NCBI GenBank assembly: GCA_033220425.1 | Contig: CM065652.1 | Span: forward strand, 1,116,001 to 1,180,000 | Origin: Lepraria neglecta | Lineage: Eukaryota > Ascomycota > Lecanoromycetes > Lecanorales > Stereocaulaceae | Length of the DNA stretch: 64,000 nt | Reading direction: 5' to 3' | Part shown: positions 1 through 64,000 of the stretch, piece after piece | How the letters are laid out: every line of letters begins with the position of its first letter | Numbering within the stretch: the first letter of the stretch is position 1 | Program-made: the position numbers and the translations under genes | Notes under the pieces: generated by a model | Database searches by the model: none | What the model saw: only the letters and a program-made list of their open reading frames with translations | What the model was told of the DNA's origin: nothing

Positions 1-930
1 CCTGACTTCGCTCATCAATGTCCTGAGCTCTGTGTCGGTTGCCTGGACTTGATCTCTCTTGGCGTCGATTTGCCGGATTAGGTTCTTGAGGGTCAAGCTT
101 GACGCTCCTAAGTTACTTTGGCTCAAGGTTCCTTGTTGTGCATTTCCTCCAGCTGCACCATTCGCATTATTTCCCGAGGTGCCGTGCCCACCCATTTCAA
201 CATCGACTTGCCGCTCAGCTTCTTCAAGTTTCTTCTGCTCCAACATAGAACCTCTGTCATTTTCCAGCGTGTAGAAAAGCGTATTAAAGCTGCGCTTGGC
301 AGCATCTTCAGTTGCCTTTTTATCGTCTTCTAGCCTTTTGCGCGCTTCTTCTGTGGACTTCCCTGCTACAGAAGATGGCCCAGCTTTGACGCTCGCCGGA
401 GTCGAGTTTGAGGATAGGTCGCGAAGCATAGCGACGGAAGAGAGTGCCAAATTGTTTGGGGGGATGGCACTTTTGGACTTGAGAGGCGAGACATTGCTGG
501 AATCGTCGTCATCTTCGTCGTCAGACTCGTCATAGTCGTCCTCGTCAATAGTTCTAGTAGGCTTCTTCGCAGAGGATGCTCCTTGCCCGGGCGTCTCCTC
601 GACAATTTCGTCGTCATGTTGCCCTTCTCGTCCGTCTGCGCTTTCCGGAATGTCTGAACCACCCCTGTCCTTCTCTTCGAACAGGCGATTAACCCTCGCC
701 TCGCTCGTCGCATATAGGCCCCTGAATACTGCTAGTCTTGGGTGCTCCTCTGCGCCAAGGTCTCCTTCAATGGAGTTCATAAGGTGAACCGTATTGGCAG
801 GTATTGGGCGGCCAATTGGTGTCGCAGACCTCCGAGGATGACCATGGTAACTGTTGACATGCAGGGTTTCACGTAGGCCGTTTAGTAGAGGGATAGGGGT
901 GGAGTTGATGTGGGGTTTATGCGTCGACAT
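1..930 (-). CDS. SPT7: SPT7-like SAGA subunit, N-terminal part, cut by window edge
   Basis: An open frame runs from an ATG at 928-930 to the left window edge without a stop, giving about 310 N-terminal residues. The order is a short Pro/His-rich start, a segment reading [18 protein letters not shown], an acidic stretch ([14 protein letters not shown]), and a helical region containing [19 protein letters not shown] and then LRTLMSEVR at the edge. This order recalls the region just before the bromodomain in filamentous-fungal Spt7, the scaffold subunit of the SAGA histone-acetyltransferase complex in the nucleus. The bromodomain itself would lie outside the window, so the assignment rests on family memory of the flanking helix. 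A different nuclear bromodomain protein remains possible. It is divergent from the VanZ-like gene, with about 430 bp between the two starts. Confidence 0.55.
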
Positions 931-1363
931 CTCTCATGACGGGACCCCTCCAAAAAGAGGCAGGGGACTCCGCCCGCGCAGAGCAGCTGCCCGGCAGACT
1001 TGAGGGACCTGTCACACTTCACCTGGGAGGTTTGATGGCGTAAAATTGGGTAGAGAGGGTCTTTGACATGTTGATGGATGACCCTCAACTTTTGAGATGA
1101 TTTCCACGATTTGTGCGTCGTGATATTGATGACCGATTCTATTGTTCCCATGAAGTGAGGTTCATTACAGTACAGCAGCCGTAGGGCTGCCTGGCTGTCA
1201 CACTAAGGGAGTCGGAGCTTACAACGCCGATACTAACGAACGTCTCAGGCGTGAACTTCGTGTTCCAACATCTTCATTTCAGCAGAGCAACTGCTCAAGA
1301 CAATATCAACTGATGCTAGAACCCTTTTGATGAACTTTGTGCCTGCTGGAACTGTCCGAGAAA

Positions 1364-1947
1364 ATGCGTATCAGAACTTTTCCTCTCGGTAACACATCCA
1401 GCACCCAGATACTCCCCACTTCTAACCTTCCAACACAGGCGCATTCATCTTCTTCCTCGTCCTTGCTGCCTACTTGGGCCTCAGTTCCGTCCAAGTGCCC
1501 CAAATCAACGATAAAGCCCTCCATTTTGTCACCTTCTTCATCCTTACTCTCACATTCTACTGGGTGCTCGACACGACCAGAAGAAGAGCCCTAAACTTCA
1601 CCCTCCTCATTGTGACCTCTGGTCTTGGTCTTGGTAGTGAGGCTTTACAAGCCTTCCTTCCCAATGGCCGTCAATTCGACCCTCTGGATATCGCCGCGAA
1701 TCTTGTCGGCTCTTTCCTAGCTGTGGGGCTCTGTACAATCTATCACAAGCGCATGCTTGATAGGCGGAGGAGAGCGAAGGGGTATGGAGTTGTGCAGCAG
1801 GATGAGGAGGGAGGAGATCTCGAGATGGGAGCGCAAAAGAGTGGAGTCACTGGAGAAGATGCGGGAGAGGGGAGTACAGATGGAGATGGAGATGGCCATT
1901 TGACGCCTAGTAGTGGTGCCGACGATGGGCTTGATGGGAAGAAATGA
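1364..1947 (+). CDS. VanZ-like small membrane protein
   Basis: Two exons, 1364-1388 and 1439-1947, with a 50 bp intron (GTAACA...CACAG), encode 177 residues. The joined start reads MRIRTFPLGAFIFFLVLAAY, which gives a first membrane helix that the unspliced frame lacks; this supports the splice. Three or four hydrophobic segments follow (about residues 10-25, 38-55, 63-77 and 95-112), with the family signature around EALQAFLPNGRQFDPLDIAAN. The last 60 residues are charged and Gly/Asp-rich and probably cytosolic. VanZ-like proteins are polytopic membrane proteins named after a teicoplanin-resistance factor; the fungal members have no established reaction. I infer only membrane location. The gene is intact and ends before a long stretch without genes. 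Confidence 0.85.
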
Positions 1948-4544
1948 GAGCGCAACCATTGGGTCTGTGAAGGGCTCATGGTGTTGAGGAGCTATGGAAA
2001 AGAAAATCCAATAACTTAATTCGACGCTTCATCCGTGTCTCTATGCGATTAGTCTCTTAATCTGGGTTCATTGCTTATGGAGCTGCAGCAATCAATTCTG
2101 GGTTATCCATGAAGCCTTTACTTTGTGCTCGATGAGAAACCTCATCTATGACAGCTGTATGAAATCGCACAACGAAATTCCATAGGATCTTAAATCATGG
2201 CTTTCTCGGTGCTGCTCGGTGCTGCGACCTCGCTACGGCAAAAAATGCCGAAGTCTAAAGCGCTCGTATGAATTCTTAGCCAAAAATCGTTGTACTTTTG
2301 TTCAATGCCGACGTTGGCGTGATATCAAGGCAATATTAAGGATAAATTCACCGATAGCGAGATATACGTGGTTGCTGGTGAAGCCATGGTCATGTAGGGG
2401 AGTTGAACAAAGGTATGTTAATCGGCCTGAGTATTCCGTCCTAATGTCTCCTTGTTAAGAAAGATGAATCCTATACCACGTTAGATCTAGTTGAGAATAT
2501 TCTCTTACTGCTGGATCTCATGGTCCTGGGTTTGCTCAAAAGGCTCAAGAAAAATTGATGTTCCTGCTCCAACGGCCCCAGAAGTGGTGAGTTTCCATTC
2601 AAGAGGAGCAGTCAGCTAAGAATTCTTGGTGGCAGAGAAGTAGAGGTAGTTGCAAGTTTTTCTCGATAGGAGCAGAAAGCGAAGCAATCTAGGTTCCAGA
2701 GAAGCAAGGAATGTTCCGTATTTTACGCGAGGGGAGCAGAAAGCTGTCAGGATTGCTCGCGACGCTCAACAGTCAAAAGTGTGAAATCTCATTCAGGCGA
2801 GTATATCCACTCCGATAATTCACACCTCTCGCAGAGACATCTTCCCACAACTTCCGACTATCAACAGTGGTTCTCCTCTAGTAGGCATGTGCTTCCGAAA
2901 CACGCCTGCCAGGAAATCATTGTCGTTATACACGCAGACACAATTCCATACACACTTCAGACTTCAAGGGGTTCAATCAAATGAAATACTCCTTTCCATA
3001 GATCGATCCATATTATATGATACAAAAGCAGGAACTTACGATTTGGAAAATTAAAGAACAGGTCAGAAGAATCATTAATCAAGTGTACATGAGCATGATT
3101 ATTGATACACCTTCTAGATAAAAAGCAGTTTTGTTCTACGCGAGTTAGTGCTTGGGGTTGTTTTCATATGTCAGAAATTACTGCTTAACAATGCTGCTTT
3201 TTATAACCTTGGCCCAACTCCGGCCCACGACTATTACTCTCGCACAGAGCGTAAGATCTTTTGCTACGCGAACAACCTCGAGACGCACGGAAATTACTCC
3301 TAAGGTCGGATCATTACCTCAGCATAGTGCGCTGATCCATCATCTTTATCACATGGAGTCACCACACGACACCAGTGGAACCACCTCACAAGGCAGCATG
3401 TCAACTCAAAGTTGGACGATTCAGGATCTTAAAGACGTTCCCACGCTCTGGTACCGATCCATGTATTCATTCACGACCTAGTCAATTTCGATAACCCCGA
3501 CTCGCAACAACGACTAGACGGCGTGGTCGATCGCGCCTGTACGGGCGAACCATAGTTCAGAGATTCAGGAGTGCGAATGTTGAGGTTCACGATAGTTGCT
3601 GATGGCGAGTAGACATTGCAAGAATATATTCAGGAGGCCCCAGCATGAACGCTTGCCACGGAGAAAGAAGACTAGCGTCGAGAGCAACTATTACCGCTCT
3701 CCCCCTAACCATGAACTTGCACCAATGCTAGAGAAGGCACTTGGTATAAACATAAAGGAAGTGGAGGAGGATAAAGAGTTTTTGACTTTGATGGTGAGAT
3801 CGGGGGTGGAACTTAGGGATCGAGAAAGGTGGATGGGGGTAGCAGAGAACAAGGTCTTTAGATCTCACGGCGTGAAGAAAGAATATAGGGGAAAGGTGAA
3901 CGGTCTTTGAATTGGTATGATTCATATAGTTGGCAACCTATCTCACGAGCCATCAAGAGGCGCTCCACTTTATGTAAAAATAAACTAAACCAAGTTTTAA
4001 AAGTACCCTTATCATTTTCGAAATGTCAATGTTGTGGTGATCGTTGAGCTCCTTTTTCAAGAAGGCCTGCTCAGGTCTCTTTGAAGCTAACATGGTTTCA
4101 AAAGCACCATCCGAGCTCTGAATATTCAGAATGCCAATTATGTCCGCGAGAAAGCGCCAAGTTCTAGTTTATTGTTGGGCTGGAATCGAAAGGACTTTGA
4201 CTGGGCTGCTGAGATTCTAAAGGCGCTGCGTGTAATCTTCGAGAAGGGGGAATGGTGTGAGTAGGTTGATGAACGAGTTTGAGTTGGTAATGTAGTTATA
4301 AGTCGAAGTGTCGAATACCCAAGTTTTTGGGTTGTTAGAATGCTTGCTTCCTATTGGCCAAGTATGGACGCTAGTCCTAATCGAGGGGTTGACATCCAGC
4401 GTTGACCGTGTCCAATTTCTCCAAGGTTGCCAAGCCCTCAGGAGCCGCGCGCCTGCCTTATCGATAACAGCTAGCAGCATTTTGTTCGCGAGAAATTGTG
4501 GAAGCAGATCAAGCAGAGCACTCGAGGTCCCAAACTCCTCAACA
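1948..4544. other. 2.6 kb stretch without an intact gene; possible relics
   Basis: No convincing intact gene was found on either strand. At 2590-2760 there are loosely repeated units containing GGAGCAGAAAGC. Between about 3340 and 3910 the plus strand has protein-like segments in different frames: one around 3390-3540 including DLKDVPTLWYRSM, and one at 3660-3910 including ALGINIKEVEEDKEF and ending in TGA. Stops interrupt them and I could not name a family, so this may be a decayed gene. The last ~250 bp before 4545 are the UTP6 leader. Confidence 0.5.
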
Positions 4545-5936
4545 ATGGCGGGAGCAAGCGACAAAGCCCGCTTTTACCTCGAGCAGTCGGTCCCCGAGCT
4601 CCAAGAGCTCGCCGCCAAAAAGATCTTCACCGCCCAAGAAGTCTCATCCATAACCAAAAAACGCTCCGAATTCGAACATAAGCTCAATGCGAGAGGCTCC
4701 CAACCTTCAGACTATGCCCGCTACGCCGAATACGAAATGAACCTCGAGTCCCTCAGGAAAAAACGAGTGAAACGCCTCGGCGTCAAAAGGACCAACCACA
4801 CTGGCCAGAGGCGGATTTTCTTCGTGCTCGATCGCGCAACGAGGAAGTTTCAGGGCGATATTGGGCTGTGGATGCAGTATATTGCCTATGCGAGGAAGCA
4901 GAAAAGCAACAAGAAGGTCTCGCAGATTTTGACGACTGTGTTGCGGTTACATCCTACGAAGGCGGAGTTGTGGATTTATGCTGCGAATTATGCTTTGGAA
5001 GAGAGGGGGGATATGACTGAGGCGAGGAGTTATATGCAGAGAGGATTGAGGTTTTGTGGGAGGGAGGGGAGGTTGTGGGTTGAGTATGCGAGGCTGGAGA
5101 TGGGTTATGTTGTTAAGATTGTGGGGAGGAGAAGGATTCTGGGGCTAGATCAAGCGCAAGATGAGCGGGATACTGAAAAGGGTGCGGAGGGCATTGATGG
5201 CGATGTGGTCGCTCTGCCTGCTATTACTGCGGAAGACATCAACCCCGATCAGCGACCAAGTGAAGGTGTAGATGAGGAGGCATTGCAAAAGCTCGGTGCA
5301 AGCCCAGCACTTTCAGGAGCTATACCAATGGCTATTTTCGATGCGGCTATGAAGCCGTTCAAGGACGACCAAAAACTCTGCATGCAATTCTTCGATATGA
5401 TCGCCGAGTTTTATGATATGCCATGCACCAGAAAGATATTGGTGCACATCATGGACACCTTGCAGACCCTTGCGCCAGAAAGCCCCGAAACGTTGATTCG
5501 ATGGATTCAGCAGCCAGTGATAGGCCTCAATGTCAGCTCGCTCGGCTTCCCGACTGGCCTCGGACTCTGCTTGGATCGTATGAAAGCGGCTCTCAAGAGA
5601 CTCGAGTCTTCATTAACAGCGCCGAAGACAGCACAATCTCCATGTATGCTCGAACAACAAGTCATTGAGTGGATGCTGCAATACCTCAAGGAAGAGGAAC
5701 TTGACCCGGACGTTCGCAAGGTCATAGTGATGACATTGAGGAAAGTGTGGGGCCAGCTTCAGTCGGACATTGAGCTTGACCCAGGTGGGAAAGGTCCCGA
5801 AGTTGCCAGTCTCATATCGAAGCTTCAAACTCAAGGGCTTCATAGGATTGCGGAGCCAGCCAGAGCATGGGCCTTGCGGATGTGGCCCAACGAATCCGAA
5901 CTCTTCTCTCAGGATGCCGAAGTCTGGGTGATCTAG
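4545..5936 (+). CDS. UTP6: U3 snoRNA-associated protein 6 (UTP6), HAT-repeat protein
   Basis: Single exon, 463 residues. I chose the ATG at 4545 (context AACAATGGCG) because the sequence from there, MAGASDKARFYLEQSVPELQ, matches the usual Utp6 start; the frame stays open upstream but without similarity. Utp6 belongs to the UTP-B part of the small-subunit processome in the nucleolus, which binds the U3 snoRNP and the 5' end of pre-rRNA during 18S maturation. The N-terminal 80-90 residues form the conserved Utp6 domain (ARYAEYEMNLESLRKKRVKR), followed by half-a-TPR (HAT) repeats such as GDIGLWMQYIAYARKQ and AELWIYAANYALEERGD. The C-terminal half is helical and less conserved. It is convergent with the ICT1-like gene, with only 21 bp between the two stop codons. 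Confidence 0.93.
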   Translation: MAGASDKARFYLEQSVPELQELAAKKIFTAQEVSSITKKRSEFEHKLNARGSQPSDYARYAEYEMNLESLRKKRVKRLGVKRTNHTGQRRIFFVLDRATRKFQGDIGLWMQYIAYARKQKSNKKVSQILTTVLRLHPTKAELWIYAANYALEERGDMTEARSYMQRGLRFCGREGRLWVEYARLEMGYVVKIVGRRRILGLDQAQDERDTEKGAEGIDGDVVALPAITAEDINPDQRPSEGVDEEALQKLGASPALSGAIPMAIFDAAMKPFKDDQKLCMQFFDMIAEFYDMPCTRKILVHIMDTLQTLAPESPETLIRWIQQPVIGLNVSSLGFPTGLGLCLDRMKAALKRLESSLTAPKTAQSPCMLEQQVIEWMLQYLKEEELDPDVRKVIVMTLRKVWGQLQSDIELDPGGKGPEVASLISKLQTQGLHRIAEPARAWALRMWPNESELFSQDAEVWVI

Positions 5937-5957
5937 GTTCTTGGGAGGCGTGAGGGT

Positions 5958-6664
5958 TCAGTAGCTTGATGGCTTCGATCCTTTGCGTGCAGCCTTCTTG
6001 GTCCCATGCGACTTTTTCCACAGCAACCGCATTTCGTTCTCCTTTTCCTGTCTGCATGGCGAGGGAATTAGTAGGGCTTGATTACATACCCACAATTCAG
6101 CTGAAGTTGACATACAAATTCTTTACTTTCTCAACCTGTGCTGGAGAAGTCTCGCCACGAACTGTGGCTCTTCCAGCTGCCACAATCGTGGTGTGTAGCT
6201 TTTTGTAGCATTCCTGTATATTGGCGTTACGATTTCGACTCGTATCTCCTTGGATGACCAGAGACTTGGAATTTGCCGCATAGTACCGCGAACCCTCTAT
6301 TTCCGGATGCAGGATCTTCGGGATCATGTGGAAGAAGTCTTTCGTATGTATGCGAAGGGTAGCTTTGGAGTTCACTCTACAAAATTCAGTAAGAACCTGT
6401 ACTTCATTGTAGGGTTCAAGAGGTTTACTTGTTGACATTTTGGCCGCCTGGTCCCGATGATCGGCTGAAAGTGACTTCGCAGGTGTTCTTAGGGATGGTA
6501 TTGACATTGAATCTCGCGAGCCATGTTCTCGCCTCTCTGTGTTCTTCGTCTAAAGGTCCTTCGGATGGAGCTGCTGGGCTAGACAAATACCTATGCTCAA
6601 CGGGTACTCTGTGATATGTTGATTGTGTGCCCAGATTCCTCCGGGCAAACCAAGCTCGTAGCAT
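5958..6664 (-). CDS. Mitochondrial ICT1/Pth4-type peptidyl-tRNA hydrolase (GGQ domain)
   Basis: Three exons on the minus strand: 6664-6429, 6376-6116 and 6051-5958, with introns of 52 and 64 bp, giving 196 residues. The N-terminus (MLRAWFARRNLGTQS) is basic and Ser-rich, as in mitochondrial presequences. The first intron falls just after the catalytic motif SSGPGGQNVNK, in which GGQ is the release-factor peptidyl-hydrolysis signature. The third exon, reached only by splicing, supplies the basic tail (KKSHGTKKAARKGSKPSS) that anchors ICT1-type proteins to ribosomes. The expected role is to free stalled peptidyl-tRNA on mitochondrial ribosomes without a stop codon. All splice junctions keep phase and remove stops in the unspliced frames. 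Confidence 0.9.
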
Positions 6665-7022
6665 GCTGCATTGTGGTTTGCAACAAGGTGTGTTGTAAGT
6701 TACTGGACCATACGCTTATTGCCCTGAATGGAAGGTTAGCCGGGTGTCGATCACTGCGCTAGCCGGAGGAAGTTTTGTCCTCCGCCTCATAACAATCACT
6801 TTGGTTCATCTCTCAACATAACAGCTAGTCTTATATAATGCTTCTGTCTCTCTCTCATCTCTGCCGAACTTGAAAAGACAAATGCTCATGAAGTTCGCAT
6901 TCAATCCTGGCCCTATTGCTCTGGTGCCCTGCCTGTTCTGATAGTACTAGGCTCACTTTCCCCTCAGCCTGGTCGATGAACATACGATCACTTTCATCCG
7001 GTCCCCCTACTTTTGCTACATC

Positions 7023-9900
7023 ATGACTTCAAGTCCTCTCCCTGAGGCACCCCATTTCCGAGGAAAGACTCTGACCCCAGAGAGCCCCGTGCCTGTGCAT
7101 GTTCCAGAGCCACAGAACATCCCGGTTCTCAAAAATCAGACTGACGAGACATTCAACCTTATGTCAACCCACATGGCGAAAACTCCTGCTTCCCAAAGTT
7201 CGCAAATTGCGTTGCTCGATGCTCACCAGCACTATGATACGATGAACATCCCCCAACATGCGGAGGCCCTCGGGTCTGAGTCAAAAGACGTAGGCGACGG
7301 GTCTCAGGAAGATGCCGATGATAGATATGCCCGTTACTTCGCTCTTGCTCGTGCTGAGGCTTTGGAGCAGCAGCAAGAAACTAATGCCCTACAAACCTAT
7401 TTGCCCTCGAGACTTCCTGCATCTGCGTCGCAAGGCGCCCATGAATCTCTTTCTACTGATGAGCAGAGTGCGCTCCCGCCTCTATCTTCAAACCAAAATC
7501 AAGACCCCACTGCTGCCATCCAAGTCGCTACAAATTTTTCTGAGAACCCCCAAGGTACTTCTGTGATACAGGGTCCTGAGACAGTCGCGGCCAGGCTCCC
7601 AGGAAAGCCCGATATTCACAACCAAAGCTCGGATGCCAACGTAAATGGTGAAGGTGTGAATTACCAAGCCTTATTGGACAATCTCTCCCCGTCCACCTCC
7701 ACAGCTCCCGCTGCGGAGAACATCACTTCTATTACAACTGCTGCTCCCTCAGGCACACCCAATGTACTCAGTCCAAGCAGCGCCCAAACCCCCATCGGCA
7801 CTTTTCCCGTCCCAACTGGTCTCCCTCCACGTCCACCACCTCAAGAGAAGCCTGCTATTCACCCTAATTACACCCCTGGAGAAGACATCCGATCGTACCA
7901 CAACCCGCCTGCTCAAAATTCAAATGCCCCTCCTTCCTACAATCCCCAGCCAAATAATTCCCAGCTGCCTCAACAAGGCTACATCCACAATAATGGCGTG
8001 GCTCCGAATGGCTTGCCACCCCCACCCCCTGCGACATTTCAGCAACCCTTATCCAAGCCCAACCAGCCACAGCGTAGCCCGCAGTTACCTCAATACCGCC
8101 CCAGAGATAATCATGGAAGAAATGGAAGAAGGCAAGCTCCAGCGGCATACCAGGGCGAGGACGAGCATCCCAGGCGACCAGATGTGGAAAGATTGTTCGA
8201 AGAATTCTTGCACGATGAGGCTATCTATGTGGCGGAGGGTACATGGGACAGGTTTCCGCAAGGGTCCAGACTGTTTGTTGGTAAGTCTGACAATACTTCC
8301 AGCTGTCAGAACGAACAGACATACTAATCTTAGTAATAGGCAACTTGTTCACGGAGAAGGTTACTAAGCGTGACATCTTCTACGTCTTTTGCAAGTATGG
8401 CAGACTCGCTCAAATATCGATGAAGAGCGCGTATGGCTTTGTTCAATTCCACGACGCGGAATCTTGCTTCCAGGCGCTACAAGGAGAGCAAGGAGTAGAG
8501 ATCAGAGGAAGGAAGATTCGTAAGTTGGAACAATCTTGAAACCATGATTCACAGCACTGACAAACTTCTAGATCTCGAAATCTCAAAGCCCCAGAAGAAT
8601 ACCCGTAATGCCGTGGCAACCGCTGCTGGGAATAGCTTGAGAGCAGGATACAACAAAAAATCTCGATCTCCGGACTACGGGCTAGGAGGTTCTGGACGCG
8701 GAATGACCCAACGTCCAAGCATTGATCGAGGCGTGGGTCCCAACAATTTTGATCGTCGTACCAGAGATGACTACCGGCCAATTCGATCACCTTCTCCCCA
8801 AGGCTTTCGTGGACGGGGTGACTTTAGAGGACGCGAGAGGACTCCAGATAGGTATTTCCGTGGTCGATCGAGGTCTCCGTATGGTAGGGGTGGAGGTTAC
8901 AGAAGCCGTAGCCCTATACTACAAAATACAGACGACGAGGCAACACTACCAGTTCCTCGAAGGAACCCACGAGATGTGCCTGATGTTCAAATAATTCTGG
9001 TCGACGAAGTGGATAGGTATGTGACTGTCTGCCTCTCCTGAAACTACAACTAATCAACATTTACAGAACATTTGTTGGCTATATCCAGCAGTCGTTCCGT
9101 GGCCGTGGCCTTCGTTGCGATGTTCTTCAGATGCCTCGAGTCTCTCTCGAAGCAGTGCTCAAGAGACAGATCATGGAAGGTGTTCAAGCGGTTGTTCAGA
9201 TCCTTCGAAAGTCGCAGGTTACTGGAAAGATCCCATTACGGGTCTACAATCGTAGCGCAGGGATAGATAATGTTCATTTTGACGGTAAGTCTAGGATTAT
9301 TGCACAATCGTATCCACATCGTTCCATGCTAACGACTCTCCAGACTACGCAGATCTAGATGCCAGTGTCGCTGCCGAAGTTGTCGTAAGGGCCAAATCGA
9401 CACATATTGCGCCTCCACCTGCACCTATGCCTACTCAGTATCCTCCAAATCCAGCATATGGGCAACCACAGTATCCCCAGCAACCTCCTCACATGCCACC
9501 GCAGCCGAACCAACAACCTCAGCCAGGCGGTGCTCCATCCAATCTTTCCAATCTCATTACCTCTCTCGACGGACAAGCACTCCAAAAACTCCTGGGCGTC
9601 ATGTCACAAACTCCCCAAACACCCACAACTCCACAGCAATTCCCTCACCCTCATGCTCCACCACCACAACGGGGCCCAAGCCAAGACTTGGCTTCCCTCC
9701 TTCACAGTGTTGCAGGCCAGCAACAACAGCCCGCGCAGCAAGGATATCAGTATGGCCAGCAGCCGCAAAACACGTATACTGCATCGGCACCAAACCCTGG
9801 ATTCCCAAGTAACCAGGGTGTGCCACCGCTTTATCCGCAGCCCGCAGGGCAGCAGAGTGTGCAAGACATGTTAGCTCAGCTGGCGAAATATCGGCAGTGA
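7023..9900 (+). CDS. NAB3: Nab3-like RRM protein (nuclear RNA surveillance / transcription termination)
   Basis: Five exons: 7023-8280, 8340-8519, 8572-9016, 9067-9284 and 9344-9900 (introns 50-59 bp, all GT-AG), 885 residues. The first ~390 residues are low complexity, rich in Pro, Gln and Ser. One RRM lies at about 413-485, with RNP2-like SRLFVGNL and RNP1-like SAYGFVQF, closely resembling the yeast Nab3 RRM. An RG/RS-rich linker follows (GFRGRGDFRGRERTPDR). At about 615-720 is a second conserved alpha/beta region (VPDVQIILVDEVDR...), which resembles the anticodon-binding-like fold of Nab3 and NCOA5. The tail is Pro/Gln-rich and ends in a Leu-rich helix (DMLAQLAKYRQ). In yeast Nab3 works with Nrd1 and Sen1 to end non-coding transcripts; the fungal role is inferred. 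Confidence 0.85.
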
Positions 9901-10259
9901 CATGTCAATTTAGGATGCAATCCTGAATGGGCTGCTCTATGCACACAACTCACCGCAAATATTGCTAAATGATGCGATGACCAGTCAACACTTTTTCCCG
10001 TGGCTACTAATGCTTTTTCCATTCATGTTTCACTTTTTGAGAAGATTAGATACCACTCACTGTACATAACAGAATTAAAGTCATACCCTACGCCGACGTC
10101 GACTCTATGATGTATGAGTAGAATGATTTTCCCTCCCAAGCGCCATGTTCAGACCAGTTCCTGTAGATGCAATGCTTTACCCATGATATACAATTCGCCC
10201 CCAATCTACAGATCCTACATCTGAACCCCTTTAATCACCATCTTTTCCGCGTCCTCCAG

Positions 10260-11337
10260 CTAAATTGGGTCCCTCCATTCCAACTGCTTCTCCAGTTCTT
10301 CCCTCAGCTCACTATGTTTTCTCCCAAGGACATCAATACCCCTCTCCTCACACGCCCTCACGACTTCCTCTCCATCCATCCTCCCAACACCTCCATCCCT
10401 CGCAATAGCAAAATTATCAACTTCGATTTCTGCTATCCTCTGCCTGACTCTCCTCTTAATCAACCACCCAGGGATTAAGGAGGGGATGTATTTATCCCAC
10501 CACGCAGGATACAAGCCGTAGGACTGCGCAATGGACTTGTATAATTGGTCTCGCGGTTCAGGGAGCATGGCGTCAATAACTTGTGTCGGCAGTGCGAGGC
10601 GACCTTGAATCGGGAATGTTTCAATAGCCATCTTCCTCCGCTCCTCAGCCTCTTTCCTAGCAGCTTCAACTTGTTTAGGTATCCAAATCGTTCTCGGCAC
10701 AATCCCCGTCACAAAAATCACCACCAGCGGCGTAAACTCCCCGCATACAATCCACAACAATATAAACAACGGCAATTTAGTAACATCCCTCCTCGATCTT
10801 AGCAGCAGTTGAAAATCCGCGCGCGTGAGTAGGCCTTCTCGAACAGCGGCGTGGATCCTGCTCGGTTGGCTGTTTGAATAGCCTAGAGCGCGCTCGGCTT
10901 TGTAGTTTGTCCATATTGCTTTTAATCCGGTTTTGTAGAAGGTGGCATAGGCTTTACCGAGGCGGAAGTAGTATTTGTAGGGAGGGAGGTCTGGTTCTTG
11001 GGAGGGGGAGGGTTAGGGGTGGTGGGTGGGTTGTTGAGAGGGGGTTGATTGCGGTGGAGGGGGGTTTGGAGAGGACGGATTGGAGGGGGATGACTAGTTG
11101 GGGTGGCGGCTTGGGTAGGGTGCTTGGTTGGGGTTTTGGGGGGCTGGAGGGTTTGGTTTGGGGCGTAGAGGCCGATGGAGTGTATGGTTTCGGTTTGGGG
11201 GGCTTCTGGGCTTTGGTCCGGGGAGTGGCGTAGGTGCGGAGTGGGTGGTAGAGAGGTCTCGGTGAGGTGTATTGATGGTATAAGAGCGTAGACGTGGAGC
11301 TTGACCAGCGACAGTGGCTCCGAGAGAGAGACTGCAT
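10260..11337 (-). CDS. LETM1-domain mitochondrial inner-membrane protein, one frameshift
   Basis: The ATG is at 11335-11337. The first ~110 residues, with a Ser/Arg-rich presequence (MQSLSRSHCRWSSSTSTLLY) and a Pro/Lys-rich linker, lie in one frame. From about 11008 leftwards the conserved part lies in another: YYFRLGKAYATFYKTGLKA, a membrane segment (LPLFILLWIVCGEFTPLVVI) and the LETM1 ribosome-binding-like domain, ending at a stop at 10260-10262. Removing one base from the C5 run (plus-strand G5 at 11004-11008) joins the frames and gives 358 residues; no intron fits. LETM1 proteins act in mitochondrial K+/H+ balance and in assembly of membrane proteins made on mitochondrial ribosomes. The gene is divergent from prefoldin 3, with 187 bp between the starts. 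Confidence 0.82.
11004..11008. other. Frameshift site in the LETM1-like gene (G5/C5 run)
   Basis: The homopolymer is five bases long and sits between the presequence/linker frame and the LETM1-domain frame. One base fewer restores a continuous reading frame whose junction reads LPSQEPDLPPYKYY. The conserved sequence on both sides shows no other decay, so a sequencing indel is as likely as a true mutation. Confidence 0.75.
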
Positions 11338-11524
11338 CGCTAATTAACGAGATTGTCGCTGGCGAGGAATGCAAGGCAAGCTCGCAGGTCCGCAAAATAT
11401 TGATAATCTGCAATGTGCATTAGCGCGAGGCTTGCGGGCCGTCTTTTCGGCATGTGGCTTCAAAAGACTCGCGTGCTGGTAAAGGTGAAGAGACCTCGAC
11501 ACTCATTTAATCAACAAGAGGGAG

Positions 11525-12352
11525 ATGTCAGACAAAGCGCAAAGGTGAGCGAAACCTGATTGTTGACGAATGACCAGCATGGTACCCGGTTGCTAATTCA
11601 ATGCAGTAAAGATGCAGCGACAAATCCTAGAGGCATACCCTATGCGCCCTTCGTGGACAAGGTCGAGGATTACGTTTCCTCAAGGGCGGAGGTTGATGGG
11701 ACGATGAAGAGCTTTCAGGAGATGATCTCGTACGTACCTGCCATGCTCAGGGCACAACCCAAACTGATCAGGCCACGGCGACCAGGAAATACCAATTCAT
11801 GGAAGTCAATACGCAGAGACGAAAAGCAGGCTTGGATGAGAGGATACCCGATATCCAGAAAACACTGGAGACGGTGCGCTTTCTGAAGACTCGCAAGGTT
11901 GGTCTCTCAGCAATCGGATAAGACTCGGGCATTGATACTGAGATTTGATACTTGCAGCCAGACTCAGACCCTATCGAAGCCACTTTCGAGCTCAACGATA
12001 CTCTTTACGCCAAAGCGCTTGTCCCTCCTACAGATGAGGTGTACCTATGGCTAGGAGCCAATGTGATGCTGTCATATCCGATCGATGAAGCTGAGACATT
12101 ACTGGAAGGGAAGCTGTCTGGTGCTCAGCAGACACTTGCGAATTGTGAAGAGGACCTAGACTTCCTGAGGGAGCAAGTCACGGTATGGCCGCCAGTAAAT
12201 CTCTCTCCGCGACTGCTGCTCACTCGTTGCTACAGACACTAGAGGTTGCAACGGCGAGAGTGTACAACTGGGATGTCACCATGAAGAGGAAAGAGAAGGC
12301 TGATTCGGGGGAGGATGGGGACGGAAAAAAGAAGGGTCTGCCTAATGGCTGA
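11525..12352 (+). CDS. PAC10: Prefoldin subunit 3 (PAC10/VBP1)
   Basis: Five exons: 11525-11544, 11607-11729, 11786-11897, 11958-12182 and 12236-12352, joined by GT-AG introns of 53-62 bp, giving 198 residues. The spliced start is MSDKAQSKDAATNPRGIPYA, followed by the family segment PFVDKVEDYVSSR. Two long coiled-coil helices flank a beta-hairpin region containing the alpha-prefoldin hallmark VYLWLGANVMLSYP. The protein is one of the two alpha-type subunits of the hexameric prefoldin, which hands nascent actin and tubulin to the cytosolic chaperonin TRiC/CCT. The C-terminus is a short acidic/lysine tail. It shares a 187 bp divergent promoter with the LETM1-like gene. Length and order match the family. 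Confidence 0.94.
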
Positions 12353-13153
12353 TCAGACCATATCCTGAAATTTTCTGCTACGTGAAGAATTTGAATGAAT
12401 CGAAGCAGATTAGTCCATATCCATGACTGAGCCTCAGCACGTGAACTCAAGAATGAGATGATGCATCTCAGGGCTACCACAAGTTGTTACTCCCGACTTA
12501 TCATCCATCCAGTGAATTATTTTTCAAAGTCATATTCGATGTCGTATTTATATTTCTGGCACAAATTTCTGGCACAAATTTCATGGCAACCGTTGACCGT
12601 TAACAGTCATAATATCGTCAAACAACAGGGATTTGGCAGTGACGTTAGGCAGCAAAGCCGTATATTCATATTGACCCGCAGTAGGCATCCATAACAGCTG
12701 CATCAAAGAAAACATCATGTCATGCTGAATAAGATCCTCATTAAATCTCAGGTGAGAAGGGTGTCGATGAGAGGCAGGTGCCGGATAAGGTTTAGCGGAT
12801 CTACGTTTAGCGCGTACGGCGAAAGGTATTAAAGAGTTGCAAAGCCCCGTGTTTTGGACCGGCCAAAATGTCAAGGCTCCGCCGCCAATAGTTCCGCATA
12901 CTGCAGCAGCCACGGCACCACACGGTACTTTCCCCGCATATCAACAAAACACCATAGGATCATTGCTCCACCCTTCCTGCCTTCCACCACATGCTGATTC
13001 ATCATCGTACCGCTTCTCTCCATCATTCGCCCTTAAACACTCATCCGAACAAGCACACGACACCCCCACACCATCCAAAAATAACGGAGAAAACAACCTA
13101 AACATTGGTACCCATGAAAGCTCCAAGCCCTTTTACTCGATTATCTACAACCA
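12353..13153. other. Intergenic region between prefoldin 3 and FCP1
   Basis: About 800 bp without a supported gene. The right half is CA-rich and low in G, typical of a fungal 5' leader, and leads into the FCP1 start. No RNA gene or repeat was recognised. Confidence 0.6.
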
Positions 13154-15848
13154 ATGCTACTACGATTCCCGGCTAGCCTCCATTACCCAATCACCGTCAC
13201 CGAGCTGCTGAAGCAACCAAACGACAACGTCGAGAGGTTCGCACCGCTGTTCTCTTATTTCTATAAGACTACGGTGACAGAAGGTGACGATTTGGGTAAT
13301 GAGTCTCAGGTCGAGAAGACGTTCCCGACTAGGTTCGAGTCCACCGTCGACGGCACGCTCGTGCGATGGAAGATTCAGAAGGGCGCAGTCATCACAAATC
13401 CAAAGTATGTGAATCTCTTTGAACAAGCGCTTCACTATACTGATTCACATACAGTGTGGACATCGCGGAAATAGAGGAACCATGCTCTCACAGCGTCCAA
13501 TTTGGTGGAATGTGCGTCAATTGCGGCAAGGACATGACCGAGTAGGTTCCAAAAACTTCGAGCGCGAACGAACAGCCTCCAACAGTAATGAGACTGATGT
13601 AAATTCCTACAGATTATCCTACAATACCGACCAACTCGATACCACGCGCGCGACCATAAACATGGTCCACAACAACGTCTCCCTTACTGTCAGCCAAGAC
13701 GAAGCCACAAAAGCAGATGATGAAGCCAAACGACGGCTACTGGCCTCAAGAAAGTTATCTCTTGTTGTCGACCTGGACCAGACCATCATACATGCTACAG
13801 TGGATCCTACTGTAGCAGACTGGCAGAAAGACGAAGACAATCCCAACCACGACGCCGTCAAGGACGTCCAATCTTTCCTCTTGAAAGATGACGGACCCGA
13901 AAAGAAGGGTTGCTGGTACTATATCAAACTTAGGCCAAACCTAAAGGAATTCTTGGAGAACGTCTCAAAGATCTATGAACTGCATATCTACACCATGGGA
14001 ACAAGGGCGTACGCGAAGAACATTGCGGACATCATTGATCCGCAGCACAAGATCTTCGGCGATCGTATATTAAGCCGAGACGAAAGTGGAAGCATGACAG
14101 CGAAAAATCTTCAGCGACTCTTCCCAGTGGACACCAAGATGGTGGTTATCATCGACGATAGAGGAGACGTATGGAAATGGAGTCCGAATCTCATCAAAGT
14201 AACACCTTACGACTTCTTCGTTGGTATTGGAGACATCAATTCTAGTTTTCTGCCTAAGAAGCCTGGACCGAAGCCATCACCGAAAGTAGTAGCCGTCGCC
14301 GCCCCAAAGCCCAATCAAGATCTCGCTGAAGGGGCTACTACAGAGGAACCTAAACCCAAGACAAATGGAGACTCAGCCCAGCACCCAGACTCTTCATCTG
14401 CCGAAGAGCCCGAGTCTCCAACAATCAGTAACGTATCCCCACTAGAACAGCTAGTGGCAATGGGAGGCAGCGATGATGCCAGCACACGCCAAGCCCAGAC
14501 AGTCTCCCAGGACGAGGCTCTGGCAGCGCAGCTCGAAGAACGACCTTTACTTCAAAAACAAAAGGAACTGGAAGCGGAAGATGCTGCGACTGAGGCTGCA
14601 GCGGCCAAGGAGGATGAAGATGCCGGCCACACTTCACAGTCTTCAGAAGTATCTTTCGTCTCCAGCGATTCCGACAAACCTAAACACAACCTCCTTCAAG
14701 ACCATGACCGCGAACTCTACCAGCTCGAAACTTCACTTCGAAAAGTCCACACCGAATTCTTCACCATCTACAACTACCAATTGGCCAACGCGCAAGGGGG
14801 TCGCCTGGGGCAGCTTCGGGGTGGACAGAAGCGGAAGGCTTCAGGCCCAACCGACAAATCAGATCTGGACCTCGTACCAGACATTAAGACGGTCTTGCCA
14901 GCAGTAAAAACCAAAGCTCTTGCCGGCGTGGTCATCGTCTTCTCCGGTGTGGTTCCCTTGGGCTTGGACGTTGGAACCACCGATATCGCTATCCTCGCCC
15001 AAAGCTTCGGCGCCAGAATCGAGGACAACGTCAACAGGAACACCACGCACGTCGTTGCTGCGCGAAATCGAACGCTGAAAGTTAGGAAAGCGCTGAAGCG
15101 CGGCAGAGGGAGGATCAAAATCGTAAATCCGCAATGGCTAACGGATTCGATCAACGGCTGGGAGAAAAAGGACGAAACGTCCTACCTCCTAGACATCGAA
15201 GAAGGGAGGTCTGGCCCTACAGATGATGACGATATCCTGAGCGAGAGTGAGTCGCCCGCCAGCGAGACAGACAACGATACCGACAGCAATCCTAGCAAAA
15301 AGCCTTCCTCAAGGCCCACACTTCACCTGAAAACGAGCAGCAACGCCGACGACACGGACTCCGACGTCGAAGGCGGCTTGCCTACTGATCTCGATATCGA
15401 CGAAGGCAGCCCTATAGGTGGCGATAACGAAGACTGGAGCGCGATGAACGACGAACTAGCGGACTTCTTGGGCAGTGATGCTGGAATAAGTGATGATGAT
15501 AGTAATAGCGTGGCTAGTGGGGATAGCTTCGCTAGCTCCAAGTTGAGTGTCAGGGGTAGTAGGAAGCGGGGGAGGGAAGACAATGATAGTGGGGGTGAAA
15601 GTGAGGATGGGACGGGGACGAAGGTCAAGAAGAAGATGAAGGGACTGACGAGTCTGAGCCAGGAGGTTAATGCTGAGATTGAGGCGGATGGTGGTCTGAA
15701 TGGGGATCTTCGGGAAGAGGATGACGACGACGAAGAATCGAGAGAAGAGGGCGATGGGTGGAGCGACTTCGAGGGAGATCTGGAGGAAGAGCTTGACAAA
15801 GCTACTAGTGAGGATGTGGTGGAGGAGAATACCCACGGGGAGAGCTAG
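13154..15848 (+). CDS. FCP1: RNA polymerase II CTD phosphatase FCP1
   Basis: Three exons, 13154-13404, 13455-13541 and 13613-15848, give 857 residues. The second exon is 87 bp and codes the conserved segment around CSHSVQFGGMCVNCGKDM. The catalytic FCPH domain starts at about residue 160 with the DxDxT signature (VVDLDQTIIHATVDPTV) and includes YTMGTRAYAKNIADIIDP and VVIIDDRGDVW. A BRCT domain follows at about 548-640 (VVIVFSGVVPLG ... NPQWLTDSINGWEK). The C-terminal 200 residues are very acidic and Ser-rich with a basic patch (KVKKKMKG). FCP1 removes phosphate from Ser2 of the Pol II C-terminal repeats so that polymerase can be recycled, and binds TFIIF through its acidic tail. The gene is intact. 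It forms the left border of the accessory island. Confidence 0.95.
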
Positions 15849-16321
15849 ATGCCCCGTCTTCGATGTTCATATACTCTTGATGCGTGTACATATTTGAGCG
15901 ATTCTTTACGAGGCATGGCGTCGACATCTTGCGTGGGGTTGGCATATGATACCCATGGCATACCTTCTGGCGGTCTTCTACATTACGAGGTTCAATGCAT
16001 AGAAACAATTTCAATCAAGACTCATTCACTCAAAGATCAATGTTCATGCTTGGTGGCTCTCTTTGTTCCGCTGACGTTCGTCTGCTGGGAAATTTCCTCC
16101 TAGTCCTACTTACTCGTCGGTTCTACACTCCAACTTCTTTCATATTTGCTTCTTTTCGGGCTCACGTTGATTAGCATTATTGGCAAGGATATGCAGATTC
16201 GCTTTATTTCCACTACGCAGTATGACTACTATACCTGACGCCACCAGAGCACCTGCTAATCCGAAACAATATGCGAAACTTCAAGCAAGCAGCCCATATC
16301 CAGATAATTTACATCCAGTCA
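15849..16321. other. FCP1 downstream region
   Basis: Unique-looking sequence with no supported gene on either strand. It separates the FCP1 stop from the duplicated POL2 3' segment. Before any insertion it was probably the FCP1/POL2 convergent intergenic region. Confidence 0.5.
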
Positions 16322-16545
16322 CACATATATACAAACTCCACCACCATTGCCCATGCATCACAACCGCCCAAGCACATCCCCAACAACCCCCCCAAGCATC
16401 CTCAACCCATAACCCCCCCAACCCTCTCCAACACTCTCAGTCTCCCAACCACCTCCTCCCTCCCCACAGTACCAACCCACTCCCCGCTACACCCACAATG
16501 CTCCATAAAATCATTAACCCTAATCTTCCTACATTTCTTATCCGC
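16322..16545 (-). pseudogene. Duplicated 3' end of POL2 (C-terminal zinc-binding segment plus stop)
   Basis: This ~225 bp segment matches about 25790-26010, the end of the real POL2 gene, in the same orientation with only scattered differences: a 3 bp deletion in the CCA run, a lost A near 16412, and several transitions. Read on the minus strand it codes the last part of the second cysteine module (KCRKIRVNDFMEHCGCSGEW) and the gene's C-terminus, but the lost base shifts the frame near the end. It starts abruptly at 16545, where it abuts the transposase remnant, and has no promoter or start. It is a fragment, not a gene. Confidence 0.9.
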
Positions 16546-17165
16546 TACGTAGCACTCGTTTAACTAATAATAAAGCCCTTCTCATCCTAATTATAGATAT
16601 TCTCAGCGGTAATATGATATTTTTCGACTATATTATATAACTAATATAAAAATTAGTATATAGCTAAATAATTAACAAAAGATAAAAAGCAAGTATTACA
16701 AGCTGGTAAAAGTGCTCAAAAGAAGGAGTATATTCAGCTTTGGTACGCTGCTTATCTATATTGCTCAAATATATACTTTTTAATTCCGTTTTGTGCCTGC
16801 GTATAAATTCCCCAGTCTAATTTTTGCCTACTGAGTCACCAATTATTGCCTCCGCCATATTTTTAACCATTTGACTAGTTGGTGGTATGCCTCTGTCTAT
16901 TAGACGATTAATCTGCTCAATAAGGGTCTTTTCCTGGCTTACTGAAAGGCGTTGGAGGTACATTGATGAGGCAACTGCAGCAGAGGTTTAAAGGCCTAAA
17001 AAGCGCCGGCGTAAGGTAAATCGATCCACATGGTATTTCAGAGTAGTCGCCCTATAATTCGGTATATCTTGCGACCTTAAATCTGCAAGAGCAAGCTCTA
17101 AAGCAGTGTTGTTGGCTGTGGAGGCTATAGAGAAGTAAAAATGGTAGATTTGCATTGATGAGTCG
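16546..17165 (-). mobile_element. Pogo/Fot1-like DNA transposase remnant, RIP-mutated and truncated
   Basis: On the minus strand from about 17158 the frame reads a CENP-B-type helix-turn-helix region (LELALADLRSQDIPNY, then FTLRRRFLGL), then LIEQINRLIDRGIPPTSQMV and FIRRHKTELKSIYLSNID, and, in a shifted frame, NIYN-stop-DEKGFII, which is the region of the first catalytic Asp of the DDE domain. Stops interrupt it: CAA to TAA after FLGL, and TGG to TAG after VGKN and after NIYN. All are C-to-T in CpA context on one strand, as expected for RIP. The rest of the DDE domain is missing; at 16545 the sequence changes to POL2 DNA. The AT-rich part at 16570-16700 is the most mutated. GC-rich DNA at about 17160-17220 may be the 5' end of the element. 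Confidence 0.85.
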
Positions 17166-17409
17166 CCGAGCCGGGTGAGTCGTCGGCCCGGGATATCGCT
17201 TAAGCCGCCAAGGCCGCCTTATCAAAGGCTTGGCATTTGAAATTTTCAGGGTGATTCAAAGAAACACGAAGTTTCTGCTCGCACATAAGACCTCAGAAAA
17301 TCAAAGCCTCTTTTCCAATACCAAACTTTGAGTTCTCGTTGGCTTATCCTACTAAGAATCCTGCCAAAATCCACACCGTCTGCTAAAATAACTGTCTCAC
17401 TTTGACAAC

Positions 17410-19139
17410 ATGGTGAAGGGAAAAGTCTGCTTGGTAAGTGATCGTCTAGAGGGTCAAAGACCACATGCAGGATGTCTCTCTAACAGTAGCTAGGCCTACA
17501 GTGGTGGGATTAAGTCTGGAAATCCCTCGAGAAGTCAACCGCTAATCCTATCACACAGGCGGTCTGGACACAAGCTGCATCCTGAGGTGGCTACTTGGTA
17601 GGATCCTCATAATCTTGATGTTCATGGGATAGTCTTAAGGGCTGACGAGCCATACATACAGATGAGGGGTATGAAGTCGTTTGCTGCCTTGCAAACGTTG
17701 GACAAGAGGAGGATTGGGATGCCGTGGAGAAAAAGGCGCTCAAAATTGGCGCACAGAAATTGGTGATTGAGGATTTACAGAAGGAGTTTGTGGAGGAATT
17801 GTGTTTCAGGGCAGTGCAATGCAACGCTCAGGTGCGTGTACCTCATTTGCTATTTTGAATTATATCTAGGACACGGAGACTAACTCAGACTCACAGTACG
17901 AAGGACGCTACCTGCTTGGCACATCGCTTGCACGTCCGGTGATCACGCGATGTCTCATGCGAACGGCACAGCATGAAGGTTGCGACTACGTAAGCCACGG
18001 TGCAACGTTTAAGGGTAACGATGGAATCCGCTTCGAGCTCGCCGCGTATGCACTACAGCCCTCTATCAAGATCATTGCCCCATGGAGAGAGAGCAGCTTC
18101 TTCAACAAATTTCAAGGTCGGAATGATCTGTTGGACTATGCTGCAGAGAAAGGCATACCAGTTACGTCAACTAAAGCAAAGCCGTGGTCGATGGATCAAA
18201 ATTTAGCTCACTGTAGCTATGAAGCGGGATATCTGGAACAGCCTGACCAAACGCCTCCAGATGATATGTGGACTATGACTAACGACCCCCTGACAGCTCC
18301 TAACGAGCCTACCGATATCACAATCAGCTTTCAACAAGGAATTCCGATTAAACTCGTCACGCCACAGAAGACATTCACAGAATCCGTACAGCTCTTTAAA
18401 GAGCTAAACCGGATTGGCAAAATCCACGGTACGCAAAGTATACTCAATGATCTCGGATCCATCGCGAAATTAAGTTTTGAATTACTAATATTTGTGCTAA
18501 CGATTTAGGTATTGGTAGAATTGATATTGTAGAGAATAGATTTCTTGGTGGCTTGAAATCTCGTGGATGTTATGATGTAAGTCAATTCAAGCTTCTGATC
18601 GCAAAATTGCCTTAAATTCTGAAAACGTTTTCTAAATATTTTTTTAAAGTCTCCAGCTATGACTATTCTTCGGCTTGCCCACCTTGATATCGAAGGATTG
18701 ACTCTCGATTCCCAAGTTAGAGCTCTTCGGGATCAGGTAAGCCATACATCCCACCTAACGGATTTGTCACAATAATGGCTGATGATGGAACCAAGTTCGT
18801 GACACACAACTGGAGCACTTGTCGTAAGTTATGACCTTCGCATTCCGATAGCATCTAATCTTCTCTATAGTATACAATGGATATTACTTCGCTCCCGAGA
18901 GACTCTTTCTGGAAAACTCGTTGGTCTTTAGCCAAAAGACCGTGAACGGCGAAGTCCGATTACGGTGCTGCAAGGGAGCTGCCTACGTTCTTGGTCGTTC
19001 TAGCACGACTTCAAAGCTCTACTCTCAGGAGGAAGCCTCAATGGATTCTTTGGAGAATTTCGATCCGGTGGATACCACAGGATTTATTAAGATCCAGGCG
19101 ATCAGGCTAAAGAAGTACTCGGAAGAATGGACTGTGTAA
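17410..19139 (+). CDS. ARG1: Argininosuccinate synthase, divergent but intact (possible paralog)
   Basis: Nine exons: 17410-17433, 17494-17503, 17559-17597, 17662-17831, 17897-18428, 18509-18576, 18650-18736, 18796-18823 and 18871-19139. They splice in phase into 408 residues, the normal family length. The enzyme joins citrulline and aspartate using ATP in arginine synthesis. The ATP P-loop reads AYSGGLDTSCIL (residues 9-20). By human ASS1 numbering, the substrate residues Thr119, Asn123, Asp124, Arg127, Ser180, Ser189, Glu270 and Tyr282 have counterparts (SHGATFKGNDGIRFE, PWSMDQNLAHCSYEAG, IVENRF, SRGCYD). Unusual changes include Phe for Gly in GATGKGND, CCLANVG and CFRAVQCNA where most family members have F and P, and an extra Gly in RFLGGLKSRG. 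The gene lies next to a dead transposon in an accessory region, so a second, faster-evolving copy is likely. Confidence 0.88.
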
Positions 19140-19427
19140 GGGTAAAGTACTGGCCAGAGGTTCTTTATGTCCGTGTTCGGCTCTGATATAATTGGATTTA
19201 AATTTGTTTACAAAAGTTACAGGCTTTGGGTTCTGGGAGTGAATCACATCGTCATTTCCATTCCCTTGTTTACTAGCCTATTCTACTTGCTACGTAACAG
19301 CTATCGAGGAGTTCTAGTGATTTGCAGTGTTCCCGAGCTACATCATCCGTATTTGGAAACCCGCTCTGTAACACGATCTCAACCCTTCTGTCATACATTG
19401 GCCGGTCCAATTTTTATGATTTTGAAT

Positions 19428-22400
19428 CTACACCAACTTTTTTACCCGCAGCCATTCTACTTTGCTTTCGATGCTCTTACGATTCCGGGGATAGCCGAAG
19501 TGCTTCTCAAACTGCGCAGCTATATGCGCCATCGTCTTCCTCTCTTTCTTGCGTTTCTTCTCCTCTGATATAAGCCAATCTATCTCATCTTGCGTCCATG
19601 CCTTGTGTTTGAGTGTGCTCTTATACCCTGGCTGATCTCTATGATGAGCTTTGAAACGTCCATGGAGAGCTCCTGGGGTTCGAATAATGCCAAATTTTCG
19701 CTGAAGCTCTTCGGCTATTTGCTCCCAGGACATGTTTCGATTTCTGCATTCATCAAGTAACTGGTCTTCTTCCTTCTTCCATTTGGGGCCAGTCCTTCGG
19801 CCTCGAACCGACGCCTGAATAGTAACAAATGTTTCATTCTTAATTTTCGCCCAATCTGGCCTCTCCGCATCAGGCGTTTTGGGGTCCAAGGCTCTCCGAA
19901 CCTCCTCATATCGTACTTTGAGCTCTTCGAGTTGAACTTCTTGTTGAAAAGATTCGCCATGTCTTTCCACAACATGCCCTTGTTGGCTTTCCCCACAATC
20001 CACAATATCTGATCGGAAGAATTCGCCCAGGCACTGGGAGAAAGTTTTGGGGCTCTCCATTGCAAAAACTGCCGGGCAAAAGATCCTATTGACCTTGGCT
20101 CTCGGTCAATGCCAAAAAGGACATTTATTTGTTTGGCAATATTGTGGAAATCGACCGATTCTCCATCAAAGACTCTATTGTACAGCCACTCCGCCTCTTC
20201 CGTGGACCAACATTGTCCGTAGACCGTCGGATCGGCCTGACTGGGTTGACTTCGTGATATTCTGACTCGTTTCGATTTCAGTTGCCCGGATGCTAATGCT
20301 CGTCGTTTACGACGTCCGGACTCCGCGTCACTCGAAGCTACAAATGATGCAATGTTCTCACCGGCTGCTTGCAGAAGTAAACGGCGTTCGCGATGGTAAA
20401 GTTCTGCCATACGCTCTTTTAAGCAAGACACAGGCAAGGAATGCAACAAGTTTCCGTCTCTTGCGCGAAAGTTGATTGCATTCTCATCGAAGAAAATTAA
20501 ACATCCTTCGTCGTCCTTCACCTTCACGAGCTGCTGATAAGTGCTGAAACCAAGATTGTATGGCATTTTGTTCTCGCCTGGCTTGAATAATTTAGGTCTC
20601 CTATTTGAATATGTCCCAGTGCTCAAGTACCGTGTTGGTATAAGGCGTCCGTGGTAACGAAAATCTTCATCGTCTACGAAATCCTTGATTCCGAGGTGCT
20701 TTCGCATTTTGAGGCGCGTGAGCCACTCTTTCTTCTTGACGATCTCGGAGTCCAATTGAGTGATAGCATCCACCAGAACTGAGTTACCGCCCTTTCTCAG
20801 CTGCTGGGGGAATCGCAAATGTAACCAGGCCCATGTACTTGCGTTGCCATTAAGATAGGAGGCGCTGATCAACTCTTTAATGGCTTCAGTCGTCTTGTTG
20901 TCTTCAGATTCGTCGTCGAGAGGCTCGCTGTCTTCAGGCTCGCTATCTTCGAGCTCGTTGTCGTCAAGCTCGCTGTCTTTAGGCTCGTTGTCTTCGGACT
21001 CGCTGTCTCTCCGTATGCTGTTGATATAACGGTCGTCCTCAGACTGATCGTCACGAGGCTTCAACTTCTTCTCGGCCTCGTTCACTCCGGTCTGGTTCTC
21101 AAATGTCTTAATGCGGTCGTTCCGAGGAATCGAGTTGCCGAAAGCTTTCGAGCCGTCATCGTTTTTTAGGAAGCCCATTTTATAAGCTTCCTCCCAAAGG
21201 ACCGGGATCAGTATTCCGTAGCTCTGTTTGATTTTCTCTTCGTTAATGTCAACCCCATAGCGCTCGGGTAGCCATTTCAAGACTTTGGCCATAGCGTCAT
21301 TTTTAGTCATGATCCAATTGATCCAACGGGGGCAAAGGTCGGGATTAAGAAATGATCCGATAGCACATTCAGCTTTGGAGGCATACTGATGTGTAGCGAT
21401 CCTCAAAATTGTCCCGTCCTCGTTCCAGGCTTGTCGAAGTGCGTCCATAAAGCGTAGAACTTCGACTGGCATTTGACCATTGGCGATGTAGTCATAGACC
21501 CAGCCAAATCTTTCTTTGAGACCTTTGGGCGTGTTCGGCGATGGATTCCCCCATTCATCAGATCCCATGTCAAGAAAGAGCTGTTCCCAGAAGTCGTCAA
21601 GGGTGGCGCTCCCTTCAGCGAAGATTGCTCGATGCATATCTGTCATATGGCGAACAAGAACCCGGAAACTTGAGATACGGTGTTGACCCATCATAGGGTT
21701 CTGTCTGGCTCCAGTTGTGATTTGGAGCTTTGAGCCACCGGAAGGTGCAATCATGTCGAAGTCTAGGCGCGGAGTCAGCATTGTATCCGAATAGCTTAAA
21801 ACTTTAAGGCGGTGTTCATCACTGGGCCAGACGTAGCCATTGCTTGAGTCTTGATAACCTCCTTGCTCGGACAAGCTTTCATCATCGCGTCCGCTCACAT
21901 CCTCTTCGTCGGCCTGGCAATCAATGGCGTCAAAATTTGCTACATCATTCCAGCCATCTCCTTGGTCGCCACCCGGCGAAAAGTAAGTCACTGCTTCTGA
22001 GGAAATATCACAGGGTCTGTCGAGAGTCGGGTCATATGTCCACTGGGGAAGGCAATTCCAATCTTTGATGCGCTGTCTGTTATAATCCCAGATATAGACG
22101 ATGTCACTCACTCCTTTGGCTGGTATTTTGCCTGGAGGCACACCGTCCGACAAAAGCTGCGCCATGCTTTCGTGCCAGACTTCAAGGAAAAACTCCCAGT
22201 CCATAACAAATTTTGACATTATGGCATCATCTATGTTGGAGCAAGTCTGCTGGACTCGCTTGTACATATGGTACATTACAACACAAAGGAAGCGTTTTCT
22301 GAGATAAAGTGAATGTTGAGATCCTCGCACCAGAAAATGTGAAGGAGCCGTTGCTGACAAAGATACACGTATTAATGAAACTATTCGAGACGATTTCTAA

Positions 22401-22813
22401 GTCATATACTTACAATTCAAGTGTTCGCAAATGTCTCTTAAGAGCATCTCAGGCAGAATTGCGCGAGCGAAGTGATGAAGCCAGGAACTTAAAGTTTGGC
22501 CGCCCTTCTGAGACCAGTCCTCTCCGCGAAATCCGTGATGGCGAAGAAAAGCAAGAAATTGAGAAAACGTCTTGACCCCGTTTTCCAACTCCGGAATATG
22601 ATAGTAATTGTCGTTCTCATCCTCTGAATCTGCAACCAATCCCTTGCCCTCTAGAAAGGTCTTGGTATGACATATTAGAGACCAATGCTTTCTCCACCTA
22701 TAGTTTTTCAGAGACTCAACACCAGACTCCGGGTGCTTGCAGATTTGCCGGTAGAGATGCCTTATACGCTCGGAAGATTTGTTGATTCCTGCTTTCTGCA
22801 ACTCTTCTTCCAT
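19428..22813 (-). CDS. Large protein with four Myb/SANT-like repeats, frameshifted near the C-terminus
   Basis: Exon 1 runs from an ATG at 22811-22813 to 22414; a 60 bp intron (22354-22413) leads to a long second exon. The N-terminal two thirds match no family I know. At 20887-21011 there is an acidic repeat (SEDNEPKDSELDDNELEDSE). The C-terminus has four Myb/SANT-like units: CWSTEEAEWLYNRVF, WANSSDQILWIVGKANKG, PKWKKEEDQLLDECRNR and KAWTQDEIDWLISEEKK. The first two lie in one frame and the last two in another, switching at about 19935-19955; no intron fits there. The last frame stops at 19428-19430. The gene is therefore either newly inactivated, read as a shorter protein ending at the in-frame stop at 19715, or affected by a sequencing error. 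Nuclear DNA binding is inferred from the Myb units. Confidence 0.6.
20887..21011 (-). repeat. In-gene tandem repeat coding Ser/Glu/Asp units
   Basis: About eight imperfect 15 bp units, such as TCTTCAGGCTCGCTG on the plus strand, code for repeated S-E-[DP]-x-E type pentapeptides in the Myb/SANT protein. Such in-phase repeats expand and contract easily and usually form flexible acidic linkers. Confidence 0.75.
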
Positions 22814-23804
22814 GTCTGCCAATGATCACACTTCGAAGGCTAGTTCTACAGGCAATTTCTTTGGTACAACCGCAAACAGCGACGCATCTAAGGGTACGTC
22901 TCCCAGCACGACTGGTTTCTCTGGGTTCGGTTCCTCCAGCAGCACCACATCCAAGGCTCTGTCCGCAAAGGGTCTCTTTGGAATGAACGATGGTAGTCCC
23001 AGTAGCAACAGCTCTAAAGCTCCGTCTGCAAGTAGCCCCTTCCGCACGAAAGCTGTCTCTTCGAACAGTGAGACTTTGGAATCTACTTCATCGACTTATT
23101 CATTGGGAACAGCTGAATCCTTATCTTCTTCAACGACTGGTGGACTATTTGGCACAAACCCCTCGCCTTGGAACACCCAAATTCCCGAGACCACTCCCAC
23201 GGGGATTTCTAGTGCAGCAGTGCAGCCCTCGTCTTCGACTACGACAGGCTCTGTCTTTGGCACAGCAGCGACGTCTACAGAGAGTGGGCCTTCGCAAAGT
23301 GCGACCGGCTTTTCCGGATTTGGGACATCTTCTTCCACGCCCAGGGGCGGGTTTGGCACGAACGCCACTACTTCTACCAGCCATGATACGTTCAGACTCA
23401 CAAAGCCGATGCCTACCGCTAGCAACCTCTTCAGCGCATCTAGAGAGACATCGACCAGCACGGCCTTCGGCTCCAGGGGCATCACAGAGACTGCGAGCAC
23501 GTCTAAGCCGACGACGTCGACTGCACCAAGCGTTCTTACATCCGCAGACTCGGCGCAAACGGACAGCCTTTCCCCCAACCCGTTTCAGGCCAGCTACTGG
23601 CTCAATAAGGATAATCCTTTCGCGCATCAATCTCCTTCGCCGTCGCCCGCGCCGACGCCGAAGTCGCGCAGTCCGCAAGCACGAGAGACGAGGAGCAAAG
23701 CTTCTCCGAAACCTGCGGCGGCGGAAACGACAGCACTGGCAGCTGAAACGCAGCCAGCTGCTACCAGAAATGGTGTGAGTGACGAGACGCAGACCGGTGA
23801 CTAG
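22812..23804 (+). CDS. FG-repeat (nucleoporin-like) low-complexity protein
   Basis: A single open frame of 330 residues starts at the ATG at 22812 (the frame stays open to 22779). It is made of Ser/Thr/Ala-rich spacers with FG motifs: FFGTT, GFSGFG (twice), GLFG (twice), SVFGTA and GGFGTN, and ends with a Pro/Ser/Lys-rich tail (SPSPSPAPTPKSRSPQ). FG and GLFG repeats with such spacers are the hallmark of nuclear-pore FG nucleoporins, but there is no folded anchoring domain, so the role is uncertain. The minus strand is also nearly open here, with two stops; I prefer the plus strand because it has no stop and shows the FG pattern. Its start codon overlaps the start of the Myb/SANT gene on the other strand. 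Confidence 0.5.
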   Translation: MSANDHTSKASSTGNFFGTTANSDASKGTSPSTTGFSGFGSSSSTTSKALSAKGLFGMNDGSPSSNSSKAPSASSPFRTKAVSSNSETLESTSSTYSLGTAESLSSSTTGGLFGTNPSPWNTQIPETTPTGISSAAVQPSSSTTTGSVFGTAATSTESGPSQSATGFSGFGTSSSTPRGGFGTNATTSTSHDTFRLTKPMPTASNLFSASRETSTSTAFGSRGITETASTSKPTTSTAPSVLTSADSAQTDSLSPNPFQASYWLNKDNPFAHQSPSPSPAPTPKSRSPQARETRSKASPKPAAAETTALAAETQPAATRNGVSDETQTGD

Positions 23805-23835
23805 TAACAGCAGGCGTGACCCGTGAGAAATTCGA

Positions 23836-24655
23836 ACTTAATCCCGAAGAATTTGTACGGCTTCTTGAAAGATTCTCCAAGTATCTATGGATTCGAGACT
23901 TGTCCCATATCCTTATTGTGGAAATAGCACATCAATGTAAACAAAAAAAGAGCTATACCAAATGGCGATTTGGACAAGACTAGAGACGGTAATAGATCAT
24001 TGGCGGTCTGAAGATATTCACGCTACAAGTGCACCATTAAGTCAAGCCCTTTTCAACGTTGAGACGATTAAGAAATCCCAGCCCGAATTATTTCCTGAGA
24101 CAACAAATCAATTACAAAACTTTCTACAGCAGTCAATTGCTGACATAGAGCCTCGAAAGATTCCAGGTACGTTATAACTCTTGATATAGATCCTCTGACG
24201 TAAGCTAAGTACTGATATTATCGCTTGTAGTTGGAAAACCTTGACGAGATGACAACATGATGGATGAGGTATTTTATTTCTTTGAATGTAAGGATATACC
24301 TCTCTTATTTAGAATCTCAAGACGGCTTCGATTTTGGTCAAACCCATGGGGATTATTAATAGAACAAGCCGAGCTTCAGTATAATACAAAGCTATAAAGA
24401 AGCAGCAATCTGAGATAGATCGGCAACAATAGGTTATCACTTGCCTAAAATATCGGCATGCTTTGGAAATTTTGCCAAATGTGAAATGCCAATAAATTCC
24501 CAATGCCGGCTCTAAAGCTACTCCTATGTGGCAAGCGACACGGCAACTTGCTGTGGAAACCGAACTTGGCAACAGGATCAAAGATTATTTCACTCCAAAA
24601 AACCCAGCTGTCACCGCTCTACCAGCGCCTCCATCAACTCTTAGGTCACTATTTT
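23836..24655 (+). pseudogene. Relic of an unknown protein gene with RIP-like stops
   Basis: Protein-like segments run along the plus strand: one at 23820-23970 (NPEEFVRLLERFSKYLWIRD), one at 23962-24172 (MAIWTRLETVIDHWRSED to the donor-like CCAGGTACG) and, after intron-like sequences, one at about 24312-24655 (KAIKKQQSEIDRQQ, then LKYRHALEILPNVKCQ and VETELGNRIKDYFTPKNP). Stops in the last segment sit where Gln codons would fit (CAG to TAG, CAA to TAA), as RIP would make. I recognise no family. It is best read as a decayed gene. Confidence 0.45.
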
Positions 24656-24719
24656 AAAGTGATTTTGCCAACTAGGCATCGAAAAATCTTCTCAAAAGTG
24701 CGACCCACCCTTCAATAAT

Positions 24720-24930
24720 ATCAACACCCGGTGCCCTGGTCAAGCACTATAAACTTCGGTACGACAGCTGGTCCGGTTACGAACGTGAATGGACTATGTA
24801 CAATGAATTGAGTAAAACTATCCATGGATATAGCGATTCTTATGCAATTAATAAGAGTAACTGGGCGAAATCAGACGGCCTCATTCTTGAATGGCTCAAA
24901 CCCAGTCCCAACCTAATGGGAAAGTAGAAT
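24720..24930 (+). pseudogene. Fragment of an unknown protein
   Basis: A short open stretch on the plus strand reads TPGALVKHYKLRYDSWSGYE, then MYNELSKTIHGYSDSYAINK and DGLILEWLKPSPNLMGK before a TAG. It has normal protein composition but no start, no family I can name and no continuation. It could be a further piece of the neighbouring relic. Confidence 0.3.
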
Positions 24931-25601
24931 GGGATAAGGAATGGTCAAAGAGAGGTCTCCCACCATGAAAGAGCTTGCAAAGAGCAGGTTGCTCGGAAGT
25001 GAGAGAGGACACTCTAACGGATTGCTGAGAGAAAGAAGACGGAAACATGCTTCGGCAAGGGTGTTTACGCATGAGATTGGGACTCATTATTGCCCACTCC
25101 TGTCACTTGCAGAGTGACTGTGTGACATAGATGCGAATGAGTCTGATAATTGTAACTTTATGGTTCACTCAAAAGTAATGAACAAACGGAGAAAGTCTCT
25201 CGATTTGTTCGGCCTAAATTAACGACTCGGCAAATCTGGCGCTCGTTTAGACATAGCTGAGAGGTTCCTTGGACAAGTCCTAGTAATTGATTGTATTTCG
25301 GTATATAAAGCTTATCTCCTATAGTTAGAGTTAACGTTCATGCCTGACCAGATGTAACAAGCCTCACCGCAGAGTGGATCTAACTGGGGGCAAGTTTCTC
25401 TTTCGAAGAGAGCCAGAATGGTGAAGCCAGTTTTGCAATTGACTGTATTCGTGGATTAAGCCTGGATATCTATTTAGGATGCTGCAGGCTGAGCTAGGCA
25501 ACACTGTTGATGGAAGTCGTCATAAATAATACGAGCAGCTGTAGCCGGGTACCGGGCAGCCAAATTAGGCTCCCACCTGTGGCGCCCATGCACTGCCTCG
25601 A

Positions 25602-25719
25602 AGTGCTCCCTTGCTGCGCCCATCTGCTCCCCCCAGTGCTCCCTCGGTGCTCCCTCAGTGCTCCCTCAATGCTCCCCGTGCTCCCTTGTGCTCCCTCGTG
25701 CTCCCTCGCTGCTCGCTCT
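25602..25719. repeat. GTGCTCCCTC minisatellite
   Basis: About nine to ten imperfect copies of a 10-11 bp unit, consensus GTGCTCCCTCR, in tandem. The unit varies by single bases (GTGCTCCCTCA, ATGCTCCCC, GTGCTCCCTT). It lies 70 bp left of the segment that matches the duplicated POL2 3' end, at the right border of the accessory island. Confidence 0.85.
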
Positions 25720-25831
25720 AAAAGCGGCTTTGCTCCCTTTCCCAATCAAAAAGGGTAATCCTCGATCCTAAGTTCGGGGTGTATATAATGTATATATATA
25801 CACAAACTCCACCACCACCATTGCCCACGCA

Positions 25832-28800
25832 TCACAACCGCCCAAGCACACCCCCAACAACCCCCAAAAGCATCCTCAACCCATAAACCCCCCCAACCCT
25901 CTCCAACACCCTCAGTCTCCCAACCACCTCCTCCCTCCCCACAGTACCAACCCACTCCCCACTACACCCACAATGCTCCATAAAATCATTAACCCTAATC
26001 TTCCTACATTTCTTACATTTCAGATCCTGCGTCTGCCATTCCACTAGCATTTTTTGCACGCGACCGATCAGGCGCTCTTCGATGCCTAGGCGGTCGTATT
26101 CGTGCTTGCAGGTTGGGCAGGTCCATGCGCGTGCTGCTGGGGTAGAGTTGGCCCCATTGGTGGTGGAAGGGTCGGGTAACACATCCTCGTCGCGGCAGAG
26201 ATCGAGGTCCCGGGACATAGTGCAATGGTCGCATATCAGCTGCTCTAATTTAAGACTCTGGCTTGGATTCTCGAAGCGCGCTTGAGGACTGAATTCTTTG
26301 ATCTCGAAGAATGCGAGGAGTTCTTTGCGAAGGTAGCGGACTTCTAGGTTTATGCCTTTGTCGAGGGAGAAGGCGTGCATTATTGATTTGACGAGCTGGA
26401 GGACTGGGTGCGTGTTTGTGAGGTTGAGATGGGAGCCTGGGAGGATGGGGAAGGTGTGGTCGGCTGCTAGGTCTGGGTGGGCGAGCTCGGAGCGGTGGCG
26501 GGAGATGAGGGCGAGGATTTGACGTTTTAGGGGTTTGGAGATTGATTTTGTGAGTATTTCTTTGCTTGTGGTGGTGTCGTCGTCTTGGGTGAGTGTGCGG
26601 ACGGGGAGTTGAGTCGGTCGAGGGGTTGGTCCCAGCTGGGAGTCGTCGCCAATGGGTAATTGGCGTGGTCGTTTGATGTTGTGCATTAGGTCGATGAACT
26701 CGACGACCCAGTCGTGGAAGACTGATTGGTATTGAAGTGGGAGGAAGGTGTTGAGTTGCCAGTGCATTATAGTGTCGAGATGTTGGTTTTCTGCTTCGAC
26801 GACTTCCTGGCAAGCTTTTCCGCCGTAGTTGAACTCGTCGTACCAAACAAGGTAGTCCCAGTATTCTTTGATGTCCAGATCGAGGAAGTGGAACAGTGGC
26901 TTAGCCTTGATAGACTTTAGAATGTACTGGCTGTAGGCGTAAGCATTGCCAACCTCTGCTTTCGTGGTTTGGAGGAGGAGTCGATTGGCGTTGGCGAAGA
27001 CTACGTGGGAGCCGACACGCTTGAAGTCTGTCATCAGCTGCTGGAAGGCTTTTCTGGACATCATCTGGACGTAGCAGTGCAATGAGCGGTCATAGAGGAA
27101 CGATTCGGGGCTCTCAACCCAGCGTACGAGATGCTGCACCATAACGTCTGCCATACTGCTACCCTTGCAGGCTTCAGTCCACCACGCTTTGACCATCTCT
27201 CGCAGGACAGTAATACCCGCGGAAGCGAAGACATTGTCCGAGTAAAGAACACCGGTGCCATTGTTGGCATCTTCTTCCGAAGGCGCAGCTGGATTGAAAG
27301 AAACAGAGTCGCTGCCTTCGAGCTCATTGATGAGCGAGGAAGTCAGGATGGTATTGATTGCGAGATTCCGAACGTCAAGCTCTATGCATACTGAAGAGTA
27401 AGTACCCGGGTTGTTAACTGCGGGCATGCTGACTGTTTCCATTGGAGTCAATATGTCGTCCTTTTCGTACCCGGCATGATCAGGCAAAGGACCGCCGGAC
27501 CACCATAACACTACGTTACTCTTCTGCAACCGCCGTGCGTACGCAACGTCTATGAGGAAGCGCGGATCGTCTCTCTCTAGATTACAAAGAGGAACGTCTC
27601 CATATCTTGCAAGCTCGACCAGATGGCTGATCCATGAACCTAGGGTAAGATAGTGGGTTACCAGACGCTTGACAACAAATCCTTGCCAGCCAAGTTGAGG
27701 GATGTTGCTATCGGATGCTTCGACTTTTAGAGGAAGGACTGGCAGCTCGTTGAGAGATGGTATGTCATGGAGCAGTAACCGTCTTTGTGGTGACTGAATC
27801 ACGAAAAGCGTCGGTTTGCTTTCATCACTTCTTATCTTCTTTATGGCGTCGCCAACGTCGCGATGTAATTTTCTGACCGTCCTGACATGGGTGGTCTTGA
27901 ATTGAAGCTTCTCCTGGTAATCGAAGATGTTCTGCCAGCGCTCTCCACCATTGTCGCTGAGCTTTCGAGCTAGTAGCTGCGAGTAGACTTTTTCAGCGTT
28001 GGGCATTTCTTGAGTATCCCTGGATCGATCGAGCACGATGACATGTGCCTCATCCTTGACGGTAGAGAAGATGGCAAAGATTTGACGCTCACCCGCAACG
28101 AGGTGATAGACGAAAATGAAACCCATGTCCGCCTCCAGTAGGTACGGTGTCTTTGCTGGAGTCCGTCGTAATGCCGAAAGGTCGAAACCATGCTCTAAAC
28201 CTCGCCCCAATACTCCTTTTTGGCTCTCATCGAAGGTACAGAGACTTCCTAATTCGAGGACTGCCCTCATAGTGAGAGGTACCTGCTTCTCGTAGACGCC
28301 TTCGACACTCGGATGATTGAACAAGATGGCCACCTTCTGCGCTTCTCTGACATACACCTCCTCTGGCATCACAAGCTTGAAAAGATGTACAGATGGGTGT
28401 CCATTTGGCAGGGTATGGTTGACCTTCTCAACTGCACAACCCTCGATCACGACTTCAGGAAGTTCGTTACTTCTGAGGTTCAAGAATAGTATTCGAGGTA
28501 CTTTCACAGTCAGTGGATGCACTTTTTTGTCAATGAGCACGAATGCCCGGATCTGCCCTGGCGTTTCCGATTCTCGTAGTTGTAGGACCTGCCAAGTATT
28601 GATGAAGAGCATCTCAGCCTGATTGCGGAAGAGTCCTCCCAACATGTCACCCACTGCGTTGTTTCTCTCACCGAAGAGCTGCCGCCGCCGTATACGAGCT
28701 TGCTTCTGGATCTTCCACTTCTTCTTTTGATACCTCAGAAAGCCCTCATAGTCCTCAGTCATTGATGGCATCTTTGCTGGTAGACTAGCGTAAGGATCTA

Positions 28801-31800
28801 GATTTGGGACAGGTGCTGGCTCCGGCTCTTTCCTCTTCTGCACCATCCGTATAATCTCACCAGTCTTCGCCTTCGAGAGCTGCGTCGATCCGAAGTCTTC
28901 CAGGTCAGTTGGCAATCGATGATCCAGAGTGTTGGTGGATATTTCAGACAATGGCGTCTTTTCAAACAGATCGGTCATTTTCTTCTGCTTGAATCTGTCA
29001 TCTTTGACATTGATCCTGCGCTGCAGCCAGTCTGGATGGCCAACCCTGGGTACAGGATTCCGAATTTTTTGCAACGCGGCCGGAATTGTGATGACCTTCT
29101 GCACCACAGAGCTCAGGCGCTCCAGATAGTAATCCCAATCAATGAGCGCCCGAGGGTTCATGTCACTGGGATCCTCTTTCAGCCATTTTCGCAGGAAATA
29201 GCGTTTGACCTGGTCGTCTGCTGAGAAGATAGCTACTGGGATAGCTCGCTCCGTCACAGGTGCATTCTTGGGCTTCGCGGCAATGATATACTTGCAGTTG
29301 AGACCTTTATCTTTCACCATTTGCGCGCCCAAAAACTCTGCTAACCTCTTAGCTGTAGTGATTGACGTCGACTTCTGCGCTCCGTACTCCTCAAGAGCTT
29401 TCGTCATGCTTTTGTTTTCGCTAATCAGCTCAATGAGCTCTTCGTCTGCGAGGGCTGACCCATGCTGGTGCAATACATCCAGCCAACGATTAGCAACCTT
29501 AGCTACTGCAGCGTACGTCTCGGTCAATGTTTCACCATCGAGGAAGAATTTGAAGATTTGTGTCTGGAAGATCTTGATGAGTTTGAGTTCTCCTCTCCGC
29601 TTCATTTCGAACCCTTTCAGTTCTGCTAGACTTCCATCATGGTTGAACACAGCGTATCGCTTTTTCAAATTCTTATCTTCCTCTTTGGATGTTGGCAAGA
29701 TCATAGCTCGGTAAGGCCCGTCAACTTCGAAGAAAATGGTATTATCGCTGTGAGTCTCGTATCTGAAAGTCTGAGGATCGACTAGGTCTTGGTACTGGTG
29801 ATTTGTGAACCTGGCGTGGACGAGATGGTTGAGCATGGTACATGGGTAAGAAACTGGTAGCTTCTTTCCGTTTTTGAGTGTAAAGACGACGTTTTCGGGA
29901 AAGGTGGCCGGTAACATGCACCAAATACCATCGGTGTCGAGTTCCAACGGTCTTCCAATCCGCTCAACTAGCTCTCTTGCCATTTGGATGATGTGAGCTC
30001 CAGTCAGACAAGTGACTCCGGCCATCTCCATCGAGTACCATCGCGAACCTTTGCGCATTACATAGCCGTAGAAGCTGTTTAGGATGACCTTGTGGGCTAA
30101 CTGAAGGGAGTCAAAGAGCACGATCATTTTCTTGGCCTCTTCGATCTCAGTGGCCAACGCTCCTGATGACTTCAGCGTTTCTGTGTTGTTCTTCCACATC
30201 TTTTGCTTTCCCTTGTAGTCATATCTCCGGTCTCGGAAATTCTTGACAGTGTCAACATAGAACGGGTTCTCTCGTTGGCAGATGATAGCCTCGCGCTCGG
30301 TAATCTTAGTCTCATGGATCTTGTGATAGATTTTCTTGCTGTAGTCCGTAAGTCGCTTCTTGACCATGCTGGCCTGTTCCTCGACGCTCATGTCCTGGAA
30401 TGTCCGTGCCGGGCTGTTTGGCAATTTTCCTGGAAAGCGTTCGTTTTCGAGAGCGTGCCTGACCATGTTGTACTCATTCTTCTGGGCTGGAAGAAATTCG
30501 CCTCTCCACGACCATGGCATTCGTCGATCGCATGTCTTTCCTGGCCTGTTGAAATCGCAGGCTGCGCAATCAGCCTCGGAAATCATCGAGTCAGGCTGTA
30601 ATCGGTTGGTCGTCATGATATTAGGATACATCGACGCTACGTCCAAATGGTATATGGACGGTCTTTCATTCCGATTTGGTGTGGCTTTCAAGCTGTCTAG
30701 CTTGGCCATAATCTCAGCCTTGACTTCATCGTAGTTGGTGATGTCTGCCAAAGACTTCTTCTCCTCTACCGTGATACTGAACTGCAACGCAGCATCAAGG
30801 TCTCGTTTGAGCTCATCGACGGCTGTAGTATCCAAGGCAAAGTTTACAGGTATGTCGCTGCGGAAAACTCCTGCTTCAATACTCTCGACGTGCCCTCCAA
30901 CATAGGTCTCAGACTCCAGAAGATGGCCATCCCAGAACATCTCCTTGGGTTCCTTGTGCTTATTGGGCAGGGCAATCCCCTTCTGGTACGCCTCAACCAT
31001 AAGAAGCATCTCACACAAAGTTCCCGTGCCCTTCCTAAGGGTGTCATCCGGGTTCAGAGGGATGATGTTACATAGCGAGAAGATGAAAGGATGTACGTAT
31101 TTCATGTAGAGGTAGTAGGTCGCAACAGCATCCGAGACGGAGTATTCAGCCAAAGTCTGTGGCTTCTCGCTAGCATACCGTGTCATAAGCTCAGGATCCA
31201 ATTCATCGGGGTCGTAACCAAGCTTGGCCACTGTGACAGCCTTCAAGCCTCTGCTGCCTTGGGGGAGATAGCTGTCTCGACTGACCCAGCTGAAGCAGTC
31301 CATGTGAACACCATAATTACTCTGGTAGATGTCTTCGCTGTTCTTTCGATACCCAATTTCTTGGTACATGTCGATCCCCAGGACGCTAGCTCTTGCCTCA
31401 ACGAATGGCCAATCGAAGAAGTCACCGTTGTAAGTCGCGATGACTGTTGGACGGGCTTCTTTGATGTGTAAGAAGAATCGTTCGATGACAGCTTTCTCAT
31501 CCGGCTCATTGAAAATAAGAAACGGACCATCGTACTCTGGCTTTGGCGTGTATTCGAAGTCCGCAATATCTTCCGAGACGATCTCTCGATTAGTGATCAA
31601 AAAGCCTTGACCGTCAATCATATACGATATCATCATAATCTGATCGACGACTGCGTCTGGGAACTTCAAAGGCAGTTTCGTCGTCTCAATATCGTAGGCA
31701 AGCACCACGGGGTCTGCTCTCTGTATTCGCTCCTCAATGCAGGTAAGTTTGGTAACGCCATGTTTGGCTTCCACGGTATACCATTTTCCAATCCGAATGT

Positions 31801-32652
31801 CTGTTCCTGTCAGCCCTGGTCCAAGTCTTTCCTATCACATTATGGTCTTACCTTTGTCTATCGCAACTCGTACATGGTAGGGCACGTCAAATTCCCGAAT
31901 ATCAACGATGTAATGACTCGCGTCCGCTATGCCGTTAAGTCGTCTATCATTATCTCGTTCATCATCAAAAAGATCGAAGCCAGCATTGGCGCTTCTCGAG
32001 TTAGCATTTCCCCCTCTGAGCATGTAGAACACAATCCGTACCTAGCCACCTCGGCGTATGTATCCATAGCATTCATGCTGCCCTTGTTCTTCTCCGCAAT
32101 TGGCATGATCGTCTTCCTCACACTCAATAAATCATTCACATTCTCGAATGCCAATTGTAAAAACGTCCTTCGGTATCCTAGCAGATGATTCGGCATCTGA
32201 AGATCTTCCTTCTCTATCCGCTTGATCCCTTTCACCACACCCTCGAACTTCCGCCGGCACCACTCTTCGACCTCAGGTTCCTTCCCTTTCCTCACAGCGA
32301 TCAGAAAATATGGATCATATTCCACTGTAGCCTTGAATGTGCCGCCGTCCTCCTCCAAGAAGTAGTAGTCCACCCCAGCACGACCTCCCGGGATCTTCTC
32401 ATCCTCGATGGTCGTACTGTGCATGTTGATAAGCCATCCCACTTTCTTCTTGCCCGAGTCATAGCGCGCGAAGCCCATAGACTCGTCAATTGAATTAGCG
32501 AGGCGCATAGCTTGGAGCTTCTCATCTTGGGAAGTTGCTTCGCTGGAGCGGAGAGTGGAGGCATCGACTGTTTTTGTGTGCCGTGGATTGGACTGGGATT
32601 TGAAGGAACGGAAGCTGCTGCCATATCTTCGGTCTGGCTTTCGAGAAGGCAT
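25832..32652 (-). CDS. POL2: DNA polymerase epsilon catalytic subunit A
   Basis: Three exons on the minus strand, 32652-32042, 31994-31852 and 31800-25832, give 2240 residues, the normal length. This is the leading-strand replicative polymerase. The exonuclease part starts near residue 288 (AYDIETTKLPLKFPDA), with Exo II as TYNGDFFDWPFVEAR. Polymerase motif A is LDVASMYPNIMTTNRLQPDS, motif B is NSFYGYVMRKGSRWYSMEMA and motif C is LELDTDGIWCML. The inactive second polymerase half follows, and the C-terminus has two cysteine modules (CDHCTMSRDLDLC ... CPTCKHEYDR and CKKCRKIRVNDF ... HCGCSGEW) that bind DPB2. All catalytic acids are present. It is divergent from COX20. Its last ~220 bp are duplicated at 16322-16545. 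Confidence 0.97.
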
Positions 32653-32969
32653 TGCAGGGCGCGAGTACCTTTGGGCTTGCGGTGTTGCGTGAGTTTGCGA
32701 TTTGTCACGAAGGGTCGCGAGACATGGAGGACTTTATTAGACCACTTCGACTTGCCTCACTGAGTTACGAGGAAATTATGGGCGTTGTGAGGCTCTCAAT
32801 TGTATGTTGCATTGCATGTTCAACTCCGCTGGTGCACCACTTTGAGGGTCGACGCGACTCGCGATTTCTGGCGTTTGCGCTAAATTAGCGTTCCCAGCTG
32901 CCGCCACCTCGGCATGATCTTCAATTGTCAACCGTCTGAAAGTTGTTTCTCAAGAGCTCATCTTTAACG
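32653..32969. promoter_or_regulatory. Divergent POL2/COX20 promoter region
   Basis: This 317 bp separates the two start codons. Near 32850-32870 there is GACGCGACTCGCGAT, holding ACGCGA, which resembles the MBF-type ACGCG element of G1/S replication genes. That would fit POL2, but a single short match is weak evidence. Confidence 0.35.
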
Positions 32970-33536
32970 ATGGCAGCAGATACCCGGGAGGATACTCAAG
33001 CAAGACCATCAGCGCCATTAACTTCTACTCCTCACGACAAAAAGACAGAACTATACGCCGTCCCCGTAGCACCGCCGAATGCGAATGCACTACCTCAAGG
33101 CTCTGGATTAAACACCGCAGGCGGAAAGGCGAAAGAAGCTGGCGTATTTGATGCGCTGAGGAGTATCAAGCCCAGCGAGTTCAAAGAAGTGCACAAGAAG
33201 CCCTGTGTTCGTGATGCACTATTGACAGGCATTGGTGGCGGGTTTGGAATAGGTGGTGTGCGTGCTATTTGGGGAGGTACGTTGCTGTCAGGATTGGCCT
33301 ATCTTGTGGGCCTTGGGCTGATTTGTGAAGCAACTGTGTGGTCGAGTTGCAACTGGGCCGTCGGTTCCTTCGTGTTCGGCTCATTCCTGATGTACGAATT
33401 TTGCCAGAGAAGGAGGCTATTGGAAATGGCAGGCATGAAAAGGGCTGTGGAAGTGATCGATCGAAAGCAGGTGGAGAAGCAAAAGAAGGCAGAGGAATTC
33501 AGGGCGGCAAAAAGGAAAGCCCAGGATGAGAACTAA
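32970..33536 (+). CDS. COX20: Cytochrome c oxidase assembly protein COX20
   Basis: The start is at 32970 (MAADTREDTQARPSAP). I infer two exons, 32970-33276 and 33331-33536, giving 170 residues. The 54 bp intron (GTACGT ... CTGAT ... GTGAAG) is a multiple of three and has no stop, so the unspliced frame stays open with 18 extra, mostly hydrophobic residues. Splicing joins GVRAIWGA to TVWSSCNWAVGSFVFGSF, which matches the family pattern. COX20 is an inner-membrane chaperone for newly made Cox2. Two membrane segments flank the loop, at about GIGGGFGIGGVRAIWG and CNWAVGSFVFGSFLMY, followed by YEFCQRRR and a charged helix. It is convergent with the AMSH-like gene (226 bp). Confidence 0.9.
   Translation: MAADTREDTQARPSAPLTSTPHDKKTELYAVPVAPPNANALPQGSGLNTAGGKAKEAGVFDALRSIKPSEFKEVHKKPCVRDALLTGIGGGFGIGGVRAIWGGTLLSGLAYLVGLGLICEATVWSSCNWAVGSFVFGSFLMYEFCQRRRLLEMAGMKRAVEVIDRKQVEKQKKAEEFRAAKRKAQDEN
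33277..33330 (+). other. In-frame 54 bp intron in COX20
   Basis: Donor GTACGT, branch-like GGCTGAT and acceptor GAAG; length 54 with no stop in the coding frame. Retention would insert 18 residues (TLLSGLAYLVGLGLIC among them) next to a membrane helix rather than break the protein. Confidence 0.8.
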
Positions 33537-33761
33537 GACCTTGCATATTTTAGAAGCCTTCGAAAACGATTGGGGAGGTCTATGGAGCAAGAAAGTCATT
33601 GTCAAACGGCTTTGTATTCAGAGAATATCTCAACTAAGGAGTCAGGCGTCACGAACCGCATGGATAAGAGTTTACAAATGTTGCAAGCACATGATATCGT
33701 CATTCTATTCAAGCTGATTGCGCTCTGGCTATATCGAACTCTTCATTTGAACGCTTTGAAG

Positions 33762-35487
33762 CTATATCAGTCGATGCGGTCGTAGATCCACGACATCAAA
33801 TTCCAGACCCTTTGCTTCATAGACGTGGCCTGGACGCAACGCATCGGTATAGATGTTGCTTTCAGAATGTGGGTGGAAGAGCCCAGTTTGGGTGCAATTC
33901 AGGACTGCCTTCATGCCAGGCGGGTCCGTCAAGCGAAACACTCCCCAATCGTTTCTGCTCGGCGCACAAACGATAGCAATACTTTCCGGCATCATGACTT
34001 GATATCCGCCATGAGTGTGCAGATCCCTCGAACTCATGAAGCACGTCTGCGTTGGATGTGTATGTATCCAGCCAAGTACCATCAAATCCTCTCCATCAAC
34101 GTAGTCGAACAGCTCGCTTTCGTTGATGGTTTCGCAAGTGTCTGACGTGCTTTCCTGGTCAGGGATGACGAGCTTGGAAATGAATAGTGCGTTTGAAACT
34201 AAGGTGCCACATAGGATACCGCATGTTTCGAGATTGGCACGGGTGTTTGGTTGAGCAATCGACAGGAAGCGGTGACGGAGATCGGGTGGTAGGAAGATGG
34301 TTCGGAGTGGTGTGCCATTTTCAAGGTAGGCGGATGATTTGAAGGTGAAGGTGGAAGGCTTTAGGTCGACTGAATGAGATCTGTTATGGGAAGGGTCGTC
34401 ATATGGCGGGAGTGCTTCTTTCTCTGGCCGAGGCGGTAAACTATCTTGGTAGTTGGGGGGCTCGTAGAAGCTATCCTTAGGCGGGAGCGCAGGTGGTAGT
34501 GGGGACTTCGGCGTACTCCCAGCGGAGTCGTCATCTAGGAAGGTTGACCGAGGAGGTGAGGGTGTCCAGGAATTATAAGCGCTATGTTCAGGCACTGTAG
34601 GATAATGATAGTTGGATCTTTGAATCTCGAAAGAGGGACGAGAGCGCAGAGTCCTGCCGTTCCGGACTCCTCCACTTGTCGAGCCAGAGCCATCCACTTG
34701 TGCGCGGACACTTTGCATTTGCTTGCTGAGAGTATCATGATCAACGCCTCTGTCATTCTTTGTAAATGCTTCTTCCCAGTCGCCCCATACCCCCGCAGTC
34801 CGCCTTTCTTGTTCCACCTCTTCGGATATCCCTGCCTGACGCGTGGCTTTCCTCGCAGTTGCCCTGCGCCTGATCTCCTTATGAGCCAACTGAACAGCCA
34901 AGTCTCGATTGTCTCCGGCTGCTAAAGTTTCGGTGTCATTTCCAACAGCAGGATCTGATATTAGACGTCTATGCGATTGGACTGGGACCGGTTGGTGCTC
35001 CTGCATTCGAGATACTTCCGTAGAACCCGTAGAACTCGTAGACGCTTTCCGAGCATCACGAACTCGCACAAGCTGCTCATATCTTTCATACCGTTTGTTA
35101 ATACGCGGCTTCAACAGCTCAAGCTTTCTCAGGTCATTTTCGACCTCCTTGTTCGCCTGCGTCAAAGCGTGGCGATTCTCAGCCGATTTAGCTTCAGGAT
35201 GGGTTGAAAGGTTTCGAATGACTAGTTGGGCATGCCGGAATAAAAGAAGATATGTTTTTTCGTCATTTCCTTCATGCTCGTAGATCTCCGCCTATAGAAT
35301 GATGGTCAGTCGACGTAGTACCAAGTTATAGTAGACTCTATACCTCTTTCAGGAGGGTCCCCGCAGTTCTCAGCCAGTACTTGAGAGCTATCAAGGGGTT
35401 GTAATCATAAGCCTGCGCCTTCTTGACGATTTGCTCTATACTCATAGGCCTTGACGAGGCCATCTCGTCTCTGATGTGGGGAGGCAT
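33762..35487 (-). CDS. AMSH/STAMBP-type JAMM deubiquitinase (Sst2-like)
   Basis: Two exons on the minus strand, 35487-35344 and 35291-33762, with a 52 bp intron, encode 557 residues. The N-terminal ~130 residues (IEQIVKKAQAYDYNPLIALK ... IYEHEGNDEKTYLLLFRHAQ) form the MIT-like USP8-dimerisation domain that binds ESCRT-III. A long disordered middle follows, rich in Pro and Ser. The C-terminal JAMM domain carries the zinc/catalytic set: Glu in ETCGILCG and HTHPTQTCFMSSRD (His458, His460, Asp471). Such enzymes cut Lys63-linked ubiquitin chains from cargo at endosomes. Yeast Saccharomyces lacks this enzyme, but S. pombe has it as sst2. It shares a 406 bp divergent promoter with the MTF1-like gene. 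Confidence 0.93.
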
Positions 35488-35893
35488 GCTTCGAGTTTGG
35501 GATTGTGTAGTTCAGAGTGTTGGTGGTTCCAGTTTTGCCGGGCAGGTCTTCGAATGAAATGAATAAGTCCTATCTTGCATTACGATTAAATGTTAAGGAA
35601 ATAGTTGTTGCCTGAAAAAGGTGTCATGTTCCTGCATGCATGACGGTGGTTAAGCTGTAGGGCAGCGAAAGAAGGAAGCTTAAGATTTCAATGGCGGCTA
35701 TTATTTACAGTTATATGACATCAAAGTATTGTACAAATTCACTTTAAGCTCTTTACATTCTGTACTTGTACATATCCAGTCTTTCCTTTCTGCGAGAACA
35801 AGCTTCGGGTCATTCTTTAACGTCCATCACCACCCACGATGCATCTGGGGCCTTATCACACTCCCTAATTGAAGGACGTTTGCTAGCAACTTG

Positions 35894-37634
35894 ATGCCTC
35901 CACAATTCGCCAGACACCCCTTAAGCAAACAGCTTGCAAAAGTCTTTCCCAGTCTCAAAAAACCTCGCATTGAAGTTGTCAGCCCTCGTCTCTGTGGTAT
36001 GTCTACAACCAAAACGTACTAGCACAAGCCCTCTGACCAGACTCAGACGATGCCATACAGCGCCTCGCCCCGTCGCTGGCACAGTATGTTGGCTGCACCA
36101 TCGTAGATATGAACCCTGGTGCCGGCCTGTGGTCCTCGAAACTCCATGATTTCCTGAAACCTAGGAGGCATGTCCTCGTCGAGCCGAACCAAGACTACCT
36201 ACCATTCCTCCAGCCACTGCTCGACGCCCCCGGATCCCGATACAAATACAAGAACTGGGACGGCGAAAAAGTCCGCCACCCTGACGCTTATGTCGAAGAA
36301 GGATTAATTCCTGATGTGGAAGAGGCTAGGAGAGAAGGTAGTCTGGTGCTCATGGTCGCAAATTTTGCCGGTCAAAAAGCACGGAGAATGGATACGGATG
36401 TGGGCAGTAAAGCTCACATCAGAGCAATCGACTTCACGCATTCCGCCAGGCACAATAGAGGATTCCACGCGTATGGACCGACTCGACTGCTTATGTGGAT
36501 GACCGATGAAGAAAAGCGGCCCTTACTTCCGAGAACTGTGGGCTACCGACACAAACTTGCGGCGTACCTCGAAGCTTCGTTTCATGTGGAAGAAATACTT
36601 GGAGAAACTGCCAATGACACCAAAGTTAATCGTGAGGACGCCCTCGAGATCGAAAGCCGCAAGCGAGTGGCCGAGCGAATGGCGAAAGAAGGCATTGTTT
36701 TGCCTCCTGATCGTCAACTTGACCTCAAAGATGTAATGTATAGTTTGTCTCAAACTTCTCGAAGTTGGCATCGCGAATTTGAGGAACTGGACGAGGGTCT
36801 CAAAAGCCAAAGAATATCGCAGTTCGTGGGACAGCCACCCGGACCGCTGGTCGCTGTTGGGCGTTCGGGAGTAAAGAAAAAGGGTACTCCGGGTTTGACT
36901 CCAGAGTATAACAGATGGCGCTTACTGCGTAATGTGCTCATGGGCGAAAACAAACAGATCGACAAGGCAAATCAATACCTACGGAAGCAGGAGGAGATAG
37001 ACAAGCTCGACCTCGAGGCCCACCGCGATGGTATTGACCCGAAGACACAAGAAGAGCTACTCGGTACGCTGGATGCAAAGGTCAGAGAATATAAAGACGC
37101 TCTTTCCAGCATTAGCCAAAAAGACCGATACAGACTAATGTTCATGGACGACGACCGCCGCGCCTTCGCAATGGACCCCCCCTCCTCATGTGGGACCAGC
37201 GAAAGGCAGAACCTCTCATCGCCCAATCCGACGAGTTCTGGCCGTCTAAAGAAGGCCTCGCCCTCCTTGACTTTCAACCTAAAATCCCACAACCTTTCCC
37301 CACGAACCGCGAACAATCCACCTACTTCGACATGCTGGCTACCGAGCTCATGGGCGTCAAGGGCCCAAATAACATCAAGCTCCTCAACAAAATAGCACCG
37401 GGCGCATTCGAAGCCTTGGTACCGAAGGTTTCTGCCTTTACAGACCCACGGAGGGGAGGCAGGAGGGACGTAGAGAGTATACGGAACCGGGTACTAACGC
37501 CCGAACAGCTATACGGGCTAGCGATGGCGTGGGATAAGTGGCTTTTCAAGCCCCAGTATTTGAGTGATAGCATGCCTCAATCCAACGCACAGGTGATAAA
37601 GATTAGGAGGGGTGCGAGACTAAAGGTTGAATAG
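35894..37634 (+). CDS. MTF1: MTF1-like mitochondrial transcription factor (rRNA dimethylase fold), one frameshift
   Basis: Exon 1 is 35894-35996 (MPPQFARHPLSKQLAKVFPS). A short 44 bp intron leads to exon 2 from 36041. The S-adenosylmethionine-binding fold is seen as IVDMNPGAGLWSSKLHDFL, HVLVEPN and SLVLMVANFAGQK. The frame breaks at a C7 run at 37174-37180; one added C continues into LLMWDQRKAEPL and on to the stop at 37632-37634, giving 565 residues. The similarity after the break is as good as before it, so a sequencing indel is likely. In yeast, Mtf1 descends from rRNA adenine dimethylases and helps the single-subunit mitochondrial RNA polymerase melt promoters. That the fungal protein does this is inferred; a methyltransferase role is the alternative. 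Confidence 0.78.
37174..37180. other. Frameshift site in the MTF1-like gene (C7 run)
   Basis: The codons ATG GAC CCC CCC are followed by a frame that soon drifts out of similarity, while the next frame continues as LLMWDQRKAEP. An eighth C restores the frame. There is no intron with usable borders here. Confidence 0.8.
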
Positions 37635-38359
37635 GGGAGCTGTACATGCGCAGCGCTAGGAAACATATTTGAAAGTATATGAGCGAAGACTATCGAGACG
37701 GTCTTTAATGATGGGACAGTTTAAGCTAGACAGGGAAATACTTCACCCTACTACACCTGCTCTAATATCTCAGCCTATCAAAATAAGATGAGATTTTCGC
37801 TTGATGAATTGCTCTTCTTAGATAGCAGAACCATCTTGCCCGCTGAATTATCCATTCAAATGCGTATATACTTGAGATGAATACTATGCATGACAGTTCG
37901 GTGGTTTTCCTCACTCGGGTAGAGTGTCTTGTCGGAGAACGGTTGGCGGGACTGGAAGATACTGTATGTAGGCTAATGAGTACGGTGGATTGCTAAAGGA
38001 AGGAAGAAATGGGTATACGGCCCCTGTTGAACTTGCTTCTGCAATTCAGCAGACTTCCCCTTCACACGTTAAAACTGGTCCTGAGTATCTTGCGGATTGG
38101 GATACAACATGACATTGTTCACTTCAAAGAATCAATCATTGCATGAGCGAAAGCTAGATACAGTTTCACATCGGTGTACAAGTTCATCCTGCCCACACTA
38201 CAAATCAAACAGTATCTTCCTTGAACAAGCCGTACTATCATTGACATCAAAACATTAATCATTGCAAGAGCTGAAGCTACAACGGGTATCTCATGCACCT
38301 CATCCCTGTACAATCTGATAAACAAGTAGTATGTTCCCACAGCCCCAGTACTCAATGCA
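37635..38359. other. Convergent intergenic region MTF1/APC1
   Basis: About 725 bp with no supported gene; it should hold both 3' untranslated regions. No repeat or RNA gene was recognised. Two similar short stretches, CTTCAAAGAATCAATCATTG near 38120 and CATTAATCATTGCAAGAGC near 38250, are followed by related sequence (GCTAGATACAG / GCTGAAGCTACA ... CTGTACAA) and look like an imperfect ~110 bp local duplication. Confidence 0.45.
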
Positions 38360-41300
38360 TCATCCCCTCCCCTTAGCCCTCCACCTCCCCAACGCCAGCT
38401 GCGCCCTCAACCCCTCCACAACCTCCCTCCCAAACCAGCCCCACTCCCCCCGTGCTTCCTCTCCCCTCTTCTGTACCCCCTCAGCCCACGCAAACAAAAT
38501 CCTCAAATTCCACAACCTCTCAGCCCTCCCACTCCCCAAACACGCCCGTTCAAGCACCAACCGGTCATCCACCACCGTCCCCCTCGTCCCCTTATAGACC
38601 ACACTCCCACTGTCAGCAGGCAGCACAAGCGCTAGGTCTGCTCTATCAAACGCCGCGAAAGAAGGGAGCGTGAAGATCCATTTGAAGATATTCCTGTTGA
38701 GCCCACCGGTATATTGGGAATCGTTGAGCGCTTGCATTGTAGCGCTGAAGACGGAGGCGTGGGCGTCGTAGGCGGCGCGGCGGCGGACGTAGATGCTTTG
38801 GTGGCGGTGGAAGGAGGTGAGGTGCGTGGGGTTTGAGGCGAGGTCGAGGGTTACGGTCCAGTATTCTGGCTCGTTGGTTTGGATTGTGGAGATTGTTTCG
38901 AGTTCGGGGAGGAGGCAGGGTGCTGTCATTGCTGATTCTTCTCCTGAGCGGAGTCTGACTAGGATGGGAAGGGGGACAGGGCGATGGGTGTCGACGTCGC
39001 GGGTTACGAGACAGCGGCGTTCGGTTGCGAGGACCCAGAAGTGCCGAAAGGCTTGGAGGTGGGACTTGTTGTCTAGGACTTGGTTGGGGAAGAGGGGATA
39101 GAAAGCGCAGAGGAGGGAGGCTACAGCTATGTTGGAGGTGCCGAATGTGTGGGTGCCGCCGCCCATGAAGAGGACGCCAATTGCGAAGTGGGCTGCTAGA
39201 TGGCTTCCAAATGGTGTGTCGGGATCTATTCTACCGTGAAGGGAGCGTAGGCGCCGGAAGATGTGGAGGTCACCTGTACCTGCCATAACGCAGGATGCTG
39301 CGAGGGCTACGACGTCTTGACAGTTTCGGACGGTTATGCGGGCGAGTTTGCCGTCGTAGTTGAGGGTTGGAAGCCTGCAGATACGCATGAACTGGTCAAG
39401 ATAGTGACATAGGAGGTTCCGGACTTCCAGATTTCCAGAACCTGCAAATCTAAGCCCAATGCTAAGGCACAATCCTGCGACAATGTTGAAGAAAGGCATG
39501 TCTTCGCTAGTCAGTATGCGAACGAGCTTCAGTCCCGATCTGTGTTGGAGTGCGAGTGGCAATTGAGATTTTATCCATCTCGATGTAGGCTCTATATCGT
39601 TCCACATGATTAAATGCCGAGCCACTATGCGTAGCAGAAATATATCGGGGCGCACATAGTCGAATAGGTGGACAGTGTCGGGGATGTCAATCTTCCGAGC
39701 TAAAGCCTCATCTTGAGTTTTCATGAAGACGAGAGCAATGGCAATGGTCGCGGCTGCTGTTGCTTTGTCGAATATATGGACTATGCTGACTTTCCTCGAA
39801 CCGATAGCAAGGACCAGGAGCCTTTCGGTGATGTGCATATCATGGAGTCCTTTTAGATCTTTGCCCCTTCCCAGGTTGATGTACCCCAACGCCAATCCTG
39901 CCGCTAGTCGATAGCCTTCGTCTCTAAGGCTGTCCATCGGGTTCACATTGTCATCCTGCTCGATGTTTTCCATTTCTGAAAGCATTATTTCGCTCATTCG
40001 ACGATGCTGAGTGTTGCAATACAGTAGCCCAATGCCCATAATTCCACTTGTCTGGGTCAATGGAGAAAGATTCAGCTCGGCAGCTCCAGGTGGTAGCATT
40101 CGAGTTACATGTACTGAAAGCAAGCGTGTGATGAGAGTGTCCATGGTGCCAAGATAAGAAGCTGAAAGCCCAAGAAGGAGTCCGATGGAGGTCATTGTAT
40201 GCTTCGGCGTCAGATATTTGAATGCAACCCATTTTGCGATCGATTTTAGATGCCCGTTAAGCCCCAGCGCAAGTAGGAACCCTGCGTGCCTGTTCGTGAG
40301 ATCACGAGGCTTGTTAAAGAGAATCCACGAGGTATCAATACCCTTAGCATCTTTGGAGATGCTTAAGCCAGCTTCGACCCCGGCATGGAAGAAAGCCCAA
40401 GACGTCTTTTCTTCTGTATATGAGGTTCGATCTGCAGTGACCGTGGTGTCGGCAGGCTTCATGACGCAGCTCAAAGTAAAGCCATGGATTGGAAACTTTT
40501 CGGTCAGAAGGGGCAGGCGAGCGCTGTAGAAAAGTAGTCCCCGTCCAGGCGATACGGACAAAGTTCGCATCGCAATGATCTTCACCAGCTCTTGTTGAGC
40601 TTCGAGGAGATCCGTATCAGACCACTCAGGCTCAGGCACGCATCGAGCCGTAGGATAGTGCAGCGGATGCAACAATTTTGCTGCTTCAACAAAACGCTGA
40701 TCCTCCTTGAACAGCAAACGAGTAACCTGTAATCTGTCGAGCTCAGCGGAGCCGTCAAACGTACCCACTGTTTCAACATCGAGGGTTGAATGACATATAC
40801 TATGAACGTCTCTTATGGCTTCATTGGAGGGAGAATTGGAAGATCTTCCGTACGGTCTCAGAGACGGCCTCAGGGCGCGTCTCTCTCGCTCAAGTATAGC
40901 TATGTCTTCCCTTCCAATCATCTTGAGAATTTCACTATCCCAATTTGTTGACGGTCGGGCTTGGCTTGATGATATCGCAGCACGGAATGAGGCAGCGACG
41001 CTTTCTGGAAGCGTTTCTAACACTGATAAGCTCAAACCCCAAGATGCCATTTTGGCGATTCGATCTTCTATCGTCGTATGACTACTGGAAGTGAGGAGAC
41101 TGGTAATTGCTACTGTTCTGGGTGTCAATTCCAACAGCAATCTGGCCGAAGCGTCAGCCGAGCTTTTGCTATTACTGCCAGCCTCTGGAGAGCTTGCTAC
41201 GTCAAGAAGAGAGATGATTGGGGTAGGGTTGACTGTGAGGTTCGATGTTTCAATGAAGTGGAGTATGGATGGTGGTGAGAATGGCTGCGCTGGTACTCTG

Positions 41301-44300
41301 ATCCCGGTGATGACAGATTCCTCGAATAGCCAAGTTTTCATGTCTATGCTCTCGAGCATATAATATGAAGATTCCTTGCAACTCCAAGCCTCCCAGCCGA
41401 GCCAGGTCCCGATCTGCGCAAGCGCAGGTGTCAGGTGGTGGAGTGCCTCTGTGGCGAGAACGTCCAATTTAAATTCTTCCCGAAGAAGGTGAAGGGCGAC
41501 TAGTATAGAAGCCAAAGCAGTACGGCGAAAATCTGGATCCCTAGCCGAAGCAGTAGGAAGGTAGCCGTGCTCACTATTTGCTGCCTGCCCTATGGGTGAC
41601 TTGACGAAATCTCGAGCGAGTGAGATGCAGTGAAGTAGATAAGAAGACTTCTCAGGAACAGGTATCGCGGCAATGGTGGGCGGGATGGACGAGCTCGATA
41701 GCCTGGATCTTTGCGATGGAGACGTATGGATCGAAACATTTTCCTTTACAGTCCACTCCCAAGCTCCACCATGCATCCACCCCGGCGACGTGCTGGAGGA
41801 GCTTCCCTCGTGACTCAACATAGCTTCCCAACTTTCTAGATCTGTATTGGCGCCACTACTAGATCTGAGGAGGCCACCTTTTCTTTTCTTCTGACGCGTG
41901 GTAGCCTCTGCATGGCGCTCCCCCATGAAAACGACTCCCATTGAGAAGAGAACAACGAGCAAAGCCGTCCATTCCACATCTGTCTCGTCCTCCGAGCGAG
42001 CCTGAAGCCATGACATTGAATCCCACCAGCCGCGGAGGATCGCCTCTCCGTCGACCTCTGAAGCGGGCAGTATCGACTCAGCTACTTTGATCATCCTTCG
42101 TATAAGAGGGTCTCGGGGTCTGAACAGTATTTGTAGACGATGTTTGTTACCTTCAGAGTCAACCACGTCAACACGTCCTCGACGATTCCCGTGCTGAAGT
42201 GCGATCAAAGCTTTTGGTCCTTGACTGAGTACCCTTTTCAACCCACCTTCACGTCTTTGTTGTAAAGTATTGTGGTTATTAATTTGATAGGGGTTGTGAA
42301 GAAATAAACTCGAGGGTAGCTCAATTCTCCGAGGGGAACTCCACGGAGCTTTCAAAGACAACTCTCCAACGCCATCACTGCTTTTGCCGAGTACAATAAT
42401 CCGAGAGCATACACCATCGCCAACTTTGCAGGCATCTATTATACCAGATTGTCGTGTCGTACCACTTACACGCGCTCTATAACCTTCGAAAGCAGCGCCA
42501 GAGGCCGCATATGGCTTTGGCGCCTGATTCGAAGAATTGGAGAAGTGTACATTGATCTGCAGAACCAGTAGCTCGCGAGCTAACCGGTCAATGAGGCACA
42601 TGATTATCGCAGCGTCATCAGAAGCGTCACCGAGCCCAGCATTGGGTGACTTGATCGTAATTATCTCGCGGTTGGAGTTACTAGCACCATTCATGGGCAA
42701 GTGGAGGGTGCGGCCTTCGCTGGGCATGCTGTAAACTTTGTTGAACATGACTTCTGTTCGCAAGCCCCTTACCGCATCATGTAAACTTGGATCACCCAAG
42801 CTACGAAGATCGTGAATGTCATCAATGTCGTCCTCCATGTGTTCAAGTGCGGAATCGTATAGACTGACGGAGTCAAGGCTGGTTCTTATTCCCTGAAGGG
42901 CCTGGGACTTCATGCTTTTGACTCCAGCATCAGGACCAACACTCAGCCGAGCACCATAGGCTCCAATTGAGGCACCTTTACGGCCACCCTTGTTGCCCGC
43001 AAGCTCAGTGAAAGTGGTTCTTTCATTATTCGTCGACAGGTCTGCTCGTGCGAGTAAGCCACTCACTCTCCTAGACGACTTAGTGGTCACAGCGGGGTTC
43101 CCGAAAGCTGGATCTAGCAGTTCGTCGTAGTCATTTGTGGAGCCCTCCTCCAAAGTAGGGTCGTTACTAACGTGGCGACGAGATCTCCCAATACCAAAAC
43201 TTTCCCGTCCACTAGTAGCACCTGTAGCAGTTGGCGTTGTAGTCCCGGGTCCCATGCCTGGTGCAAAGGAGCTTCGACGACGAGACACGGTGCCACTGGC
43301 TGTAGAATGGGGTTGTTGCTGCGTAGCTCTAGAAGACCCATGATGAACATAATCTACTATCCAGACATTCAAGACTCCGGTGTCTTCATTTTCGGTCACC
43401 GCTAGAGTGAGTGGTCCTCTCGCTGAGAGTCCCAATGCAGGTTGAGCAAGCTCATCGTGGGGAGAGATATAAAGCAGGCGCTCTTTCGAATCAAGATTAC
43501 CGAACGCGGACTTTCTTCGCCTCCGATGCTTTGGTGTGCGGCTGTTGTCTGTCCTGGTTGCCACTGTGCCAATCTCAGCGAGAGGATCAGTAAGGCAAAA
43601 CAATCTCGGAAGTTCAACCTCCGGACTCTGGGTAGATCGCTGTAGAAGATCCTTGAGAAGGGGCAAGAAAGGCGAATCGGGGTCTTGAGCTGTGGAAACA
43701 TTGGCTAAAGTCTGAGAGCTCTGGCTTTGGTTTGGGCTTGAGGCGGCTCTTTGGGAGAAGGCAAAAGAATTGCTTGGGACGGACGGTAGCTGAGGAGTTG
43801 GAGCTATTACTGTTTGCTCTGAAAGCTTTCTTTGCAGCAGGATGCCGTGGATCGATGGAAAGACAGTATCCACTTCGAAAGGAAGATGGACAATATGGCT
43901 TGTTTTGGAAAGGACGAAAGTATGAGCTTTGGTTTTGAGTATGACGACCAGCGCGCGCCCACCAGGGACCTTATCGTCTCCAAGGTCTACTGCAGAGATA
44001 CCATCCTGTGGCATCTCACCCTTGCTTGAGGGAGCATTGCTGTCCGGCCCAAGTCTTGACTTCGAACTCGTTGCTCGTTGTTTTCCAACTTTCAGCTCGC
44101 CATTCGCAGCATTCTCAGCTGCCCTTCCTCGAGCGTTTGCCTGCGATGGAGAAGGCTCATCCTTCTCGCCAAGGTTACCTGAAGCCTGAGTTGGAAAATA
44201 AGTAAAGACAGCTTGCGTGATAGGTTCCCCTTCGACATCAAAGCGGAAGATTCGTTGTATAACACCTCCTCTTGACCAAACAACACAGAACTTTGTAGTG

Positions 44301-44458
44301 ACGAGTTCCTCATCTTCCACATTATCTCCGTGAATTTGCCCTTCGATGGTCTTCCATGTATACACAGACTCTGGTGGGTCCTGGGGAAGAATGCCCTCTG
44401 CTACCAGGAAGGGAAGTGCTGAAGGCTTGTGGGCTCCTAGAGAGGTCACCGACGCCAT
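38360..44458 (-). CDS. APC1: Anaphase-promoting complex subunit 1 (APC1/BimE)
   Basis: One uninterrupted exon, 2032 residues. Apc1 is the largest scaffold of the anaphase-promoting complex (cyclosome), the nuclear ubiquitin ligase that starts anaphase; the Aspergillus ortholog is bimE. The N-terminal part is a beta-propeller-like region (VYTWKTIEGQIHGDNVEDEE ... CVVWSRGGVIQRIFRFDVE) with long Ser-rich inserts. The middle and C-terminal parts hold the PC repeats that bind Apc2 and co-activators, seen as AGLALGYINLGRGKDLKGL, GTGDLHIFRRLRSLHG and HLAAHFAIGVLFMGGGTHTF. The tail ends in a helical segment rich in Arg. The gene is intact, and it shares a 292 bp divergent promoter with NUP37. Confidence 0.95.
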   Translation of the reverse strand: MASVTSLGAHKPSALPFLVAEGILPQDPPESVYTWKTIEGQIHGDNVEDEELVTTKFCVVWSRGGVIQRIFRFDVEGEPITQAVFTYFPTQASGNLGEKDEPSPSQANARGRAAENAANGELKVGKQRATSSKSRLGPDSNAPSSKGEMPQDGISAVDLGDDKVPGGRALVVILKTKAHTFVLSKTSHIVHLPFEVDTVFPSIHGILLQRKLSEQTVIAPTPQLPSVPSNSFAFSQRAASSPNQSQSSQTLANVSTAQDPDSPFLPLLKDLLQRSTQSPEVELPRLFCLTDPLAEIGTVATRTDNSRTPKHRRRRKSAFGNLDSKERLLYISPHDELAQPALGLSARGPLTLAVTENEDTGVLNVWIVDYVHHGSSRATQQQPHSTASGTVSRRRSSFAPGMGPGTTTPTATGATSGRESFGIGRSRRHVSNDPTLEEGSTNDYDELLDPAFGNPAVTTKSSRRVSGLLARADLSTNNERTTFTELAGNKGGRKGASIGAYGARLSVGPDAGVKSMKSQALQGIRTSLDSVSLYDSALEHMEDDIDDIHDLRSLGDPSLHDAVRGLRTEVMFNKVYSMPSEGRTLHLPMNGASNSNREIITIKSPNAGLGDASDDAAIIMCLIDRLARELLVLQINVHFSNSSNQAPKPYAASGAAFEGYRARVSGTTRQSGIIDACKVGDGVCSRIIVLGKSSDGVGELSLKAPWSSPRRIELPSSLFLHNPYQINNHNTLQQRREGGLKRVLSQGPKALIALQHGNRRGRVDVVDSEGNKHRLQILFRPRDPLIRRMIKVAESILPASEVDGEAILRGWWDSMSWLQARSEDETDVEWTALLVVLFSMGVVFMGERHAEATTRQKKRKGGLLRSSSGANTDLESWEAMLSHEGSSSSTSPGWMHGGAWEWTVKENVSIHTSPSQRSRLSSSSIPPTIAAIPVPEKSSYLLHCISLARDFVKSPIGQAANSEHGYLPTASARDPDFRRTALASILVALHLLREEFKLDVLATEALHHLTPALAQIGTWLGWEAWSCKESSYYMLESIDMKTWLFEESVITGIRVPAQPFSPPSILHFIETSNLTVNPTPIISLLDVASSPEAGSNSKSSADASARLLLELTPRTVAITSLLTSSSHTTIEDRIAKMASWGLSLSVLETLPESVAASFRAAISSSQARPSTNWDSEILKMIGREDIAILERERRALRPSLRPYGRSSNSPSNEAIRDVHSICHSTLDVETVGTFDGSAELDRLQVTRLLFKEDQRFVEAAKLLHPLHYPTARCVPEPEWSDTDLLEAQQELVKIIAMRTLSVSPGRGLLFYSARLPLLTEKFPIHGFTLSCVMKPADTTVTADRTSYTEEKTSWAFFHAGVEAGLSISKDAKGIDTSWILFNKPRDLTNRHAGFLLALGLNGHLKSIAKWVAFKYLTPKHTMTSIGLLLGLSASYLGTMDTLITRLLSVHVTRMLPPGAAELNLSPLTQTSGIMGIGLLYCNTQHRRMSEIMLSEMENIEQDDNVNPMDSLRDEGYRLAAGLALGYINLGRGKDLKGLHDMHITERLLVLAIGSRKVSIVHIFDKATAAATIAIALVFMKTQDEALARKIDIPDTVHLFDYVRPDIFLLRIVARHLIMWNDIEPTSRWIKSQLPLALQHRSGLKLVRILTSEDMPFFNIVAGLCLSIGLRFAGSGNLEVRNLLCHYLDQFMRICRLPTLNYDGKLARITVRNCQDVVALAASCVMAGTGDLHIFRRLRSLHGRIDPDTPFGSHLAAHFAIGVLFMGGGTHTFGTSNIAVASLLCAFYPLFPNQVLDNKSHLQAFRHFWVLATERRCLVTRDVDTHRPVPLPILVRLRSGEESAMTAPCLLPELETISTIQTNEPEYWTVTLDLASNPTHLTSFHRHQSIYVRRRAAYDAHASVFSATMQALNDSQYTGGLNRNIFKWIFTLPSFAAFDRADLALVLPADSGSVVYKGTRGTVVDDRLVLERACLGSGRAERLWNLRILFAWAEGVQKRGEEARGEWGWFGREVVEGLRAQLALGRWRAKGRG

Positions 44459-44750
44459 GGCCCCTTGTATACTCCCTCTCCCCTATCACCGCGAGTATTG
44501 AATCTTCCCGAGTTCAGTCGTGGTGACATTGTTCTGTGGGGAGGATTTTTCAGCTCATGCTCCGCCGCGTCGCGTCACGCCGGTGTTTGTTGAAAGTTGA
44601 AAGTTGAAAGTCTGGCGGAGAACTAACATTCCCCAAACCCCATCAACACTTCCTTCTTTCTGCCAACACACACGCAGATCACACGAAGGGATTCTGTAAA
44701 GCTCTGAAGCTGTTCCATATCATGTCTGGTGACTAAGGGAGAAAGCAGTC
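44459..44750. promoter_or_regulatory. Divergent APC1/NUP37 promoter with a short uORF
   Basis: This 292 bp contains three tandem TTGAAAG units at about 44590-44611. On the NUP37 side, ATGTCTGGTGACTAA at 44722-44736 is a four-codon upstream ORF ending 14 bp before the NUP37 start. Whether it lies inside the mRNA depends on the transcription start, which I cannot see. Confidence 0.4.
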
Positions 44751-46800
44751 ATGAAGCCGAACGTACGGTCTCTCGATGGTTTGCTTCAGATATGGTAGAG
44801 AGATTGGTGCGCATTCCATTGACAGCTTTCACTGACTACATCTCGATAGCTATGACCTACCCCACCGCATCCACACGGCAAAGGCATATCCGCTGACCTC
44901 GCCAAACGGCTCGACGATCATTGTTTACTGTCATGAGCAGGGATTACGATTGGTATGGAGAGGAGGACGGCCTTTCAAGCGCCAGCCAGAAACTACGCAG
45001 AAGAAGGCAAAGCCCAATGGTGCAGGCAAAGATACAGTCATATCACTGGATTCTAGTGATGAAGAGCCTGCTGGGAAAGCCGAACGCTATCGAGACAACC
45101 CAGTCTTTGAAGATGAGGAGGAGGAATTCGATCCTTCGGAACCCTATCAGGCCATTATTCAGACTCTAGATCTACCATTGGGTGTCGAAGTGCTCCATCT
45201 AGCATTCCCTCATCTACCAGCCGACCGACAAAAGACAAGCTTAGATGCCTTGCCAAAGCTCATGTCCGAGAAGATCGTCTGTGCTGTTGCTTGCTCCGAC
45301 TTCACTGTTAGAGTACTCACCATACCCCTGGTCCCGCCTTCTCCGCAAAGCAAGGCAAGGCCCGAAGTAAGAAACGTGGTCTCAATTCTGAGTGCAGGGA
45401 AGAGCTTCTTTGGAGAGCAGATGGTTACGCTTACGGGTGGTACTTCTGATCAGAGCCTTCCGAAAGGTGTTTCAATTTCTATGACTGCAAACACTCCCGA
45501 AGAGGAAGACGAAGAAGAAGAGGACGTCGAGATGGAAGACGACGAGAATCGGGGCAAAAAACTGGCTCTATCGCGCTCCGCTTCTCGAAGTCGCAGCAGG
45601 TCGCGAGTTGGCCGAGATCAACCCTGGGACTTACTTGTCGCGTCACACTCAACGGACCTCTCCGGCCTGCTTCTGATCTACAGGATCCCTTTGGGAGCAG
45701 GCGGTTCCAGCATGTCTACAGAGCAGCATGGTCCTTGGCGAACGCAATATCTTGCATCCCCAGCTGTATCTATTGAGTTCAATTCTGCACTACATCCCGC
45801 ATCACGGCATTCAAGAATGCTAGTAGCTGAGGCGAAGGGTGTTGTCCGCATCTTCGATTGTCTCGCTCGCTCCAGAGCAAACCAAGGTTCATGGCTTGTG
45901 TCATTGCACACCCCATTTGAGTCTTCGCAAGACTCAATGCCACGGCGAAAGGCCATCTTAGACGCGCGGTGGGTTCTTGGCGGGAAATCTGTTTTGGTGC
46001 TGCTAGCGGATAGCAAATATGAGATCTGGGACATTGAAAACGCTGGACCAAAGGCTGCGGATGCGGCCAATATTCCTCCAGCTTTAACGACGTTCGCTCT
46101 CGATGGCTGGGTTGGTAATTCCATGAAGTCTAAGCCTCTCATGAAAAGCTCAAACACCAAGAATGAAACCAGATCGAAACTCGCACCAATGACTCCTAGC
46201 ACCCGAAAGATGAGACAGGAAGCTCTATTCACTGGGCCGACTGCCCAACCCGAAGGTCCAACTTGTGGAGGTCTATTCGTCAGGCCAGTTCAAGACAATT
46301 CAAGCAGCAGACCAAACGATGAATCCATACTGTTGTGGTACGGAAATACCGTCATGATTATACCTAGTCTGTCCACGCATTGGCAGAACAAAGCACATAA
46401 AGCCGGGACCCTTTTCGGCAGTGGGGCGAAGGGTGAGCCTAAGATCATCAGCAACATCCAACTAGGTGGCGAAGCATGCAAAGAAATTGGTCTATTTCCT
46501 GCTCTTAAGGGGGCCGATAAGAACTCTTCAAGTCAAGCCGAGATACTGGTGACAGGAGAGCATCGGCTCTTGATTGTCACTTCACCCCTCGCGGAGCCAC
46601 CACTACTAGCGAAACCTACTCCGCCGCCTCTTTCGTCCTCAGTAGACCAGCTGCTGCTGGCTAGAGGAGAGCTCGACGTGCACGGCATGGACAGGATCCT
46701 AGCTGGTATGTCAAACGGACATCAGGCGACGCCAGCCCGCGATTCCCGCAATTCCCGCAATTCTCCCTACGGAAAAGGGAAGAATCTCTTGATGTCATAG
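44751..46800 (+). CDS. NUP37: Nucleoporin NUP37 (beta-propeller)
   Basis: Exon 1 is only 17 bp (44751-44767, MKPNV and part of R); an 82 bp intron leads to exon 2, 44850-46800, for 655 residues. The spliced start reads YDLPHRIHTAKAYPLTSPNG followed by IIVYCHEQGLRLVWRGGRPF, which fits the fungal Nup37 N-terminus. Propeller-type strands follow (KIVCAVACSDFTVRVLTIPL, DLLVASHSTDLSGLLLIYRI, ARWVLGGKSVLVLLADSKYE), separated by acidic and Arg/Ser-rich inserts. Nup37 binds Nup120 in the Y-shaped outer-ring complex of the nuclear pore. The donor GTCTCT is non-canonical after the GT, so the first exon is the least certain part. Confidence 0.75.
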
Positions 46801-47298
46801 GCTACGAAAAGTGTACAATTTTCTACCCTGACTGTACCTATTCGTGATCACTTAGCATAGCGTTTAGATACCCGATTCGTGACGATAGAATAGCAAGACT
46901 TTCTCAGCCTCGTCGCAAAACACACTAAGGGCGCTTGTGGCACAAACCTTGATTTCAGTGGAATGGGGTGAGGAGCGTCCCTTGGACCCTGAAATGTGAA
47001 ACATCGATGCTCGATGCATCGACATTATCTCACCTACAAGCAACTCGATACGGCCCTAGAGAGAACTTCTAAGAGCGTGTCAGATGTGACAGTAGTTTTA
47101 TTCCGGTCTTGAATTATCCGTGGCTTCTTGCGAGCATCACATTAACAGTGCGCTTCCCCAGGGAATCTTCAACACCCCACCTTCACTTTTGATGACCGCA
47201 ACCACATTGTGCTAAAGCAGCTGGTCTTCTCCGCCGCTTCAATCCAACGTTTGAACCTTTCATACTCAGCAACATCAACCACACTTGAACCTCTCAAG
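46801..47298. other. Tandem-gene intergenic region
   Basis: About 500 bp between the NUP37 stop and the next plus-strand gene. It should contain the NUP37 3' end and the next promoter. No repeat, RNA gene or coding frame was recognised. Confidence 0.5.
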
Positions 47299-48029
47299 AT
47301 GTCGAGAATTTCAGGACCCACACTCATCAATCTGCCCCCACCTCCAAGCGACCCTGGAGGAGCGACACCATCCGACTTTGGCCCGTGAGTACTCCTTCAT
47401 ACCTCTCCCGCGTCTCATAGCTTTCGTAGACTTCCAAACATGGCGCTAATCCAAACAGTGGAACACCCAACTCCGGCTTCTCTACCGCAGCTATCACAGA
47501 CGGCCACCAAGGCACAGTCCACACCCACGCGCACGGCCACACCACATCCTCAGCCTCCGACTCTTCCACAAATACCCTCGATGCCGAGCGCGCAGACCGC
47601 ATCTCCCGTCTCGCAGGCCTAGAACGTGTAGCCACACTCCGCGGCGCCAGCCAGCACCTTCCCCAAGCCCTCCAGCAGCAGCAACAGCCACCAGGCTACT
47701 TCGATAATGCCGGCGGTCTGCACAAGAGCACGGTCGGTAGCGCTTCTGCTACTGGTAGTGCGGGAGGTAGAAATACGTGGGCGAGTGGAAGCGATATTGG
47801 GGATCGTATGAGTGAGGATCAGGATGATGGTCTTAGTAGTGCTGGGATGAGCGATGAGGGGAATGCGAGCTTGGTGGGTTTCGGGGAGGGCGCTGGGAGT
47901 ACTGTTAGCGGACCTTCTTCTACATCTGCTAAATGGAAGGAGGCGGCTGGGACTGGAGTCGGCAGCCCGACTTCTGGTCGACAGCAGAAGAAGGAGGGCG
48001 GGAGTCCGATGGAGGGGGTTGAGAATTAG
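47299..48029 (+). CDS. Conserved fungal protein of unknown function
   Basis: Two exons, 47299-47384 and 47459-48029, give 218 residues. The start is MSRISGPTLINLPPPPSDPG; splicing leads to GTPNSGFSTAAITDGHQGTV. Recognisable blocks are DAERADRISRLAGLERVATL, GYFDNAGGLHKSTVGSASAT, then a Trp-Ala-Ser-Gly-Ser motif before DRMSEDQDDGLSSAGMSDEG and SLVGFGEGAGSTVSGP. I remember similar proteins from many filamentous ascomycetes, always unnamed. The sequence is mostly polar and disordered, with no membrane segment or catalytic motif. Strong block conservation in a disordered protein suggests binding motifs or phosphorylation sites. No function is assigned. Confidence 0.75.
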
Positions 48030-48481
48030 TGGATTTGTTGCTATTGCGTGGAGTGGGCGGCAGGATTTGCTTTGGGATGGTATGCAGGGCAGGCTGGAAA
48101 CTTACTATGATACCATGGAAAGGGAAGGGGCTTGCTGCGCTGGCTATCGAGGTCGGTATGAGCATTGCTGAAGCTTCATGTTTGTGGTATTGTCACAGGC
48201 TTCTTCTGGCTTTACTTGATAGCTGGCTACAAATGCATGCTCAAAGACTTCTTTCTCTATTCTTTTATGTCTGTGTCCTCGTGTGATTGCCTTTCTGCTT
48301 CCTATGCCGGGTTTACTTCGGTCTCCCTACCTCATCATTACTGTCCGGTAGCAGGCCCTCACGCTATTGTCCGAGAGGAAAGCACACACAAACATGGCCG
48401 GATATACATATACATGCTTCAACCCGAAGCTCCTACCTAGCTCTTTGAGAGACACCACCCAGAACGGAAAGGAGAGCAGTC

Positions 48482-50027
48482 ATGGATACTCAGAGATTCC
48501 TAACTGAAGTTATGGACTGTATCATTGGCTACCTTGACCCGATCAAGGATATAGACGACTCCGCCGCCTGCAGAAAAGCGCTTGAAACCCTTTGACTGAT
48601 GAGCAAGAAGTGTAGAAAGACTGCTAGCCCAATTCTCTTTGCTAATGCTCAAGCTTCCCATGGGAAAAGTCAACGACCTACAGCGCTTCCCCGCGACCTC
48701 TGTTACCATTGCCACCTGCGTTCAAAGTCTGCACATTATATATCAGTCTAACCCAAGAGCGGAGGGGAACGTACTGGAGAGGCTTACCGAGAGAACGCTG
48801 GAAGGTCTCTTCGATAACGAACGTGTCGTATTTGAGAATTGTTTCCTTCGCGGGCCCACTAGCCACCATTTCGCAGACAACGTTTTCCACATAATGGATC
48901 CGCAGTTATTGAGTCAGGAATCCATGCTTCAATCATCAATGATACCCCCCAACCTGAGGAACGGAATAGACGTGGAAGTCACAGTGCCTAAAAATTTTGA
49001 AGAGCAAGTCGTAAGGGCATGCTATTTCTTTGAACAGCAGACTCCCCGATCAATAGATACCGGCTTTGTCTTCCAGTATATCATTTCTGAACAGATAAAA
49101 GCTCTTCTTTGTACAGCAGGTGCAGGTCTGAGATTTACGAGCCTCAAGTATAACAACCTCAGCATGTTTACACAACATGAAATCGCGAGCAATTGGCGAA
49201 TCATAGGAATGATGTCCGGACTGAAGAATCTCGACCTCACGCTCTCGACCTACGACATAAGTATAAATTCCCAGCCAGGGAACGACTGGGCAGAAATCTT
49301 TCGAAGCCTCACCAGTCTCAAAAACCTCCGCCTTGCCAACAACGATCTGAACAGTCGCCTCGAAATCGAAAGCTCTAAAATCACTATCTGTATTGAAGAC
49401 CTGTTTATACGAGATCAGCCTTCGTAACTACCTGGCCCAGGCCTTCATCAGGATGAAATGATCACGATGCCGCAGCTGGAGTCTTTGACGTGGATTGGCT
49501 GGCATACCTCCATCCTCAGCAGACCACACGATCTCATCACAGTCATCGATAATCAAAGCAGCACGCTGAAAGAGCTGAGCCTCGAAGCAATGCTTATGGA
49601 GCCTGACCAAGAAATAGAAATTGGCTGTTGCGGCGGTTGGACCAAGATGGCAAAGCATTGCTCAAGAAATATGCCGAAGGACAAGAGAGTGAACTTTACC
49701 GACCTGAGTACTGAAGCCACTTTGAATGAAGGGTGCTGAAAATGGGGCTTACAGAAGGATGATTACCTGTGGTTGGATCAAGTGTTGAAGCCTGCATGAA
49801 CTCATCACCATCATTTGAAGACATAATAGTACACTCAAGGAACTCAACCTGGAGACATTTTCCATGGACTCTGGAGCTGAAGACCGGGTCGGGAGGCGTC
49901 CTGCTTGGATGAATCTGGCGACAGCCTGCTCAAAAACATTTGCAAAACCGACGACCTGGCTTCGGCGCTCGAATGTTGGAGTATATAACTTCAATACGAA
50001 TCGGATGGGACAGACAGTCGTCGACTA
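48482..50027 (+). pseudogene. Decayed F-box/leucine-rich-repeat gene
   Basis: The ATG at 48482 opens an F-box-like start (MDTQRFLTEVMDCIIGYLDP), but a TGA at 48593-48595 interrupts it just before the usual LMSKKCRKTASPILFANA. The similarity then moves to another frame from about 48660 (VNDLQRFPATSVTIATCVQS). LRR-like lines follow (GLKNLDLTLSTYDIS, SLTSLKNLRLANNDL), a TAA stands at 49425-49427, and sequence continues as MPQLESLTWIGWHTSIL and TLKELSLEAMLMEPD. A second, related end piece lies at 49815-50027 (STLKELNLETFSMDSG ... TNRMGQTVVD). F-box proteins pick substrates for SCF ubiquitin ligases; this copy has at least two stops and one or two frameshifts, so it cannot make the full protein. 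Confidence 0.75.
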
Positions 50028-50682
50028 GTTGCGATGGGACCAGAGTCGAATAACATGGCAAGTGAAGCCCAAAGGTACGTAAATCTCACTTTTTCTGAAG
50101 CAAAATCTTGCCTGGAAGGAAACTAGGAAGACTGCAACGTTGGTTCAATATCCAGGACTTGAGCTTTAACTGGCAACATTGGCTCTTATAAGGGTGGTTT
50201 AGCAATGGATTCCACTCTTCAATACCATTGTTCTCCCATGCTCGAGCTTTTTCTCTGTTAAAATTGCAACCTTTCCTAATTATATACCTGTCATGCTTCC
50301 AACGTTTTAGTTCTAACTTGTAGAGTGAGGACAGGACGATCGACCACTAGCGTGTTTGTAGTCCTGTCCGTAGTAAAACCGTTATTTGGTGAAACCAGTG
50401 AAAAGCCTCGAGTTCTTATTCTTTGTCTGCAGTCTTCCGCTCCTACCACCTCACCCACACGCACTCACCTGGCTCTCCTCCGCCTCGAAGGGCTAAATAG
50501 CTCCTGCGGCATTCCTCTCTTCCTTCGCCCTCCTCAGACACTGCCAGAAGTAGCCATCAAATCACTTCCAGCAGAATCAATCATTGTGCGGATTGACCGG
50601 AGGAAGATCCTGCAGGGCTCAATACCGCCAGCTCCTTCGAAGTCCACCCTGGGCAGAAGACTGTCTGTGACTTTCACTAGTC
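50028..50682. other. eIF2A upstream region
   Basis: About 650 bp between the F-box relic and the eIF2A start. An open frame of 128 codons from about 50325 overlaps the eIF2A start in another frame, but has no recognisable family and is probably chance. Confidence 0.5.
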
Positions 50683-53098
50683 ATGGCAGCTCCTACGCAA
50701 TTTGCCTGTAAGTGCTGTAGGACACATGTTGACCGCCTTTATTGAACAAGATGTGTTTGACGTTACAATGGCTGACGGCTCGGATGTGGTACAGATCGGA
50801 CGCTGGATGGCATTGGTGTTATCGAGGCTTCGCCCATCTACGGCTCGCTGCCAGGATTCGAGAGGTTCGTGCTCACTTCAAACTCGGCTGGCTTCCCCCA
50901 AAGCCCCAGACCGCTGCGACTAACTATACACTTACCAGGCCCGAAGGAAACCTGAGATGCTGCGTTTACTCACCCTGCGGTCGCTACTTTGCGTGGGCAT
51001 CACCTGAGAGGTGAGAATACTTCCAACTTTCTTGGGGTCATACTAAACCTGTCCAGGGTAACGGTAATTGATGCCTCGGTGGGCCACGTCATTACAACTC
51101 TACCAGCCCAGAACGTCTTCGAACTCGGCTTCTCACCCCTCGGAACCTTCACTATAACCTGGCAACGACCCTCCAAAGACGACAATGGCGACGCAGTCAA
51201 GAACCTCAAGGTGTGGAGGGTGGTCGAGGGAGGACCCGATGCGGGGGAGGACGAGCACAATGTCGTAGGGCGTTTCGTGCAGAAGTCGCAGACGGGGTGG
51301 AACCTGCAGTATACGTATGATGAACAATACTGTGCCCGCGTAGTCACAAATGAGGTTCAATTCTACCAAAGTGGAGACCTCGCGACTGTGTGGAATAAGC
51401 TGCGGGTTGAGGGTGTCATTGACTTTTGTCTCTCGCCTGGCCAGAACCACTCTATTGCTGTCTTTGTCCCAGAGCGTAAGGTATGTAGAGTCCCAGCCAT
51501 TGCGAGGAGAGCGGAGCTGACATGATCCTAGGGCCAACCTGCGGCAGTGAAAGTCTTTAACGTGCCCAACTTTAATGCACCGGTATCTCAAAAGACTTTC
51601 TTTAAGGGAGACAAGGTTCAGCTGAAATGGAACGACCAAGGCACAAGCCTGATTGTACTTGCTCAAACAGAAGTCGACAAGTCAGGGAAGAGTTACTATG
51701 GAGAGACAACACTTTATCTTTTGAGTGCCAATGGTGGCTTTGACTCAAGAATAGATCTCGGTAATTTTTGCGAGCGAAAAGTGAGGAAGAACAATTGCTA
51801 ACTCCTTTACAGACAAGGACGGGCCTATACATGACGTTACGTGGTCGCCGAACTCAAAAGAATTTGGCGTGGTCTATGGCTACATGCCAGCTAAGACAAC
51901 TATCTTCAATACTAAGGCCGTTGCCACCCACACCTTTCCCCTCGGTCCACGAAACACAATCCTCTTCTCACCCCATGGCCGATTCGTGCTTGTTGCTGGT
52001 TTCGGCAACTTAGCAGGCCAGATGGACATATACGATGTGGAGAAGGACTTTCAAAAGATATGCATGATTGAAGCCAGCAATGCCAGTGTATGCGAGTGGA
52101 GCCCCGATGGTAAACACATTCTTACAGCCACTACAAGCCCAAGGCTACGAGTGGACAACGGCGTACGAATATGGCACGTGGGAGGCGGTCTGATGTACAA
52201 TGAAGAGCTACAAGAGCTCTACCATGTCACTTGGCGGCCGCAATCAACGACCCAACATCCTCTAGAAAATCCTCTGCATCCCGTACCAACTCCGCACGCC
52301 TCTGCTTTAGCATATTTGGGAACAGTCAAGACACCATCGAAGCCAGCTGGGGCTTACCGACCACCAGGAGCTCGAGGCCAAGTCACGCCTCTAGCGTTCA
52401 GGCGAGAAGACGAGGGCGGTGCAGCCTACGTCAGCAATGGTAGTCTATCCATGGGACTCGGAGCCAACGGCTTCGGGAAACCAAGAAAACGAGAAGTTCC
52501 TGGAGCAGAGACAGTAGCCAATAACACGCCGGGAGCTGCGCCGGCAGCTGCTGCAGAAGGCGACGAGAACCTGTCCAAGGCAGCAGCAAAGAACAAGAAG
52601 AAGCGAGAAGCCAAGAAAGCGAAAGACGCGGCCGAAAAGGCTGCTGGACTTGCTCCAACAGCGGATGGAGTGCAGCCGGATACAGCAACAAGTCCAAGCA
52701 GGAGTCCCGAGAGGAGGGATAGGAGAGGCGATGAGAGGAATCGATCAAGAGGCCAAATTGATGCCCGACCACGATCGAACCAAGCCAGAAGAGAAACACA
52801 GCCTCATGAACGTCAACCACAGCCAAAACCAGTACCCAATGGAACAACCTCAGAAGCAGCCCCATCCCCTGCACCAGCACCGGCCCCAGAAGCACCCGAG
52901 CTCTCGGTAACATCTCCAGGCGGTGGCGGCGGGCTGCAAGACAAGAAGATCCGAGCACTGCTCAAGAAACTGCGCGCTATTGATGATCTGAAGATGCGGC
53001 GAGCGGGAGGCGAGAAGCTGGAGGGCACGCAGATCAAGAAGATGGATACGGAGGGCGAGGTGAGGAGGGAGCTCGAGGGGCTGGGGTGGAATGATTGA
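50683..53098 (+). CDS. eIF2A: Eukaryotic translation initiation factor 2A
   Basis: Six exons: 50683-50707, 50795-50864, 50939-51010, 51057-51480, 51532-51760 and 51813-53098, for 701 residues. Splicing gives the classic start MAAPTQFAYRTLDGIGVIEA, then RPEGNLRCCVYSPCGRYFAW. A nine-bladed propeller covers about 20-430 (e.g. FELGFSPLGTFTITWQRP, NTILFSPHGRFVLVAGFGNL, VCEWSPDGKHILTATTSPRL). The family end of the propeller is NGVRIWHVGGGLMYNEEL. The C-terminal 250 residues are Lys/Ala-rich, then RS/Pro-rich, ending in a helix (KIRALLKKLRAIDDLKMR ... GEVRRELEGLGWND). eIF2A can deliver initiator tRNA independently of eIF2 in some contexts. The first intron is 87 bp; the others are 46-74 bp. Confidence 0.94.
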
Positions 53099-53893
53099 TA
53101 CGATGTTGCCATGATCATGACTACCTGTTTTGCGGTCTATCACGTGCTGGAGAGGCAATATTGTCTAAGCAAGCACATTGGACAATGAGGACATGATCTG
53201 GAATGCAGCGTGCGGCGTGTCTCAAGCGCCGTAGAACATACCCTAGAATAGAAAAGCCGTAATTCAGAATCAGGGTTGATCAACCACATGCGCTAAAGAT
53301 CAATGTTTAAAGTCATGTGATTACAGGCCAATTTTGATATTGCAATATATGTATCACCCACCCCCAATCCAGCAGATGTACCCAGAACTTTCGTTCTCAT
53401 TCCACCAGACTGAACCCTTCCTCACGCGAATCGCGCTCTGGCTGCAAAGGGGGGCAAGTGCGGTATCCATACAGTCCCGATACGGTCGATGCCGTTGCGA
53501 ACGGCTGGCTACGCTTGATTGATGTGTCGCGGGATATACTGAGACGAGGGGATGGATCTTCCCGAGGCTCAACCTTGTACCCGCGTGGTTTGTTTGGGAT
53601 GGTGGACGCAATGAATGGGCCGAGGTTGGTGCAGAGGATGGTGAGAGACAGCCTGTTGTGATGGGTGCGGTGGTGGGATGGAGGAGGGGGTCGATCCAAG
53701 TGAAGGCAAAGCAGTAAGAACGCAAGGAAAGGGGAAGGGTTGAGGAAAGATTGCATTTAGTGAAGATCAAAGTACCTGCTGTCATTCGTCTTGTCCGCAT
53801 TATTAAGTCCACATTGAGTCCGTTCCACCTATCCTGTCCTGCTCCAGACTCCACAAAATCATCTACTCGTAAAGTCCCACCTCTCTTGTGCAC
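53099..53893. other. Convergent region eIF2A / Myb-UBA gene
   Basis: About 800 bp between two stop codons. Both strands have frames of 60-180 codons at about 53350-53890, but none shows a family signature and they overlap each other, so I call none. It should hold the two 3' untranslated regions. Confidence 0.45.
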
Positions 53894-56800
53894 TTAAATA
53901 CTATCAATGAATTCCAGCACGTCCTTCTCCCTCTCCTTGTACGCCCTCTGCTCTTCATCAATCATATCAATAGCCGCCACCAAGTCTCCCCCTGCAGCAG
54001 ATGCATACTGCAAAAGTCTGCTCTCTGGACCATCATCATCTTCGGTATTTTCGAAACCCAGATCCCGGAGTCTGCTCACGCAGTCATAGATCTTACGCCT
54101 CTCGTCCCAGTCCTTGAATGAGATTGTTGAAGCTCGGGCTGGCGTGCGGGGCTTAGTGCTCTTCTTGTTTCGTGGAATATGGAGAGACTTATGCTCCCTG
54201 TGGTTGTTGAAAGAGGCATCTGGCCTTGGAGCTGTCACCCGAGGCGGAGGGCTGCTCTTACGCTCGTCGACGTTAAAGTATCTCTGTTGGTCCTTTTCAC
54301 AAGGATCAACCGCCCACGACTCCCCGTGATCGTAGTACTCAGAAGCTAATCTGGAAGCTTGGGCTCTCTCACGAATTGCAGGGTTCGTCCCATGCCAGTC
54401 GTCGTCCGGATCTTCGAACGAAAATTTTGATCCCAAGGCTCGGAATTCGGGTTTGGAAGCAGATTCCTTATCATTAACCCAAGATCTTTTGCTAAGAGGA
54501 TGATAGTCGGAGGGGTGAATAGTGAATTGAGATTTCGTAGATGGAGGAGCCTGAGGATGGTGTAGAAATTTGTCGCATTCGACTCTCCCAGTGCCATCGA
54601 AAGCCTCAGAATATGGCCTACGGCGTCTGGCATTATGCCTGCTGTCAGTACCAGCAACAGTAGCATTGCGGCGGATTCCCTCGGTCAGATGCGATCGAGC
54701 AGAAGGCTCGGCTTCTAGAGGGTCAAAAGGCTCGGCTAGTCTCGCTGCGGGGCTCAGACGACTTGACGATTCAGCTTTGTTCATGGTAGATGGCAAAGGG
54801 CTGTACCAGGGACCAGGGTGCGTAGCTAAGGAATTTCTAGTATCTTCGTCGTAGAGGCCTGTTTCGGGATTGAATGCCGGCCTGAAAGGCCCATTCTCTT
54901 CTGACTGGCCAACCAAGTCATTGCGCTTGATGTTTTCACCACTAGGGAAAGCTCCAGGAACCTTGACATCATCAGGGACAATAACTTGCTCTTCTTGTTC
55001 CTTAAGCGATTGCTGCCTCTTTATTTGGTCAGCAATTATCTCTTGAATTGATGTCTTATAATCATGAAGGGCACTGCTGCCATTTAATCCGGCAGACGGC
55101 TCGTTCAAGGATAGGGCCTCGGGTTCCTCAAGCGGACATGGCAGAGGATTCTCTTGTAGTGTATGATTGTGGTTGGGGTTAGTATTTAAAGTATGTGGAA
55201 GAAATGAGACAGGTCGTTGGGCGATATTCGACGGAGCTTGCTGCTCGTCTTTTGCGTCGAGTATGAGCTTGCCGGAGGCAAGAGCTGAGTTGGTCTTAGC
55301 TCTATCTGACCAAGTTCGATCCTGTTCTTGTGTTGCCATGATTAGTCTGTTCTTGTTTTGTTGCTCGAGTAGCCTCAACTGCCAACGGTAAACTTCTAGT
55401 GCGCCAGCTCCACCATTTTCAGATGGATTAGGTAGCGGAGTGTCTTGTATTTGCATCGGAGGAGGTTCTTGGCTGGGGTTGGGACTAAGCCATCTGTTCG
55501 TACCTGGACCGATGAAATGGGAGGAATGAATTACTCGGTGTGTCATGCTGGTATCAGCACTTGCTTCAGGCTGGCTGTTGACATGCTCTTCGGACAACAG
55601 CTGCGACTTCTCGTCAGGCTTCTTTGACTCAGAGCGAGAATTTGCCCTCAGAGGCACCAAAGGCTCCATGCTCATACTAGGCAACGGGGGAAATGGCACA
55701 TTGGATGTAAAATTCTGACCTTCAAATTGCGCCAATGTTGGAAAGCGAGCAGCTGCGGCAGGTAGAGTCGTCGATTGGTTGATGTCCGCTTCATCCGTGT
55801 TTTCTGTAGAATGATAGCGTCGTAAATGATCTACATGACCCGTCCGAGTAGCTGAACCTTGAGTTTCAACCGCCGGAGTGGGTTGGGCCAGAGGAGCATG
55901 GTGCGGAAGATGAATAGGACCAGGCTTGTGATAACGCGGTACTCTATTCATCCCAAGGTTCCGGGACATACGACGGCTATCTGGAGGCGAGTTGCGTGTG
56001 ACCGTGACAGGGATGTCGGAAACGAATCGAGGGCTTCGTCCTTGGCCGATTTTGATCGTCTTTGGTCCAGCAGTAGGCTTGGTGGCGGAAATCGAATGCG
56101 GTGGCCCTACTGTAGAGGGAGCGTGAGAGTCTTTGGCCAGGATGTTGCCTTCTGAAGGTGCAGCTTTGCTCTCTGAAGATGAAATTGTGTCTTCCTCTGG
56201 TACTGTGGCTGATGCTAAACTCTCAGAGCTTGCTGCAGAACCAACAGTAGCTTCCTCTCGTGGCTGGCTAGTCTTAGGTCGCTTTGGGAGTATCTCTTGG
56301 CCTAAAGCAGTCATATCTCCTGCAACAGCTCTGAGACCCAGGATGGTGTCGTCAATGATCCGGAGGTCAGCTTCACGCGTTCGCTCCGCTGCTTGACGTG
56401 TCAGGTTGGAAGCCTCCTGTAGTCCACTTGTAACGCCTCTCATGAGAGTACTAACGCTGCCAATAGCAGCATGGAACCCCTGGCCGATAGCTCCAGGGAA
56501 CCCCTGGGGCATATTTTCATCTCCTACAGTAAGTCCTTCCAAGTGGTCATTGATCATTTTCAAGCCGTCAAGAAGACGATTAGACTCTTGGGACGACGAC
56601 CCGCTCTGGGCTGACGCCGAGATATTGCTTGAATCATTCAGCTGTGGAGTGGTCTCGGATATAGACACTGTAGCAGCAGCGGCTTCGGGCACTATGGTTC
56701 GTGCGTTATCTTGGAGGGTGTCCATGGAGATCTTCTTAGCTAGTTCAGCCTCGAAAACCTCTAGAAGAGAGGGCTTTTCGCTGGGTTCCTGTTCCTTAGT

Positions 56801-58354
56801 ATCTCCAGATGGCGCCTTTTCCTTTGGTTCTGCCTGCATATCTTGTCGTTCATCGGAACGAGTTGCACGTGGTCCATAAGTCGACCAGCGGTTCTTGCTG
56901 ATTCCATGATCCGAGATTGACCCTCGTGATGGTCTTGAATGGCGAATGGGGTTGGTTCTGCAACGAAGCTTATCTCCAGCAACTTGCGCTTGTCTTCTAC
57001 CTTCCGAGGTCAAGCTGGGACCATCGAAGCCTTGAGGGATGTTGATAGACTCCTGGGGGAGGAATGTCGAGCTTGGTGATTTGTAGCTTGCCCATCGATT
57101 CTGGTGACTCGTGTGATCGTTTACTGCAATTGCCGCCTTTCGATGGCGAGATGGCGTTCTCCTGGCCCGTAATTTGTCACCCGCCGCCTGTGCTTGTCGC
57201 CTCCCCTCTAATGTAAGATTCACTGCAGGAGTGGTATGCAAAGATGACGACAAGGAACCAGCTTGACTAGACCTTATAGGGTCATAAGGTTGAGCCCGGT
57301 CGACGGTGGTTTCTGTTCTCTTCAGCTTCACAAACTCTTCTGGTTGTAGCTTGGAAGGCCTAGTGGGTTCGAAGTGTTGGGCTCGATCTTCTGCAATTTC
57401 TTGATTGGGAGTAGGGAATCGAAGGCGAAGCACAGACTTGGAGGACGGCTTGGTCTTCACTCCAGAGGCGTCGGGTGATTCGTTGCTTGATGTCTTGGAC
57501 GACTCGCGCTTCTCCATACTAGGCTCTGAGAGAGCCGTTAGAGCAGTCGGAGCAAGACCAGCCTCGCCGATGTTCCAATGTATTGCTTCAGCCTCACGCC
57601 AGGAGACACCAAGCTCGCGTGCAATTGGGTCCCAGATGCTAGGTCTAAGTCTGTTCAGAGGATCAAATATTAGCAGGGCTGCACTTCTCCTCACACGATT
57701 CGTTGCAGTTGAATACGATATGGAGGGTCTCGAGTCTTACCTGCCATAGGCTCTAGCGAACTCATTCTTCTTGTCCTCATCCCAAGTGTGCTTTTTATTC
57801 AAGCAGTTTTCATAACGGTATCTGCAGGAAAAAGCATCGCGGCCTAGCAGCTGTCCTTGGATCTCGGCCCATTCCATACCAGAGCCACGGAGCTTTAGGA
57901 GGAGCTCATCCTCACTTTGTGTCCAAGTAGCCATTGCTTTGGGGGCATCTAGAGGAGATCTTGGTTTCGGTGTGTTGCTATTCCTTTCCTGAATTTCTTG
58001 CCAAAGCTTTCGTATCTCCTCGCGGTCTTCGATATCGAAGACATGGTGTGGTAAAGACGGTGGTGATTGCTGGGACTCGGAAAGAAGCGTCGCTATAGCC
58101 ATAGGGTTAAGGCTCGATTGTTGACGATTTGGAGTCTTCCATGGTACGGGCTCCTCGAGTCTCTGGGCCAACTCTGTAGATGACCCCACTGTAATCGTAT
58201 CTACATCATCCTCATCTTGATATTTCAGTTTGGCGGCTGGATGGCCCGAGATAGCCTTGTCGTAGCCTGGAGCACTGATTCGGACCAACGAATCCTGTGT
58301 TGTGGCCTTTGGCTGACTCGGCCGTAGATTTCGGATTTGGAATGGGGACAGCAT
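53894..58354 (-). CDS. Large Myb/SANT protein with a C-terminal UBA-like domain
   Basis: Two exons on the minus strand, 58354-57741 and 57650-53894, with a 90 bp intron, give 1456 residues. Two Myb/SANT units lie at about 145-245: ATWTQSEDELLLKLRGSGME then HTWDEDKKNEFARAYGRLRP; the intron splits the second, and splicing continues it as SIWDPIARELGVSWREAEAI. About 1000 mostly disordered residues follow, with a repeated block LTLEGRRQAQAAGDKLRARR / LTSEGRRQAQVAGDKLRCRT and an amphipathic helix near GVTSGLQEASNLTRQAAERT. The last ~75 residues (CVSRLRDLGFENTEDDDG ... GDLVAAIDMIDEEQRAYKER) resemble a ubiquitin-associated domain. I know no characterised protein with this order. A chromatin or ubiquitin-linked role is inference only. 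The start is the first ATG of the frame. Confidence 0.75.
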
Positions 58355-59019
58355 GTTGCTTGATGGGGATGAAACTTGATGGTCTTCGAAGAAGCCAAAG
58401 GATGACGAAGGCTAGATACCTTGACGTACGGTCAGTGGCTGCTGTAGGTTGAAGTGAGGTAATAAGCCTCACTCGAGGCCTTTGGGATGAGTGATGCAGA
58501 AGTGATCGACTGCCAGCTCTATGGACGCTGGAGTTGGGCTAGACCCTGACGAATGTGATAAAACATTGCTCAACGCTCACTTCGAGGTGAGATGATGTAG
58601 TTGGCAACGGAGGGTGGTTGGTTGCAGCCTGGTGGGGCGTAAGCTTGCAACGTAAGGCTTAGGCCCGAGACGGCTTAGCTCGAATCTTTAGCGTGTTTGT
58701 ACGCAATTCTATTGCTTCACCGCATTGCTGCTAAACCTTGTGGAGGTAGAGTCATTATTTACTGGGTCTATGCATCCTACAAGTATAAAGCCAATTCAAG
58801 ACCATGTCAACATAAACCCAAACCACAGCACCGAAGTTTCTCGAGTCCCATTGATAGCCATCGTGAACGTGTTCACAAGACACAACTGACAACCGGCAAA
58901 AGCCCTATCGAGTCATTCGACTTCTTTTGGGTGAGTTCAGTCTTCAGTCTTCATGCTTCTTTTTTTTAATTTCCCTTTTCCTCGTCTTTCCCCTTCTTCC
59001 TTTCCATCTCCTTCGCCCT
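58355..59019. other. Upstream region of the Myb-UBA gene
   Basis: About 665 bp with no supported gene. The part from 58965 is a pyrimidine-rich run, which on the minus strand is the Lys/Glu-rich tail following the last stop of the GT32 pseudogene. Confidence 0.45.
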
Positions 59020-60454
59020 CTATTCCTGCTCCTTCTTCCTCGCCTCTTGCTTCTTCTTCCTCTCCTCCTGAGTTTTCTTCCACTCCTTAGCCTGCTTCTT
59101 CCATTCATTAGCATCGCCCTTATCCTCTTCTTTATCCTCAGCTTCCTTGCCCTTGGTTTCTATCGTATTGTCATCCGACCCGGAGGTGTGTTTCATATTC
59201 TCATACCAGTATCTGTCTCCGTCTATACTGCCGCTCCACGAGTGGCTTCAGTAGGTAATACTATGGCTCTTCCAGGCATCAAGTCCCAGAAATGACTTGC
59301 ACTTCTTCGCGTCGAATTGATCATCCAGCACCAGCATACATGCCTACACATAGAGCCATCACGGTCCCAGGAATAGGGATAGACTTCCCGGAAAGGAAGG
59401 ATCACCATGGACTGCGGCGGTGCCATCAATTGCTTTTGAGCAGATGTCTTGAATAGATGTCGCCATGGACCCTTGGCATATTGTTCGTCCATCTTGTTCC
59501 CCTCGCCTCCATCATATTCCCCGTATTGTTTGACTCGCTCGTAGAGTGCTGTCGGCCCTGTGAGGTATTCGGGCTCTTTGCCGCTATAGATATTGTCTTT
59601 GATCGATTCTAGAGGAAGTAGCCAAAAAGGATGACTGGGAGTTGAGGCCATCCAGGCGTTGGGTATCGAGTGTGGAAAGTCTTCGTCGGTGCCCATGCGG
59701 CCGAGGAAGGCCTTTCGTTCTTGTGTTGCGAATGAAGGCTTACCCCTCAGCTTCAATGAAGTCTTATCATTTGCCTGGGAAGACTTTTCTCCCTGGCCTT
59801 TCGAGGTCTTGCTAGCGTCGCTAGGGAGGGAAAGCTCAATGTGAGGTGCGGTGGAAGTGTTGTATCGTTCGAACATAGAGTCATAAGGGAGTAGACATTC
59901 GGTGTCGAGATCGGCGTATACACTAAGCGCAATGTATCAGACACATGCGATCTCCTCAAAAGAAGACCTGAGACCCACCATCCGAAAACATGCATGTAGA
60001 TGTGACGTGCTGCGTCTGCGCGAAATATTTCTGTGCGCAGCTCCTCGTATGGATCCATGACCCATGCCGCATATCTTTCCACCAACTTCAGGTTGCCTTC
60101 ATCCGTCCATAGAACTCATTCCCAGTCTGGATAGCCTGGGGGCATGAATGGCTCCACTCATCGAATTTGGCCTGGTAATGTCCCGTTGGCCCAGGTTTGG
60201 TGGAACAATTTGGGTACTTGGGTGAAATCTGTAGCCAACGGGCGCTGCATCAGTTCCTCGGGGTAGAGCTGGACTGCTTCTCTTGGTCTCTTTGACATGG
60301 CTTTAGGAAACTTTGAAAAGACATCCTTGTAGTGGTCTACTACACTATCACCGGCTTTTCTGGCGTGATTGAGTGTGCATACACTGAAGGTGAGAAACAT
60401 AAGCAAGGTCAGTAGAATTAAGCCCTGAATGGGCCGACTATATATAGTAGGCAT
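59020..60454 (-). pseudogene. OCH1-like alpha-1,6-mannosyltransferase (GT32) pseudogene
   Basis: The first exon starts at 60454 with a type II membrane anchor (GLILLTLLMFLTFSVC), then KLFHQTWANGTLPG. Next, AKFDEWSHSC appears in another frame, and the first frame resumes at GYPDWE followed by TGA where OCH1 proteins have Trp (DWEWVLW). LWTDEGNLKLVERYAAWVMD and FRADAARHIYMHVFG follow, then an intron (about 59922-59979) and the DxD region VYADLDTECLLPYDS. Near the C-terminus another TGA replaces Trp in the HSITY-W-SHSW motif, and a frame change precedes it. A Lys/Glu-rich tail ends at 59020-59022. Live relatives add the first alpha-1,6-mannose of outer N-glycan chains in the Golgi. At least two nonsense codons and two or three frameshifts make this copy dead. 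Confidence 0.85.
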
Positions 60455-63400
60455 CCTGTTTGATCTATGAGAGAGGATCGAAGAATTTCTCTTGAAATAT
60501 CAGAACATTTTCATTTTGACGAGGTTCAAGGCTAAGCCGTGATCTTAAGTAAGTATTTAGAGTAATCAAGGTTTCCAGAGTAACTGCGTTGGATTGAGCG
60601 AGTACGAGCAGAATTATCTTGCATGGATTTGAGATTGAGACCATCAATCTAGGGAATGTACCTCTCCGATAGAATATTACGTTCGTTCTTCAAGTACCTA
60701 TATAACGTTCACCGTACATGTTTGGTTGTATAAAATAACGATTGCCAAGACGGTGCGAAATACAATATCTTCGCAGATGACGGGGAAGAGTACCCACCTT
60801 ACCCTTCACTCACAGAGGCCTTGCCCGCCGTGCACGTAGAGCACATCAGCGTTCATTGTGAGTATTTCCACATGATTAAAGGAGGTGATCGCAGAGCAGG
60901 CACAAGGCGTGTGGCATAATTGGTGCTTTCTCGACTTCTCCGAGAGATATATCATGCCGTCGATGGTGCTGCCATGGGATCGGGTCTCCAGATCACACAG
61001 CCAGGGAGGTCGCACACGCAATGCATTCCATGCGTCACCGATGAGCATCCGATGCGAGTAAGACTTTATCACTCGACAGCCTTCCTAATTGGGAGACAGG
61101 AAATCCATCTTGCTGATAGTAAACTGTGGGAAGAAGATTGCGGCCCCAACACCCCCAGCCCGGACGCGTGACTTGAAGTAGCAATGGGATTCTTGTTATC
61201 GATACACTCCAAGAAAGCCCGTCGAACTCTATCGTCAGCCGCCTGAAACTCAATGAGCTCTCCCAGATTCTTGGCTTGCGAGCCGCACGGACGCCAAGAA
61301 GGCTGAGCGATTGGATAGAATAGAATGATTGAAGACATGATATTGATAGTACCTGAACCCAGGACTCGCAGTCACAAAGCAGAGTCCCCGACGAAAGCGA
61401 ACAAGGAGAGGTGAAGCGTGCTTGCTTAGATGCGGAGCCGAGTCACACGATTAAGAAAGAGGCACGTCGAGAAAGGAAGATTCTAGAAATATTCTAGAAA
61501 CAGAATTGCTCCACAAAATCAATCCCAAGTGCTTATTCTTGGAGTCAAACCCTCAGAAGTCGCTCCAAGAAGACATACAACCCTGAACTCAGCTCTCAGT
61601 CTAAAGACTTGGCTCCAGGTTCCCAATCTAGCGGCGCCTCTGCAATTCCACAGCCAAGTCGATCGTGAAACCCTTATGCTATGATAAGAATCTCAAAAGA
61701 CCACGAGTCGGCAGAAATTGCATGTCTTATAGCCTTATATCAAAGGGACATGTGGGCACCTGTCTTTCATGGCTTTGTTACGCCTTCGGGTCCGATTCCT
61801 GCTGAGAAGTGTACCAGATATTGCCAGAGGCCCAGCAATATCGATGTAAGTCTTCGATAGGTATGGCCGACCCTGCATAGATTTCTCTATGACCAGTCTC
61901 CACAGAGGTGCCAAGGTCGAAGACGACTAGCAATAGACGGCGTCCGATACTCAAGGCAAAATTATGTCCACAGTCCACAATCAGAAATCAAGATATGTGG
62001 CGGGGGCTAAAATTTCGGAAACTGAATTCTTTTGGGGGAATCATAGAATACAATCAATCAGAAACGTACAGCCCGGCAGCCAACAGTCGGTGAAAAGATC
62101 TTCATCTAGATCACTGCGGGAGGATTCGAACTGAGCGTCACAACTCCATTTGTTTTATTCCAGCGACATTGATCAGACCGACCCGTTATCTCGTTTCAGC
62201 CACGAACTTAGAAGCCTGGGCACGGCAAGCTCCTGTGGTACCACACGATAGTCAAGTATTCAGGAACAGCCAAGATAGTGGCCAACGCTATGTACGCCAA
62301 CAGTGCTGATATGGCTCGCAAACATTGAAGAAACCATCTGGAACAGATCTTAACCTCAGACTATTTTCTTGATGATCGAGAGTTCTGAGCAGAATTATTG
62401 TCTGGTTTAGGCACCAAGTGTGAGCAAGAGGGGTACGCTATGCACTCACTTGGCACATGAGTAATCATTATTACTGGACAAATGCCGAGAACGCAAGAAC
62501 GGGCACAAGCGATCGAGAGACCAACAAATTCGGGCCTAACATTATAAATTTCTTTGAAAGCGAGCCAACGATCAGGTGCATACAACCTGAAGAGGGTTAG
62601 TATCTTAGTATCACCAGCCAGGTTCTGTCCTGTGCGTTATTAACTCTCCTGGGTCTGGATATCGTCGATCGCCTGCCGTCATAGTCAGATTTCGGCGTAC
62701 GACAAAGATCCGGGAAAAACAGAGGGTCAGCTGGTTGTTGACGTCGAAATAAATTCGAGGATGAGAGATTTATGGCCATTGAAACTGACGAATGCAAACC
62801 ATTACCCTGCATTACGTTACTCTAGCTGCCCTGACAAAGGGCGTAGTCTGCTTAAAGTTATGCCACTTATATGCACTTTGTGCAAACCCGGGCCCAAAGA
62901 AAAGACCGAACGACCGCAAACTCAACCAATGACATGCCCGCCATCCTTTTGCAATCAACAAAGCAGCACGAGCAGGACCAGTCGCAGTCGCAGCGCTAGC
63001 TTTACGTTCCTATTACCCCAATTCTCTCCACTCACATGTCATTGCTGCAGCGCGCATCACACCGCTAAGGTGCTTCCGTCATATCGGCAAGAGCCAACAT
63101 TATGAACCTGCTCGAATCTTCGCACTAACCCACGGTGCGACCAAGGTTAGCTTTCAGCCTTCAGGAGAGATCCCCGATCCAACGGTATTCAGCTCATTCC
63201 CGGTTATGCTTTCCACATCTTCCTGATTTGACGATCAAGGTTACAGCGGAGTTAACAATCTGACATTCTCCATGTTTGCCAAGATTCTGGACGCTCTTTG
63301 GCTCCGAACCCGACGGACGAAGGCACTCCCTGACCCCTTCCAGTTTCATCCTGCCAGCATAAGGTTGACGTACAAAGCGGCTATGCTACATCCTTGCAAT

Positions 63401-63756
63401 CCTTATTAATTATTATCTGCCATAATGGGACCCGATATGCAACCAGCTGACTGAGTCAATATTAGCCGGGTTGATTTCATATAATTTACAGCCCCCCATC
63501 TCTTTTCAACTTCACAACATCACCTCTCTGCCACGTTTATGTACCTCCTACCTGCATTGCATTAGTCTTATCCACCCGTAGAGCTTTCATAAGCCTCTCT
63601 TGCACGCCAAACGCTAATAACTCCTGTACCTTTCAATACTAGCGGCTGCCTAGCATATTCCTGTGGTGTTGCTCCACAGCGTCTCTATTTGGTTTGGACC
63701 TCGCCCACATTGTACCCCACTTGGGAACGGTATTCCGCCTCTGGGATCCTATCATT
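60455..63756. other. 3.3 kb gene-free stretch upstream of the Zn2Cys6 gene
   Basis: No open frame beyond about 115 codons and none with a recognisable family on either strand. The sequence is of ordinary complexity, not AT-rich. The last several hundred bases have the pyrimidine-rich patches of a fungal leader (63480-63700). A short B-box-like GTTCGAATC occurs on the minus strand near 62112-62130, but no tRNA can be folded around it. Confidence 0.55.
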
Positions 63757-64000
63757 ATGGGTAGCCAACACAGGGATCCGCTTTCAGATTCTGAGACCAG
63801 CGGCCGCAAGAGAGTTTGTAAGGCCTGTGACCGATGCAGATTAAAAAAATCAAAGGTTCAATCCAAGCACAATGCGTGATTGAACCGCAGCTCATCCAAA
63901 CAGTGTGACGGATCAAGTCCATGCAATCGATGTCAGACAGACAATCAAGTATGTGTCTTTGGGGAGCGCAAGAAGTCTCACGACAAGGTTTATCCTAAAG
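63757..64000 (+). CDS. Zn2Cys6 fungal transcription factor, N-terminal part, cut by window edge
   Basis: Exon 1, 63757-63855 (MGSQHRDPLSDSETSGRKRV...), ends inside the cysteine cluster. A 48 bp intron (63856-63903) leads to exon 2, which runs off the window. Splicing joins ACDRCRLKKSK to CDGSSPCNRCQTDNQVC, giving all six zinc-binding cysteines with spacing C-x2-C-x6-C-x6-C-x2-C-x6-C. Without splicing the frame stops after 20 codons. Such proteins bind CGG-type half-sites as dimers and regulate metabolism or development. The first ATG in the frame is at 63757, 57 bp before the first cysteine codon. The long upstream region without genes may be its promoter. Confidence 0.9.

Follow-up and report, generated by a model that had tools for sequence, protein, structure and literature searches.

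The FCP1-POL2 Interval and the Duplicated End of POL2

The window, a 64-kb stretch of the Lepraria neglecta genome (C7:1116001–1180000; 42.0 Mb searched, in 11 contigs, of which C1 to C8 each exceed 4 Mb), contains a convergent pair of conserved genes encoding an FCP1-like CTD phosphatase and the catalytic subunit of DNA polymerase epsilon (POL2), between which lie an orphan direct copy of the POL2 end and, from that copy to the end of POL2 itself, an insert of ~9.3 kb that holds truncated genes, a transposase fragment, a dispersed repeat and an argininosuccinate synthase (ASS) gene (Table 1). Genes resembling UTP6 and APC1 lie further out, confirming the first-pass annotation that conserved genes flank the region on both sides. 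The right-hand POL2 is intact, its stop-free frame of 1934 codons terminating in the polymerase-epsilon zinc fingers with a stop codon at 25832–25834. Because this frame begins within the exonuclease domain (profile position 91), the 5′ exon is probably contained in the minus-strand ORF at 31927–32652. Searches for POL2 relatives in viral and prokaryote collections returned pattern hits, none of which was confirmed.

Table 1. Features of the FCP1-POL2 interval, in window coordinates.
Feature	Position	Strand	Evidence or remark
FCP1-like CTD phosphatase, left flanking gene	13482..15848	+	Pfam NIF 2.9e-28, BRCT 6.6e-11
Intergenic DNA, FCP1 to left copy	15849..16325		Would be the original POL2 3′ flank under the insertion model
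Left orphan copy of POL2 3′ end, frame-broken	16326..16540	-	Alignment, genome search
G-quadruplex motif (left copy)	16406–16424
Left joint, TTA common to POL2 end and transposase fragment	16538..16540		Sequence comparison
Internal fragment of Tc5/pogo transposase	16538..16987	-	HTH_Tnp_Tc5 9e-06
Argininosuccinate synthase	17410..19139	+	9 exons by manual splicing, 408 aa, stop-free
Myb/SANT-family gene	19431..22813	-	~240 N-terminal residues missing at 22813 vs. P0008/P0009; frame break near 19930
SANT/FG joint, 5′-truncated genes head to head	22803..22813		tblastn of homologues on the window
FG-rich gene fragment	22803..23804	+	~190 N-terminal residues missing vs. P0139, P0142
Broken gene remnant	23805..24924	+	Distant relative at C2:5493044–5494483; tblastn 33% (E 3e-07), 42% (E 5e-16)
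Dispersed repeat "B"	25475..25804	+	Variable GCTCCCTC minisatellite body plus conserved end finishing in (TA)n
G-quadruplex motif (repeat B)	25674–25705
Right joint	25790..25804		(TA)n at the tail of B runs into TATATACA in the POL2 3′ flank
Right copy, POL2 3′ end in use	25800..26015	-	Alignment, genome search
POL2, main exon, 1934 aa uninterrupted	25832..31636	-	POL2_thumb 1e-80, DUF1744 9.8e-165, zf-DPOE 2e-24
G-quadruplex motif (right copy)	25880–25899

The two POL2-end copies have the same orientation, the left extending from 16325/16326 to 16540 and the right from ~25794–25801 to 26015. Aligned over 217 columns, they differ by one 3-base and one 1-base internal indel and by eight substitutions (3.7%, 95% interval 1.6–7.1%), six of which are transitions and two of which sit in the edge TA tract, where the alignment is unsure; the divergence is thus ~4%. 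A search of the genome gave 95% identity between the copies (E 3.7e-91) and 47 matches in total, two being the copies themselves and the other 45 hitting query bases 1–110 only, where they belong to a dispersed repeat at 25700–25809 and not to POL2. A third copy was not found in the 42-Mb genome, nor another long repeat pair in 15500–27500, and part of the intergenic DNA beyond FCP1 (16200–16325) had no other genome match. The direct duplication first noticed from the sequence alone stands, with edges shifted by ~5 bases; what had been called the last ~220 bp of POL2 is indeed its end, made up of ~184 bp of coding sequence (the last ~61 codons) and ~32 bp of 3′ flank. The segment shows strand asymmetry, its |C-G| being reached by 0.2% (right copy) and 0.4% (left copy) of 215-bp segments in the 64 kb, and each copy carries one of the ten G-quadruplex motifs found there, on the POL2 coding strand. 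Within its conserved part the repeat offers two synonymous differences, too few to tell which copy is older, and that approach was abandoned.

Composition of the Insert

At its left edge the insert opens on the transposase fragment, which we take to be Fot1-like and which matches nine other places in the genome at 65–68%, with one match at 84% over 100 bases. Read by eye, the sequence past the joint is the same transposase continuing in eight of these nine places and a diverged transposase relative in the ninth (L018); because the homology continues beyond the joint, the left edge is not a transposon end. The "dead transposon" of the first-pass annotation is an internal piece of a transposase. 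Its GC content is 33% (16541–16936) and its TpA/ApT ratio 1.2 vs. 0.69 for the window; this composition is compatible with old RIP-like decay, though the second index, at 1.03 vs. 1.29, is less clear.

The Myb/SANT-family gene matched 18 proteins, two of which (P0008 and P0009) reach 22813 and extend 249 and 236 residues further, whereas the remaining 16 have matches that begin deeper in the gene, for which introns are the likeliest reason. Twelve proteins matched the neighboring FG frame; nine of them extend at least 60 residues upstream of its start in the window (~190 in P0139 and P0142), whereas three short homologues (P0145, P0146, and P0147) extend merely 4–17 residues upstream. The two truncation points lie at most 11 bases apart. 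Judged against these homologues, the Myb/SANT and FG genes reported earlier are both present but look 5′-truncated, and the former is also frame-broken. The ~240-residue N-terminal part of P0008 and P0009 yielded only a Myb/SANT match below threshold, towards its end (residues 206–282), and its start resembles a GIY-YIG domain by eye. Neither gene, nor the missing N-terminus of either, had another match in the genome, the empty N-terminus search having lacked a positive control.

The right edge is formed by one copy of dispersed repeat B, which is what the minisatellite listed earlier amounts to. The conserved end of B reads AATCCTAAGTTCGGGGTGTATATAA and then (TA)n, and the right POL2 copy begins within this (TA)n, which is the natural end of B. 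A genome search matched 53 stretches including that of the window (52 others), a count that is a lower bound and in which a single copy sometimes accounts for several stretches. Pairs of B copies join by their tails at (TA)n, as AT-rich palindromes, in three other places read (L031; L027/L034; L036/L046), and TA tracts may therefore be the usual target of B.

With so many of its pieces truncated or frame-broken, the insert is a patchwork. The proposal of a coherent accessory island did not hold up: two genes look 5′-truncated and abut, only ASS looks complete, and the nearest DUF3435 (Starship captain-type) match on this contig, at C7:873854–874069, is ~258 kb away. DUF3435 matched 36 places in the genome, many with internal stops and none in the window. 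We found no second DNA match for 17401–22900 and no donor locus for the insert in the genome. A region of C2 (C2:5466001–5516000, L065–L069), compared as five 10-kb pieces, contains sequences related to the transposase and to the remnant gene, along with several copies of B, at 66–88% DNA identity over short stretches; having no match to 17410–23804, it was rejected as the donor. That no donor was found speaks against plain copying; the possibilities that remain are relocation, a donor since lost, or DNA from another lineage.

Possible Origins of the Duplication

On balance we think it probable, if narrowly so, that the DNA was brought in, and the POL2 end doubled, through break repair or template switching. 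Ancestrally, FCP1 and POL2 would have converged ~0.5 kb apart with a single POL2 end, at which a break or a stalled fork would have occurred; repair would have joined in ~9.3 kb of other DNA while the ~215 bp between the break points was copied on each side. This could have run through a pair of offset nicks, with fill-in of their overhangs ahead of joining, or through a fork that, while copying the POL2 end, moved to another template at TTA and came back at a (TA)n tract, and both routes fit. The duplication, the overlaps at the joints and the truncated pieces within the insert are observed; the ancestral state, the order of events, their completion in a single step and the source of the inserted DNA are what we infer, and the internal joints of the insert could mean several events. 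Since POL2, like its counterparts in other eukaryotes, is presumably essential, only an event leaving the full right-hand end could have survived. With a G-quadruplex motif in each copy and a third in B, a stalled fork is a reasonable start, such motifs being plausible fork obstacles.

The edges of the repeat coincide with those of the insert, as a target-duplicating insertion predicts, and on the right the repeat begins inside the terminal (TA)n of B, where an insertion that created it would place its start. On the left the insert opens inside a transposase, as end joining would lead one to expect. Short overlaps mark both joints, TTA at the left one and (TA)n at the right one; chance could produce overlaps of this length, and 3 bp by itself is weak evidence. 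The lack of a third copy and of another long repeat pair nearby, the truncated and frame-broken content of the insert, and the strand asymmetry of the duplicated segment also speak for such an origin. Some observations count against break repair. No donor was found in the genome, which is awkward for template switching of the copying type, and a flanking duplication of 215 bp is long: among 92 T-DNA sites read on both sides in Magnaporthe oryzae, five carried duplications of 1–11 bp (PMC2169514).

The coincidence of edges would be accidental if the DNA between FCP1 and POL2 were older, B had inserted beside POL2 in the ordinary way, and the left copy were a later ~215-bp filler of POL2 sequence in a break by the old transposase fragment. 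We hold this to be unlikely, if far from negligible. It needs only two new joints, the TA-rich 3′ flank of POL2 could be a normal target of B, given that B pairs meet at (TA)n, and no 9.3-kb donor is required, so that the failed donor searches fit it and favor it somewhat. The copied piece would, however, have had to start no more than ~10 bp from where B ends, whether accidentally or guided by overlap at (TA)n, and the FCP1-side flank would be unrelated to POL2.

It is decidedly improbable that a simple 215-bp tandem duplication came first, B then entering the second copy at its TA tract and more DNA arriving at the same junction. B does end at TA tracts, and fill-in of break overhangs makes small tandem duplications in mouse and human cells, where fill-in of two ends followed by joining gives direct copies, as in one of the two routes above (PMC8355091). 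Those duplications are nevertheless described as short insertions of <100 bp, without a 9-kb insert, and at our locus the later insertions would have had to land exactly between the end of the first copy and B. Tandem duplication of a longer unit was rejected, since B precedes the right copy only.

We consider it very improbable that a specific mobile element (Starship, Helitron, or retroelement) created the repeat as a long target-site duplication. The right edge is a natural B end and a transposase fragment lies at the left, but with the left edge internal to that transposase, element ends are not present at both flanks, and the unit 17401–22900 has no second match in the genome. A Starship origin was rejected because no captain is nearby, the window being free of DUF3435 matches, and the eight introns kept in ASS mean that this part is not cDNA. 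B itself was considered as a maker of long target duplications elsewhere. Of 29 B loci fetched, representing 25 distinct places, 28 could be compared, the pattern having missed L035, and they showed no long duplication of the 3′ flank within 1.5 kb upstream, the matches seen being to the minisatellite or end of B itself, or 13-mers; as it would miss the case in the window, where the left copy is 9.3 kb off, this test bears only on short insertions. An assembly artefact is scarcely credible, for the copies differ by eight substitutions and private indels, have different flanks, and lie on a chromosome-sized 4.73-Mb contig with long uninterrupted reading frames nearby.

The locus has parallels elsewhere. 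In bacteria, integrase islands at tRNA genes rebuild the 3′ end of the gene that they enter, which stays intact; the likeness is a duplicated 3′ end beside an intact gene, but no integrase Pfam domain was found in the nine ORFs and seven fragments of the window that were scanned, and the edges here are repair-like. In rice, Vaughn and Bennetzen reportedly described in 2014 insertions flanked by duplications, ascribed to patch-mediated break repair through offset nicks and fill-in. These share with our locus a local direct duplication at the insertion, whereas here the host is a fungus, the insert comprises 9.3 kb with gene pieces, and the duplicated sequence is the end of a polymerase gene. 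In the "patching gaps" account of Wicker et al. (2010), as described in PMC3445842 with related remarks in PMC4423477, genes serve as the filler when breaks made alongside transposon insertion are repaired. As described there, it resembles the present case in the transposon at the edge, the gene-bearing filler and the loss of gene order, and differs in that here no donor copy was found in the genome and ~215 bp of flank is duplicated. The structural scar in the FCP1-POL2 interval is real and well delimited, its origin is probably of an ordinary kind, and one gene that it carries may be consequential.

The Argininosuccinate Synthase Gene and Biological Meaning

ASS is, from its spliced sequence, the sole gene in the insert that looks complete. 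Among the matches listed, its closest named relative is that of the lichen fungus Lambiella insularis, at 97%; the locus number of that gene (MMC13_000282) was tried as a hint of a contig position near 1 Mb, but this is a guess to which we give no weight. In a tree of 51 proteins (49 of the best 120 of 7999 hits plus the two ASS genes of this genome), the insert ASS clusters with L. insularis, an ENA protein, Trichoglossum and Cladophialophora (support 100/99), fungi that belong to different classes, and apart from Lepraria, Schaereria, Agyrium, and Caloplaca. This placing fits lateral transfer, or an old paralogy with losses. The protein has one extra residue in the GLKSRG part of the ENR-x-x-G-x-KSRG motif. 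Among the best 120 of the 7999 hits, 110 have the motif at normal length, nine have a variant that by eye lacks the extra residue, and in one (P0107) the motif was not found; the residue is also absent from the two best solved ASS structures.

The only other ASS gene in the genome, at C2:3380800–3382000 (L051), has its fifth exon frame-broken in this assembly and sits on a long branch (0.66) placed beside Loxospora with weak support (85/28); intact relatives exist. There is accordingly a slim chance that the insert ASS is the sole working copy in this genome and that arginine synthesis may rest on it. If so, a misrepaired break swapped a core metabolic gene for a patchily distributed paralogue, and loss of the insert by recombination would cost arginine synthesis and mostly the POL2 tail as well.

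Such recombination had been expected to delete the insert and leave POL2 intact, which holds only for the smaller part of the repeat. Two of six computed crossover points, both in its left part, restore the 1934-residue POL2 with none or two residue changes, whereas the four to the right of these yield a 1919-residue product with VGGVMG at its end, the last 15 residues being lost. Because of the frame break at right-copy position 25885, the left ~85 of the 215 bp favor an intact POL2 and the right ~130 bp do not.

The locus shows that gene order between conserved neighbors can be broken without killing the cell, and that, for an essential gene, breakage within the coding end is tolerable only when repair copies that end. 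From the ~4% divergence of the copies, the scar could be dated once a neutral rate is known. It also raises the question of how fungal genomes come to gather gene fragments in decay, with perhaps a useful gene among them, when no dedicated mobile element is at work; if the ASS gene on C2 is truly dead, replacement of a core gene becomes a testable case.
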